From NCBI GenBank assembly GCA_012840125.1, contig DULZ01000029.1:1-42790 (forward strand): a DNA stretch of 42,790 nucleotides, given 5' to 3'. How positions within the stretch are numbered: position 1 is the first letter of the stretch; each line of letters opens with the position of its first letter. The notes below the pieces were generated by a model, which made no database searches, was not told the origin of the DNA, and saw only the letters and a program-made list of their open reading frames with translations. The stretch is from Clostridia bacterium (GTDB lineage Bacteria; Bacillota; DULZ01). Below, one piece after another: positions 1 to 42,790 of this stretch. The position numbers and the translations under genes are program-made.

Positions 1-603
1 ATGAGTGGTGCAGTATTCTAGTCAGAATGGCCAATTTTGAAGACGGGCCTAAAAATCCGTCAAAGGGCACATCGATGAAGTTCCTGGTGCTGGCTGCCGA
101 TGCCCCGTCGGGGGTTGGTGCTGGGAGTTAAGGGGGATAGGGCGATCTACAAGGGCATGTAGGCGTTGACCCTACCCCCGCGGAGACCCAAGTGCGTGGT
201 TTAACCCACCGGGTTAAGGTACGGCTTGGGATTGAACCTGCAGTTCGGTCGGTCCGGCTGGATGCAGCGTAGCCTGCCTTGAGTGGTATAGGTGGATAAT
301 AGGTAGTCGTACCCAAAGGTTTATGGCCATAAACTTTTGGGTATGCTATTTGAAACCTATACTGCAAAAGAGGCTAGAAATTGGCACATCTGTCGAGGAA
401 AGCTCCTAGACTGTTTACTGTTTCAGTAAGGCTTAGCGGGGATTAAAGTGTGACCTAAGTGGCAATCCGGCCCGGCCGGTGGCAACACGGCCGAGCGACC
501 CTTAAAGGGAAACCGCCAGTACGGCGACGGCTGGTGGGTTGTTGGGAAATCCTGCCGGACCTTAAGGCACAGAGTTTACCCGTTAAGCTACCACTCATGC
601 ATC
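1..603 (+). ncRNA. ole: OLE RNA (ornate large extremophilic RNA), 5' end probably outside the window
   Basis: About 600 bases without a credible protein gene lie directly upstream of an oapA-like gene and dxs. That is the known location of OLE RNA, a roughly 600-nt RNA of Firmicutes that binds the membrane protein OapA and is linked in the literature to membranes, stress and Mg2+ homeostasis. The sequence itself shows much pairing potential. One helix joins 132-142 and 170-179 with a single bulged A and encloses a CTAC/GTAG helix (147-150 with 159-162). A 14-bp hairpin with a GGCC loop spans 311-342, and a GGCCG/CGGCC stem pairs 474-478 with 488-492. The small ORFs inside have no ribosome binding sites. 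The 3' boundary is set only by the next gene, and the 5' end may precede base 1. Identity rests on context, length and structure, not on a covariance search. Confidence 0.82.
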
Positions 604-624
604 ATGAAAAAGGAAGGAACACGC

Positions 625-1215
625 ATGGGTTCTGGGAAAAATATTCCCCAAAGCGCCTTTAAACATGCTTTCCTAATTGGTTTAGGTTCTTTTTTTTTAG
701 CAATTGTATTAAGCCTGGTTTCCCAAAGTCTATTAACAGCCATTAAATCCATTATCCCAGCTTTGATCTTGCTATTGATCATAATATTCTTAGGCATTCT
801 CTTCGACATCATTGGTACAGCAGTCACTAAAGCCAGCACAGGCCCTTTCCATGCGAAAGCGTCCCGGAAAATCGCCGGCGCTAAAGAATCCGTCATGCTG
901 GTCAACCATGCCGACAAGGTAGCAAGTTTCTGTAATGACGTGGTGGGAGATATCAGTGGAACCTTAAGCGGTGCCATAGGAGCGGCCATTGTGCTGCGGT
1001 TGGTGCAGGATGGGTTTGGCGGTTCCGAAGTGCTTTTGAGCACCCTTATGACGGCCTCTATTGCAGGCTTAACCATTGGCGGCAAGGGATTGGGGAAAAA
1101 CTACGCTTTGCGGGAAGCGGAAACGATAATATTTAAAGTAGGCCAAATAATAGCGTTTTTTACGGATAAGCGCTACGGTGTCCAGTACCGGCACGCTCCT
1201 AAAAGGGGGAAATAG
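625..1215 (+). CDS. oapA: OLE RNA-associated membrane protein OapA
   Basis: A membrane protein of 196 residues. Hydrophobic segments lie near residues 6-30 and 32-55, with further hydrophobic stretches around 110-145. A central polar region carries the motif DVVGD, which fits the DxxxD motif I associate with OapA, and the region distantly resembles the DUF21/CNNM membrane domain. Family knowledge: OapA forms a complex with OLE RNA at the cell membrane. ATG 625 is chosen because GGAAGG (612-617) lies 7 bases upstream. An in-frame ATG at 604 has no ribosome binding site and would fall in the RNA's 3' end. dxs follows after 2 bases, so the two are cotranscribed. The pairing with the upstream RNA makes the assignment strong. 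Confidence 0.85.
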
Positions 1216-1217
1216 GA

Positions 1218-3098
1218 ATGCATTTGGAGGACATCAATGATCCGGCACAACTGAAAAGACTGAACCTAGGGCAATTAGAAAGCCTGGCCGAGAAGATCAG
1301 GCAAAAATTGATCACCACCGTGGCGAAAACGGGCGGGCACTTAGCACCCAATTTAGGAGTAGTAGAATTAACCCTGGCTTTACATAGAGTCTTTAACTCT
1401 CCGGTGGACAAGATCATCTGGGATGTAGGGCACCAGTGTTATGTGCATAAGATCCTCACCGGAAGACTATCCCAGTTTGACACTTTACGGCAATACGGGG
1501 GATTAAGCGGTTTTCCCAAGACCAGTGAAAGCCCCCATGATGTTTTCAATACCGGTCACAGTAGCACCTCCATCTCCGCTGCCCTGGGTATGGCTATTGC
1601 CCGTGATCTGCGAGGCGAGAAGCACGAAGTGGTGGCGGTCATAGGTGACGGTGCTCTTACCGGCGGCATGGCTTTTGAAGCCCTCAACCATGCCGGCCAT
1701 TTGGGAACCCATCTGATCATTGTGCTGAATGATAACGAAATGTCCATTGCCAATAATGTGGGAGCTCTCTCATCTTACTTGAGCCGGATCCGCTCCGATC
1801 CCAGGTACTACAAAGGCAAGGAAGAGATTGAGCAGGTTCTAAAACGATTACCTTCCATCGGGCCAAGAGTAGTGAAGATAGCTGAGCGGATCAAGGACAG
1901 CTTAAAATACCTGGTGGTACCGGGCATGCTGTTCGAAGAGTTGGGCTTCACCTACCTGGGCCCCATCGACGGTCATCAAATGGACATCATGATCACGGTA
2001 TTCCAGCAGGCCAAGAGGATTAAAGGCCCCGTCATTGTGCATGTGATTACCAAAAAGGGCAAGGGATACGAACCTGCCGAAAGGAACCCCGATGCGTTTC
2101 ACGGCATTGGTGCTTTTGACATTGATTCGGGCCAAGCGATCCGCAAGAACGGTCCCCCTACATATACGGAAGTGTTCGGCCGGACCCTGGTCCACTTAGC
2201 CCAGCAAGACGCCAAGATCGTTGGCATCACCGCTGCCATGCCTGACGGGACCGGACTGAGTCACCTGGCCAGGGAATTGCCTGACCGCTATTTCGATGTA
2301 GGCATTGCGGAACAACATGGTGTTACCTTGGCAGCCGGTATGGCCATCCAAGGATTTCACCCGGTAGTGGCTATTTACTCCTCTTTTCTGCAAAGAGGCT
2401 TTGACCAGGTACTACATGATGTTTGCATGCAGAACTTGCCGGTGACTTTTGCCCTGGACCGGGCAGGCATTGTAGGGGAGGACGGGGAAACCCACCACGG
2501 GGTATTTGATCTGGCTTATCTCCGCCCCATACCCAATATCATCATCATGGCACCCAAGGATGAGCTGGAGTTGAGCCAAATGCTTTCCACTGCCGTGCAA
2601 TACCCAGGCCCTGCGGCCATTCGCTATCCCCGTGGACAAGGTCAAGGAGTTTCGCTGGAAGAAAACAGGTATCAAGAAATCCCGATCGGTGCCAGCGAAG
2701 TGCTGCTAGAAGGGGATGACCTGGTGCTGTTGTGCTTGGGCCCCGTTGTATATAAGGGATTGGAGGCCGCCCGGCTGCTCAGGGAAAAGGGCATCAGCTG
2801 CACCGTGATCAACGCCCGTTTCGTAAAGCCCCTGGACGAGAAGACGATTATCGCCGCAGTGAAAAGGTGCAAGAGGTTAATTACGGTGGAAGAGCATGTC
2901 CTGGCAGGCGGTTTTGGCAGCGCCATCCGGGAAATGCTTGGTGCTCGTGGCCTGCACGATATCCAAGTCGTCAACCTGGCTTTGCCGGACGCTTTTGTGC
3001 CTCACGGTAATGCCAACCTGCTGCGCGAAAAATACGGCCTTTCCACCGCCGGCATTGTCAAGGCAGTGGAGGAACATTTTTCCGGTCTACTTGCTTAA
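1218..3098 (+). CDS. dxs: 1-deoxy-D-xylulose-5-phosphate synthase
   Basis: A 626-residue protein, the usual length. Dxs condenses pyruvate and glyceraldehyde 3-phosphate into DXP, the first step of the MEP isoprenoid pathway and a source of thiamine and pyridoxal precursors; it acts in the cytoplasm. The thiamine-diphosphate motif GDGALTGG and the following EALNHAG are near residues 143-160, and the transketolase pyrimidine-binding domain contains GIAEQHGV near residue 364. A transketolase C-terminal domain ends the protein. An AGGGGG ribosome binding site precedes ATG 1218, and the gene is nearly fused to oapA. A strong terminator overlaps its stop codon. In many Firmicutes ispA precedes OLE and dxs follows, so this is probably the end of an isoprenoid operon. 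Confidence 0.97.
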
Positions 3099-3122
3099 AG
3101 CGAAGACGCTTTAAGCTTTTTT
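3093..3122 (+). terminator. Intrinsic terminator overlapping the dxs stop codon
   Basis: A perfect 10-bp stem pairs 3093-3102 with 3107-3116 around an AAGA loop and is followed at once by a run of six T. The stem includes the dxs stop codon. It closes the oapA-dxs unit and separates it from tlyA, which has its own promoter. Confidence 0.9.
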
Positions 3123-3134
3123 GTTGCGGAGGAT

Positions 3135-3163
3135 TTGAATGAAATAACCGAATCGCTTATACT
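3135..3163 (+). promoter_or_regulatory. Sigma-A-type promoter for tlyA-nadK-mnmM-argR-recN
   Basis: TTGAAT (3135-3140) and TATACT (3158-3163) are separated by exactly 17 bases, close to the vegetative consensus. The element lies between the dxs terminator and the tlyA start, where a promoter is needed for the tightly packed genes to recN. Confidence 0.7.
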
Positions 3164-3192
3164 ATTGGTAGATGTGGAAAGGAAGAAAATAA

Positions 3193-3999
3193 TTGGAAAG
3201 AAAAAGACTGGATCTCTTGTTAGTTGAGATGGGATTTTTTCCTTCCCGGCAAAGAGCCCAGAGCGCCATCATGGCCGGGCGCGTGCTGGTTGACGGGCAA
3301 AAGAAGGACAAAGCAGGTGCCCTGGTGCCGGTTAAGGCCCACATCACCATTACCGGCGAGGATCTACCCTATGTGAGCCGGGGTGGCCTCAAATTGGAGA
3401 AAGCGCTAGCCGTCTTCCCCGTTAACCCGGCAGGAAAAATAGCGCTGGATGCAGGCGCATCTACCGGGGGCTTTACCGACTGCCTGCTGCAGCATGGAGC
3501 CGACCGGGTCATCGCCGTGGATGTTGGTTACGGGCAGCTGGCCTGGAAGCTGCGTCAAGATCCCAGGGTAACGGTGCTGGAGAGAACCAATATCCGTTAC
3601 CTTACCCTGGCAGACATTGGTGGGCAACCGGTGGACCTGGTTACCGTTGATGTTTCATTTATCTCCCTCCGGCTGGTTCTCCCGGCCGTCGTTTCACTGG
3701 CCAAGGATACAGCCGATTTTATTCTGCTGGTCAAACCGCAATTTGAAGCAGGCAAAGATAAAGTCGGCAAGCACGGAGTTGTCCGCGACCCAAAGGTGCA
3801 CCGGCAAGTCTTGGACACCGTCATCGCGGAGGCCCGGCAGCTTGGGTTGAAAGTTGGCGGTTTGGATTTTTCACCCATAAAGGGACCGGAAGGCAATATC
3901 GAATACCTATTGTGGTTAACGCGGGAAGACCTGGGATTGCCGCCGGTGGACAATCTCATCGCCGCTGTTGTGGATGAAGCCCATCATTCGCTGCAGTAA
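3193..3999 (+). CDS. tlyA: TlyA-family 2'-O-methyltransferase
   Basis: A 268-residue protein. The N-terminal S4 RNA-binding domain (about residues 3-62) is followed by an FtsJ/RrmJ-like methyltransferase domain with the SAM-binding motif LDAGASTGGFTD near residue 85 and IAVDVGYGQL after it. Family knowledge: TlyA proteins 2'-O-methylate rRNA, and some are described as hemolysins; the B. subtilis homologue is YqxC. The start is TTG 3193, with AAAGGAAG (3178-3184) 8 bases upstream. It is the first gene of the unit running to recN. The exact rRNA target cannot be read from sequence. Confidence 0.92.
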   Translation: MERKRLDLLLVEMGFFPSRQRAQSAIMAGRVLVDGQKKDKAGALVPVKAHITITGEDLPYVSRGGLKLEKALAVFPVNPAGKIALDAGASTGGFTDCLLQHGADRVIAVDVGYGQLAWKLRQDPRVTVLERTNIRYLTLADIGGQPVDLVTVDVSFISLRLVLPAVVSLAKDTADFILLVKPQFEAGKDKVGKHGVVRDPKVHRQVLDTVIAEARQLGLKVGGLDFSPIKGPEGNIEYLLWLTREDLGLPPVDNLIAAVVDEAHHSLQ

Positions 4000-4018
4000 A
4001 CTCCAACAGGAGAAGGCC

Positions 4019-4909
4019 GTGAATAATGACCAGAAAAGAGGTAAGACCGTACCCATGAAGATTAGCATCATCGCCAATCCCGAAAAGGCTGAAGCCGCCG
4101 ATGTCACTAAATACATAGAGCAATGGGCCAGGGAGAATAACATACAATTGGTGCCGTCGCCGCAATTGGAAACGCTGTTAAACAGAGCTTGGGCCGGAGA
4201 CAGCAGGGCGGAACCTGGTGTCGACTGCATTTTTGTGTTGGGCGGTGACGGAACCCTTCTGAGCGTAGCGCGGAGAGTTGCTCCCGTGGGTATCCCTATC
4301 TTAGGCATAAATCTAGGCAATCTGGGTTTTCTTACCAGTATTGAATTGTCCGGACTGAAAGACGGCCTGGACAGCCTCATCCGGCAAGGCATTCACGTAG
4401 AAGAAAGGATGATGCTGGAAGCCGAGGTCGTGCGGGCAGATGCACCGCCGGAACTGTTTTATGCTCTCAATGATATGGTCATCACCAAGGGTGCCTTTGC
4501 CCGTATGATCAGGCTTACCGTCTCCTTTTCCGGCCAATACGTCGATACCTTTCCCGCCGACGGGGTCATCGTCTCTTCTCCCACGGGTTCAACGGCTTAT
4601 TGCTTGTCGGCAGGAGGACCTATCGTCAGTCCTGATCTTGAAGCCATGATTGTGATCCCCATCTGTCCTCATAATCTATATTCCCGGCCCATGGTGATCT
4701 CGCCTACGGAAGAAGTCAGTATTTCCATAGTCACCCAGGGGGTGGAAGCCATGCTGACGGTAGACGGGCAGTACGGGGTACATTTAAAAAGCCGGGATAA
4801 GGTAACTGTCCGCAAAGCTCCTTTTTATACTCGCCTGGTGCGGACCAAAGACAGAACCTTTTTTTCCGTTTTAAGAGAAAAATTGCAAGAGGGGACTTCC
4901 AGTGACTAG
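4019..4909 (+). CDS. nadK: NAD kinase
   Basis: NAD kinase makes NADP from NAD and ATP (or polyphosphate). The family motif GGDGTLL, the NLGNLGFLT segment and the SPTGSTAY motif are all present in order. GTG 4019 is preferred because AGGAG (4008-4012) lies 6 bases upstream, giving 296 residues. The ATG at 4055 (MKISIIANP) is a plausible alternative, with a weaker and more distant AGAGGT. The next gene overlaps its stop by 8 bases. The placement between tlyA and argR-recN is common in Clostridia. Confidence 0.95.
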   Translation: MNNDQKRGKTVPMKISIIANPEKAEAADVTKYIEQWARENNIQLVPSPQLETLLNRAWAGDSRAEPGVDCIFVLGGDGTLLSVARRVAPVGIPILGINLGNLGFLTSIELSGLKDGLDSLIRQGIHVEERMMLEAEVVRADAPPELFYALNDMVITKGAFARMIRLTVSFSGQYVDTFPADGVIVSSPTGSTAYCLSAGGPIVSPDLEAMIVIPICPHNLYSRPMVISPTEEVSISIVTQGVEAMLTVDGQYGVHLKSRDKVTVRKAPFYTRLVRTKDRTFFSVLREKLQEGTSSD

Positions 4910-5495
4910 ATTATTCCGGGATCCTGTCTTTATTTCCCATTGGTGGTTAGAAGAATACCTGAAACCCGGGATGGTTGTTGTGGATGCTACGGCAGGCAAC
5001 GGTCATGACACTTTGTTTTTGGCCCGGAAAGTGGGGCCGGAGGGAAAAGTATTTGCCTTTGACATCCAGTCGGCAGCCTTAGAAGCAACCAGTCAACTCC
5101 TCCGGCAGCATAACGTCGCTGACAGGGTGGAATTGATCGCGGCGGGGCATGAACGGTTGCGGGATTATGTGCACCAATCCATTCATGCCATGGTTTTTAA
5201 TCTAGGCTATCTACCGGGAGGGGACAAGACGATTATCACCCGCCCGGAAACCACCCTTCAAGCCCTCAAAGGAGGCATGGAACTGCTGGTGCCGGGGGGC
5301 TTCATTGTGCTGACGGTGTATACGGGGCATCCCGGGGGATTGGAGGAATGGGAAAGTCTCAAAGAGTATATCCTCCGGCTGCCGAGGGATCAATGGGACA
5401 TAGTCCGGCTTACCTTTCTCAATCGCTCCCCGTCGGCCCCTTTTAATATAGGCATCCAAAAGATTGGGGAACATGCAGGTGGTGATGTTTGTTGA
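4902..5495 (+). CDS. mnmM: MnmM/YtqB-like SAM-dependent tRNA methyltransferase
   Basis: A 197-residue class I methyltransferase. The SAM motif VVDATAGNGHDT is near residue 27, the acidic motif II (VFAFDIQ) near residue 55, and FNLGYLPGG near residue 100 occupies the catalytic-loop position. This pattern matches the YtqB (rRNA_methylase) family. Family knowledge: YtqB, renamed MnmM, carries out the final methylation of 5-aminomethyl-2-thiouridine in the tRNA wobble position of Firmicutes. It starts with GTG 4902 inside the end of nadK and overlaps argR, so it is translationally coupled on both sides. The family is clear; the tRNA substrate is inferred from the family. Confidence 0.82.
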   Translation: MTRLFRDPVFISHWWLEEYLKPGMVVVDATAGNGHDTLFLARKVGPEGKVFAFDIQSAALEATSQLLRQHNVADRVELIAAGHERLRDYVHQSIHAMVFNLGYLPGGDKTIITRPETTLQALKGGMELLVPGGFIVLTVYTGHPGGLEEWESLKEYILRLPRDQWDIVRLTFLNRSPSAPFNIGIQKIGEHAGGDVC

Positions 5496-5950
5496 AGGCC
5501 GCCAGACAACGGAAAATTATTGACATCATCAATAAACAAGTGATCTGCACCCAGGAAGAACTGGTCAAAGCCCTGGAAAAAGAAGGTTATAAAGTAACCC
5601 AGGCAACCATATCACGGGATATTAAAGAATTAGGGCTGGTCAAAGTCCCGAACAACGAAAACAGCCATCTTTACCAGTATGCCCTGCCGGCGGAAACGCG
5701 CACCTCTAATCCTTTGGCCAGGTTACATAAAGTCTTCCGGGATTCCGTGGTGAAAGTAGATTACAGCGAGAACATTATCGTCATTCGCACCCTCACAGGG
5801 AACGCCCATGCGGTAGCAGCCTGCTTGGATTACATGGAGTGGGAGGAAGTACTCGGCACTGTCGCCGGCGATGATACCATCATCGTCATTGTTAAACCAA
5901 AAGGGGCAGTGAAAAAAGTATATGAAATGCTGGTAAATCTACTGGAATAG
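5489..5950 (+). CDS. argR: Arginine repressor ArgR/AhrC
   Basis: A 153-residue protein of typical length. The N-terminal winged helix contains the recognition motif TQATISRDIKELGL near residue 38. The C-terminal domain, which forms hexamers and binds arginine, carries GTVAGDDTIIVI near residue 122. ArgR represses arginine biosynthesis and can activate catabolism when arginine is abundant. The start is one of two adjacent TTG codons (5489 or 5492) overlapping the end of mnmM. The place next to recN matches ahrC in Bacillus. No ARG box was confirmed nearby. Confidence 0.95.
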   Translation: MLKAARQRKIIDIINKQVICTQEELVKALEKEGYKVTQATISRDIKELGLVKVPNNENSHLYQYALPAETRTSNPLARLHKVFRDSVVKVDYSENIIVIRTLTGNAHAVAACLDYMEWEEVLGTVAGDDTIIVIVKPKGAVKKVYEMLVNLLE

Positions 5951-5969
5951 TTGGAACGGAGGCATGAAC

Positions 5970-7670
5970 GTGCTGGAACAGTTGCGGGTGGAAAACTTCG
6001 TTCTGGTAGAAAAAGCTTTCCTGGATTTCCATCCCGGTTTAAATATTTTAACCGGGGAAACAGGAGCAGGAAAATCCCTGGTAGTAGATGCTTTAGGACT
6101 TCTCCTGGGTGAACGGGCATCTACCCAGTACATCCGTACCGGAGCGGAAAAGGCAGTGGTGGAAGGCTATTTCACTTCCCAGCACCGGGAGATTGCACGG
6201 GTCTTAGAGGAGTTCGGCCTCGACGTTTCTCTTGACGAAGGTTTGCTGCTTTCCAGGGAAATAACCAAAAGCGGCAGGAACGTCTGCCGGATTAACGGCA
6301 GGATTATCCCCCTGAACATGTTTCAGGCCATCGGCAGCTACTTGGTGGATATTCATGGACAAAATGAGCAAGTGTCTTTGCTGTCACCGGAGAGGCAGCT
6401 GGCCATGCTGGACCTCAGAGGCGGGGACGAACTGATTCAGGTCAGAGAAGAGGTTACCTCTTTATTCAAGCAATTGCAAGCAGCTAAACGGGAACTGGAA
6501 TCCTTGCAGGGCAGCCCGGAGGAGAGAGAAAAGCTGCTGGCCTATTACCGGTTTCAAATAGAAGAAATTGAAAGAGCTCAATTGCGAGACGGGGAAGAAG
6601 AAGAACTGGTGCAACGGAGACAAATACTGCTTAACCAGGAGAAGCTCCTGACCGGAACTGCGGAAGCATATGATTTAGTTTTTAAGGGAACCCGCATGCC
6701 CTCGGCTTATGACCAGTTAAGTCAAGCCGTTGCGAAGTTAGAAACCCTGGTGCCTATTGATCCAAGTTTGAACGAGGCACTGGTGAGTACCAGGAACGCT
6801 TTGTACCAGTTAGATGAGGTTGCCAGGGAGCTGCAGGACTATTTGTCCATGGACGATTTCGATCCGGCTGAGCTGGAAACAATTACGCAACGGCTGGAAT
6901 TAATCGGTGACCTAAAACGGAAGTACGGCGGCAGTATCCAAGAGATCGTATCCTATAAAGAAGAAGCAATCAAAAAATTAGCAATCTTGCAGGCACAAGA
7001 AGGCAAGCTGCAACAATTACTGGCAGAAATCAAGGGGCTCGAAAACAGTTATTACCGGAAGGCGCAAGCATTATCCCACTGCAGGCAGGAAGCGGCCCGC
7101 CGGTTGGAACAAGAGATGCAGGAAGCTTTACGGCAATTGGACATGCCCATGGTGCAGTTCAAGTGCCATTTTGCGCAAAAAGACCGTCCTGATGAAACCG
7201 GGATTGATGCCATGGAGTTTTATCTCAGTCCCAATTTGGGCGAACCGCTCAAACCCTTGGCCAAAATTGCTTCCGGCGGTGAAATGGCCAGGATTATGCT
7301 GGCCTTTAAAGCTATCTTGGCCCAGGTAGAGGCTGTAGAAACCATGATTTTTGACGAAGCCGATGCCGGCATCGGCGGGATGACCGCGCTCAAAGTTGGG
7401 CAGAAACTGGCGGAGATCGCCAAATCCCGCCAGGTGATTTGTATTACCCACTCCCCGCAAATTGCCAGCTACGGCGATGTCCATTTTCGTCTTTACAAGG
7501 AAAACAATAGCGGCCGCACGGTCACTAAAATCGAGACTTTGACGGATACTAAGAGAGTAGAAGAATTAGCGCGCATGCTGGGAGGCGGGCCCACGGATAT
7601 GACGGCCATCCGCCATGCAGAAGAACTCATCAAGGAAGCGTCCCGGGAAAAGCAACTTTCAGACTGCTAA
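5970..7670 (+). CDS. recN: DNA repair protein RecN
   Basis: An SMC-like ATPase of about 566 residues that acts early in double-strand break repair. Walker A GETGAGKS is at residues 29-36, coiled-coil segments rich in E, Q, K and L fill the middle (about 150-380), and the ABC signature ASGGEMARI and Walker B MIFDEADAGIGG are in the C-terminal half. GTG 5970 is preferred because GGAGG (5958-5962) sits 7 bases upstream. The ATG at 5964 would leave only one base of spacing. It is the last gene of the vegetative unit; only T-rich sequence without a clear hairpin follows, so read-through toward spoIVB is possible. Confidence 0.96.
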   Translation: MLEQLRVENFVLVEKAFLDFHPGLNILTGETGAGKSLVVDALGLLLGERASTQYIRTGAEKAVVEGYFTSQHREIARVLEEFGLDVSLDEGLLLSREITKSGRNVCRINGRIIPLNMFQAIGSYLVDIHGQNEQVSLLSPERQLAMLDLRGGDELIQVREEVTSLFKQLQAAKRELESLQGSPEEREKLLAYYRFQIEEIERAQLRDGEEEELVQRRQILLNQEKLLTGTAEAYDLVFKGTRMPSAYDQLSQAVAKLETLVPIDPSLNEALVSTRNALYQLDEVARELQDYLSMDDFDPAELETITQRLELIGDLKRKYGGSIQEIVSYKEEAIKKLAILQAQEGKLQQLLAEIKGLENSYYRKAQALSHCRQEAARRLEQEMQEALRQLDMPMVQFKCHFAQKDRPDETGIDAMEFYLSPNLGEPLKPLAKIASGGEMARIMLAFKAILAQVEAVETMIFDEADAGIGGMTALKVGQKLAEIAKSRQVICITHSPQIASYGDVHFRLYKENNSGRTVTKIETLTDTKRVEELARMLGGGPTDMTAIRHAEELIKEASREKQLSDC

Positions 7671-7736
7671 ACGCATTTTTACATTTTTTTCATCATTCGA
7701 TGCCGCAACTGTCAGCTGGCCTTGGGATGTTTTTGT

Positions 7737-7767
7737 GATTATAAAAAACTCCTGTCGGGACAATTTA
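7737..7767 (+). promoter_or_regulatory. Candidate forespore (sigma-F/sigma-G) promoter of spoIVB
   Basis: GATTA (7737-7741), a 16-base spacer and GGACAATTTA (7758-7767) agree with the remembered sigma-F pattern GYWTA-N15/16-GGNRANAHTR at 4 of 5 and 6 of 8 informative positions. Read as sigma-G, the -10 would be CAATTTA. In B. subtilis spoIVB is a forespore gene (mainly sigma-G), so location and biology agree. The match alone is modest. Confidence 0.45.
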
Positions 7768-7807
7768 AGAAAGACCTCTTCAAAACGTTAAATCCATCGA
7801 CAGGAGT
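7748..7807 (+). promoter_or_regulatory. Inverted repeat that can hide the spoIVB ribosome binding site
   Basis: ACTCCTGTCG (7748-7757) and CGACAGGAGT (7798-7807) are perfect reverse complements over 10 bases. The right arm contains the spoIVB ribosome binding site AGGAG (7802-7806). The left arm lies between the -35 and -10 of the candidate forespore promoter, so only transcripts that begin further upstream, such as read-through from recN, would contain both arms. Confidence 0.6.
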
Positions 7808-7818
7808 GTGAGCAACCA

Positions 7819-9150
7819 GTGCAGCCAAAACGATCTTGGACAGGCTTAGTATTGGCAATCTTAGTAGTTTTTATTAGTCTAACACCTCAATTGCGAAGTT
7901 TTTATTCTATGCCAAGTTTGCTAAAAATCGGAGTTGGAGAACAATTAGGAATACACCTGCCCCTGCCGCCGTATTTGTCCAACCAATTGAAAGTCGAAGT
8001 CAGCACCAATCCCAAGGATCTGCTGGATTTGAAAACCGGAACAGTTTCCCTCAACAGTTTCTTGCAGGAGACAACGGGCCTGGTAGCCACCAAACCGGGT
8101 GAAGCCAGCATCAGGCTTAAGCTCTTCGGTCTCATTCCCGTCAAAAACATGGATGTGGACGTGGTACCCCGCATTGAGCTGGTTCCCGGCGGGCATGCCA
8201 TTGGCATCTTATTAAAGGCACAAGGAGTGACAGTAGTCGGTTTTGCTCCCGTTATCGATGAAAACGGGAAAGAACACAACCCCGGCCGGGACGGCGGCCT
8301 CGCCATAGGGGATGTGATCGAAAAGGTGAACGGGATACCGGTGTCTACCGATGAAGAAACGGCCAGATTAATTCACCTGGCCGGTAAGAAGAAAAAACCG
8401 GTGAGTTTAGCCATCTGGCGAGACAACAAGCAGTTAACCATGCAGGTAAACCCGGTGATGTGTAAGGACACTAAACGCTTCCGGATTGGGGCGTACATTA
8501 GAGACAGTGCCGCCGGGGTAGGTACATTGACTTTTTACGATCCTAAGACTAAAATCTACGGCGCTCTGGGCCACATCATCGCCGATGGGGAAGTAAACCG
8601 GCAGATTGCCCAGGGGGAAGGGAAAATCGTCAGCGCCTCCATTCTCGGCATCAATCAAGCCCGTCGTGGTCAACCCGGTGAAAAAATAGGCACTTTTCAC
8701 CAGTCTGACAAAGGCATCATTGAGGGAGATATCCGGAAGAACACCAATTACGGTATTTTTGGCTTTCTTAAAACACCCCTTGAAAACGAAATCTATCGCG
8801 AACCGTTGCCCGTAGCTTTTGCCCACCAGGTGAAAACCGGACCGGCGGAAGTACTGACTGTGGTGGAAGGGGATAAAATAGAGCGTTTTTCCGTGGAGAT
8901 TGTACGGATTAATCCTCACCAGACCACTAACGGCAAGAATTTATTGATTAACATCACCGACCCCAGGCTTTTGGAAGTTACCGGCGGCATTGTGCAAGGC
9001 ATGAGCGGGAGCCCCATTATTCAGGACGGCTATCTGGTGGGAGCGGTGACCCATGTGTTGGTAAATGAGCCCACGAAAGGGTACGGTATCCTGGCCGAAT
9101 GGATGCTGACGGAAACCGGTATATTGGAGCAAGCCCAAGAAGCAGCATAA
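7819..9150 (+). CDS. spoIVB: SpoIVB serine peptidase (sigma-K checkpoint signal)
   Basis: A 443-residue protein. An N-terminal hydrophobic segment (about residues 9-28) directs it across the forespore membrane. A PDZ domain (about 115-215) with DGGLAIGDVIEKVNG is followed by the peptidase domain, which has GALGHII (catalytic His) and the nucleophile motif GMSGSPI (catalytic Ser) followed by GAVTHVL. Family knowledge: SpoIVB is made in the forespore, secreted to the intermembrane space and cleaves SpoIVFA, triggering pro-sigma-K processing. It starts with GTG 7819; the ribosome binding site AGGAG is 12 bases away, longer than usual. It is followed by a terminator and spo0A, as in Bacillus. Confidence 0.97.
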   Translation: MQPKRSWTGLVLAILVVFISLTPQLRSFYSMPSLLKIGVGEQLGIHLPLPPYLSNQLKVEVSTNPKDLLDLKTGTVSLNSFLQETTGLVATKPGEASIRLKLFGLIPVKNMDVDVVPRIELVPGGHAIGILLKAQGVTVVGFAPVIDENGKEHNPGRDGGLAIGDVIEKVNGIPVSTDEETARLIHLAGKKKKPVSLAIWRDNKQLTMQVNPVMCKDTKRFRIGAYIRDSAAGVGTLTFYDPKTKIYGALGHIIADGEVNRQIAQGEGKIVSASILGINQARRGQPGEKIGTFHQSDKGIIEGDIRKNTNYGIFGFLKTPLENEIYREPLPVAFAHQVKTGPAEVLTVVEGDKIERFSVEIVRINPHQTTNGKNLLINITDPRLLEVTGGIVQGMSGSPIIQDGYLVGAVTHVLVNEPTKGYGILAEWMLTETGILEQAQEAA

Positions 9151-9160
9151 CTACCCTGAA

Positions 9161-9187
9161 AGTTCCGTCCTCGGACGGAGCTTTTTT
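9161..9187 (+). terminator. Intrinsic terminator after spoIVB
   Basis: A GC-rich stem pairs 9161-9170 with 9173-9182 (one G-U pair; the innermost pairs open to form the loop) and is followed by a T run. It separates spoIVB from spo0A transcription. Confidence 0.85.
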
Positions 9188-9210
9188 ATGGGGTAAATTT
9201 CCATAAGAAG

Positions 9211-9239
9211 GAAGGAAAACCATTTTCCGCGTCGAAAGA
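9211..9239 (+). promoter_or_regulatory. Candidate sigma-H promoter of spo0A with an overlapping 0A-like box
   Basis: GAAGGAAAA (9211-9219) matches the sigma-H -35 pattern RNAGGAWWW at all positions. After 11 bases, GTCGAAAGA (9231-9239) matches RNNGAATWW except at two positions. CGTCGAA at 9230-9236 differs by one base from the Spo0A box TGTCGAA and overlaps the -10. In B. subtilis spo0A is driven by sigma-H and controlled by its own product, which this arrangement would mirror. Confidence 0.5.
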
Positions 9240-9295
9240 TCTATCTTGTTGAGAAATTCGTTGATATTTTTTAGACGGAGGGCGGGGTCAAAAGA

Positions 9296-10060
9296 ATGTC
9301 AGAAAAAATTAACGTATTGATCGTTGACGACAATCGGGAGTTCTGCGAAATACTACATAATTATTTAACAGAAAATGAGGAATTTTCAGTAGTTGGCGTG
9401 GCTTATAACGGCCTGGATGCGCTGAAGCTTATTCAGGAAAAAGAACCTGATGTCATAGTGCTGGATATTATTATGCCTCATCTGGACGGCATCGGGGTGT
9501 TGGAAAACTTGGAAACCATGGATTTAGCTGCCCGTCCTAAAGTAATTATTCTAACGACTCTCGGGCAGGAATTCATGACGAAGCGAACCGTTGAATTGGG
9601 TGCTGATTATTACATACTTAAACCCTTTGACCTGGATGTATTAGGTGTGCGCATCAAGCAGCTGGCTAAAGGCAGTGTAAAAATGGTTCAGAACCCGGTC
9701 AAAACCAGACATTTGGATGTTGAAGTCACCAAAATCATTCATCAAATGGGAGTACCGGCCCACATTAAAGGCTATCAGTACTTACGGGATGCCATCATGT
9801 TCGTCATTGACGATGTCAGTTTGCTCGGGGCTGTTACCAAAGAATTGTATCCCATGATTGCCGAAAAATACCATACCACGCCCAGTCGGGTAGAAAGAGC
9901 TATTCGCCATGCCATTGAATTGGCCTGGGACCGGGGCAATGTAGAAATGATGAATCGCTTTTTCGGTTATACCATCAATGTAGAACGAGGCAAACCTACT
10001 AATTCAGAGTTTATCGCTATGATTGCCGACAAACTGCGTATCCAAGCGAAGATCAGCTGA
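9296..10060 (+). CDS. spo0A: Stage 0 sporulation response regulator Spo0A
   Basis: A 254-residue master regulator of sporulation entry. In the receiver domain (about 1-120) the acidic pair is D11-D12, the phosphoacceptor is D57 in VLDIIMP, and the Thr and Lys switch residues lie in ILTTLG and ILKPFD. The C-terminal DNA-binding domain (about 145-254) carries the highly conserved [12 protein letters not shown] and [12 protein letters not shown] segments. Family knowledge: phosphorylated Spo0A binds 0A boxes and activates spoIIA and other early genes. GGAGGG and GGGG stretches precede ATG 9296. The gene has its own promoter and a terminator, so it is monocistronic. Confidence 0.99.
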
Positions 10061-10068
10061 TGTGTTAC

Positions 10069-10099
10069 AGCCTGGGTTATGACGACCCAGGCTTTTGTA
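10069..10099 (+). terminator. Intrinsic terminator after spo0A
   Basis: A perfect 9-bp stem pairs 10069-10077 with 10085-10093 around a 7-base loop, followed by a T-rich tract (TTTTGTATTT). It starts 8 bases after the spo0A stop codon. Confidence 0.85.
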
Positions 10100-10145
10100 T
10101 TTCCAGGCCTTTTTCAAACCATAATAAGCATGAATAGGAATTACC

Positions 10146-11282
10146 ATGGTTCGGGTGATAGAATTGCCAATCCAGGGCCGGTGCCGTGTAGACCAACGAA
10201 CCAAGAATTTGATCCAGAGACTGCGCCCCCATGAAATTGCCGTGGTGGACCACATCGATTTGGATGATATAGCCGCTGATGCCTTGCTCCAGAAACGAAT
10301 TAAAGCATTAATTAATGCGGCACCGTCCCTTTCAGGTCGCTACCCGGCTTTGGGGACGAGCAAGTTATTAAACGCCGGTATCCCGGTCATCGATAGGGTG
10401 GGAAGCAAAATCCTGGCAGAAATTCACGATGGGAGCATCGTACGCATCGACGGTAACCGGATTTATGTCAATGACCGGGTTTTCACCGGTCGCCGGCTGG
10501 AGCTCCAGGAGCTGACCGGGGAGCTCACCAAAGCTGAACAAAACCTGAACCAGCAATTAGAGCGGTTCGCCCTCAACACAATGGATTTTGCTCTCCGGGA
10601 AATGAAATCCATTTTTGCTCCTTTACCCCTCCCACCTTTAAAGACTTCCTTGGAAAAAAAGCACGTATTGATTGTGGTCCGGGGCCCCGATTACCGGGAG
10701 GATTTACAGGCTATCCGCCCTTACATCGATGAGGTCAAGCCGGTCTTGATCGGTGTGGACGGTGGGGCTGACGCCCTGCTGGAAGAAGGATACCGGCCCC
10801 ACATCATTTTGGGCGACATGGACAGCGTTTCCGATAAGGCTCTGGGGTGCGGTGCTGAAATCATTGTGCACGCATATCCTAACGGCATAGCCCCCGGCAA
10901 GGAACGAGTCGAAAAATTAAACCTGCCCCATCACATCCTGCCCGCCCCCGGTACCAGCGAGGATGTATCCTTTCTTCTGGCCTTCGAAGCCGGTGCGGAG
11001 CTGATCATCGCCGTCGGTACCCATACAACCCTCCTGGATTTCCTTAACAAGGGACGGGCAGGGATGGCCAGTACTTTCCTGGTCCGGCTCAAAGTAGGAA
11101 ATATCTTGATTGATGCCAAAGGTGTCAACAAACTCTACAGGCAGCGGCTGAGAGGCGCCTACCTGGCTAAAATCCTGGCCGCTGCTTTGCTGCCCATCAG
11201 CTTGATTGCCGTCATCCACCCAAATCTCTACCAGCTCATGCGCCTGGTGTGGATCAAGTTCAGATTGCAGTTCGGGTTTTAA
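10146..11282 (+). CDS. steA: SteA-like putative cytokinetic ring protein
   Basis: A 378-residue protein. The middle and C-terminal part has a thiamin-pyrophosphokinase-like fold signature: LIGVDGGADALLEEG and ILGDMDSVSD near residues 198-222, and the APGTSEDVSFLLAFE segment. A single hydrophobic segment near the C-terminus (about 338-360) suggests a membrane anchor. This architecture is annotated in actinobacteria and Clostridia as SteA, a division/cell-envelope protein in Corynebacterium. No thiamine genes are near, so a true kinase role is unlikely. Its usual partner SteB (often annotated as a copper transporter) is absent here; glycosyltransferases follow instead. Function in Firmicutes is unproven. 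Confidence 0.75.
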   Translation: MVRVIELPIQGRCRVDQRTKNLIQRLRPHEIAVVDHIDLDDIAADALLQKRIKALINAAPSLSGRYPALGTSKLLNAGIPVIDRVGSKILAEIHDGSIVRIDGNRIYVNDRVFTGRRLELQELTGELTKAEQNLNQQLERFALNTMDFALREMKSIFAPLPLPPLKTSLEKKHVLIVVRGPDYREDLQAIRPYIDEVKPVLIGVDGGADALLEEGYRPHIILGDMDSVSDKALGCGAEIIVHAYPNGIAPGKERVEKLNLPHHILPAPGTSEDVSFLLAFEAGAELIIAVGTHTTLLDFLNKGRAGMASTFLVRLKVGNILIDAKGVNKLYRQRLRGAYLAKILAAALLPISLIAVIHPNLYQLMRLVWIKFRLQFGF

Positions 11283-11294
11283 GGGGAGAAGGTT

Positions 11295-11966
11295 ATGCAG
11301 GGAAATATTTCTATTGTCATCCCGGCTTATAATGAAGCGGGTTCCATTAGGGAAACCATCCAGGCCTTGCGCGAGTTTCCTGAAATCAAAGAAATCATCG
11401 TTGTCGATGATGGTTCTCGGGACCATACCGCTCAGTATGCTAGACAGGAGGGAGCTACGGTCTGGCAACACAGCCGGAATCTCGGTAAAGGCGCCGCCCT
11501 CAACACCGGTTCCGCTTTGAGCACAGGTGATGTGATTGTATTTTTAGACGGGGATCTAGGCTCCTCTGCCAGGGAAGCATGTAAGCTATGGCAGCCGGTG
11601 CTGGCCGGCGAAGCTGATTGTGTTATTGCCCGTTTCCCTAAAGCGAAGCGTAAGGGCGGTTTCGGTTTAGTAAAAAGACTCGCCCAATGGGGGGTAACAC
11701 GTATCGGCGGGACACCGGTACAGGCTGTTCTTTCCGGGCAGCGGGCCATGACCAGAAAAGCTTTGGAAGCTATCTTTCCCTGGCCCGATGGGTTCGGGGC
11801 GGAGATGGGTGCCACCATCCGGCTTCTAAAACAAGGCTACCGCCTCAAAGAGGTGGAGGTAGCCATGGAACACCGGGAAACGGGGAGAGACTGGGCAGGC
11901 TTTTGTCACCGCGGCAGGCAATTCGGTCATATCATGAAGACACTGGCGAAAGAGGCGTTGAGATGA
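11295..11966 (+). CDS. Family 2 glycosyltransferase
   Basis: A 223-residue GT-A-type glycosyltransferase. It opens with ISIVIPAYNEAGSI, followed by IIVVDDGSRDHT, the NLGKGAALNTG segment and the metal-binding motif VFLDGDLG near residue 80. It has no C-terminal membrane helices, unlike dolichol-phosphate mannose synthase relatives, so it is probably cytoplasmic or peripheral. GAGAAGG precedes ATG 11295. Its stop overlaps the start of the GT4 gene (ATGA), so both are made together. Donor and acceptor sugars cannot be read from the sequence; the genes around it suggest an envelope polymer. Confidence 0.88.
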   Translation: MQGNISIVIPAYNEAGSIRETIQALREFPEIKEIIVVDDGSRDHTAQYARQEGATVWQHSRNLGKGAALNTGSALSTGDVIVFLDGDLGSSAREACKLWQPVLAGEADCVIARFPKAKRKGGFGLVKRLAQWGVTRIGGTPVQAVLSGQRAMTRKALEAIFPWPDGFGAEMGATIRLLKQGYRLKEVEVAMEHRETGRDWAGFCHRGRQFGHIMKTLAKEALR

Positions 11967-12775
11967 GACCGTTAGCCTTGTTATTACTGGGTTATGGATT
12001 GACGCGGTGCTGTTTGCCTTGGAGTCTAAAATACATGTTGGCGAAGGGATTTAAAGCGACAAACTACCTGGGGCACACTTTACCGGCACCGGCAGGAGTG
12101 GTGCCTGCGGCGGTCTCCCTGACGGTTATGGCAGCAACTAGGCCCTGGCTTCGCCCGGTCGAAGGGTGGTCAGTCCTCCTGTTATGCTTAAGCATAGCCG
12201 TGCTGGGTTTGGTGGATGATTTAAAGGGAGAAGGTATTCATAAAGGATTTCGCGGTCATTTCAGGGCATTGCGGCATGGTCATGTTACCACGGGTTTCAT
12301 CAAAGCCGCCGGCGGTCTGATACTAGCCCTGACCGGTGCGTGGACCTTAGGTAACCATGAATTGATTAACCTGGTGGTCAATACATTGTTAATTGCCTTG
12401 ATGACCAACTTCCTTAATTTAATGGATTTGCGGCCGGGTAGAGCTACGAAATCGTTTATCGCCGGTGCCGCCATATTAGTTTTGGCGGCGCCGCGGGCCG
12501 AACCGGACTGGCTATTCATCGTGGTAGGATCCGCTTTAGCCTACCTACCCGACGATCTTAAGATGAAAAGCATGTTGGGGGATACCGGGGCCAATTTTTG
12601 GGGATTTGTGTTAGGGTTGTCGGCGGTAGTCTCCCTAAGCATAACGGTCAAAGCAATGGTACTGGCGCTTCTTTTGGCAGTGCACTTTTATGCGGAAAGG
12701 CACTCTATTACCCGGTTAATTGAAAGGACTCCCTGGTTGAATTATCTCGATCGTCTCGGTCGACCTGATTATTAA
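11963..12775 (+). CDS. MraY/WecA-family (GT4) polyprenyl-phosphate sugar-1-phosphate transferase
   Basis: A 270-residue multipass membrane protein with about eight hydrophobic segments. Family motifs appear in order: GLVDDLKG near residue 82 (Asp pair), NLMDLRPGRA near 151 (Asp of the NxxNLxDG-type motif), MLGDTGANFWGF near 205 and FYAERHSIT near 245 in place of the His-rich loop. Family knowledge: such enzymes attach a sugar 1-phosphate from a UDP-sugar to undecaprenyl phosphate. ATG 11963 overlaps the GT2 stop and has AGAGG upstream. It is shorter than MraY (about 320) and is not expected to be the essential MraY, which normally lies in the mur cluster. Its true substrate is unknown. Confidence 0.82.
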   Translation: MRPLALLLLGYGLTRCCLPWSLKYMLAKGFKATNYLGHTLPAPAGVVPAAVSLTVMAATRPWLRPVEGWSVLLLCLSIAVLGLVDDLKGEGIHKGFRGHFRALRHGHVTTGFIKAAGGLILALTGAWTLGNHELINLVVNTLLIALMTNFLNLMDLRPGRATKSFIAGAAILVLAAPRAEPDWLFIVVGSALAYLPDDLKMKSMLGDTGANFWGFVLGLSAVVSLSITVKAMVLALLLAVHFYAERHSITRLIERTPWLNYLDRLGRPDY

Positions 12776-12787
12776 GAGGTGAGAAGG

Positions 12788-13882
12788 ATGCTGAATCTCG
12801 CGGAGGGAACCGTAGTAAAAGTACTGGAGCAGACAGAGGCCATGACCCTGGTGCTGGTGCAGTTGGGTCAGGAAGTACATCATGCTGCCTGTTACCACGA
12901 TTTTTCCGGTAAGCCGCAGCAGGGAGACCTGGTAGTTCTTAACACCACTGCCGTGGATTTAGGGCTGGGTACGGGAGGCTATCATTTTGTTGTTTATAAC
13001 AAATCCCGCCCGCTCTCAGGTAAACAAAAGCGGCCGGGACATATCATGAAGCTGCGCTACACACCGCTGCAGTTCAGCGTTTTAAGTGTCGAAGAAGAAA
13101 ACAGTCCTTACCGTAAATGCCTGGAGGACAGCATGTCCCTGGCCGGCATGCCGGTAGTCGTGACCCTGCTCCATAGTCATCTTGCCCCCGCTGCTCTGGC
13201 GCTGCACTGGGCCGGGCAAGGAAAGTTGAAAATAGTCTACGTCATGACGGACGGGGGCGCCTTACCCATTGCTTTCAGCAGGCTCGTAACCGCATTGAAA
13301 GAAAAAGGAATCATTGCGGGAACGGTCACGGCCGGACATGCCTTCGGCGGTGATTTGGAAGCCGTTAACTACTTCTCCGCTTTACTGGCTGCCAGGGAAG
13401 TACTGAAAGCCGATGTGGTGATTGCCGGCATGGGGCCGGGCCTGGCGGGAACCGGCACTAGATTTGGCTTTTCCGGCGTTGAACAAGGACAAATTGTCAA
13501 TGCGGTAGCCTCATTGGAGGGTAAGCCGGTCGTGGTGCCCCGGATTAGTTTTGCTGACCCGCGGGCGCGCCACCGGGGTTTAAGCCATCACAGCCAGACC
13601 ATTCTCAAAACTGTGGTTTTGACTCGCGCCTGGGTAGGACTGCCCAAGCTGCCGCCGGAACAAGCCCAGTTTCTGTGGCAGCAAATCAAAAAAGAAAGGT
13701 TAGATGACAAGTTTCATTTTGTCGAAAAGGATGCCGTCCCTTTAAAAACACTTTTTCACGAGTTCGACATTCAACTTACCACCATGGGGCGTATTTATGA
13801 CGAGGACCCGGCTTTTTTTGATGCTGCCTGGGCTGCGGGCCTGGTTGCCTGTGATTTGTTAACTCCAGGTCACTGGAAATGA
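12788..13882 (+). CDS. DUF3866 family protein
   Basis: A 364-residue protein of unknown function that I recognise as DUF3866. It has an N-terminal beta-rich part (about 1-100) and an alpha/beta core with Gly-rich stretches (IAGMGPGLAGTGTRFGFSG near residue 210, and GHAFGGDLEAVNYFSALLA before it). No signal peptide or membrane segment is seen. ATG 12788 is chosen because AGGTG (12776-12780) is 7 bases upstream; an in-frame GTG at 12779 is less likely. It follows the GT4 gene by 12 bases, probably in the same operon. The 3' end overlaps a convergent minus-strand gene by 13 bases. Confidence 0.8.
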   Translation: MLNLAEGTVVKVLEQTEAMTLVLVQLGQEVHHAACYHDFSGKPQQGDLVVLNTTAVDLGLGTGGYHFVVYNKSRPLSGKQKRPGHIMKLRYTPLQFSVLSVEEENSPYRKCLEDSMSLAGMPVVVTLLHSHLAPAALALHWAGQGKLKIVYVMTDGGALPIAFSRLVTALKEKGIIAGTVTAGHAFGGDLEAVNYFSALLAAREVLKADVVIAGMGPGLAGTGTRFGFSGVEQGQIVNAVASLEGKPVVVPRISFADPRARHRGLSHHSQTILKTVVLTRAWVGLPKLPPEQAQFLWQQIKKERLDDKFHFVEKDAVPLKTLFHEFDIQLTTMGRIYDEDPAFFDAAWAAGLVACDLLTPGHWK

Positions 13883-13995
13883 GACCTCACCAGTTGTTCC
13901 AGCGTCCATTCACTTGGAAATGCGGCCAGCCAGTTCTTCAGCTCTTCACAGGTCCCGCAAAAAACAAAACCTTCCTTCTTCACCAGCACTTCCAT
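13870..13995 (-). CDS. mciZ: Candidate MciZ, small inhibitor of FtsZ in the mother cell (41 aa)
   Basis: A 41-codon minus-strand reading frame that an ordinary ORF cutoff would miss. ATG at 13995 is preceded by AAGGGGG with 8 bases of spacing. Without gaps it resembles what I remember of B. subtilis MciZ (40 aa): GFVFCG aligns with GVVLVG, then E, a hydrophobic residue, a basic residue, Leu and an aromatic residue fall at the same spacing after the second Gly (+4, +5, +6, +9, +12). In B. subtilis mciZ lies not far from spoIIM and xerD, also the case here. Family knowledge: MciZ caps FtsZ filaments in the mother cell under sigma-E. A weak sigma-E-like element (ACATATT, 14 bases, CGTAAACC on the minus strand, 14060-14088) lies upstream. 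Alternative: an unrelated small protein. Confidence 0.6.
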   Translation of the reverse strand: MEVLVKKEGFVFCGTCEELKNWLAAFPSEWTLEQLVRSHFQ

Positions 13996-14103
13996 GGTCA
14001 CGACCCCCTTCTATAGGTACCAGTCATGAATTAGGCTGTCCTCCATATGTCTAGTATTAGGTTTACGCCAGGCAGCGCGAGAATATGTAAGGAGGTTCCT
14101 CAA

Positions 14104-14778
14104 GTGACATGGACCCCGGTTATCAATTGTTCTGTGGATGCCTCTGGTGCCAGGCAAGCGGCTTTAGCTAATCACCTGGTGGTGATTGTGGATATTATCG
14201 ACATGTCAACCACTTTAGAAGGAGCGCTGGAAGCAGGTGCCCTCAAAGTCTACGGAGCCAGTCCTGACCGGGTCCAACCACCCGTGCCGGTAAATCCTTT
14301 CCGGATCGGACAAAAAGCCGGTTTGCTGGCCAGGCAGTTGAAGGTGCCGGTTGTCATCGTTGCTGAACCACGTTTCGGTCCGCACCGGAGCAGGTTGGCC
14401 GCTTGTGCATCTGTCCGTAGAGGACTCCATGAAGCCGGTGTGGCGGACTACCTGGTAGTGCCGAATCTGGGTGCCAGTACTGCTGAAGTGGTAGATTTCA
14501 AAAGCACCATCGTCGTCGCTGTTACCTATTCCGGCGGCGTGGCTTACGATGCCGCTTACAATGCCGGCGGCACGTGTACGACGGCGACTATTGCCCGGAC
14601 CAGGCACATGAAGGGGTTGGAACCTGCCCGGCGCGGCATCCAACGGGCACTGCACCTGGCTAGAATTCGCCGAAAAAACATCACTTTTGTAGCAGCCAGC
14701 AGCCAGTCCCTGGAAGATGTGCTGGCGGCCCAGTGGCTGTCTCAATTTGCTGTCGCCAACAGGAACCGCCGGTTATAA
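14104..14778 (+). CDS. Unrecognised protein with weak resemblance to ComB-type phosphatases
   Basis: A 224-residue soluble protein. GTG 14104 is well supported: AAGGAGGT (14089-14096) lies exactly 7 bases upstream, whereas the upstream ATG at 14047 has no site. The segment VVIVDIIDMSTTLEGALEAG near residues 24-43 and STIVVAVTYSGGVAYDAAYN near 140-160 recall the core strands of 2-phosphosulfolactate phosphatase (ComB), but the similarity is distant and I would not assign an activity. The gene sits alone between the DUF3866/mciZ pair and spoIIM, divergent from mciZ. A sporulation role is possible only by location. Confidence 0.6.
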   Translation: MTWTPVINCSVDASGARQAALANHLVVIVDIIDMSTTLEGALEAGALKVYGASPDRVQPPVPVNPFRIGQKAGLLARQLKVPVVIVAEPRFGPHRSRLAACASVRRGLHEAGVADYLVVPNLGASTAEVVDFKSTIVVAVTYSGGVAYDAAYNAGGTCTTATIARTRHMKGLEPARRGIQRALHLARIRRKNITFVAASSQSLEDVLAAQWLSQFAVANRNRRL

Positions 14779-14801
14779 TCTGAGCTTAGGTCCCATAAAT
14801 A
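14773..14801 (+). promoter_or_regulatory. Weak sigma-E-like element before spoIIM
   Basis: TTATAAT (14773-14779), 14 bases and CATAAATA (14794-14801) match the sigma-E pattern KMATATT-N13/14-CATACANT at 5 of 7 and 5 of 7 informative positions. In B. subtilis spoIIM is a sigma-E gene. The first half overlaps the stop of the preceding gene. The match is suggestive only. Confidence 0.3.
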
Positions 14802-14831
14802 TTTAATAACCTGATCTTAGGAGGAACCCGA

Positions 14832-15455
14832 GTGCTGAAGGTGTTTAGAACGTTGTGGCTCAATCATGCCCGGGACAACCTGTGGTTTTATCTCTTGACT
14901 GTCTTTTGCTTAGTAGCCGGCATTATTACCGGGACTGTTTCCGTAAAACTGCTTACGGCGGAAGAAGCCCTGGAGTTGGGGGACTACTTGTCATCCTTTT
15001 TCATGGAGTTGGAAGGGCTGGGTTGGGATCAATTGGTGGTCATCAAACAATCTTTATATAATAACCTTAAAACCATGGGGCTAATCTGGTTTCTGGGACT
15101 GACGGTGGTCGGCACTCCCATGATCCTGCTGTTACTCTACTTTGAAGGTTTTACCCTTGGTTTTACAGCCGGTTTCTTGGTACAGAGTAAAGGACTGGAG
15201 GGTATTTTACTGGCCCTCACGGCGCTAACCCCTCCAAATATCTTTTTTTTGCCCGGATTAATTACGGCCGGAGTCATTGGTATCACCTTTTCCGTGTGGT
15301 TGGTCAAAGGACGGCATGAATACAGGCGGGACGGTATCTTGCAGCAGTTTTTTGCCTACAGCATCAGTATCGGGATTCTCTGTATCCTGGTGGTAGCTGC
15401 GGCTTTCTTGGAAGCATACTGTTCGCCGCTCCTCATGAAACTGGTGATTTCTTAA
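14832..15455 (+). CDS. spoIIM: Stage II sporulation protein M
   Basis: A 207-residue membrane protein with about five hydrophobic segments (near residues 18-40, 80-105, 108-130, 135-157 and 175-197), the typical SpoIIM topology and length. Family knowledge: SpoIIM anchors the SpoIID/SpoIIP peptidoglycan hydrolases in the mother-cell membrane for septum thinning and engulfment. GTG 14832 follows AGGAGG (14819-14824) by 7 bases. It is followed by a weak hairpin and xerD, the order seen around spoIIM in many Firmicutes. Confidence 0.95.
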   Translation: MLKVFRTLWLNHARDNLWFYLLTVFCLVAGIITGTVSVKLLTAEEALELGDYLSSFFMELEGLGWDQLVVIKQSLYNNLKTMGLIWFLGLTVVGTPMILLLLYFEGFTLGFTAGFLVQSKGLEGILLALTALTPPNIFFLPGLITAGVIGITFSVWLVKGRHEYRRDGILQQFFAYSISIGILCILVVAAAFLEAYCSPLLMKLVIS

Positions 15456-15460
15456 CCCCG

Positions 15461-15484
15461 GGCAGGTTTCTGCCATATTTTTTT
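15461..15484 (+). terminator. Probable intrinsic terminator after spoIIM
   Basis: A 5-bp GGCAG/CTGCC stem (15461-15465 with 15470-15474) with a GTTT loop is followed by ATATTTTTTT. The stem is short but the T tract is good. Confidence 0.6.
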
Positions 15485-15552
15485 GTCCAAAAACAGGAAA
15501 CAGGACGCCTGTGTTGAAGTAAGAAACAAGAATGATCTCCCGGGGTGAGGAA

Positions 15553-16443
15553 ATGCTGGATCATTACATTGACGGCTTCATCAAGTATCTGGCGGTGGAG
15601 AGAGGCTTAGCGGAAAACACCATGGATTCGTATTACCGCGATCTCAAGCATTGGCAAAAATTTTTGGCCAACCATGATATTAACAGGATGGACGAGATTG
15701 ACGAGCACAAGATTCTCCTCTACCTGATGCATTTGAAACAAGAAGGAAAAGCCGTAACCACCGTATCGAGACACCTTGCCTCCATTAAGACTTTTTATAA
15801 ATTCTTGTTAGGAGAAAAACTGGTAAGCTCTAACCCGGCAGCCAAACTGGAGACCCCGAAAACGGGAGTAAGGCTGCCGCAGGTGATGACGGAAGATGAA
15901 GTGGACAAGCTGCTGCAGCAGCCTAATCTAAGCACGCCGGCAGGCATCCGAGATAAAGCTATGTTGGAGCTGTTGTATGCTACCGGGCTGCGGGTCAGTG
16001 AACTGGTTTCCCTTGACATAGATCAGGTAAATTTGGATGTCGGTTTGCTCCGTTGTATGGGAAAGGGATCCAAAGAACGGGTGGTGCCCATCGGTTCCGT
16101 TGCCGCCGAATACCTGCGGCTTTATCTTCAAAAGGGCAGGACCCGCCTGGCCAACAAGCATTCTCGCAATGCCCTCTTTCTTAATCATCTGGGCACTCGT
16201 TTGACCAGGCAAGGTTTTTGGAAAATTTTAAAAAAATATGTCCAGGATGCAGGCATCAAAACCAATGTTACCCCCCATACCTTGCGGCATTCCTTTGCCA
16301 CCCATTTACTGGAACATGGAGCGGACTTGAGAGCGGTACAGGAAATGCTGGGTCATGCTGACATTTCTACCACACAAATCTACACCCATGTGACCCAGAC
16401 CAGGTTAAAACAAGTATACAACCAGACACATCCAAGAGCATAG
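15553..16443 (+). CDS. xerD: Tyrosine recombinase XerD
   Basis: A 296-residue site-specific recombinase that resolves chromosome dimers at dif with XerC. The catalytic set is complete: R147, K171, H242, R245, H268 and nucleophile Y277, almost the positions in E. coli XerD. The N-terminal core-binding domain opens with the typical VERGLAENTMDSYYRDL. ATG 15553 gives the family's usual length; an in-frame ATG at 15532 only adds an unconserved extension. It sits between spoIIM and punA as in Bacillus, except that fur and deoB (drm), present there, are missing. Confidence 0.95.
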   Translation: MLDHYIDGFIKYLAVERGLAENTMDSYYRDLKHWQKFLANHDINRMDEIDEHKILLYLMHLKQEGKAVTTVSRHLASIKTFYKFLLGEKLVSSNPAAKLETPKTGVRLPQVMTEDEVDKLLQQPNLSTPAGIRDKAMLELLYATGLRVSELVSLDIDQVNLDVGLLRCMGKGSKERVVPIGSVAAEYLRLYLQKGRTRLANKHSRNALFLNHLGTRLTRQGFWKILKKYVQDAGIKTNVTPHTLRHSFATHLLEHGADLRAVQEMLGHADISTTQIYTHVTQTRLKQVYNQTHPRA

Positions 16444-16461
16444 TTGATGGGAGGTTCTACG

Positions 16462-17280
16462 TTGACTCAACTGTTAAGGAAAATTACAGAAGCAGCGGCA
16501 TTTGTTGCGCAAGAAATTACCAAAGCGGAAATTGGCATCATCCTCGGTTCAGGTTTGGGCGGCCTGGTGGAGCAAGTACAGGATGCCAAGGTTATCCCTT
16601 ATGATGAGATACCCCATTTTCCCATAGCGACGGTGGCCGGCCATGCCGGTCGATTAGTGGGAGGTACCATCGGCGGGAGGCATGTGGTGGCCATGCAGGG
16701 TCGCTTTCATTACTATGAAGGATACAACCTGGAAGAGGTTACCTTCCCGGTACGGGTCATGAACAGGCTCGGGGTTAACACCCTCATCATTACCAATGCT
16801 GCCGGGGGATTAAACCCTCTTTTCCGGCCCGGTGATCTCATGCTGATTAGCGATCACATTAACTTCCTTGGACTTAATCCTTTGAGAGGGGAGAATATGC
16901 CTGAGCTGGGCCCCCGTTTTCCCGATATGACGAGAGCCTATGATGCCTCCTTGCGGCAGTTGGCCAGGGAAAAAGCTAGATCCCTAGCCATTACTTTGCA
17001 CGAAGGTGTCTACGTTTGGGTTGGGGGACCAAGCTATGAAACGCCTGCAGAAGTCAGAATGCTGCAGGCTTTGGGAGGGGACGCAGTGGGGATGTCCACT
17101 GTACCCGAAGTCATTGTCGCTAATCATAGCGGTATGAGGGTACTGGGGTTTTCCTGCATCACCAATGCGGCCGCCGGCCTTGGACATGCTCAACTGGATC
17201 ACGTGGAAGTAGTGGAAACAGCCCAAGAGGGTGGCAGAAAGTTGCAAGAGCTTGTATGTGAGATTATCAGCAGCTTGTAA
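16462..17280 (+). CDS. punA: Purine-nucleoside phosphorylase
   Basis: A trimeric-type PNP of 272 residues. It cleaves guanosine and inosine (and deoxy forms) with phosphate to free base and ribose 1-phosphate. Motifs: GSGLGGLV near residue 27 (phosphate site), HAGRLVGG, QGRFHYYEGY near residue 80 and ITNAAGGLN near 110. TTG 16462 is chosen because GGGAGG (16449-16454) is 7 bases upstream and the length then equals that of PupG-type enzymes. pdp follows 12 bases later, so purine and pyrimidine salvage are coexpressed. Confidence 0.95.
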   Translation: MTQLLRKITEAAAFVAQEITKAEIGIILGSGLGGLVEQVQDAKVIPYDEIPHFPIATVAGHAGRLVGGTIGGRHVVAMQGRFHYYEGYNLEEVTFPVRVMNRLGVNTLIITNAAGGLNPLFRPGDLMLISDHINFLGLNPLRGENMPELGPRFPDMTRAYDASLRQLAREKARSLAITLHEGVYVWVGGPSYETPAEVRMLQALGGDAVGMSTVPEVIVANHSGMRVLGFSCITNAAAGLGHAQLDHVEVVETAQEGGRKLQELVCEIISSL

Positions 17281-17292
17281 GGAGGATTTCCG

Positions 17293-18606
17293 GTGCGCAC
17301 CGTGGACCTGATCACCAAAAAACGGGATGGACACCCCCTGTCAAAGGAAGAAATCGAGTTTCTCATCAGGCAGTACACTTTGGACCGGATTCCCGACTAC
17401 CAAATGTCCGCCTGGGCTATGGCCGTCTATTTCAGAGGCATGAATCATGAGGAAACCCTGGCTCTGACCCAAGCCATGATTCAATCCGGCGAAACGGTGG
17501 ACTTATCTCATATTGAGGGAACGATCGTAGACAAGCACAGCACCGGCGGTGTGGGCGATACTACCACGCTGGTACTGGCACCTTTGGTGGCCGCAGCAGG
17601 AGTCCCGGTAGCTAAAATGTCCGGGCGGGGGCTCGGTCATACCGGCGGCACCCTCGACAAACTGGAAACCATCCCCGGCATGCGGGTTGACATAGAGATC
17701 AAGGAATTCATTGCACAGGTGAACCGGATCGGTGTCGGTGTGGTTGGCCAAACGGGCAATCTGGTACCGGCTGACAAGAAGCTTTATGCCCTAAGGGATG
17801 TGACCGGGACGGTGGAGAGCCTTCCCTTAATCGCCGCCAGCATTATGAGCAAGAAATTGGCCGCCGGAGCCGACGCTATCGTCCTGGATGTAAAAACAGG
17901 CAGCGGCGCTTTCATGAAAACCAGGGAAGAATCTTTCGCCCTGGCTGAGCTGATGGTGGAAATCGGGCAGGGATTAGGGCATCCTACCGTGGCTTTTATT
18001 ACCGATATGGATCAGCCCTTAGGTCATGCCGTCGGCAACGCTTTGGAAGTTAAAGAAGCCATTTACACGTTACAAGGAAACGGGCCCCGGGATCTGACCG
18101 AATTATCCTTAACTCTCGGAGCTGAGCTGTTAGTGCTGGCAGGCAGGGTCACAACCTCCGAAGCAGGACGGGCGTTGCTGGTGCAACGGCTACAATCCGG
18201 GGCAGGATTGGAGAAACTTGCCCAATTAATTGAAGCACAAGGCGGCAATCCCGAGGTCATCGACAACGTAGCCCTGCTCCCTCAGGCACCGGTGGTATTA
18301 CCGGTATGCTCGCCGGCAGCCGGATACATCCATGCCATCGACTGCCAAAGCATCGGCCGCATTGCCATGGTTTTGGGTGCCGGCAGAGCTACGAAAGAAG
18401 ACCCCATTGATCCTGCCGTTGGACTGGAGATCATGAAAAAGGTAGGGGATCAGGTATGTGCAGGGGAAGAAATCGCTTATGTCCATGCCCCAAATACCGC
18501 CGCGGCTCAAGCTGCCGTGCAGCAATCATTACGATGCTTCCACATATCACCCCATGCACCGGAGAAACGGCCCCTCATCTACGGTAAAGTAACTGGACGC
18601 CGCTAA
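17293..18606 (+). CDS. pdp: Pyrimidine-nucleoside phosphorylase
   Basis: A 437-residue enzyme of the thymidine/pyrimidine phosphorylase family that releases uracil or thymine and (deoxy)ribose 1-phosphate from nucleosides. The N-terminal alpha domain has [15 protein letters not shown]. The phosphate-binding signature [10 protein letters not shown] is near residue 82, and [16 protein letters not shown] near residue 110 matches the family signature. The C-terminal beta domain starts near residue 335. GTG 17293 follows AAGGAGG by about 7 bases. It pairs with punA; the phosphopentomutase gene deoB usually found here is absent from the window. Confidence 0.96.
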
Positions 18607-18609
18607 ACG

Positions 18610-18639
18610 GAATTCAAGGCCCCATGCCTGGACATAATA
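18610..18639 (+). promoter_or_regulatory. Candidate forespore (sigma-F/sigma-G) promoter of dacF
   Basis: GAATT (18610-18614), 15 bases and GGACATAATA (18630-18639). The -10 matches the sigma-F pattern at all but one informative position. Read as sigma-G, GAATT-N18-CATAATA matches at 4 of 5 and fully. In B. subtilis dacF is a forespore gene, which agrees. Confidence 0.55.
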
Positions 18640-18669
18640 AAAGAGTAGTTGCAACGAGGAGGTAACAAT

Positions 18670-19818
18670 ATGTGGAGACGTGTCACTACTCTTTTATTAG
18701 TGGTCTTGTTCCTTGCGCCCGTGGGCAAGGCCCCGGTCCTGGCAGCACCCAGCCTTACCTTGGAAGCTGAGGGAGCCATTTTGATGGATCCCCTCACCGG
18801 GCAGGTTTTGTTCGAACAGAATGCCGACAAGAAATGGTATCCCGCCAGTATGACCAAAATCATGACTTTAGGCCTGGCTTTGGAAGCCATTGAGCAAGGT
18901 CTTGTGTCCCTGGATGACGAGGTCATTACCAGCGAAAATGCCGCCGGCTACGGGGGCACTCAGGTTTACCTGGAGCCCGGTGAAAAATTCCCTTTAAGAG
19001 AAATGCTAATTGCCATTGCCGTGGGTTCGGCCAACGATGCCAGCGTCGCCGTGGCTGAATTCTTGGCCGGTTCGGAAGAGGCTTTCGCCGAAAGAATGAA
19101 CCAGAAAGCCAGGGAACTCGGCGCCACGAATACTAATTTCGTCAATTCCCACGGGTTACATCATGACGACCATTATACTACCCCCCGGGATATGGCTCTC
19201 ATCTCCAGGTGGGCGTTGTCCTTTTCCATGATGAAAGAATTAACCAGCATCAAAGAATATACCTTCCGGCCTGAACCCAAGTTGCTGATCCTCTACAACA
19301 CCAATAAGTTGTTATGGTGGTACCCGGGAACCACCGGTTTGAAGACGGGCACCACTTCGGCAGCAAAACGAAATCTTACCGCCACGGCCGAACGAAACAA
19401 TGTGGAACTCCTGTCTGTGGTCATGGGAGTAGACCGGAAAAACGGTCACTTTGGGGAAACCATGAAACTACTGAATTGGGGCTTTGCCAGCTTCAAATAT
19501 GAACAGTATTTCGCTCCGGGAGACGTAGTCCAAGAAATCAAAGTGAGCAAGGGAAGTAAAGACACGGTACCCCTGGTGGCGGCGCAAAAAGTAGGAGCTC
19601 TGTTAGATAAACAAGGCGAACACCAACTGGAAACCAGGGTTGAAGCACCCGACGTTGTATTAGCTCCCGTGGTTAAAGGACAGGAGATAGGCGTCATTCG
19701 TATTCTTAAAGACGGTACGGAAATCAGCAGGGTACCCCTGGTGGCAGGGGAAGAGATACCCAGGATTTCTTTCTGGCAGTTATTCCGAAAATCGTGGCAA
19801 AAAGCGTTGACCATTTGA
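18670..19818 (+). CDS. dacF: Sporulation D-alanyl-D-alanine carboxypeptidase DacF
   Basis: A 382-residue penicillin-binding protein of the S11 peptidase family. The signal peptide covers about residues 1-26 (ends near VLAA). The catalytic triad motifs are S60-x-x-K63 (PASMTKIMT), SAN (GSANDAS) and KTG (LKTGTTSAA). The C-terminal DacA-type beta domain follows, and a short amphipathic tail near RKSWQKAL fits peripheral membrane attachment. Family knowledge: DacF trims stem peptides and sets cortex cross-linking during sporulation. ATG 18670 follows AGGAGGT (18657-18663) by 6 bases. It has its own promoter and terminator and precedes spoIIAA, as in Bacillus. Confidence 0.95.
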   Translation: MWRRVTTLLLVVLFLAPVGKAPVLAAPSLTLEAEGAILMDPLTGQVLFEQNADKKWYPASMTKIMTLGLALEAIEQGLVSLDDEVITSENAAGYGGTQVYLEPGEKFPLREMLIAIAVGSANDASVAVAEFLAGSEEAFAERMNQKARELGATNTNFVNSHGLHHDDHYTTPRDMALISRWALSFSMMKELTSIKEYTFRPEPKLLILYNTNKLLWWYPGTTGLKTGTTSAAKRNLTATAERNNVELLSVVMGVDRKNGHFGETMKLLNWGFASFKYEQYFAPGDVVQEIKVSKGSKDTVPLVAAQKVGALLDKQGEHQLETRVEAPDVVLAPVVKGQEIGVIRILKDGTEISRVPLVAGEEIPRISFWQLFRKSWQKALTI

Positions 19819-19823
19819 GTTAG

Positions 19824-19858
19824 AGCAGCAGGTGCTGTTGGCCTGCTGCTAATTTTTT
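19824..19858 (+). terminator. Intrinsic terminator between dacF and spoIIAA
   Basis: A perfect 9-bp stem (19824-19832 with 19842-19850) with a 9-base loop is followed by AATTTTTT. It insulates the spoIIA operon from dacF. Confidence 0.9.
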
Positions 19859-19876
19859 ACTTTGTTCCAATAATTA

Positions 19877-19905
19877 GCAGGAAATAAGCCGGCAATGGCG
19901 AATTC
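19877..19905 (+). promoter_or_regulatory. Sigma-H promoter of the spoIIA operon
   Basis: GCAGGAAAT (19877-19885) matches RNAGGAWWW at every position. After an 11-base spacer, GGCGAATTC (19897-19905) matches RNNGAATWW at all but the last. The element lies 34 bases upstream of the spoIIAA start. In B. subtilis spoIIA is transcribed by sigma-H with Spo0A, so sequence and biology agree well. I did not find a convincing 0A box beside it. Confidence 0.75.
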
Positions 19906-19939
19906 CATCCATAGCGACGGTGAACAGGAGGCAACGGAT

Positions 19940-20278
19940 ATGCTGCTGGAAACCCAAAAAATCAACAACAGCTTAGTGGTGAAAGTCAAAGGTGAGCTGG
20001 ATTTGCTCACAGCGGAGACATTCCGCAATTTGGTGGAAAGAGCCATCAACCGGGAAAAAACGCAAAACCTCATTTTGGATATGGAACAAGTAGATTTTAT
20101 CGACAGCTCCGGCCTGGGGGTAATTCTCGGACGCTATCGCCGCATCCGGGAGCAGGGCGGCAATATGGCCATCGTCGGCGTGAAACCCCATGTGAAACGC
20201 ATCTTGGAACTGGCAGGAATCATGGGAATTGTCAAAGTATATCAACAGACAGAACAAGCGTTACAAGAAGTGAATTAG
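19940..20278 (+). CDS. spoIIAA: Anti-sigma-F factor antagonist SpoIIAA
   Basis: A 112-residue STAS-domain protein. The phosphorylation site is the second Ser (S57) of FIDSSGLG. Family knowledge: unphosphorylated SpoIIAA pulls SpoIIAB off sigma-F in the forespore, SpoIIAB phosphorylates and inactivates it, and SpoIIE reverses this. ATG 19940 follows AGGAGG (19926-19931) by 8 bases; the longer frame that starts at 19895 runs through the sigma-H promoter and is rejected. It is the first gene of the spoIIAA-spoIIAB-sigF operon. Confidence 0.97.
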   Translation: MLLETQKINNSLVVKVKGELDLLTAETFRNLVERAINREKTQNLILDMEQVDFIDSSGLGVILGRYRRIREQGGNMAIVGVKPHVKRILELAGIMGIVKVYQQTEQALQEVN

Positions 20279-20291
20279 GGAGGCCTCTCTC

Positions 20292-20732
20292 ATGAAAGCG
20301 CATAATACCATAAAACTGACAATTCAGAGTCTACCTGAAAACATTCCCCTGGCCCGGGTCACTGTAGCGGCTTTTATTGCCCAATTGGATGTAACGGTGG
20401 ACCAGCTGGAAGATATTAAAGTAGCCGTTTCAGAAGCCATTTCCAACGCCATTATTCACGGCTATGAGCATCGTCCCAACGAATGGGTTGAGATAGAAGT
20501 ATCACGTTTTGACGAGACTTTTCAAATTGTGGTGCGGGACTACGGAAAAGGCATTGAAGATGTGGAAGCGGCGCTAAAGCCTGCTTATTCCACCGACAGC
20601 GAAAGGATGGGCCTCGGTTTCGTCTTTATGCAATCCTTCATGGATGAAGTAAAGGTTACTTCTGAAGTGGGCAAAGGTACTACGGTGGTGTTAATCAAAC
20701 ATCTGGCGCCAGGCAAAGACGCCCCTAATTAG
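20292..20732 (+). CDS. spoIIAB: Anti-sigma-F factor / serine kinase SpoIIAB
   Basis: A 146-residue GHKL ATPase-fold kinase. The Bergerat motifs are clear: N box EAISNAIIHGY near residue 44, G1 box RDYGKGI near 80, and G2 box ERMGLGFVFM near 105. Family knowledge: a SpoIIAB dimer holds sigma-F inactive and phosphorylates SpoIIAA. GGGAGG precedes ATG 20292 and the gene follows spoIIAA by 13 bases. Confidence 0.97.
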   Translation: MKAHNTIKLTIQSLPENIPLARVTVAAFIAQLDVTVDQLEDIKVAVSEAISNAIIHGYEHRPNEWVEIEVSRFDETFQIVVRDYGKGIEDVEAALKPAYSTDSERMGLGFVFMQSFMDEVKVTSEVGKGTTVVLIKHLAPGKDAPN

Positions 20733-20744
20733 GGGAGGTTAAAC

Positions 20745-21530
20745 ATGGTCACCCGTTTATCGGACATGAACCTGCCTCGTTATCCCTTGCTCTCCGATGA
20801 TGAGATGACAGAGCTGCTCAAAAAAGCTAAAGCCGGGGACGCAAAGGCCAGGGAAAACCTGATCAATTGTAATTTAAAGCTTGTTTTCAGCCTGGTACAA
20901 CGTTTCGACAATAGGGGCTATGAATTAGAAGACTTGTTTCAGATTGGCACCATCGGTTTAATTAAGGCCATCGATAAATTCGATTTTTCCTACAATGTCA
21001 AGTTCTCCACCTATGCGGTACCGATGATTATCGGGGAAATAAAAAGATTCTTGCGCGATGACAATCCAATTAAAGTCAGCCGTTCCATGAAAGAAACCGC
21101 TTACCGGGTGCACCGCCTGCGGGAACAGCTGACGAAAAAACTGGGGCGGGAACCATCCATTTCCGAATTGGCTGAGGAATTGAACGTCAAGCCGGAACAG
21201 ATCATTGCCGCTTTGGATGCCATCCAGCAACCCGGTTCCATCTATGAAACCCTTTACCAGGATGAGGGAGATCCCATTTTTTTGTTGGACCAGCTCAGTG
21301 ATCCGAAAGACCATCAAGCTTGGATTGACAAGCTGGCTTTGAGGGAAGTATTGGAAAAACTTCCGGAACGGCATAAGCAGGTCATTTTGATGCGGTTTTT
21401 CGAAGACAAGACGCAAACAGAAGTAGCCCAAACCGTCGGCCTTTCGCAGGTACAAATTTCCAGAATCGAGCGGCAAGCTTTGAAAATCATGCGAGAACTA
21501 TTAAACCAAGATGGCAATAGTGCAAGATAA
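20745..21530 (+). CDS. sigF: RNA polymerase forespore sigma factor SigF
   Basis: A 261-residue sigma-70 family protein. Region 2 contains LVFSLVQRF, DLFQIGTIGLIKAIDKFD and FSTYAVPMIIGEIKRFLRD. Region 3 contains ELAEELNVKPEQI. Region 4 has the helix-turn-helix KTQTEVAQTVGLSQVQISRIERQ. Family knowledge: SigF is the first forespore-specific sigma factor and turns on spoIIR, dacF and sigG. AGGGGAGG lies upstream of ATG 20745 and the spacing to spoIIAB is 12 bases. Length and order are standard. Confidence 0.98.
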   Translation: MVTRLSDMNLPRYPLLSDDEMTELLKKAKAGDAKARENLINCNLKLVFSLVQRFDNRGYELEDLFQIGTIGLIKAIDKFDFSYNVKFSTYAVPMIIGEIKRFLRDDNPIKVSRSMKETAYRVHRLREQLTKKLGREPSISELAEELNVKPEQIIAALDAIQQPGSIYETLYQDEGDPIFLLDQLSDPKDHQAWIDKLALREVLEKLPERHKQVILMRFFEDKTQTEVAQTVGLSQVQISRIERQALKIMRELLNQDGNSAR

Positions 21531-21550
21531 TTCATGCTTGTGCTTTTTTT
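21519..21550 (+). terminator. Intrinsic terminator overlapping the sigF stop codon
   Basis: An 8-bp stem with two G-U pairs joins 21519-21526 to 21537-21544 and is followed by seven T. The left arm contains codons at the sigF 3' end. It closes the spoIIA operon. Confidence 0.75.
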
Positions 21551-21554
21551 GTCT

Positions 21555-21583
21555 TCATAATTGACGGCCGTGAAGAAATACTA
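21555..21583 (+). promoter_or_regulatory. Candidate sigma-G/sigma-F promoter of the dodecin gene
   Basis: TCATA (21555-21559), 17 bases and AATACTA (21577-21583) match the sigma-G pattern gHATR-N17/18-CATWHTA at 4 of 5 and 6 of 7 positions. The element lies between the sigF terminator and the next gene, where a promoter is required. Confidence 0.45.
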
Positions 21584-21630
21584 AAAAAGACTCTTAATCG
21601 AAGAAATCCATCCAAGGAGGGCAAAAGGCA

Positions 21631-21840
21631 ATGTACGTCAAAGTGCTGGAACTGGTCGGCGAATCACCGAACAGCTGGCGGGATGCGGTAGAAAACGCGG
21701 TACGGGAAGCGTCTAAAGAACTTCCCAATGTGACGGGGGTCGAGGTGTATAACTTAACTGCCAATGTGGAAAACGGCCGGGTTTCTGAGTTTAAGGCAAA
21801 TGTTAAGGTGGCCTGTGTCAGCGACAAACCGGATTTTTAA
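21631..21840 (+). CDS. Dodecin-family small protein
   Basis: A 69-residue protein with the dodecin pattern: one strand (VKVLELVGESPNSW), an amphipathic helix (DAVENAVREASKELPNV), then strands GVEVYNLTANVENG and EFKANVKVACV. Family knowledge: dodecins form hollow dodecamers that store flavins or flavin-like ligands and often a cofactor-quenching site. AAGGAGG precedes ATG 21631. It is flanked on both sides by terminators and has a forespore-like promoter, so it is transcribed alone, probably late in sporulation. Whether it binds flavin, another ligand or serves in the spore coat or core is open. Confidence 0.85.
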   Translation: MYVKVLELVGESPNSWRDAVENAVREASKELPNVTGVEVYNLTANVENGRVSEFKANVKVACVSDKPDF

Positions 21841-21848
21841 CCAACGTC

Positions 21849-21884
21849 CAGCTAGTGGAGCTAATCCACTAGCTGTGCTTTTTT
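21849..21884 (+). terminator. Intrinsic terminator after the dodecin gene
   Basis: A perfect 11-bp stem (21849-21859 with 21865-21875) with a GCTAA loop, followed 3 bases later by six T. It lies 8 bases after the dodecin stop. Confidence 0.92.
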
Positions 21885-21886
21885 AT

Positions 21887-21916
21887 GTATAAAACCGTGG
21901 GCAAACGGAAAAATAA
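21887..21916 (+). promoter_or_regulatory. Candidate forespore promoter of the spoVA operon
   Basis: GTATA (21887-21891) fits the forespore -35 pattern fully. After 15 bases, GGAAAAATAA (21907-21916) fits the sigma-F -10 pattern at 7 of 8 informative positions; as sigma-G it reads GTATA-N17-AAAAATA. spoVA of B. subtilis is a sigma-G operon. The element starts right after the dodecin terminator and ends 18 bases before the spoVAC start. Confidence 0.5.
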
Positions 21917-21934
21917 TGGGTGGGGGTGTACCTG

Positions 21935-22417
21935 GTGGCGGAACCAAATGAACTGGAACAGCAAATAAAGATGGAACGGGAGCTATACGAGCAAAAGGAA
22001 TACCAGGATTTGATTAAAAAGGTCAAACCAAAAGTGCCGGTAGCCAGGAATGCTCTGGGCGCATTCCTTGTGGGTGGAACCATCTGTCTGATCGGGCAGC
22101 TTGTTTTAACGGCCTTTCTCAACAGCGGTTTGCCCCAGAAAACAGCTATCGGTGCTACCGCAGCAGTGATGATTTTTGCCGGTGCCCTGTTGACCGGGTT
22201 AGGGATCTACGATATCATCGCCAAGTTTGCCGGTGCCGGGAGCATCGTCCCCATTACCGGATTTGCCAACTCCATCGTTGCTCCGGCGCTGGAATTCAAG
22301 AACGAAGGCTATGTCTTAGGCCTGTCATCCAAGATGTTTGTCATTGCAGGTCCTGTTTTGGCTTACGGGTTTATAGCTTCGGTAGCCATTGGCTTGATTT
22401 ATTATTTCTTTCCGTAG
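21935..22417 (+). CDS. spoVAC: Stage V sporulation protein AC
   Basis: A 160-residue membrane protein with hydrophobic segments near residues 45-70, 75-100 and 128-155 and the conserved GAGSIVPITGFANSIV core near residue 100. Family knowledge: SpoVAC is a channel component needed for dipicolinic acid uptake into the forespore and release at germination. GTG 21935 follows GGGGGTG (21922-21928) by 6 bases; GTG 21920 would lie inside the ribosome binding site. It is the first gene of spoVAC-AD-AE-AEa; spoVAA and spoVAB are absent, as in many Clostridia. Confidence 0.96.
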   Translation: MAEPNELEQQIKMERELYEQKEYQDLIKKVKPKVPVARNALGAFLVGGTICLIGQLVLTAFLNSGLPQKTAIGATAAVMIFAGALLTGLGIYDIIAKFAGAGSIVPITGFANSIVAPALEFKNEGYVLGLSSKMFVIAGPVLAYGFIASVAIGLIYYFFP

Positions 22418-22429
22418 TGGAGGCTCCAG

Positions 22430-23440
22430 ATGAGTGCAGCTAAGAAAGTGGGCAAGCAAACGATTGCTTTCGCTAACCCACCGGTGATTGTCGGCCGGGC
22501 CACCGCCGTGGGCCCTAAGGAAGGTAAGGGTCCATTAAAAGATTATTACGATGTAATTGCTGAGGACAATTACTTTTACAATACTACCTGGGAAAAAGCA
22601 GAAAGGAAGTTTTTCCAGACTGCGGTCAGGTTAGCCATTGAAAAAGCTAACTTAAAACCAAGCGATATCGATTATTTCCTGGCCGGGGACTTGCTTAATC
22701 AAATTATCTCAGCTACTTACACGGCCAGGGATTTGGCGATACCGTACTTAGGGCTTTACGGAGCATGTTCCACCATGTATGAAGGTTTAGCTTTAGGTGC
22801 CATGTTGGTTGACGGCGGCTTTGCCGAGTATGTTGTCGCAGGCGTATCCAGTCATTATTCCACAGCGGAACGGCAGTTCCGCTTTCCTACGGAACAGGGC
22901 GTGCAGAGAACCCCTTCTTCCCAGTGGACGGTCACCGGTGCCGCCGCCGTGGTTCTAGCCTCTCAGGGGCAGGGGCCCAGGATCACTCATGCCACCATCG
23001 GCAAAATTGTTGACTTAGGCGTGGGCGATGAAACCGATATGGGATCAGCCATGGCTCCGGCTGCTTTCGATACCATCAGGCAGCACTTGGAAGATACCGG
23101 CCGGGATCCCGGTTATTACGACCTTATCGTCACCGGTGATCTGGCCAGGATTGGTCACCGGTTGGTGCAGGCTCTGGGAGAAAAGCACGGCCTGGACTTA
23201 AGCCGCAACTATACCGATTGCGGCCTGCTTGTCTATGATGTCTCTCAAGACGTTCATGCCGGCGGCAGTGGATGTGCTTGTTCCGGCGTGGTCACCGTAG
23301 GCTTCTTGCTGCAGGAAATGCAAGCCGGTCGTTATCGCCGGATTTTGGGTTTAGGGACAGGGGCCTTGCACAGCCCTATTGCCACTCAGCAAGGAGACAC
23401 GGTACCCGGTATAGCCCATGCCGTAGCCATTGAGATGTAA
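22430..23440 (+). CDS. spoVAD: Stage V sporulation protein AD
   Basis: A 336-residue protein with a thiolase-like fold. The conserved start MSAAKKVGKQTIAFANPPVI and the Cys-containing segment GACSTMYEGLALGAM near residue 108 are typical, as is GSGCACSGVVTVGF near residue 282. Family knowledge: SpoVAD is a soluble partner on the outer face of the inner spore membrane that binds dipicolinic acid directly. The gene follows spoVAC by 12 bases with GTGGAGG before ATG 22430. Confidence 0.97.
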   Translation: MSAAKKVGKQTIAFANPPVIVGRATAVGPKEGKGPLKDYYDVIAEDNYFYNTTWEKAERKFFQTAVRLAIEKANLKPSDIDYFLAGDLLNQIISATYTARDLAIPYLGLYGACSTMYEGLALGAMLVDGGFAEYVVAGVSSHYSTAERQFRFPTEQGVQRTPSSQWTVTGAAAVVLASQGQGPRITHATIGKIVDLGVGDETDMGSAMAPAAFDTIRQHLEDTGRDPGYYDLIVTGDLARIGHRLVQALGEKHGLDLSRNYTDCGLLVYDVSQDVHAGGSGCACSGVVTVGFLLQEMQAGRYRRILGLGTGALHSPIATQQGDTVPGIAHAVAIEM

Positions 23441-23455
23441 GAGGAGGAACATCCC

Positions 23456-23812
23456 ATGAGCTATTTAATGGCCTTCGTCGTAGGCGGTCTCATATGCGTC
23501 ATTGGCCAATTAATTATGGATCTCACTCCGACCAAAATAACCACGGCTCATATTCTGGTGGGATATGTTACTACCGGGGCCGTACTCAGTGCCCTGGGCC
23601 TCTACCAGCCCCTGGTTGATGTAGCCGGGGCAGGCGCCACCATCCCGGTCAGCGGTTTCGGCCATGCTTTAGCCCAGGGAGCCATTGAGGCCGCTCGTTC
23701 CAAAGGTTTAATCGGGGCTCTAAGCGGCGGCATTGAAGCTACTGCACTTGGTGTGGCCACCGCAGTCGTGTTTGGTTATATTATGGCAGTCATCTTTAAA
23801 CCGGTAGGATGA
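23456..23812 (+). CDS. spoVAE: Stage V sporulation protein AE (SpoVAEb type)
   Basis: A 118-residue membrane protein with hydrophobic segments near residues 4-22, 30-50 and 92-114. It shares the GAGATIPVSGFGHAL core with SpoVAC (GAGSIVPITGFANS), so the two are paralogous channel subunits. AGAGGAGG precedes ATG 23456. It is required, with SpoVAC and SpoVAD, for dipicolinate movement. Confidence 0.95.
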   Translation: MSYLMAFVVGGLICVIGQLIMDLTPTKITTAHILVGYVTTGAVLSALGLYQPLVDVAGAGATIPVSGFGHALAQGAIEAARSKGLIGALSGGIEATALGVATAVVFGYIMAVIFKPVG

Positions 23813-23815
23813 AGT

Positions 23816-24385
23816 ATGGGAAGAAAAGTCATTGCAATTACCGATGGGGACCAATTGGCGGATAAAGCCGCCCGGGAGATAGCCCGCCGGCTCGGCGGCC
23901 GCTTTATCTCCCGCTCGGCTGGCAATCCCACGCCCTTATCGGGTGAGGAACTGGTAGAGCTAATTAAAAAAGCAGCCAAAGATCCTGTCATCGTGCTGCT
24001 TGATGACCGGGGACATCACGGTGTTGGTAAAGGAGAAGCAGCACTGGCGTACCTGGCGCAGCATCCTGACATCGAGTTATTAGGTGTGGTGGCTGTAGCT
24101 TCCAATATCAAAGATGCGAAAGGAACTCCCGTCGATTTCTCCGTCACCCGCGATGGAGAAATTTTCCCTGGTCCGGTGGACAAAGACGGCAAGCCGGCCA
24201 CCGGGAAGTATTTGATCGGCGATACGGTGCAGGTATTGTCTCAACTACCCGTTCCTTTGATAGTGGGTACCGGGGACACAGGTAAAATGGCCGGCAAAGA
24301 CCGGCAGCAAGATGGTTCTCCCGTTACCCTGCAGGCGGTACAAGCCATTTTACAAAACCACCAAGATGGGAATGAAGTGACATGA
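23816..24385 (+). CDS. spoVAEA: Stage V sporulation protein AE, soluble form (SpoVAEa type)
   Basis: A 189-residue soluble protein beginning with GRKVIAITDGDQLADKAA, and with DPVIVLLDDRGHHGVGKGE near residue 60 and VVAVASNIKDAKGTPVDFSV near 92, the recognised SpoVAEa pattern. Its biochemical role is not settled. ATG 23816 lies 3 bases after the spoVAE stop. Its own stop overlaps the next gene (ATGA), which couples the sporulation operon to the activase genes downstream. Confidence 0.9.
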   Translation: MGRKVIAITDGDQLADKAAREIARRLGGRFISRSAGNPTPLSGEELVELIKKAAKDPVIVLLDDRGHHGVGKGEAALAYLAQHPDIELLGVVAVASNIKDAKGTPVDFSVTRDGEIFPGPVDKDGKPATGKYLIGDTVQVLSQLPVPLIVGTGDTGKMAGKDRQQDGSPVTLQAVQAILQNHQDGNEVT

Positions 24386-25347
24386 ACCACAAAACCATCG
24401 GTATACCTAGGGCGCTTTTTTATTATTATCTCTTTCCTTTGTGGGACACCTTTTTCAGGGAATTAGGTTTCCGCGTCATTCTGTCACCCTGCACGGACAA
24501 GAGAATAGTGAACCTGGGTACGGAAAAAGCGGTCGACGAAGTCTGTTATCCCGTAAAGATTTATTACGGTCACGTGGCCAGCTTAACCGGTCAAGTTGAT
24601 TACCTCTTTTTGCCTCGTATCATCAGTATTGAAAAGAAAAACTATATTTGTCCCAAGTTCATGGGGCTACCGGACATGATTAAAGCCTGCTTTTCTGATT
24701 TGCCTCCCATCATTGATCAAAAATTCGATGACAGCAAAAAGGATACCGGCATGTACGCCGATTTCCTTGCGCTGGGTCAAAAGCTGGGCTTTACCCAGAA
24801 AGCAATCAAAAACGCCTACCTGCAGGCAGCCAGACAATGGGATGAATACAAAACAATAATGCACAACGGCTCCCATCCCATGCAAATATTGGACGGATTT
24901 AAAGCGACGGTCAAAGGTGAGAAACCTATCAAGATTGGGTTATTGGGCCACGGATACAACATTTACGATCGCTACGCCAGTATGAACATCGTGAAAAAAC
25001 TTCACGACTTAGGCGTGGAGATTATCACCGCAGAAATGATCCCGGACCGGGTCATCGACGAAGCAGCCGGCATCCTGCCAAAAAGGGTGTTCTGGACCCT
25101 GGGGCATAAAGTGGTAGGCAGCGCTCTATACCTAATCACAAGAGACGACGTGGCCGGGCTCATCCATGTGGCTTCCTTTGGCTGCGGCCCTGATTCCATG
25201 ATCGGAGAGATGTTGCAGCGCCTGTTGCGGCGCCGGGGCCAAAAACCGCTCTTGACCTTAACCATTGATGAACACACGGGTGAAGCGGGCCTGGATACCA
25301 GGTTGGAGGCTTTTATCGACATGATCAGTAGGAGGAAGGTATCTTGA
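24382..25347 (+). CDS. Acyl-CoA dehydratase activase-related protein (COG3580/DUF2229 type), A
   Basis: A 321-residue protein related to the 2-hydroxyacyl-CoA dehydratase superfamily. It opens with KTIGIPRALFYYYLFPLWDTFF, split here into IGIPRALFYYYLFP and a Trp-rich helix. Conserved cysteines fall in SPCTDK, DEVCYPVK, YICPKF and SFGCGPDS and could bind an iron-sulfur cluster. The C-terminal motif DEHTGEAGLDTRLEAF is shared with the next gene. It overlaps both neighbours by 4 bases. In other bacteria these parts occur within one very large activase protein; here they are separate genes. No dehydratase alpha/beta subunit genes are near. The substrate is unknown. Confidence 0.8.
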   Translation: MNHKTIGIPRALFYYYLFPLWDTFFRELGFRVILSPCTDKRIVNLGTEKAVDEVCYPVKIYYGHVASLTGQVDYLFLPRIISIEKKNYICPKFMGLPDMIKACFSDLPPIIDQKFDDSKKDTGMYADFLALGQKLGFTQKAIKNAYLQAARQWDEYKTIMHNGSHPMQILDGFKATVKGEKPIKIGLLGHGYNIYDRYASMNIVKKLHDLGVEIITAEMIPDRVIDEAAGILPKRVFWTLGHKVVGSALYLITRDDVAGLIHVASFGCGPDSMIGEMLQRLLRRRGQKPLLTLTIDEHTGEAGLDTRLEAFIDMISRRKVS

Positions 25348-26435
25348 AGATTACTTTCCCGCACATGGGACACTTAGACTTGACAGTGCAGACCTTGTTA
25401 CAAGGTCTCGGATGGGAAACGGTAGTGCCGCCGCCCTGCACAAAAAAGACCCTCTCCCTGGGGGTCAGGTATGCCCCTGAGTTTGCCTGCCTGCCGTTGA
25501 AAATCAACATCGGGAACTATTTGGAGGCGTATGAGCAGGGAGCTGCACTGGCTCTTATGGTAGGCGGCGTCGGTCCATGCCGTATCGGGTATTACGGAAC
25601 CATCCAGCAGGAAATCTTAAGAGACTTAGGAGTTCAAATGGAGCTTATCGTGTTGGAACCGCCCGATGCTCACCCCAGGGAATTGTGGCAGAAAATTAAA
25701 TACTTAAAAAGAGTCCCTTGGAAACAAGTCATCCTGGCTATTCTCCTGTCCTGGCATAAAACCAGGGCCATGGACATTTTAGAGGAAAAGGCTTTGGTAC
25801 TTAGAGCGCGAGAAGTTCACCGCGGCTGCGTTGACCGGCTGCTCGAAGAAGCAAAGAGCCGGCTGTTAACGGCGGATTACGTCCAAGGGATCAAAGAGAT
25901 CACGCAAGACTATTTAAGAAAGATGGAGGCCCTGCCTCTTAAACCGGAAGAAGAACCAGGGATCACCGTCGCCATCGTCGGCGAAATCTACACGGTGTTG
26001 GAGCCTTTTGCTAACTTGGGATTGGAGCGGCATCTCAACGGTTTAGGGGTAGAAGTGAAAAGGCCTTTATTCCTTAGCAGTTGGATAAATGAACACTTGT
26101 TCCGGGGCATCCTGGACATAGAAGGAACGAAAAATGCGCCGGAGTTGGCCAAGCCCTTCCTGAATTCTTTTGTCGGGGGGCACGGGCGAGAAACGGTAGG
26201 CAGCGCGGTAGCATATGCCCGGAAGGGTGTGGATGGAGTCATTCAAATTGCGCCTTTAACTTGTATGCCTGAAATTGTCGCTCACTCCGTTTTACCCAGA
26301 GTGAGCCAGGCTTATGGTGTACCCACCTTGACGTTGTATGTGGACGAGCAAACGGGAGAAGCCGGACTGTTGACGCGCCTTGAGGCCTTCATTGAGATGC
26401 TTAGACACCGGAAAAGGAGTATGAAACGAGCATGA
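25344..26435 (+). CDS. Acyl-CoA dehydratase activase-related protein (COG3581 type), B
   Basis: A 363-residue paralogue of the preceding protein, starting with TTG 25344 inside its end. Cysteines lie in PPPCTKK, EFACLPLK, GVGPCRIG and PLTCMPE, the last in a position like SFGCGPDS of its neighbour. The C-terminal DEQTGEAGLLTRLEAF repeats the same motif. A helix-rich insert near residues 125-200 is probably a clamp region. Family knowledge suggests an iron-sulfur protein reduced by a BadF-type ATPase; the gene for such an ATPase follows with a 4-base overlap. Confidence 0.8.
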   Translation: MKITFPHMGHLDLTVQTLLQGLGWETVVPPPCTKKTLSLGVRYAPEFACLPLKINIGNYLEAYEQGAALALMVGGVGPCRIGYYGTIQQEILRDLGVQMELIVLEPPDAHPRELWQKIKYLKRVPWKQVILAILLSWHKTRAMDILEEKALVLRAREVHRGCVDRLLEEAKSRLLTADYVQGIKEITQDYLRKMEALPLKPEEEPGITVAIVGEIYTVLEPFANLGLERHLNGLGVEVKRPLFLSSWINEHLFRGILDIEGTKNAPELAKPFLNSFVGGHGRETVGSAVAYARKGVDGVIQIAPLTCMPEIVAHSVLPRVSQAYGVPTLTLYVDEQTGEAGLLTRLEAFIEMLRHRKRSMKRA

Positions 26436-27409
26436 AAAAGATATTCCTAGGTATCGATGTGGGTTCTGTAAGTACGAATCTCGTTCTACTGGACCAGACA
26501 GGCCATTTGGTTGATAAAATCTACCTGCGGACCCAGGGACAACCTATTGCCACTATTCAAAAAGGTTTGTCCCAGCTTCAAGCCAAGTGGGGCGACCATA
26601 TGCAAATCGCCGGTGTCGGCACCACCGGCAGTGCCCGGCACCTGGTATCAGTGTTAATTGGGGCTGACATTGTCAAGAATGAGATCACAGCCCATGCAGT
26701 GGCGGCCTCTGAATTGGTGCCGGGTGTCCAAACAGTGCTGGAAATAGGCGGACAAGATTCTAAATTGATTATTCTCCGGGACGGTGTCGTTACCGATTTT
26801 GCCATGAACACGGTCTGTGCCGCCGGTACCGGATCCTTTCTCGACCAGCAAGCCCACCGTTTAGGACTGCCCATCGAGGAATTCGGCAAGCTAGCCTTAC
26901 GGGCCAAGGCCCCGGTGCGTATTGCCGGAAGGTGCACTGTCTTTGCGGAAACGGACATGATCCACAAGCAGCAAATGGGGCACCCGGTGGAGGAGATTGT
27001 GGCCGGTCTTTGCCAAGCCCTCGTCCGCAACTTCCTAAGCAATTTGGGCAAGGGCAAAGAACTCCTGCCCCCGGTGGTATTCCAAGGGGGAGTGGCTGCC
27101 AATGCGGGTATCAGGGATGCTTTTGAGAAAGCTTTGGAGACTGAAATCATCGTACCGGAACATTACAATGTGATGGGAGCCATCGGGATGGCGATCCTGG
27201 CGAGGGAGGAATGGCTCAAAGGGCGCTCCACCAATTTCAAAGGCTTTGGCTGTGCTACCTTACCGTTCCGGCAATCAGGCTTTGAATGCCAGGACTGCCC
27301 CAATGGTTGTGAAATCATCCAAATTAAGCAGGAATCCACCATCATCGCCCGCTGGGGCGATCGCTGCGGCAAATGGTCAAGTCTAAAGGCCGTCGGGACC
27401 GGCGCCTAA
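26432..27409 (+). CDS. BadF/BadG/BcrA/BcrD-family activase ATPase
   Basis: A 325-residue ASKHA-fold ATPase. The phosphate-binding loop is GIDVGSVSTNLVLLD near residues 6-20, followed by EIGGQDSKLIIL and NTVCAAGTGSFLDQQ; the latter Cys and the one in GRCTVFAETDMIH are the expected ligands of a [4Fe-4S] cluster bridging the homodimer. A C-terminal Cys-rich tail (FECQDCPNGCEI and GDRCGKW) adds four cysteines not found in minimal activases. Family knowledge: these enzymes use ATP to drive electrons to very low potential for radical dehydrations or similar reductions. Here it presumably serves the two proteins encoded upstream. Confidence 0.88.
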   Translation: MKKIFLGIDVGSVSTNLVLLDQTGHLVDKIYLRTQGQPIATIQKGLSQLQAKWGDHMQIAGVGTTGSARHLVSVLIGADIVKNEITAHAVAASELVPGVQTVLEIGGQDSKLIILRDGVVTDFAMNTVCAAGTGSFLDQQAHRLGLPIEEFGKLALRAKAPVRIAGRCTVFAETDMIHKQQMGHPVEEIVAGLCQALVRNFLSNLGKGKELLPPVVFQGGVAANAGIRDAFEKALETEIIVPEHYNVMGAIGMAILAREEWLKGRSTNFKGFGCATLPFRQSGFECQDCPNGCEIIQIKQESTIIARWGDRCGKWSSLKAVGTGA

Positions 27410-27421
27410 CAAATTATTGTT

Positions 27422-27450
27422 TTGACAAACCTGTCATATTATGTTAAACT
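27422..27450 (+). promoter_or_regulatory. Sigma-A-type promoter of lysA
   Basis: TTGACA (27422-27427), 17 bases and TAAACT (27445-27450). The -35 is perfect. A short palindrome TGACA-AACC-TGTCA (27423-27436) overlaps the -35 and could be an operator. Transcription would start near 27457, ahead of a terminator-like hairpin in the leader. Confidence 0.7.
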
Positions 27451-27477
27451 AACCGCAAAATTACCGTCTGGCCAAAG

Positions 27478-27503
27478 ATGACTGGGAAGCCCCAGTCATT
27501 TTT
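27478..27503 (+). terminator. Terminator-like hairpin in the lysA leader
   Basis: A perfect 9-bp stem (27478-27486 with 27491-27499) with an AAGC loop, followed by a run of five T. It lies about 20 bases after the expected transcription start and 25 bases before the lysA start. It may end the upstream activase operon, but lysA transcripts from the promoter must also cross it, which suggests attenuation. Confidence 0.7.
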
Positions 27504-27528
27504 CAGATGTACGTAGGGAGAGGATGGC

Positions 27529-28842
27529 ATGAAATTACACGGTACCATGAGCATCAACCGGCACGGTCATTTGGAAATCGGCGGTTGTGATACCACGTAC
27601 CTGGCCAAGGAGTTCGGCACTCCGCTGATCGTGTACGATGAAGCTTTGATCCGGGAAACTTGCCGGAACTACTACAACTCCTTTGTTAAACCCTATCCCA
27701 GGAACCTAGTGATTTATGCCAGTAAGGCCTTTTCCAGTCCCGCCCTGTACCGCATTATTAATGAGGAGAATTTGGGATGTGACGTGGTTTCCGGTGGCGA
27801 ACTCTATGCCGCCCTATCCAGCGGTTTTCCGCCCCACAAGATCTATTTCCACGGTAATAATAAAAGCCCCCAGGAATTAACCATGGCCCTCCAAAACAGG
27901 GTAGGGGTCATCGTCGTCGATAACTTTCATGAACTGGAACTGCTTAATTCTCTTGCTGCCTCCCTGGGTGTGAAACAAAAAATACTGCTGCGGATCACCC
28001 CGGGTATTGAGGCCCATACCCATGCCTACGTCCAAACCGGTCAAATCGATTCCAAGTTTGGCTTTACTCTGTCTAACGGCCAAGCTCTCTCAGCTGTTAA
28101 GAATATGGACAAATATCCCTGGCTGGACTTTAAGGGCGTTCACTGTCACATCGGTTCCCAGATCTTTGAGACCGGCGCTTTCCGGCATGCAGCCCAGGTC
28201 ATGTTTGATTTTCTGGTGGAAATCAGGCAGGAGACTGGGATCACCTGCGAAGAACTCAATCTGGGCGGTGGTTTCGGCATTTATTATTGCAGTGGCGATA
28301 CGCCCGCCCCCATTGATGCTTATGCCCGGGCCATCATGGAAGTAATCACTGCAGCAGCTGGGCGGTACAACTATCCACAGCCCCAAATAACCATAGAGCC
28401 GGGTCGCTCCATCGTCGGTACGGCCGGTACCACCTTGTATACTGTTGGTTCCATTAAGGATATCCCCGGTGTGCGCAAGTATGTGGCGGTGGACGGCGGC
28501 ATGGCGGATAACATCAGACCTGCCCTGTACCAGGCCCGGTACGAGGGTGCCCTGGCGAACAAAATGCTGGCAGCTCCCGAGGAGACAGTGACCATCACCG
28601 GCAAGTGCTGTGAATCCGGTGACATGCTCATCTGGGACATCCAACTGCCAAGAGTGGAACCGGGTGATGTGCTGGCCATATCATCCACCGGAGCTTATAC
28701 TTATTCCATGGCCAGTAACTATAACAACCTTGGCCGCCCGGCCGTAGTGCTGGTCCGGGATGGACAGGCGGATCTCATCATCGAAAGAGAAACCTATGAC
28801 CATATCCTGCAAAGACACAAGATTCCTTCCCGGCTCAGGTAG
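27529..28842 (+). CDS. lysA: Diaminopimelate decarboxylase
   Basis: A 437-residue PLP enzyme with an alanine-racemase-like barrel. It makes lysine from meso-diaminopimelate, the last step of lysine synthesis. K66 in YASKAF is the expected PLP-binding lysine. The phosphate-binding region includes GGGFGIYY and EPGRSIVG, and the C-terminal CCESGDML holds the catalytic Cys from the partner subunit. GGGAGAGG precedes ATG 27529. It follows spoVA and the activase genes; in Bacillus lysA also follows the spoVA operon. In sporulation its level matters because diaminopimelate is needed for cortex. Confidence 0.97.
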   Translation: MKLHGTMSINRHGHLEIGGCDTTYLAKEFGTPLIVYDEALIRETCRNYYNSFVKPYPRNLVIYASKAFSSPALYRIINEENLGCDVVSGGELYAALSSGFPPHKIYFHGNNKSPQELTMALQNRVGVIVVDNFHELELLNSLAASLGVKQKILLRITPGIEAHTHAYVQTGQIDSKFGFTLSNGQALSAVKNMDKYPWLDFKGVHCHIGSQIFETGAFRHAAQVMFDFLVEIRQETGITCEELNLGGGFGIYYCSGDTPAPIDAYARAIMEVITAAAGRYNYPQPQITIEPGRSIVGTAGTTLYTVGSIKDIPGVRKYVAVDGGMADNIRPALYQARYEGALANKMLAAPEETVTITGKCCESGDMLIWDIQLPRVEPGDVLAISSTGAYTYSMASNYNNLGRPAVVLVRDGQADLIIERETYDHILQRHKIPSRLR

Positions 28843-28855
28843 GGAGTGCAGTAAG

Positions 28856-31468
28856 ATGGAAATCATCTGTTCCCATGAAAACCTTGACTTCGACGGGTTG
28901 GCCGCTATGATTGGGGTACAAAAACTGTATCCTGATGCCAAACTGGTCCTGCCCAATAAACTGAGCCAACCGGTAAGAGAGTATTTGGCTCTTTATAAAG
29001 ATATTTTTTCTTTTTACCGTTACAGCCAGCTGCAAGATAAAACTGAACAGGTGAAAACCGTTATCCTGGTGGATATTAACCAGTTGCAGCGGGTGGAGTT
29101 TGCCCAGCGCTGTGTGCAGCAAGGTGCGGCCCTGATCGTTTATGATCATCATCGTTTCAAAACAGGTACTCTGCCTCCTTGGCAAGGAAGAATTGAGCCG
29201 GTAGGGGCCACTTCTACTCTGATTGTGGAAGAAACACTCGGGAGAGGGATTAAACTAAGTCCCATCGAAGCGACCCTTTTAGCGATGGGCATTTATCAAG
29301 ATACCGGTTCCTTGCGGTTTATGGGCACCACTGACCGGGATGCCAAAGCGGTGGCCGATTTGTTGGCAGCCGGAGCCAAACTCTCCGTGGTCAATACTTT
29401 TTTGGACCGGCCATTGAACCATGAACAGCAGCAGTTATATAATGTATTAATGGCAAACGGGGAAGAAAAGTGGATTAACGGTACCCACATCTTGGTTTGT
29501 TCCGCCCAGACGGTAAAACCGGTGGGAGGTATTGCTCTCATTACAAATAAATTGATTGAACATTCCGGCGCCGACGCTGTCATTACCGCCGTGGCCAACC
29601 CCAAACACGTGGATTTGGTGGCTAGAAGCCGCGCAGACTGGGTAAGAATCGATCGCCTATTGGAGCAATTTGGCGGGGGCGGCCATCCGAAAGCAGGAGC
29701 GGCCAAAATCAAGGGCGCAGGATTACCAGAGGTGTTAGCAAAGTTAAACGTTCTCTTGGCTTCCTTCGTCCCGGCACCCCTTACGGCCGGGAACTTGATG
29801 AGCAGTCCGGTGAAAAGCCTTGACCCGAACCAGACTATCCAGGAAGCAGCCCGCCTGATGCTCCGGTACGGGCATTCCGGTATGCCGGTGGTCGAGCAGG
29901 GAAAACTGGTAGGAGTCATTTCCAGGCGGGATGTAGATAAAGCCATCCACCACAACTTGGGACACGCTCCGGTGAAGGCCTATATGAGCCGGAATGTCAA
30001 GATTGTTTCCCCCGAGACCCCGATTACGCAAATTGAACGGGCCATGATCAATCACGATATTGGGAGATTACCGGTGTGTGACAACGGTTCGCTGGTAGGC
30101 ATTGTGACCAGAACCGACCTCTTGCGGGTAATGCACGGGGAGTACCCGAGTAAATTCAGCGTCAATTTCTGTCCTTACGGGGCCCCCATGCAGGCAAATT
30201 TCCAAGAGCTAATCCAGCAAAGGTTTTCGCCGGAAATTGTGCAGTTCTTGATACGAGCAGGCGAGTTGGGCAAGCAAGGGGGACAGCCCGCTTTCCTGGT
30301 GGGGGGTACCGTGAGGGACATGATCTTAGGCCACCCTAACCAGGATATTGATATCGTGGTGGAAGGCAACGCCCCAAAACTGGCGCAACAGTTGGCTTTA
30401 GAATATGATGCCAGGGTGCGTGTTCACGAAGCGTTTCAGACCGCCACTGTACAGCTGCCCTCCGGCCACCGCTTTGATTTCGCGTCGGCACGGACCGAGT
30501 TTTATGCCTTTCCCGCTGCTTTGCCTACGGTGGAAAGCGGAAGCTTGAGGGAAGATCTCTATCGCCGGGATTTTACCGTGAACGCCATGGCTGTTTCTCT
30601 CGCACCGGATACCTTTGGCCAACTGGTTGACTATTTTTGCGGCTATCGCGATACTATTGACGGGTGCATTCGTGTGCTGCACAACTTGAGCTTCGTCGAA
30701 GATCCCACGCGCATTTTGCGAGCCCTGCGTTTCAAAACTAGATTCAATTGGAGTATCGAAGAAGAAACATACCGGTTTCTCCTTGCAGCCATAAAAGAAG
30801 AGAGGATTTCCCAAGTATCGTTAAGCCGTTTGTGGCATGAGCTCAGGATTATTCTAACGGAAGAAGAACCTTTACCTATTCTGGAAAGCATGGCATATCT
30901 CCGCATTGAAAAACAGGTCTTTCCCGGGATTGAATGGGACCACCGGGTGTTTCGCGCTCTAGCACGCGCCAGAGAATTGATTGCTCAACTGCCGCCGTCC
31001 ATCAAGGCGGTCCCTTGGAGGATCTACTTGTCCATTCTGTTGTCTCCCTGTTCAATCCATGGGATACCGGCGTTGCTGCAGGAGATGGGCTTAAACCGGA
31101 AGGTCCGGCAGGTCATTGAATCTGTGTTCTTAGTACAAGAGGAGCTTGCCCATACGGGACTTTCCCAGGCAGATTTTCTTGGCTGGATACATGAAACCTG
31201 CCGGGATAAGGATAATGACACTCTTTTGGCGTTGAGTGCACTGGTCACCCCGCAGGATATGGGAAATCATTTTTATGCCTATCTTTTAAAGAGAAACGAG
31301 ATAAAACCCGCCTTAACCGGAGATGACCTCATCCAGTTGGGTGTCCACCCCGGTCCCAGGCTGGGAACTATCTTGCGCCAAATAGAGCTGGCCAGATTAA
31401 CCGGCAAGGTGGCAAGCCGGGAAGAAGAATTGCTGCTGGCAGCACAATTAGCAAGGGGAGGAGAATAG
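28856..31468 (+). CDS. DHH-CBS-tRNA nucleotidyltransferase fusion protein (CCA/A-adding type)
   Basis: An 870-residue multidomain protein. Order: a DHH phosphoesterase domain (about 1-180; NLDFDGLAA and YDHHRF), a DHHA1 domain (about 220-305; QFGGGGHPKAGAAKI), two CBS domains (about 310-445), and a class II poly(A)/CCA nucleotidyltransferase domain (about 470-870) with LVGGTVRDMILG and DIDIVVEG, the metal-binding aspartates. Family knowledge: the C-terminal part adds CCA or only A to tRNA 3' ends, and DHH-DHHA1 parts resemble nanoRNases, suggesting joint RNA end processing; CBS domains may sense adenine nucleotides. ATG 28856 follows AGGGAGTG by 7 bases. Confidence 0.9.
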   Translation: MEIICSHENLDFDGLAAMIGVQKLYPDAKLVLPNKLSQPVREYLALYKDIFSFYRYSQLQDKTEQVKTVILVDINQLQRVEFAQRCVQQGAALIVYDHHRFKTGTLPPWQGRIEPVGATSTLIVEETLGRGIKLSPIEATLLAMGIYQDTGSLRFMGTTDRDAKAVADLLAAGAKLSVVNTFLDRPLNHEQQQLYNVLMANGEEKWINGTHILVCSAQTVKPVGGIALITNKLIEHSGADAVITAVANPKHVDLVARSRADWVRIDRLLEQFGGGGHPKAGAAKIKGAGLPEVLAKLNVLLASFVPAPLTAGNLMSSPVKSLDPNQTIQEAARLMLRYGHSGMPVVEQGKLVGVISRRDVDKAIHHNLGHAPVKAYMSRNVKIVSPETPITQIERAMINHDIGRLPVCDNGSLVGIVTRTDLLRVMHGEYPSKFSVNFCPYGAPMQANFQELIQQRFSPEIVQFLIRAGELGKQGGQPAFLVGGTVRDMILGHPNQDIDIVVEGNAPKLAQQLALEYDARVRVHEAFQTATVQLPSGHRFDFASARTEFYAFPAALPTVESGSLREDLYRRDFTVNAMAVSLAPDTFGQLVDYFCGYRDTIDGCIRVLHNLSFVEDPTRILRALRFKTRFNWSIEEETYRFLLAAIKEERISQVSLSRLWHELRIILTEEEPLPILESMAYLRIEKQVFPGIEWDHRVFRALARARELIAQLPPSIKAVPWRIYLSILLSPCSIHGIPALLQEMGLNRKVRQVIESVFLVQEELAHTGLSQADFLGWIHETCRDKDNDTLLALSALVTPQDMGNHFYAYLLKRNEIKPALTGDDLIQLGVHPGPRLGTILRQIELARLTGKVASREEELLLAAQLARGGE

Positions 31469-31470
31469 AT

Positions 31471-32082
31471 TTGCCTAGTTTAACCTTTCAAGGATTGCTG
31501 ACGGCTGTCCCGGCGATCCTGATCGCCATCACCTTTCACGAATATGCCCATGGTAAGACCGCGGCTTTATTAGGGGATCCCACGCCCGGCCGGTACGGTC
31601 GCCTCACCCTGAACCCGCTGGCCCATTTGGACCCTATCGGAACCCTGATGTTACTCGTGGCCCGCTTTGGCTGGGCCAAGCCGGTACCGGTTAATCCCTT
31701 TTATTTTACCGGAAACAGGCGGAGAGGCATGCTCTTGGTGGGATTGGCCGGGCCTGCCATGAATCTGGTACTGGCTTACCTGGCGGCCTTTGGCTTCAAG
31801 CTGGCCTACAATGGTTCCCCTCTGCTGCAAGACTTCTTCCGGGAGCTGCTCTTTGTAAACTTGGCATTGGCTGTATTCAACCTGCTGCCGATTCCTCCCC
31901 TGGATGGATCCAAGATCTTGCAAAACTTGCTTCCGGCCGGTTACAGTTCGTTTTTCTATCGACTGGAAGCTTACGGACCGTTGATTTTATTGCTATGCCT
32001 GGCCACCGGTTTAATCAGCCGGGTGATGGTGCCAGTGGTGATGACCTTGCTGCAGCTGATCGTTTTCCTGGTAGGATTATAG
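31471..32082 (+). CDS. Site-2 protease-family (M50) membrane metalloprotease
   Basis: A 203-residue membrane protein with the zinc motif HEYAH near residue 23 in the first helix and a second motif NLLPIPPLDGSKIL near residue 138 supplying the Asp ligand. It belongs to the small YwhC-like group without PDZ or CBS domains. The expected activity is cleavage of membrane-bound substrates; the substrate is unknown. TTG 31471 follows GGGAGGAG by about 10 bases, 2 bases after the preceding stop. In Clostridia this gene is commonly beside trpS and scpA. Confidence 0.88.
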   Translation: MPSLTFQGLLTAVPAILIAITFHEYAHGKTAALLGDPTPGRYGRLTLNPLAHLDPIGTLMLLVARFGWAKPVPVNPFYFTGNRRRGMLLVGLAGPAMNLVLAYLAAFGFKLAYNGSPLLQDFFRELLFVNLALAVFNLLPIPPLDGSKILQNLLPAGYSSFFYRLEAYGPLILLLCLATGLISRVMVPVVMTLLQLIVFLVGL

Positions 32083-32116
32083 ACCAACATTACCATACAG
32101 AAAGGACAGAGCAATC

Positions 32117-33109
32117 ATGAGCAAAGGTAGAATTTTCAGCGGTATGCGCCCGACAGGGAAACTCCATATCGGACACCTAAGCGTGTTAGAAAACTGGGTG
32201 AGGTTACAAGATACCAATGAATGCTATTTCGGCATCGTCGATTGGCATGCCCTAACCACCGCCTTCGACAACCCGAAAGCCCTGCCGGACCACATCATCG
32301 ATATGGCCTTAGATTGGTTGAGTGTGGGCTTGGATCCGGAAAAGAGCGCTGTCTTTGTGCAATCCCATGTTAAACAACACGGGGAACTGCATCTGTTATT
32401 GTCGATGATTACTCCCTTATCCTGGTTAGAGAGAGTACCTACTTTCAAAGACCAAGTTCAACAGCTCAAAACGCAAGGGAAAGATATTAACACCTACGGG
32501 TTCCTTGGTTATCCCCTGCTGATGGCGGCAGATATCTTGGTCTACCGGGCCAACCTGGTGCCCGTGGGCGTGGATCAATTACCTCACCTGGAACTGTGCC
32601 GGGAAATAGCCAGGCGGTTTAATTTTCTCTATCAAGTATCCTTGTTCCCGGAGCCCCAAGCGGTCCTATCTAGGGAAAACGTGCTCCCCGGTACCGACGG
32701 GCGCAAGATGTCCAAAAGCTACGGAAACGAAATACCCATCGACGTAGAACCTCAAGAACTGTTCCAGAAAGTGCGCCAGATGGTAACTGACCCGGCCAGG
32801 ATCAGGAAGAATGACCCGGGGCACCCGGAAGTATGTGTCGTCTATACCTATCACCAGTTTTACGCCGGCGATGAGGTGGATGACATTGCGGTGAGCTGTC
32901 GCAAAGGAGAAATAGGTTGTGTCGAGTGCAAAAACAGGCTGGCCAACCGGTTGGAAAATATTCTGGCACCCATTCGGGAACGGAGAAACGCCTACCGGCA
33001 AAAGATTGAGTGGGTGAGGGATATACTGGCGGAAGGACAACGTAAAGCCGCTCAGGAAGCAGAAAAGACGATGGCATTGGTACGAGAAGCCATGTCCATG
33101 AGTCATTAA
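32117..33109 (+). CDS. trpS: Tryptophan-tRNA ligase
   Basis: A 330-residue class I aminoacyl-tRNA synthetase that charges tRNA-Trp. The HIGH motif is at residues 17-20 (GKLHIGHL), the KMSKS motif in DGRKMSKSYGN near residue 197, and GFLGYPLLMAADIL near residue 130 is characteristic of TrpRS. AAAGGAC precedes ATG 32117. No T-box leader is visible in the 34-base gap upstream. Confidence 0.97.
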   Translation: MSKGRIFSGMRPTGKLHIGHLSVLENWVRLQDTNECYFGIVDWHALTTAFDNPKALPDHIIDMALDWLSVGLDPEKSAVFVQSHVKQHGELHLLLSMITPLSWLERVPTFKDQVQQLKTQGKDINTYGFLGYPLLMAADILVYRANLVPVGVDQLPHLELCREIARRFNFLYQVSLFPEPQAVLSRENVLPGTDGRKMSKSYGNEIPIDVEPQELFQKVRQMVTDPARIRKNDPGHPEVCVVYTYHQFYAGDEVDDIAVSCRKGEIGCVECKNRLANRLENILAPIRERRNAYRQKIEWVRDILAEGQRKAAQEAEKTMALVREAMSMSH

Positions 33110-33169
33110 ACTATCCTGAAGTGCCGCTGGTGACATGTTGTCCATGGTCATTACCAAGGGGAGGGGCTT

Positions 33170-33931
33170 ATGAGCTACCATGTTAAGCTGGAGATTTTTG
33201 AAGGTCCTTTAGACCTGCTGCTCCATTTAATCGAGAAACAGGAAATAGACATCTATGATATTCCTATCGCCAAGATTACAGACCAGTACCTTTCCTACCT
33301 GAAGGCCATGGAAGAACTGGATTTAACCGTTGCCAGCGAATTTGTCGTCATGGGCGCCACCTTGTTGTCAATTAAGGCTAAAATGCTCCTGCCGAGGCCC
33401 CCCGTTTCACAAGACAGCAGTGAACCGCTGCGTGATCCCAGGGAGGAACTGGTGGTCAAACTGGTGGAGTATCAAAAATACAAAAGAGCGGTAGAAGAAC
33501 TGCACAAGAGGGAATTGGAGAATCAAAAAAGATACACTCATCCCTTCGACCTAAGCAGTTTTCTGGCCGGCTTTCCTCCCATTAACCCCTTGCACAATGT
33601 GTCTCCCTGGGATCTCTTGGAAATGTACAAAAAGGCCTTGGAAGCAGCCGCTTCCCCACCACCGGTGCACGAGGTACTGCAGGAAACAGCCACAGTCAGT
33701 TCCCAGATGAAGACGATTCTGGAACTACTCTATCAACACCCTGCAGGATTGGAGTTTGGCGATCTGCTTTCGCCCAGGCCTTCCAGAGCTCTTATTGTCG
33801 TTACGTTTCTGGCCTTGTTGGAACTGCTGAAAACCGGCCAAGTTGACGTCTACCAAACCGTCAACTTTGGCAGGATTCGCATTTTGCCAAGGGTCCAGAG
33901 CGCCGGCGGAGGTCAAGAAAATGTTGTTTAG
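33170..33931 (+). CDS. scpA: Segregation and condensation protein A
   Basis: A 253-residue kleisin. The N-terminal SMC-binding part has FEGPLDLLLHLIEKQEIDIYDI, split as FEGPLDLLLHLIEK and EIDIYDIP, and the middle AKMLLPRP segment is typical. The C-terminal winged helix (about 180-253) binds the other SMC head. ScpA with ScpB and SMC organises and segregates the chromosome. AGGGGAGG precedes ATG 33170. It overlaps scpB by 11 bases. Confidence 0.96.
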   Translation: MSYHVKLEIFEGPLDLLLHLIEKQEIDIYDIPIAKITDQYLSYLKAMEELDLTVASEFVVMGATLLSIKAKMLLPRPPVSQDSSEPLRDPREELVVKLVEYQKYKRAVEELHKRELENQKRYTHPFDLSSFLAGFPPINPLHNVSPWDLLEMYKKALEAAASPPPVHEVLQETATVSSQMKTILELLYQHPAGLEFGDLLSPRPSRALIVVTFLALLELLKTGQVDVYQTVNFGRIRILPRVQSAGGGQENVV

Positions 33932-34436
33932 CGATGAGTTGAAAGCTATTCTGGAGTGCTTGCTTTTCGCCAGCAACGGCGCCGTTTCCGCCAAAGAACT
34001 TGCTTCGGTGGTTGGCGTTACCGAACAGGAAGTGGAAGAGTTAATCGCTGCCCTCATGGACGATTATGGACAATCTGGGCGGGGCATCCAAATCTACCAA
34101 GTGGCCGGTGGCTACAAGATGGCTACCAAACCGGATTATGCGGAATATATTGAGAAGCTGTGTCGCCATAAGCCCAGTCCCTTATCCAAGGCTGCCTTGG
34201 AAACCCTGGCAATCATCGCTTACCGTCAACCGGTCACCCGGGCGGAAATAGAAGCCATACGCGGGGTCAAGGTAGATCACTTGTTGTCTAACTTGTTGGA
34301 GAAAAATCTAATTCAGGAGGTTGGACGAAAGGAAACTCCGGGCAGGCCCATCCTTTACGGTACCACCACCGAGTTCTTGGAATACCTGGGACTAAACAGT
34401 ATCGAGGATTTGCCTCCGCTGGAAGATCAAGATTAG
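33921..34436 (+). CDS. scpB: Segregation and condensation protein B
   Basis: A 171-residue protein with two winged-helix domains. ILECLLFASNGAVSAKEL near residue 9 and ALETLAIIAYRQPVTRAEIEAIRG near residue 91 (second part shown as IIAYRQPVTRAEIE) are family hallmarks. ATG 33921 follows GGAGGTC by 7 bases and lies in the end of scpA; a longer upstream frame is rejected. A terminator covers its stop codon. Confidence 0.96.
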   Translation: MLFSDELKAILECLLFASNGAVSAKELASVVGVTEQEVEELIAALMDDYGQSGRGIQIYQVAGGYKMATKPDYAEYIEKLCRHKPSPLSKAALETLAIIAYRQPVTRAEIEAIRGVKVDHLLSNLLEKNLIQEVGRKETPGRPILYGTTTEFLEYLGLNSIEDLPPLEDQD

Positions 34437-34458
34437 CACCGCTAATCTTGGCTTTTTT
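34428..34458 (+). terminator. Intrinsic terminator overlapping the scpB stop codon
   Basis: A perfect 10-bp stem (34428-34437 with 34441-34450) around an ACC loop, then GC and six T. It ends the trpS-scpA-scpB region. Confidence 0.92.
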
Positions 34459-34472
34459 GTTTTTCCTTGAGA

Positions 34473-34502
34473 GTATCAATTCAAAGAAGTAAGGGCAAAT
34501 TA
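34473..34502 (+). promoter_or_regulatory. Candidate forespore promoter of the DUF2953-gerW pair
   Basis: GTATC (34473-34477), 15 bases and GGGCAAATTA (34493-34502) match sigma-F patterns at 4 of 5 and 7 of 8 informative positions. Read as sigma-G, the -10 is CAAATTA after 18 bases. ytfI-ytfJ (gerW) of B. subtilis is a forespore operon, in agreement. Confidence 0.5.
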
Positions 34503-34534
34503 ATGAGGGCAGATTCTGGCAAGGGATGAAAGCC

Positions 34535-35191
34535 ATGTTATGGCTGGGTACATTAGGATGTGTCTTGGTACTGGGCCTGTTATATCAAGTGTCGAAGGCA
34601 ACCGTCTTCATCGAATTGAAGCTGAACATGGAAAACAGCAACAATAGATTATTTATCGGTTGCCGTATCGGTGCCTGGCGTGTTTTTCACCGAGATTTCA
34701 TCATATCCGGTGAGGCATGGAAGGATGTGTTCCTTGCAGCTTTACAAGCAATTAGTGAAGCCGAGCCTGGAGACAACATAAATTACAGTTTAAAGCCGTC
34801 CAAGCTGCCTAGAATCTTGCGCACGGCAAGACGATGGGCTAGGCTTTCCCCATCGTCGGCGTCGTACTTGCTGGAAAGACTATCCTGCCACCGGCTGGAG
34901 TGGTCTACCAGGATAGGGTTGCTCAATCCCGCGGTAACAGGCTTCACTGTCGGCTGCCTGTGGTTCGTCAAGCACAGAGTGATCCGCAGGCTGGTAGAAA
35001 AGATTGACCGCATGGCTGCTGTACCGCTGGTTTCCGTTTCACCTGACTTCTGCAGTACAACCTTCGAATTGATGCTGCACTGCATATTTGGCCTGCGAGT
35101 GAGCCATATTATTACTGCCACCGGCAGGCTATGCTGGTTGATGTTTTGTTCCTTTGTGAGAGGTGAGAGAATTGAGCAACCATCCCATTGA
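34535..35191 (+). CDS. DUF2953 family membrane protein (YtfI-like)
   Basis: A 218-residue protein with one N-terminal hydrophobic segment (about residues 1-20). Its last part contains PDFCSTTFELMLHCIFGLRVS, seen as SPDFCSTTFELMLHC and GLRVSHII, the conserved end of DUF2953. It has no known activity. ATG 34535 is preferred because AAGGG lies 9 bases upstream; the ATG at 34526 touches that site. It overlaps gerW, as ytfI does ytfJ in Bacillus, and shares its forespore promoter. Confidence 0.75.
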   Translation: MLWLGTLGCVLVLGLLYQVSKATVFIELKLNMENSNNRLFIGCRIGAWRVFHRDFIISGEAWKDVFLAALQAISEAEPGDNINYSLKPSKLPRILRTARRWARLSPSSASYLLERLSCHRLEWSTRIGLLNPAVTGFTVGCLWFVKHRVIRRLVEKIDRMAAVPLVSVSPDFCSTTFELMLHCIFGLRVSHIITATGRLCWLMFCSFVRGERIEQPSH

Positions 35192-35624
35192 AGCCCTCAT
35201 GCGGACAGCCATGGAAAGCATCAAGGAAATGGTTGATGTAAATACCATCGTAGGTGAGCCGGTCGAAACCCACGACGGTAAGGTTATTATCCCCGTGACG
35301 AAGGTACTATGCGGCTTTGCCGCAGGCGGCGGTGATTATACCCTAAACGGCACAGACAACCAGGCCCATCATCCTAAGGAAAACAAGGATAATAACAATC
35401 ATCACAAAACCGCCGGTTTTCCCTTCGGGGGTGGCAGCGGCGCCGGCGTCTCCGTCCAACCGGTAGGATTCCTGGTAGTAGGCGACGACGATATCAAACT
35501 GCTGCCGGTAGACGGCGGAACCCCCATTGACCGGATTATCGACCTTACTCCTCGCATTATTAACCAGCTCCAAGAAATCTGGCAGAAGCCGAAAGAAAAG
35601 CAAAAAGAGGACACCATGGCGTAG
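35172..35624 (+). CDS. gerW: Sporulation/germination protein GerW (YtfJ family)
   Basis: A 150-residue protein. The conserved N-terminus HPIEALMRTAMESIKEM and VDVNTIVGEPVETHDG is followed by VIIPVTKVLCGFAAGGGDY. A low-complexity His/Asn linker (about residues 58-80) is variable, then GSGAGVSVQPVGFLVV. Family knowledge: GerW is made in the forespore and is needed for the SpoVA-independent part of L-alanine germination in Bacillus. TTG 35172 follows AGAGGTG (35159-35165) by 6 bases and gives the usual N-terminus; GTG 35163 is an alternative. It overlaps DUF2953 and ends at a UUCG-loop terminator. Confidence 0.93.
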   Translation: MSNHPIEALMRTAMESIKEMVDVNTIVGEPVETHDGKVIIPVTKVLCGFAAGGGDYTLNGTDNQAHHPKENKDNNNHHKTAGFPFGGGSGAGVSVQPVGFLVVGDDDIKLLPVDGGTPIDRIIDLTPRIINQLQEIWQKPKEKQKEDTMA

Positions 35625-35627
35625 ATT

Positions 35628-35653
35628 AAAAAGCACTCTTCGGAGTGTTTTTT
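35628..35653 (+). terminator. Intrinsic terminator after gerW with a UUCG tetraloop
   Basis: A CACTC/GAGTG stem closed by a C(TTCG)G tetraloop (35639-35642), extended by a G-U pair and A-T pairs, and followed by six T in all. It begins 3 bases after the gerW stop. Confidence 0.9.
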
Positions 35654-35665
35654 CTTTACCCTCCG

Positions 35666-35693
35666 TTCTATTCCTACCATTACTTCATAAAAC
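35666..35693 (+). promoter_or_regulatory. Weak sigma-E-like element before spmA
   Basis: TTCTATT (35666-35672), 13 bases and CATAAAAC (35686-35693) match the sigma-E pattern at 5 of 7 and 5 of 7 informative positions. spmA-spmB are mother-cell genes in B. subtilis. It sits between the gerW terminator and spmA, where a promoter is needed. Confidence 0.3.
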
Positions 35694-35717
35694 TGGTAAT
35701 AGATGGAGGTGTTTGCC

Positions 35718-36311
35718 ATGGTTAATCTGGTGTGGCTCCTTTTGTTGACCTCAGGCATCGTAGTGGCTGGGATCAACGGTAACATTGGTGTGGTCACTAC
35801 GGCCGCTCTTTCTTCCGCCCAGAAAGCCGTCACGATCGCGTTGGAATTAATCGGCATCATGTCCCTCTGGCTCGGTTTGCTAAAGATTGCTGAAGAAGCC
35901 GGCTTAGTCCGGGTGATAGCCAGACTGGTGCGACCGGTCACTTCATACCTGTTCCCCAGCATTCCCAAAGACCACCCGGTTATGGGGGCGATTGTGATGA
36001 ACCTGAGCGCCAATATCCTGGGTTTGGGCAATGCGGCTACCCCTTTCGGCCTGAAAACCATGCAAGGGTTGCAATCCCTCAATCCTAAACCTGATGAAGC
36101 CTCCGACGCCATGTGTACCTTCCTGGCTCTGAATACCTCATGTATCACCATCATCCCTGCCACCATCATCGGGGTACGGGCAGCAGCCGGTTCTCAGAAT
36201 CCGACGGAAATAGTAGGTACCACCATCTTTGCCACCGGCGTCGCTATGATTGTTGCCATTATCGCCGATCGGATTTTTCGCGCCCGGTTTGGCCAGAATA
36301 CTAGGAGGTAG
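35718..36311 (+). CDS. spmA: Spore maturation protein A
   Basis: A 197-residue membrane protein of the nucleoside-recognition (Gate) domain family. Hydrophobic segments alternate with MNLSANILGLGNAATPFG near residue 93, a conserved Gate-type motif, and FLALNTSCITIIPATIIG near residue 135. Family knowledge: SpmA and SpmB act together in spore core dehydration and heat resistance. ATG 35718 follows GGAGGT by 8 bases; the in-frame ATG at 35703 precedes that site and is rejected. spmB follows after 2 bases. Confidence 0.95.
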   Translation: MVNLVWLLLLTSGIVVAGINGNIGVVTTAALSSAQKAVTIALELIGIMSLWLGLLKIAEEAGLVRVIARLVRPVTSYLFPSIPKDHPVMGAIVMNLSANILGLGNAATPFGLKTMQGLQSLNPKPDEASDAMCTFLALNTSCITIIPATIIGVRAAAGSQNPTEIVGTTIFATGVAMIVAIIADRIFRARFGQNTRR

Positions 36312-36313
36312 CC

Positions 36314-36850
36314 ATGTTTATCGATATCATAAACCTGGTTTCTACCTGGGCTATTCCTTGCCTTCTTTTCATGATACCGGTCACGGCCTATGTGCGCGGG
36401 GTAAAAGTATATGAGACTTTTGTACAAGGTGCAGAGGACGGTTTTCGCACGGCGGTTAAGATTATTCCCTTCTTGGTAGGGATGCTGGTAGCCATCGGTG
36501 TTTTTCGCGCTTCCGGGGCCATGGATTTGCTGGTCAAAGCCATTGAACCGGTCACCAGCTTGTTGGGCATACCCCCAAGTATCCTTCCCCTGGCCATCAT
36601 GAGACCCTTATCAGGGGGAGGGGCTTTGGGAATTGCAGCAGAAATGATCAGCACTTACGGGCCTGATTCTTACTTGGGCAGATTGGCCTCCACCATGCAG
36701 GGCAGCACTGATACCACTTTTTACGTATTGACCGTTTATTTCGGTTCCGTCGGAATTACTAAATACCGGTACGCTTTACACTTGGGGTTAATTGCCGATA
36801 TTACCAGCTTGATGGCGGCTATTTTTATTACCAACTTAGTTTTTGGCTAG
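36314..36850 (+). CDS. spmB: Spore maturation protein B
   Basis: A 178-residue membrane protein, the Gate-domain partner of SpmA. Key segments are FVQGAEDGFRTAVKIIPFLVG near residue 36, shown as GAEDGFRTAVKIIPFLVG, and LPLAIMRPLSGGGALG near residue 93. TMQGSTDTTFYVLTVYFGSVG near 133 is typical (short form GSTDTTFYVL). ATG 36314 follows GGAGG within the end of spmA. A strong promoter for rluB follows, so spmAB ends the sporulation unit. Confidence 0.95.
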   Translation: MFIDIINLVSTWAIPCLLFMIPVTAYVRGVKVYETFVQGAEDGFRTAVKIIPFLVGMLVAIGVFRASGAMDLLVKAIEPVTSLLGIPPSILPLAIMRPLSGGGALGIAAEMISTYGPDSYLGRLASTMQGSTDTTFYVLTVYFGSVGITKYRYALHLGLIADITSLMAAIFITNLVFG

Positions 36851-36882
36851 TTGCAGGCCGGTAAGCACCTCTTGTCCAAATC

Positions 36883-36911
36883 TTGACACAGGGGTGCCTT
36901 GTCTATATGAT
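36883..36911 (+). promoter_or_regulatory. Strong sigma-A-type promoter of rluB
   Basis: TTGACA (36883-36888), exactly 17 bases and TATGAT (36906-36911). It is close to the full vegetative consensus and lies 37 bases before the rluB start. Confidence 0.8.
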
Positions 36912-36947
36912 TTAATCGTTATATCATTAAAGCAAGGGCGATAGCAA

Positions 36948-37679
36948 GTGAAAGAACGGCTACATAAGTACCTGGCGCGCTGCGGTATCGCTTCCCGCCG
37001 GGAAGCGGAAAAACTGATTACTGAAGGTCGGGTGGAAGTTAACGGGAAGACCGTTACTACCTTAGGCACCACAGTTGATCCAGGCACTGACCTGGTCAGA
37101 GTGGACGGTCAAATCATTAAAGCTGCGGAAAAGCACGTATATATCATGTTAAACAAGCCCGCTGGTTTTGTGACCACCGCAAGGGATGACCGGGGCCGGC
37201 CCACCGTACTGGACCTGGTCAAACATGTGCCGGCCCGGGTCTTCCCGGTGGGCCGGTTAGACATGGATACGGAGGGACTATTATTGTTAACTAACGACGG
37301 TGCCCTAGCGTATAAACTGACCCACCCAAGATTTCAGGTGAAGAAGACCTACCGGGCTTTAGTGCAGGGACAGCCAGGACGGCAAGACTTGGACAAGCTG
37401 AGACGGGGAATTATGCTGGACGGCCGACTTACCGCTCCGGCCCAAGTCCGGATCATCGGCCACCAAAAAGGCCATACCCTCCTGGAGCTCACTATTCATG
37501 AAGGGCGAAACCGCCAAATCCGGCGCATGCTGGATAAAATTGGTCACCCGGTAGTCTACCTGAGGAGAATTAAGATGGCCGGCATTGAGTTAGGAAATCT
37601 TCCCCTGGGCCAAACCCGTTACCTGACGCCGGCAGAAATAAAGCAGCTGCACAAGGCAGTGTCGCCTGCCAAGGCATAA
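36948..37679 (+). CDS. rluB: Pseudouridine synthase RluB/RsuA family
   Basis: A 243-residue protein. The S4 RNA-binding domain (about 1-60) begins ERLHKYLARCGIASRREAE. The catalytic Asp is D105 in VGRLDMDTEGLLLLTND, and GRNRQIRRML near residue 185 is the family's third motif. It makes pseudouridine in 23S rRNA (position 2605 in E. coli RluB); RsuA-type specificity cannot be excluded, though the spmAB-rluB order points to RluB. GTG 36948 follows AAGGGCG by about 8 bases. Confidence 0.93.
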   Translation: MKERLHKYLARCGIASRREAEKLITEGRVEVNGKTVTTLGTTVDPGTDLVRVDGQIIKAAEKHVYIMLNKPAGFVTTARDDRGRPTVLDLVKHVPARVFPVGRLDMDTEGLLLLTNDGALAYKLTHPRFQVKKTYRALVQGQPGRQDLDKLRRGIMLDGRLTAPAQVRIIGHQKGHTLLELTIHEGRNRQIRRMLDKIGHPVVYLRRIKMAGIELGNLPLGQTRYLTPAEIKQLHKAVSPAKA

Positions 37680-37763
37680 AGCATTTATGGAAACATAATA
37701 ATAAATCATGACGGATGTGAAAGGAATTGTGTTGTTTTCCAAGAATTAAAGTAAGGTACGATT

Positions 37764-37786
37764 CCCCCGGGTGGCCGGGGTTTTTT
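37764..37786 (+). terminator. Intrinsic terminator between rluB and the next gene
   Basis: A CCCCGG/CCGGGG stem (37765-37770 with 37775-37780) with a GTGG loop and six T. It lies 85 bases past the rluB stop and only 38 bases before the next start codon, so it may also regulate that gene. The 145-base gap around it holds no other gene I can support. Confidence 0.85.
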
Positions 37787-37824
37787 ACAAGCCGGGCTGG
37801 GGAAAGAGGGAGAAGGGGGATTCC

Positions 37825-38277
37825 ATGGCGCCATCAACGGACTTGCAAGAAAAGGGTCATTTGCTGGTGAAAATTCGCCTGGATTTTCAAGGTGAGGCTC
37901 AACCTAAGTTTCTCTTTGGTGGGAAAAGCGGGGAAAAAACAGCCGAGGAAATCCGAGAGCAAAAGGCCGCTTTGCTGCGAAACGTTCCTTACCAAGGAAT
38001 CGTTATTGAAGATATAGATTTAAGCCTGGATGTCTACCAGGTGTACGACGAGTTTTTGGACAACCACATCTATTACGCACCGCTTATCGTCACCCTGTGG
38101 GCATCATCCGTGGAGGACCTCATTCGCTTTGTCATCCGGGAAGAGTTCAGGAAAATTGATATCCTGCAGCCGCAAGAGTTCACGCTTACCGGCCACGGCT
38201 TGGAAAGATTGCTCTTTAAGATTAGCGAAGAAATCAAATACCACCGGCTTTCCCAAGAGGCCAGGCACAGGCGGTAG
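37825..38277 (+). CDS. Hypothetical protein, family not recognised
   Basis: A 150-residue soluble protein, acidic in the middle and basic at the end (EARHRR). It starts with a beta-type segment (GHLLVKIRLDFQGEA), then a charged helix (KTAEEIREQKAALLRNV), strands (IVIEDIDLSLDVYQVYDEF), YYAPLIVTLWASSVEDLIRF near residue 90 and helices. No known catalytic motif, signal or membrane segment is seen. The start ATG 37825 has AAGGGGG about 5 bases upstream. It stands alone between the rluB terminator and ilvC. Good ribosome binding site and ordinary composition indicate a real gene. Confidence 0.8.
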   Translation: MAPSTDLQEKGHLLVKIRLDFQGEAQPKFLFGGKSGEKTAEEIREQKAALLRNVPYQGIVIEDIDLSLDVYQVYDEFLDNHIYYAPLIVTLWASSVEDLIRFVIREEFRKIDILQPQEFTLTGHGLERLLFKISEEIKYHRLSQEARHRR

Positions 38278-38374
38278 AAGATTTTCGCTATTCATGGACA
38301 GAAAAGCAGGATATTGCCAAAAATTTTAGAATCTATACGTTTAAATTCTTTTGGGCTAAGGAGGAAGTAAAACG

Positions 38375-39367
38375 GTGTTAAAGGTGTATTATGATCACGA
38401 TGCTGACTTGAATTTGCTGCAAGGAAAAAAGGTAGCTATTTTAGGTTACGGCAGCCAGGGACATGCCCAGGCGCAAAACCTTAAAGATAGCGGTGTTGAG
38501 GTCATTGTGGGGCTGCGACCCGACAGCAAATCCGTCGCCAAAGCACAGCAGGACGGTCTGACAGTGATGCCGGTTCCGGAAGCAGTAAAGACTGCTGACA
38601 TTATTCAGGTTCTGCTGCCGGATGAAAAGCAAAAAGAGGTATATGAGAGAGATATACTTCCAAATCTCGCACCGGGCAATACTTTAAGCTTTGCCCACGG
38701 TTTTAATATTCATTTCAAACAAATTGTGCCCCCTCATGATGTGGACGTAATCATGATTGCTCCCAAGAGTCCGGGTCATATGGTGCGCAGGATGTATCAA
38801 GAAGGTGCCGGAGTACCGGCTTTGATTGCTGTTTACCAGGATTATTCCGGCAAAGCCAAGGACACGGCACTGGCCTTTGCCAAGGGTATCGGGTCTACCA
38901 AAGCAGGAGTTATTGAGACAACTTTCAAAGAAGAAACGGAAACCGATCTATTCGGTGAACAAGCTGTTCTTTGCGGTGGACTGACTTCTTTGATCAAAGC
39001 CGGTTTTGAAGTACTGGTGGAAGCAGGTTACTCACCGGAAATGGCTTATTTTGAATGCCTCCATGAGATGAAGCTTATCGTGGACCTGATGTACGAAGGA
39101 GGCATCAGCTGGATGCGTTACTCCATTAGCGATACCGCCCAGTGGGGCGACTTAACCAGGGGTCCACGGCTCATCAATGAAGCTGTGAAGAACGAGATGC
39201 GCCAGATCTTAAAAGAGATTCAAACCGGCGAGTTTGCCAAGGAATGGATTTTGGAAAACCAAGCCAACAGGCCCCAGTTTAATGCTTTGGACGCCATGGA
39301 CAGAAGCCATCTCATCGAACAAGTCGGTGCACGGCTGAGGGAAATGATGCCCTGGTTGAAAAAATGA
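38375..39367 (+). CDS. ilvC: Ketol-acid reductoisomerase (NADP+), class I
   Basis: A 330-residue enzyme of valine, leucine and isoleucine synthesis. It isomerises and reduces acetolactate with NADPH and Mg2+. The Rossmann motif [17 protein letters not shown] is near residue 25 and GLRPDSKS near 48 fits NADPH specificity. The KARI knotted domain contains [14 protein letters not shown] near residue 188 with metal-binding Asp/Glu, and [16 protein letters not shown] near 228. GTG 38375 follows AAGGAGG by 10 bases. The usual neighbours ilvBN and leuA are absent from the window. It overlaps the next gene by 4 bases. Confidence 0.97.
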
Positions 39368-40641
39368 GTTCCGCACCAATCCTGGTCCTAGGAGGCGGCG
39401 CGGCAGGCATCTTTGCCGCCATTGGCGCCGCCGAAATGGGAGCTCCGGTAGTCATCTTGGAAAAAAAGCACAGCTTGGGACTTAAGCTTCTTATGACGGG
39501 AAACGGGCGCTGCAATTTAACCAACACGGCTCCCCTGGACCTGTTTATTCAACAGTTTGCGGAACACGGCCCTTTTCTCTACAGCGCATTAAACAATTTA
39601 TCCAATATGGATTTGATGAACTTTTTTGCCGAACTGGGAGTAGAGCTGAAGGAGGAGCGGGGAGGACGTGTCTTCCCCGTTTCTGATCGCTCCAAGGATG
39701 TGCTGCATGCTTTAACCGGCTACCTGCATCACCTCAAGGTGCAAGTCAAGTTGAACACCAGAGTAGCCGGCATCAGTACCGGGCAAAACAGGATTAACGG
39801 TGTCTTTACTGAACAAGGGTTCATGCCCGCTGGAGCAGTTATTCTGGCCACCGGTGGGTTATCGTATCCCCGTACCGGCTCAACCGGAGACGGCTATCAA
39901 TGGGCCCGCGAGTTGGGACATACTGTTACACCTCTGCGGCCTTCCCTGGTGCCTTTGGAAACCGTAGAAGATTGGGTGAAAGAACTAAGGGGTCTATCTT
40001 TGCAACACGTCCAGGTGACAGCATGGAGCAACCACCGGAAAGTGGGAGAACAGCGGGGCGAGATGCTGTTCACCCACTTCGGTGTATCGGGACCGGCCAT
40101 CCTTAATTTAAGCAGGAACGTTGTGAGAGCCCTGGCAAACGGCCCGGTTAAGGTTCTTATTAACTTACGGCCGGGGATTGACCGGGAAACCCAGCATAAG
40201 CAGTTGAGCGCCGGTTTTCAAAGACATGCAGCCAAGCACTTGAAAAATGCTCTGGTGGACCTGCTGCCCCAGAGACTGATCAAGACCGTCACCGCCTACA
40301 GTAACCTGCCGGCGGAAAAACCGGTGCACCAGTTGACCAGAATGGAGCGTCAACGACTGTGCGAGACACTGCAGGGCCTACCTCTCACCATCAGCCAAGC
40401 CCGTCCCATCGAAGAAGCCATGGTTACCTCCGGGGGAATAAACCTGAAAGAAGTTAATCCCAAGACCATGGCTTCCAAGCTCATCGCCAATCTTTACTTT
40501 GCCGGTGAAATCCTCGATATTGACGGGTTCACCGGAGGTTTTAATCTGCAAGCTGCTTTTTCTACCGGCTATCTAGCCGGTCAATCGGCAGCTGTCTCCA
40601 TGAACAAAACAAGGGAAGGTGGACCAAATGCAAGGCAGTAA
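39364..40641 (+). CDS. HI0933/YtfP-family NAD(P)/FAD-dependent oxidoreductase
   Basis: A 425-residue flavoprotein. The dinucleotide-binding motif [17 protein letters not shown] is near residue 10, followed by [15 protein letters not shown] near residue 45, the family hallmark. A C-terminal flavin-binding signature is [19 protein letters not shown] near residue 375. The physiological substrate of this family is unclear; a relative (BaiN) acts in bile acid metabolism, and ordinary members may be housekeeping oxidoreductases. It starts in the ilvC stop (ATGA) and its 3' end overlaps hutP, so all are coupled. Confidence 0.88.
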
Positions 40642-41038
40642 ACAAGCGGCGCGGGCTGCCATCCAGATGGCCCTGACGGATTCCCGGGAAGAGGAAAACC
40701 AGTTGAAAAAAACTCTCAGCCGGCAGGGCATTAAAGCAGCCGCAGTGGATTTTGGGGGCGAATTCTTGCCTTCAGCCTCGAAAGTGGTGGAAAGGGCCAT
40801 TGTAGCGGCGAAACGGGAAGGTATTATCAAAGATACCCATGCCGATGAAGGAGCTATCGCCGGTGCCACCAGGGAGGCCTTATCGCAACTCATGCCTAAG
40901 GCATTGGGTTTCAATGTAGGGGGTAAAATAGGCATGGCCCGCATCGATGATCACGTCAGCGTGGCGGTCTTTTTCGGCATTGGGCTGGTTCATCTCGATG
41001 AAGTGGCCATTGGACTGGGGCACCGGGCGGTACCGTAA
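40628..41038 (+). CDS. HutP-family RNA-binding protein, clostridial type
   Basis: A 136-residue protein resembling HutP, the histidine-dependent antiterminator of the Bacillus hut operon. The match covers KVVERAIVAAKREGIIKDTH near residue 52, GATREALSQLMPKALGFNVGG near 79 (short form GATREALSQLMPK), and the C-terminal DHVSVAVFFGIGLVHLDEVA with AIGLGHRAV. In a hand alignment with remembered B. subtilis HutP, the three histidines that bind Mg2+/histidine (73, 77, 138) fall on Gly, Gly and Glu here. So ligand use probably differs. No hut genes are near; aroH- and aroF-like genes follow. ATG 40628 lies 5 bases after AGGTGG. Confidence 0.8.
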   Translation: MQGSKQAARAAIQMALTDSREEENQLKKTLSRQGIKAAAVDFGGEFLPSASKVVERAIVAAKREGIIKDTHADEGAIAGATREALSQLMPKALGFNVGGKIGMARIDDHVSVAVFFGIGLVHLDEVAIGLGHRAVP

Positions 41039-41049
41039 GGAGGATCCCC

Positions 41050-41913
41050 ATGCAGCATCAAAACATTCGAGCCATTAGAGGAGCAACTTCTGTTTCCGCC
41101 AACACACCGGAAGCTATCTGGAAAGCTACTCGGGAATTGCTGCTGGCCGTTGTCGAAGCCAACGGTTTAGCAGTGGAAGATATCGTCAGTATTATCTTTA
41201 CGGCTTCCAGGGATCTCAACGCCGCATTTCCTGCAGCCGCTGCCCGACAACTGGGATGGGTTCACGTACCCCTGTTAGATGTGCAGCAATTTGAAGCACC
41301 GGACTTGCCCAGAACGCTGCGTATTCTCGTCCACGCCTATACTCCTTTGCGCCCAACGGAGATTCAACACATATACCTGGGGGAAGCCCAGCGCTTGCGA
41401 CCCGATTTGGTGAAAAAGATAGAGACACGCAAGCAAACGAGAATCCTGGTTTCCGGTATCACCTGCTGGCAGGAGGCCCTTCTGGCTATTGAGAAGGGAG
41501 CTCATGCTTTAGGTTTTGTTTTAGAGCCTAAGAGCCACCCTTATGTTAACCCGGAACATGCCAGGGAAATCATTCAAAAACTGCCTCCTTTTGTGGGCAC
41601 AGTCGGCATCTTCCAAGACACGCCCAGGTATGTTATCCAAGAGCTTTCCACCTTTTGCCGGTTGGATTACTTGCTGTTCATGGGGGATGAATCTCCTAAA
41701 GACTGTCATGGTTATGTCCAACCGGTCATTAAGAAACTTGCTAACTTGCAAAATTACCGTGATTACCGGTCGGTTACCGCTTTCTTGGTACCGAGGGAAG
41801 AAATAGGAGCGGCAGGGCATGACGGGCCGTATTTAATCTGCCCCGGTCACTCTCCCTGGGAGCGGGTGCCGGGTGTTGACGGGCTGCTGGTTCAACTGGA
41901 AGACATCCTTTAA
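41050..41913 (+). CDS. AroH-type chorismate mutase domain fused to a truncated TrpF-like domain
   Basis: A 287-residue two-domain protein. Residues 1-127 align throughout with AroH chorismate mutase (IRAIRGATSV; AFPAAAARQLGW; IYLGEAQRLRPDL). Of the key residues of B. subtilis AroH, Arg7, Phe57, Arg63, Arg90 and Tyr108 have counterparts (R10, F60, R66, R91, Y109), but Glu78 falls on Gln80 and Cys75 on Asp77. Residues 131-235 resemble phosphoribosylanthranilate isomerase (SGITCWQEALLAIEKGAHAL, GFVLEPKSHPYVNPEHA, LPPFVGTVGIFQD). Yet the catalytic Cys is Ser135, the Arg of PKSxRY is Pro164, and the catalytic Asp region is missing because the domain is only about 150 residues. AAGGAGG precedes ATG 41050. 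It lies between hutP-like and aroF. Confidence 0.8.
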   Translation: MQHQNIRAIRGATSVSANTPEAIWKATRELLLAVVEANGLAVEDIVSIIFTASRDLNAAFPAAAARQLGWVHVPLLDVQQFEAPDLPRTLRILVHAYTPLRPTEIQHIYLGEAQRLRPDLVKKIETRKQTRILVSGITCWQEALLAIEKGAHALGFVLEPKSHPYVNPEHAREIIQKLPPFVGTVGIFQDTPRYVIQELSTFCRLDYLLFMGDESPKDCHGYVQPVIKKLANLQNYRDYRSVTAFLVPREEIGAAGHDGPYLICPGHSPWERVPGVDGLLVQLEDIL

Positions 41914-41961
41914 ATTGATCTTTGTGTGGGCGGCCGTGCCGTGATTAGCAAATCCATGCGG

Positions 41962-42022
41962 AAGGACGGTAGGAAGGCAGGAAAGTGGTAAGACACTCTG
42001 TCACAGGTCAGAGTGGCTTTTT
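41962..42022 (+). promoter_or_regulatory. aroF leader: NAG-rich tract followed by a terminator hairpin
   Basis: Purine-rich sequence at 41962-41992 contains NAG triplets at 41962, 41970, 41974, 41978, 41983 and 41990. Directly after it, a perfect 7-bp stem (41994-42000 with 42009-42015) with an 8-base loop is followed by GC and five T. NAG repeats next to a terminator are what HutP recognises in B. subtilis. A second 7-bp hairpin (42036-42042 with 42046-42052) lies just before the aroF ribosome binding site. The terminator is clear; the protein-binding role is a guess. Confidence 0.55.
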
Positions 42023-42080
42023 GTATTTGCCGGTCCCCGGTTGGGAACCGGGATCAGTCAAATAAGGAGGATGGTTGGAT

Positions 42081-42790
42081 ATGATCATTGTCATGGAACA
42101 TAAAGCTGCCGAGCAGGACATTCAGGCCGTCATGGACAAACTGTCGCAGGCCGGCTTTCAACTGCACCTTTCACAAGGCGTGTCCCGCACCATTATCGGT
42201 GTTATCGGAGCGAATACCAAGGAAAGAGTAACCGCTATGGCCGTGGAGGCCATGCCCGGTGTGGAAAAAGTGGTGCCAATTCTCCACCCGTTCAAACTAG
42301 CCGGCCGGGATTTTAAGCCGGAACCGACCCAAGTGCAAGTCGGGGACCTTAGCATCGGTGGTAAAGGTGTGCATGTCATGGCCGGTCCTTGCGCCGTAGA
42401 ATGCGAGGAACAGCTCATGCAGGTGGCTCGCCTGGTAAAGGAAGCGGGAGCAACGATCCTGCGCGGCGGAGCCTATAAACCTAGGACTTCGCCTTACTCA
42501 TTTCAAGGATTGGGTGAAGAGGGACTTAAACTGCTGGCCCAAGCTCGCGAAGCCACAGGGTTGAAAATTGTCACGGAAGTAACGGCGGTGGAGCATTTGC
42601 CGTTAGTTATTGAATACGCTGATATCCTGCAGGTAGGGGCTCGCAATATGCAGAACTTTCATCTCCTCAAAGAGATTGGCAAAACCGGCAAGCCTGTGCT
42701 GCTAAAACGAGGCCCGTGTGCCACCTTTGAAGAATGGATCTTGGCCGCGGAATACATTATGGCCGAAGGTAACTTCAATGTCATCTTTTG
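42081..42790 (+). CDS. aroF: 3-deoxy-7-phosphoheptulonate synthase (DAHP synthase), 3' end cut by the window
   Basis: At least 236 residues of a type I-beta DAHP synthase, the first enzyme of the shikimate pathway; it condenses phosphoenolpyruvate with erythrose 4-phosphate. The N-terminal ferredoxin-like domain (about residues 1-70; [14 protein letters not shown]) is typical of AroF with ACT-like regulatory extension. The barrel opens with [15 protein letters not shown] near residue 94, then [20 protein letters not shown] (substrate loop, 20 residues), and ends the window in [25 protein letters not shown] lies 10 bases before ATG 42081. A hairpin-bearing leader of about 165 bases precedes it. 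Confidence 0.95.

Follow-up and report, generated by a model that had tools for sequence, protein, structure and literature searches.

The window, by which we mean the whole 42,790-nt stretch of DNA analyzed here, carries on its + strand recN (5964-7670; an ORF of 568 amino acids with Pfam matches SMC_N and AAA_23) and, downstream of it, spoIVB (7819-9150), whose ORF of 443 amino acids starts with GTG and matches Pfam Peptidase_S55 (E = 1.1e-80) and PDZ. recN follows a compact run of same-strand genes and is the would-be source of RNA reading through into spoIVB. As the first-pass annotation had claimed, a perfect 10-base inverted repeat lies in this region: ACTCCTGTCG (7748-7757, + strand) is the exact reverse complement of CGACAGGAGT (7798-7807, + strand), with a loop of 40 nt. 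The right arm contains the Shine-Dalgarno (SD) core AGGAG (7802-7806), located 12 nt from the GTG at 7819, and pairs with the 16S tail at -14.4 kcal/mol. The left arm is situated inside the spacer (7744-7757) of a putative forespore promoter on the + strand, formed by a TTATA -35 element (7739-7743) and the -10 element GGACAATTTAAG (7758-7769). This confirms the place proposed for it between the two elements, where it abuts the -10. Judging from the distance to the -10 element, forespore RNA would start near 7774-7777.

Folding supports the proposal that the repeat can mask the ribosome binding site. In the RNA spanning 7671-7860, an additional G-U pair (7758/7797) extends the repeat to an 11-pair helix, which is present in both the minimum free energy (MFE) structure and the centroid and is not formed by an RNA starting at 7774. 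The long leader as a whole is not unusually stable (z = -0.98), and it is therefore the position of the helix that counts. The computed cost of opening the SD is 12.0 kcal/mol in the long RNA, 4.0 kcal/mol in the short RNA, and 5.3 kcal/mol with shuffled upstream sequence, with none of 40 shuffles reaching the value of the long RNA. When the start codon is included, the corresponding values are 13.5, 5.9, and 9.0 kcal/mol, the window's own p being.13. An intrinsic terminator at the repeat was considered and rejected: the right arm is followed by GTGAGCAACCAGTG, with no T run, and the element is absent from the terminator scan.

An inverted repeat as such is ordinary in this DNA, since perfect 10-base arms with loops of 3 to 60 nt occur at eight distinct places in the window. 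As for the match to the SD region, complements of at least 10 bases to 7797-7821 arose in 26 of 20,000 dinucleotide shuffles of the 121 nt at 7671-7791. Moreover, spoIVB alone had a 10-base perfect upstream complement of its SD region among 161 genes with an SD from its own genome (crude gene calls on the window and on 20 stretches that total 204 kb of the 2.47-Mb genome). These figures bear on the possibility that the complementarity here is fortuitous, i.e., that an ordinary promoter and SD carry a 10-base match without effect in cells, with the phylum-wide signal described below arising from other lineages. A match this long turns up in about 1 of 800 shuffles, and the first-pass annotation had looked at many genes, which leaves room for coincidence; against it stands the singularity of spoIVB among the sampled genes.

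The promoter assignment draws on the relatives, whose spoIVB upstream regions share a motif of roughly GYATA, 14 to 15 nt, and GG(T/A)(T/C)AATTTAA, which we take to resemble the sigma-F/sigma-G consensus. The window's TTATA-N14-GGACAATTTAAG (7739-7769) is in register with the motif of many of them. The motif was derived from 30 initial loci, for which its p-values are therefore circular; among 96 loci fetched later, it was found at p ≤.01 in 69 and at p ≤.05 in 82, compared with shuffles. In an alignment of three genomes of the order, including that of the window, the block at 7722-7744 and the -10 region hardly vary, while the spacer differs. The left arm thus occupies a freely varying spacer, and the motif overlaps the masking strand. 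The conserved 23-nt block, TTGGGATGTTTTTGTGATTATAA (7722-7744, + strand), which includes the -35 element, shows one change across the three genomes and is kept almost letter for letter, beyond a promoter's needs. It also ends a weak terminator-like hairpin, and in one of the other two genomes (L003) it can pair with the leader (GGATGTTTTTGC/GCAAAAACATTTC). Separately, an extended SD, GGAG(N)GTGA with an optional extra base, is frequent at spoIVB (34 of 143 loci from L001-L178), and in these loci the start codon lies unusually far downstream.

Conservation of the pairing had been put forward as a check, and its outcome was mixed. The SpoIVB proteins of the order's two other genomes, L002 and L003, are 69% and 68% identical to that of the window, and the exact arms are missing from both, so that strict homology of the arms was rejected by the alignment. 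Complementarity between a locus's own arm and its own SD nevertheless recurs in other families, with the letters changing. In L002, a different spacer arm can pair with the SD and the start codon of that genome; the duplex (-21.8 kcal/mol) was matched by none of 300 shuffles and is present in the MFE structure. L003 has no spacer arm; in its long RNA, CGTTGGGGC, upstream of the promoter, pairs with GCCCCAGCG, whose first base is the last one of the start codon, and we count this pairing as weak. Neither genome is significant by ensemble opening energies, whether for the SD alone or for the SD and start codon. The absence of the window's pairing from both sister genomes is a further point for coincidence. 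Because the letters of an arm need not be kept for pairing to be kept, the test was moved to own-versus-other complementarity.

The phylum survey comprised 158 spoIVB loci (L001-L058 and L079-L178), of which 151 had a usable start and a motif scan, leaving 143 distinct cores and, after filtering for promoter p ≤.05, an SD duplex of ≤ -7 kcal/mol, and a distance of 24 nt or more between the -10 element and the start, 104 loci. The first tests on the promoter core were suggestive; on repetition with new loci, 15 of 75 scored in the segment immediately preceding the -35 element, which had been intended as a control, the excess seemingly coming largely from related loci. Family means and a wider segment were adopted for this reason. 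The 96 nt ending at the -10 element were complementary to their own SD at p ≤.05 against shuffles in 17 of 104 loci (mean z of -0.67 over 47 families, p =.0005), compared to 4 of 103 (mean z of +0.07) for the next 96 nt upstream. When SDs were exchanged between families, scored for 99 of the 104 loci, the own SD ranked in the best 5% for 23 and a reversed SD for 3 (family p =.004, or.028 without families f1, f14, f16, and f91). Full folds over the SD and start codon, a region chosen after L002 was found to hide its start codon, were significant at p ≤.05 in 40 of 148 loci versus 12 of 147 for the control (p =.0007 on 47 family means,.0023 without f1, f16, and f91). With the SD only, the numbers were 40 of 148 and 21 of 147, and outside f1, f16, f91, and f14 there was no excess in these SD-only folds (12 of 82 versus 12 of 81). 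Taken together, the fold and swap tests indicate an effect that is plain in a number of families and, when averaged, modest: throughout the phylum, each species' own SD or start is complemented by sequence in the promoter or immediately upstream of it more than by the controls. That even control segments pass at 12 of 147 loci gives coincidence at the window some further weight, but the excess concerns the very gene singled out in the own-genome sample, and we judge a fortuitous match unlikely, though far from negligible.

Since the wider segment and the follow-ups of f91, f14, f22, and f16 were chosen after the data had been seen, new family members provide the cleaner test. In f16, 10 of 21 new members were significant at p ≤.05 (control segment, 0 of 21), and by genus labels they fall in 7 of 13 genera. 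Comparison of own and exchanged SDs in 39 loci of this family gave p < 5e-5 when all 96 nt were used,.0015 with just the spacer, and.32 for the control, values that are optimistic owing to shared ancestry within the family. The arms are found within the spacer or at its end in L238 (TTACTTCCCG/CGGGAAGTGA) and L245 (TTTCCTCCCG/CGGGAGGAAA) and just upstream of the -35 element in L153 (CCCCTGAAAAA/TTTTTCAGGGG). In f91, three of four distinct new genomes were significant (L187 and L191 being one genome), with none in the control. Here, ACTCCCGA/TCGGGAGT in L182 and ACTCCCCA/TGGGGAGT in L183 differ by a compensating change, and the pairs TTGCGG/CCGCAA and TTACGG/CCGTAA are found in L179 and L180, respectively. 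As read from these sequences, the predicted arms of f16 and f91 change together and the pairing is retained. Two other families that had looked promising earlier, f14 and f22, yielded 0 of 5 and 0 of 4 significant new members. We also noted, in L179, L180, and L187 of f91, almost unbroken hairpins running from upstream of the -35 element through the SD to the start codon, with duplexes of -18 to -23 kcal/mol.

The way in which arms vary is informative about what the repeat could be. If the repeat were a DNA operator, bound by a regulator that controls transcription from the promoter, an arm overlapping the promoter would be in keeping with it, as we would expect of many operators. In other lineages, however, the pairing is retained although the left arm has other letters and a different precise position. 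This agrees with base pairing and not with the recognition of a sequence, and it makes an operator very improbable. Alternatively, the hairpin could be part of every spoIVB mRNA, with transcription starting upstream of 7748, and merely dampen translation. Such dampening is reported in PMC5942855 for a short hairpin over the RBS of B. subtilis sigG, and the spoIVB start is placed here by inference. The recurring promoter motif overlies the left arm, though, the arms of other families lie in or upstream of the promoter, and the excess in the leader itself is small (7 of 81 loci, family p =.14), so that constant dampening is also improbable, if slightly less so than an operator. The short sigG hairpin resembles that of spoIVB in covering the RBS of a forespore gene, but according to the same source it resides in the gene's own mRNA and always dampens translation 2- to 4-fold, with no discrimination between transcripts, unlike the lock proposed for spoIVB.

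Other genes were used for comparison. The next gene, spo0A, gave no signal (2 of 63 loci, mean z of +0.11). At distances matched to spo0A, spoIVB scored in 22 of 138 loci (mean z of -0.59), and in the 56 loci shared by both genes only 5 spoIVB regions did so (mean z of -0.28). In f16, no signal was seen for gpr (28 loci, p =.23); for spoIIR it was weak (28 loci, p =.006; promoter anchored, 18 loci, p =.03), two of 30 loci having been left out for each gene for lack of a usable start or as duplicates. Pyrimidine runs in the spacer of spoIIR complement the SD in L291, L294, L296, and L312 of f16, an example being ACCTCC/GGGAGGT in L312. With sigG as the positive control, 4 of 29 loci were significant at p ≤.05 (p =.0003 in the swap test). 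The arm of L315 consists of a long run within the promoter spacer and forms a duplex of -27.0 kcal/mol. Strong complements of the own SD were observed at the sigG genes of L315, L327, L335, and L323, positioned at the promoter motif in the first three. The sigG of the window's own organism (L332) was not significant (p =.205). A further sigma-70 family gene in the window, at 20760-21497, matches Pfam sigma-70 regions 2, 3, and 4 and scores 328 bits with the sigG model, below its cutoff of 457; it is probably sigF.

The source of the RNA to be silenced is less clear-cut than the first-pass annotation, which saw no clear terminator after recN, had supposed. Indeed, no + strand terminator between the two genes passes a strict scan, and the folding of 7600-7720 is poorer than that of its shuffled versions. 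In contrast, a loose fold-plus-T-tract test detects a weak candidate terminator at 7694-7735 (+ strand), a hairpin of -8.2 kcal/mol followed by TGTTTTTG (7728-7735). With compact same-strand genes and no strong terminator seen, read-through from recN is plausible in the window; in L002, a terminator is evident after recN. The prediction that masking should be stronger where a terminator is missing was not borne out, since 52 loci with a terminator had a mean z of -0.70 and 52 without had -0.76 (p =.34). Considering the weak candidate, the terminator of L002, and the lack of a relation between terminators and masking, the lock may be aimed at leaky RNA in general rather than at read-through from recN in particular. 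A search of PMC9931155, a paper on Rho, for spoIVB and recN returned no match.

We propose the following model. RNA entering from upstream, from recN and the compact cluster before it, would carry the left arm (7748-7757), which would pair with 7798-7807 and hide the RBS, leaving spoIVB poorly translated. RNA from the forespore promoter would lack the left arm, because this arm is spacer DNA of that promoter, and would be translated. The choice of promoter by the forespore sigma factor would therefore set translation as well as transcription. The logic first suggested for this locus fits its anatomy and draws good comparative support from its recurrence in other families; what did not hold is that the exact pairing is kept in the order and that masking is stronger without a terminator. 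On balance, and from sequence evidence, we consider it probable that read-through spoIVB RNA is silent and forespore RNA open by promoter choice. We are more tentative, with opinion nearly evenly divided, about the broader idea of a phylum-wide lock kept by selection on spoIVB (and sigG, perhaps spoIIR), whose key strand lies inside or just upstream of the gene's own forespore promoter and turns over in letters and place, so that promoter DNA would serve as an anti-RBS silencing stray read-through RNA.

The principle itself is already known, as described in two papers. In phage T4, long early RNAs of gene e, soc, 49, and I-TevI hide the start region, while RNAs from promoters just upstream of the RBS lack the 5′ strand and are translated (PMC3014915). 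The likeness to T4 drawn by the first-pass annotation is thus well founded, gene e following the same logic. That case was measured, with about 100-fold less lysozyme from the long RNA, whereas spoIVB is a bacterial sporulation gene whose lock is predicted from its sequence. Closer to our locus, a large hairpin was proposed to block translation of read-through RNA of B. subtilis sigG; transcripts made from the sigG promoter are unable to form it (PMC5942855, citing Masuda 1988 and Sun 1991). Like spoIVB here, sigG (spoIIIG) is a forespore gene behind another operon (spoIIGA-sigE); its hairpin has at least 20 pairs, compared to 10 or 11 at spoIVB. Furthermore, in contrast to B. subtilis sigG as far as that source describes it, the left arm at spoIVB is the promoter spacer itself, as is also the case for sigG of L315. 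We recognized no report of a translational lock on spoIVB in the literature searched, which omits most subscription papers; within this literature, what is new is the gene concerned, spoIVB, an arm that sits inside the promoter spacer, and an unexpectedly wide recurrence in which the letters change.

In B. subtilis, pro-sigma-K processing in the mother cell is triggered by SpoIVB, which acts as the signal from the forespore (PMC3789829 and PMC12251134), and the timing and compartment of SpoIVB therefore matter. We infer that the purpose of the lock would be to keep SpoIVB out of growing or mother cells. If so, forespore specificity would be enforced twice, by the sigma factor and by the translatable RNA, and what has been described to date for sigG would be a recurrent strategy. 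Read-through RNA seen in RNA-seq would then not necessarily imply protein, and the comparison of own against swapped SDs can be applied to find such locks at other genes. In the Rfam scan of the window, the spoIVB repeat matches no family, and a single element reaches the gathering score, an OLE RNA (RF01071, 556.8 bits) at 1-610. Its 5′ end is cut by the contig start, and it adjoins an ORF of 203 amino acids (604-1215) with no Pfam match and heads the cluster leading to recN.

Follow-up and report, generated by a model that had tools for sequence, protein, structure and literature searches.

The open reading frame at 41050-41913 on the + strand of the window (the whole stretch of 42,790 nucleotides analysed here, contig DULZ01000029.1 of a Clostridia bacterium) was confirmed, and its 287-aa product was found to join an AroH-type chorismate mutase (CM_1) with a TrpF-like domain. 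Taken as a whole, the data are best explained, at somewhat better than even probability, by an active AroH in which the catalytic charge has been relocated and by a TrpF-derived domain left from a trp operon, which would now act as a non-catalytic partner of AroH. This domain belongs to a pseudoenzyme family, apparently undescribed, which we call pTrpF. The features of the locus were as follows:

40619-41038, + strand: HutP-family protein of 139 aa (PF09021, E 5e-50), which opens the aro cluster and lies 11 bases upstream of the fusion gene.
41050-41913, + strand: aroH-pTrpF fusion gene, 287 aa; two separate adjacent genes in the relatives G001 and G002.
41065-41409, + strand: AroH-type chorismate mutase domain, residues 6-120 (PF07736, E 3e-40; TIGR01796 above cut-off; matches 1ode, 1xho and 1com).
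41278-41289, + strand: D-V-Q-Q segment, with Asp at the Cys75 position (41278-41280) and Gln at the Glu78 position (41287-41289); co-variation in 158 AroH.
41410-41436, + strand: linker, which by alignment stands where the relatives' two genes are separated by a stop codon, a Shine-Dalgarno sequence and a start codon, and replaces them.
41437-41910, + strand: pTrpF domain, residues 130-287, TrpF-derived with the TrpF catalytic residues gone; the N-terminal half (beta1-beta4) is conserved, whereas the C-terminal half is shortened and changes fast.
41452-41454, + strand: Ser (S135) at the site of the TrpF catalytic Cys, which is Cys in 44 of 44 canonical TrpF.
41994-42015, + strand: terminator-like hairpin followed by a T tract (42016-42025), in the gap that separates the fusion gene from aroF; consensus match only.
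42078-42790, + strand: aroF, DAHP synthase with a ferredoxin-like regulatory domain (PF00793 and PF18152), cut by the contig end.

Both domains reported in the preliminary description were recovered by Pfam within this frame. The AroH part scored 137.6 bits with CM_1 (cut-off 27) and 123.5 bits with CM_mono_aroH (cut-off 82), covering profile positions 1-116 and 1-117, respectively, in agreement with the claim that it spans the whole fold, while residues 135-236 matched PRAI (PF00697, TrpF) with an E value of 4e-7, over the gathering score. The solved structures matching the fusion were AroH (1ode, 1xho, 1com) and Thermotoga TrpF (1lbm). The gene indeed sits before aroF, in the slot hutP-aroH-[pTrpF]-aroF of an aromatic operon. 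The gap between pTrpF and aroF is 9-27 bases in relatives (L013, L203), whereas in the window it carries the terminator-like hairpin; four terminator-like consensus matches were found in the region against 3.1 expected. HutP is a histidine-utilisation antiterminator. A HutP-family gene was seen near aroH, usually just upstream, in 85 of 158 Bacillota AroH loci, a pattern suggestive of a HutP branch linked to the aromatic pathway. At the other end of the window, positions 1-610 (+) hold an OLE (Ornate Large Extremophilic) RNA (Rfam RF01071, 557 bits) that the contig end truncates on its 5′ side; a small membrane-protein ORF (604-1215) and then dxs come next.

Two further genomes of the class of the window genome (G000) were available for comparison. 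In one of them (G001, contig JAAZDD010000072.1 of Clostridia bacterium isolate AS09scLD_108; locus L013), aroH (4986..5369) and the TrpF-like gene (5377..5916) are separate and adjacent, and the same arrangement was found in the other (G002). Alignment of the junction DNA revealed that the AAGGAG, the stop TGA and the ATG lying between the relatives' genes are all replaced in the window. Since all three of these elements are lost relative to two relatives, a single-base sequencing or assembly error is unlikely to be the source, and the fusion is probably real and confined to the window genome. A search for the two-domain architecture returned the fusion from this one genome, so that a conserved fused architecture was rejected; what is conserved among the relatives compared is the gene pair aroH-pTrpF. 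Other AroH frames of unusual length were also noted: a 414-aa frame (L200 417..1658, G250) contains AroH of the D75/Q78 type together with cytidylate kinase (cmk), and AroH lies in longer frames in L103 (G215; 686..2299, 610 aa) and L171 (G259; 497..1381, 295 aa), which are possible fusions or just open frames.

The TrpF half was then placed in its family with a profile (A1) built from eight pTrpF members and run over 399 Bacillota genomes. The eight members fall in four classes (three of three genomes in family f1, three of three in f39, one of three in f35 and one of three in f34); pTrpF is thus rare and missing from most AroH operons. They scored 163-231 bits over most of the profile, whereas canonical TrpF did not exceed 152 bits and matched mainly within the first 105 positions. 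TrpF-like genes lie directly 3′ of aroH in G113, G040, G081 and G117; in G076 a trpG gene intervenes. Homology to PF00697 (PRAI) was evident in all eight, and hhalign aligned pTrpF with TrpF at a probability of 100 over 154 columns (template 3-178 of 208), reaching the TrpF C-terminus; because the alignment still spans so far, the barrel is shrunken, not cut. A simple truncation of TrpF was accordingly rejected, the C-terminal half being shortened but traceable. The AF2 models were of low confidence (pLDDT 46-47), owing to the few sequences in the alignment, with beta1-alpha1 to beta4 clear and little beyond. With the low-confidence model of the stand-alone pTrpF of L013, Foldseek nevertheless ranked T. 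maritima TrpF first (E 5e-7, about 93 columns). Our literature search found no paper on pTrpF or on the hutP-aroH pair, in line with the earlier statement that no described AroH-TrpF fusion was known. A search of viral contigs added one TrpF, and no usable pattern for that search came from the pTrpF alignment; a full-length trpF with the catalytic Cys was seen near an integrase-like gene on an IMG/VR contig (L263 1459..2124).

Comparison of the eight pTrpF with 44 canonical TrpF indicated how far the catalytic apparatus has been lost. The catalytic Cys is replaced in all eight (Ser in seven, Thr in one), as is the Gln of the beta4 motif; the Lys preceding the catalytic Cys is lost in seven of eight, the invariant Arg and the catalytic Asp each in six of eight (Asp being kept in two), and neither of the phosphate-binding motifs of beta7/beta8 (GG and DVSSGVE) is intact in any member. 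By every residue tested, a non-catalytic pTrpF, in the sense of TrpF activity, is supported. The change of Cys to Ser reported for the window protein was thereby verified and extended to the family as loss of the Cys. The change of Arg to Pro stood for the window protein, but its two nearest relatives keep the Arg. The statement that the part with the catalytic Asp is lacking holds only in part, since the protein does have a C-terminal part, though a shortened one, and Pro occupies the Asp position; the pTrpF of G001 and G002 retain both Arg and Asp, and the window has Pro at both positions. The window genome also encodes, beside trp genes on contig C4, a genuine TrpF in which the Cys, the Arg and the Asp are all present.

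The gene order points to the origin of pTrpF. It runs hutP-aroH-pTrpF-aroF, followed by other aromatic genes and, where the contig extends, by cmk and plsC, and all eight pTrpF occupy the slot between aroH and aroF. In six sampled genomes of other families (G276, G045, G112, G231, G097 and G051) the same space holds trpE-G-D-C-F-B-A, and in G285 an identical order was seen up to trpF, where the fetched stretch ends. Since the slot holds a complete trp operon in these six genomes, pTrpF is, judged by gene order, the remaining trpF of an aro-trp supraoperon. B. subtilis offers a known case of a trp operon inserted behind aroH (PMC1173090). In G076 a trpG-like amidotransferase gene (L247 4583..5152) lies between aroH and pTrpF, which looks like a partly reduced trp block with trpG as a second survivor. 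In trees the pTrpF sequences fell among or beside the supraoperon-type TrpF, apart from the genuine TrpF of the window genome, and the N-terminal half of pTrpF is 39% identical to that TrpF as against 58% to the canonical TrpF of G004; a duplicate of the genome's own TrpF was therefore not supported. A single origin of pTrpF was neither rejected (p-AU 0.40) nor established, in a tree weakened by long branches. Genuine TrpF was detected in G000, G001, G113 and G076; none was found at the thresholds used in G002 or in the f39 genomes. The latter (G040, G081 and G117; L249-L251) are near-complete genomes that carry pTrpF and no other TrpF at E <= 1e-10; they may be tryptophan auxotrophs or rely on a different isomerase.

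Catalysis has been lost in pTrpF and selection retained, as indicated by the residue comparison, substitution counts and half-wise identities. Between the window pTrpF and its relatives, synonymous sites are saturated and the nonsynonymous difference is 0.24-0.30. When G000 was compared with G001, the N-terminal halves were 71% identical for pTrpF and 60% for genuine TrpF, and the C-terminal halves 36% and 61%, respectively. Conservation of the N-terminal half and not of the C-terminal half places the constraint on the half-barrel surface and not on the active-site loops of the second half; on these counts purifying selection is keeping pTrpF, mainly its beta1-beta4 half. These data bear directly on the reading of pTrpF as a functionless, decaying relic of the trp operon between aroH and aroF, with the fusion as a neutral accident. 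Such a relic would account for the free variation of the C-terminal half (23-41% identity), the loss of the TrpF motifs and the absence of a pTrpF-type match from two of three f35 and two of three f34 genomes. However, the reading frame is open in all eight genomes across four classes, the protein persists at saturated synonymous sites, and its N-terminal half is conserved better than that of working TrpF; we consider a mere relic unlikely.

The AroH half had been described as decayed, with Gln for Glu78 and Asp for Cys75. Both replacements were verified: the carboxylate of Glu78 is absent, Gln (Q80, codon 41287-41289) being found there, and Asp (D77, codon 41278-41280) occupies the Cys75 position. 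In B. subtilis AroH, Glu78 hydrogen-bonds the C4-OH of the substrate and Cys75 acts via its amide (PMC10782440). Among 158 Bacillota AroH, the 75/78 pairs were C/E (124), D/Q (15), D/E (11), G/E (5) and one each of D/H, N/E and C/D; residue 78 was non-acidic exclusively together with Asp75 (16 of 16; Fisher 4e-15, relatedness ignored). Arg63 and Arg116 are invariant in this set and Arg90 and Tyr108 nearly so, and the window protein retains R7, F57, R63, R90, Y108 and R116. On the weakly resolved AroH tree, about five changes are needed at site 78 and about ten at site 75, and family f68 contains C/E, G/E, D/E and D/Q forms together. Given the strict pairing of a non-acidic 78 with Asp75, relocation of the catalytic carboxylate from 78 to 75 is the simplest reading, and the D/E class looks like an intermediate form; the charge in AroH seems to have been shifted repeatedly during evolution, on each occasion with Asp at 75.

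An AroQ-type mutase (CM_2, PF01817) was not detected above cut-off in G000, G001 or G002, whereas 13 of 14 control genomes have one. TyrA is present in all three; in G001 and G002, whose contigs reach that far, pheA was found downstream. With no AroQ above cut-off, TyrA present and the other catalytic residues intact, the window AroH, a variant of AroH chorismate mutase by its sequence, is most likely the working chorismate mutase of the cell. A decayed or sensor-only AroH was accordingly dropped as the leading reading after the survey and the AroQ search, and of the "two decayed enzymes" proposed earlier the description fits the TrpF half, non-catalytic by its residues, and not the AroH half. 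The contrary reading, a pseudo-mutase with another chorismate mutase serving the cell, draws on the replacement by Gln of a residue catalytically important in B. subtilis AroH (PMC10782440); it is quite improbable given that a non-acidic 78 is invariably paired with D75, that three TyrA-bearing genomes lack an AroQ above cut-off and that the remaining active-site residues are unchanged.

The possibility that pTrpF now catalyses a different reaction of the aromatic pathway was also weighed. A barrel-derived fold under selection beside biosynthetic genes, with Arg and Asp kept at two TrpF positions in G001 and G002, would be compatible with it; but the former active site has no polar residue common to all eight members except Ser/Thr at the Cys site, the phosphate-binding motifs are gone and the second barrel half is not conserved, which makes a new activity very improbable. 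Least probable of the readings considered is the sensor role proposed earlier, in which the fusion would detect PRA or CdRP, intermediates of the tryptophan branch, and tune the use of chorismate: descent from TrpF and the position at the chorismate branch point fit it, but the invariant substrate and phosphate contacts (Lys, Arg, Gln, GG and DVSSGVE) are lost or not shared, and with the ligand contacts gone such sensing becomes less likely.

The preferred reading, an active AroH with a non-catalytic partner, would run as follows. The ancestral supraoperon would have been hutP-aroH-trpEGDCFBA-aroF-pheA-tyrA-aroA; once tryptophan genes were supplied elsewhere, trpF would have stayed between aroH and aroF and lost catalysis. 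The AroH carboxylate would have moved from 78 to 75, the mutase presumably staying active, and pTrpF may bind AroH, and possibly also the DAHP synthase encoded next, as a non-catalytic subunit, complex and regulation alike being postulated. In the window genome the two proteins would have become one chain, with pTrpF placed on the C-terminal tail of AroH by the active site. In AroH the active site is closed off by the C-terminal tail, and a domain joined to that end could gate it. A physical link between AroH and pTrpF is favoured by the fusion in the window genome and by the overlap of the aroH stop with the pTrpF start as ATGA in three f39 genomes, which points to translational coupling; the strict adjacency of the two genes and the selection on one half of pTrpF lend the partner reading further indirect support.

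That pTrpF is a regulatory or scaffolding subunit of AroH, perhaps also of DAHP synthase, a retired tryptophan-branch enzyme controlling the commitment of chorismate to Phe/Tyr, is a tentative proposal to which we give somewhat less than an even chance. Schemes of the partner type exist, since the chorismate mutase MtCM is activated by its partner enzyme DAHP synthase (PMC7762937), and in plants a dead TSB paralogue activates TSA (PMC12727527). Against it, the adjacency of AroH and pTrpF could be mere inheritance of the slot, the fusion occurs in one genome, and pTrpF in eight of 399.

If pTrpF does regulate AroH, this would be a new route for one aromatic branch to influence another. Apart from that, pTrpF is an apparently undescribed pseudoenzyme family within one of the best-studied bacterial pathways, with an origin traced to a gene left after loss of a trp operon. 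Nature has, with the D75/Q78 exchange, set up a test of the electrostatic role of Glu78, which has long been debated; this residue and position 75 were reportedly probed together by selection in a study cited in PMC12329711 (Kast et al. 1996, J Am Chem Soc 118:3069). Under the labels chorismate mutase or TrpF, which annotation pipelines will give to proteins of this sort, both the charge relocation and the pseudoenzyme will be overlooked.

When compared with known systems, the window protein resembles type I AroH (PF07736; B. subtilis, Thermus) in the whole fold, in the positions of Arg7, Phe57, Arg63, Arg90, Tyr108 and Arg116 and in lying next to aromatic genes, but differs in having Asp75/Gln78 for Cys75/Glu78 and a C-terminal pTrpF fusion. 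Its pTrpF is homologous to phosphoribosylanthranilate isomerase (TrpF, PF00697), the beta1-beta4 half being about 58% identical to the TrpF of G004; unlike that enzyme, it is without the catalytic Cys and Asp, the invariant Arg and the phosphate loops, has a shortened C-terminal half and sits between aroH and aroF, not in a trp operon. In the B. subtilis aro-trp supraoperon (PMC1173090), too, trp genes follow aroH immediately and precede tyrA and the EPSP synthase gene, whereas the block here has shrunk to a single non-catalytic trpF, flanked by hutP on the upstream side and by the gene for DAHP synthase on the downstream side. The plant TSB-like pseudoenzyme (PMC12727527) is similarly a dead tryptophan-branch paralogue kept by selection; however, it acts on its own ancestral partner, and pTrpF would act on an enzyme of another branch.
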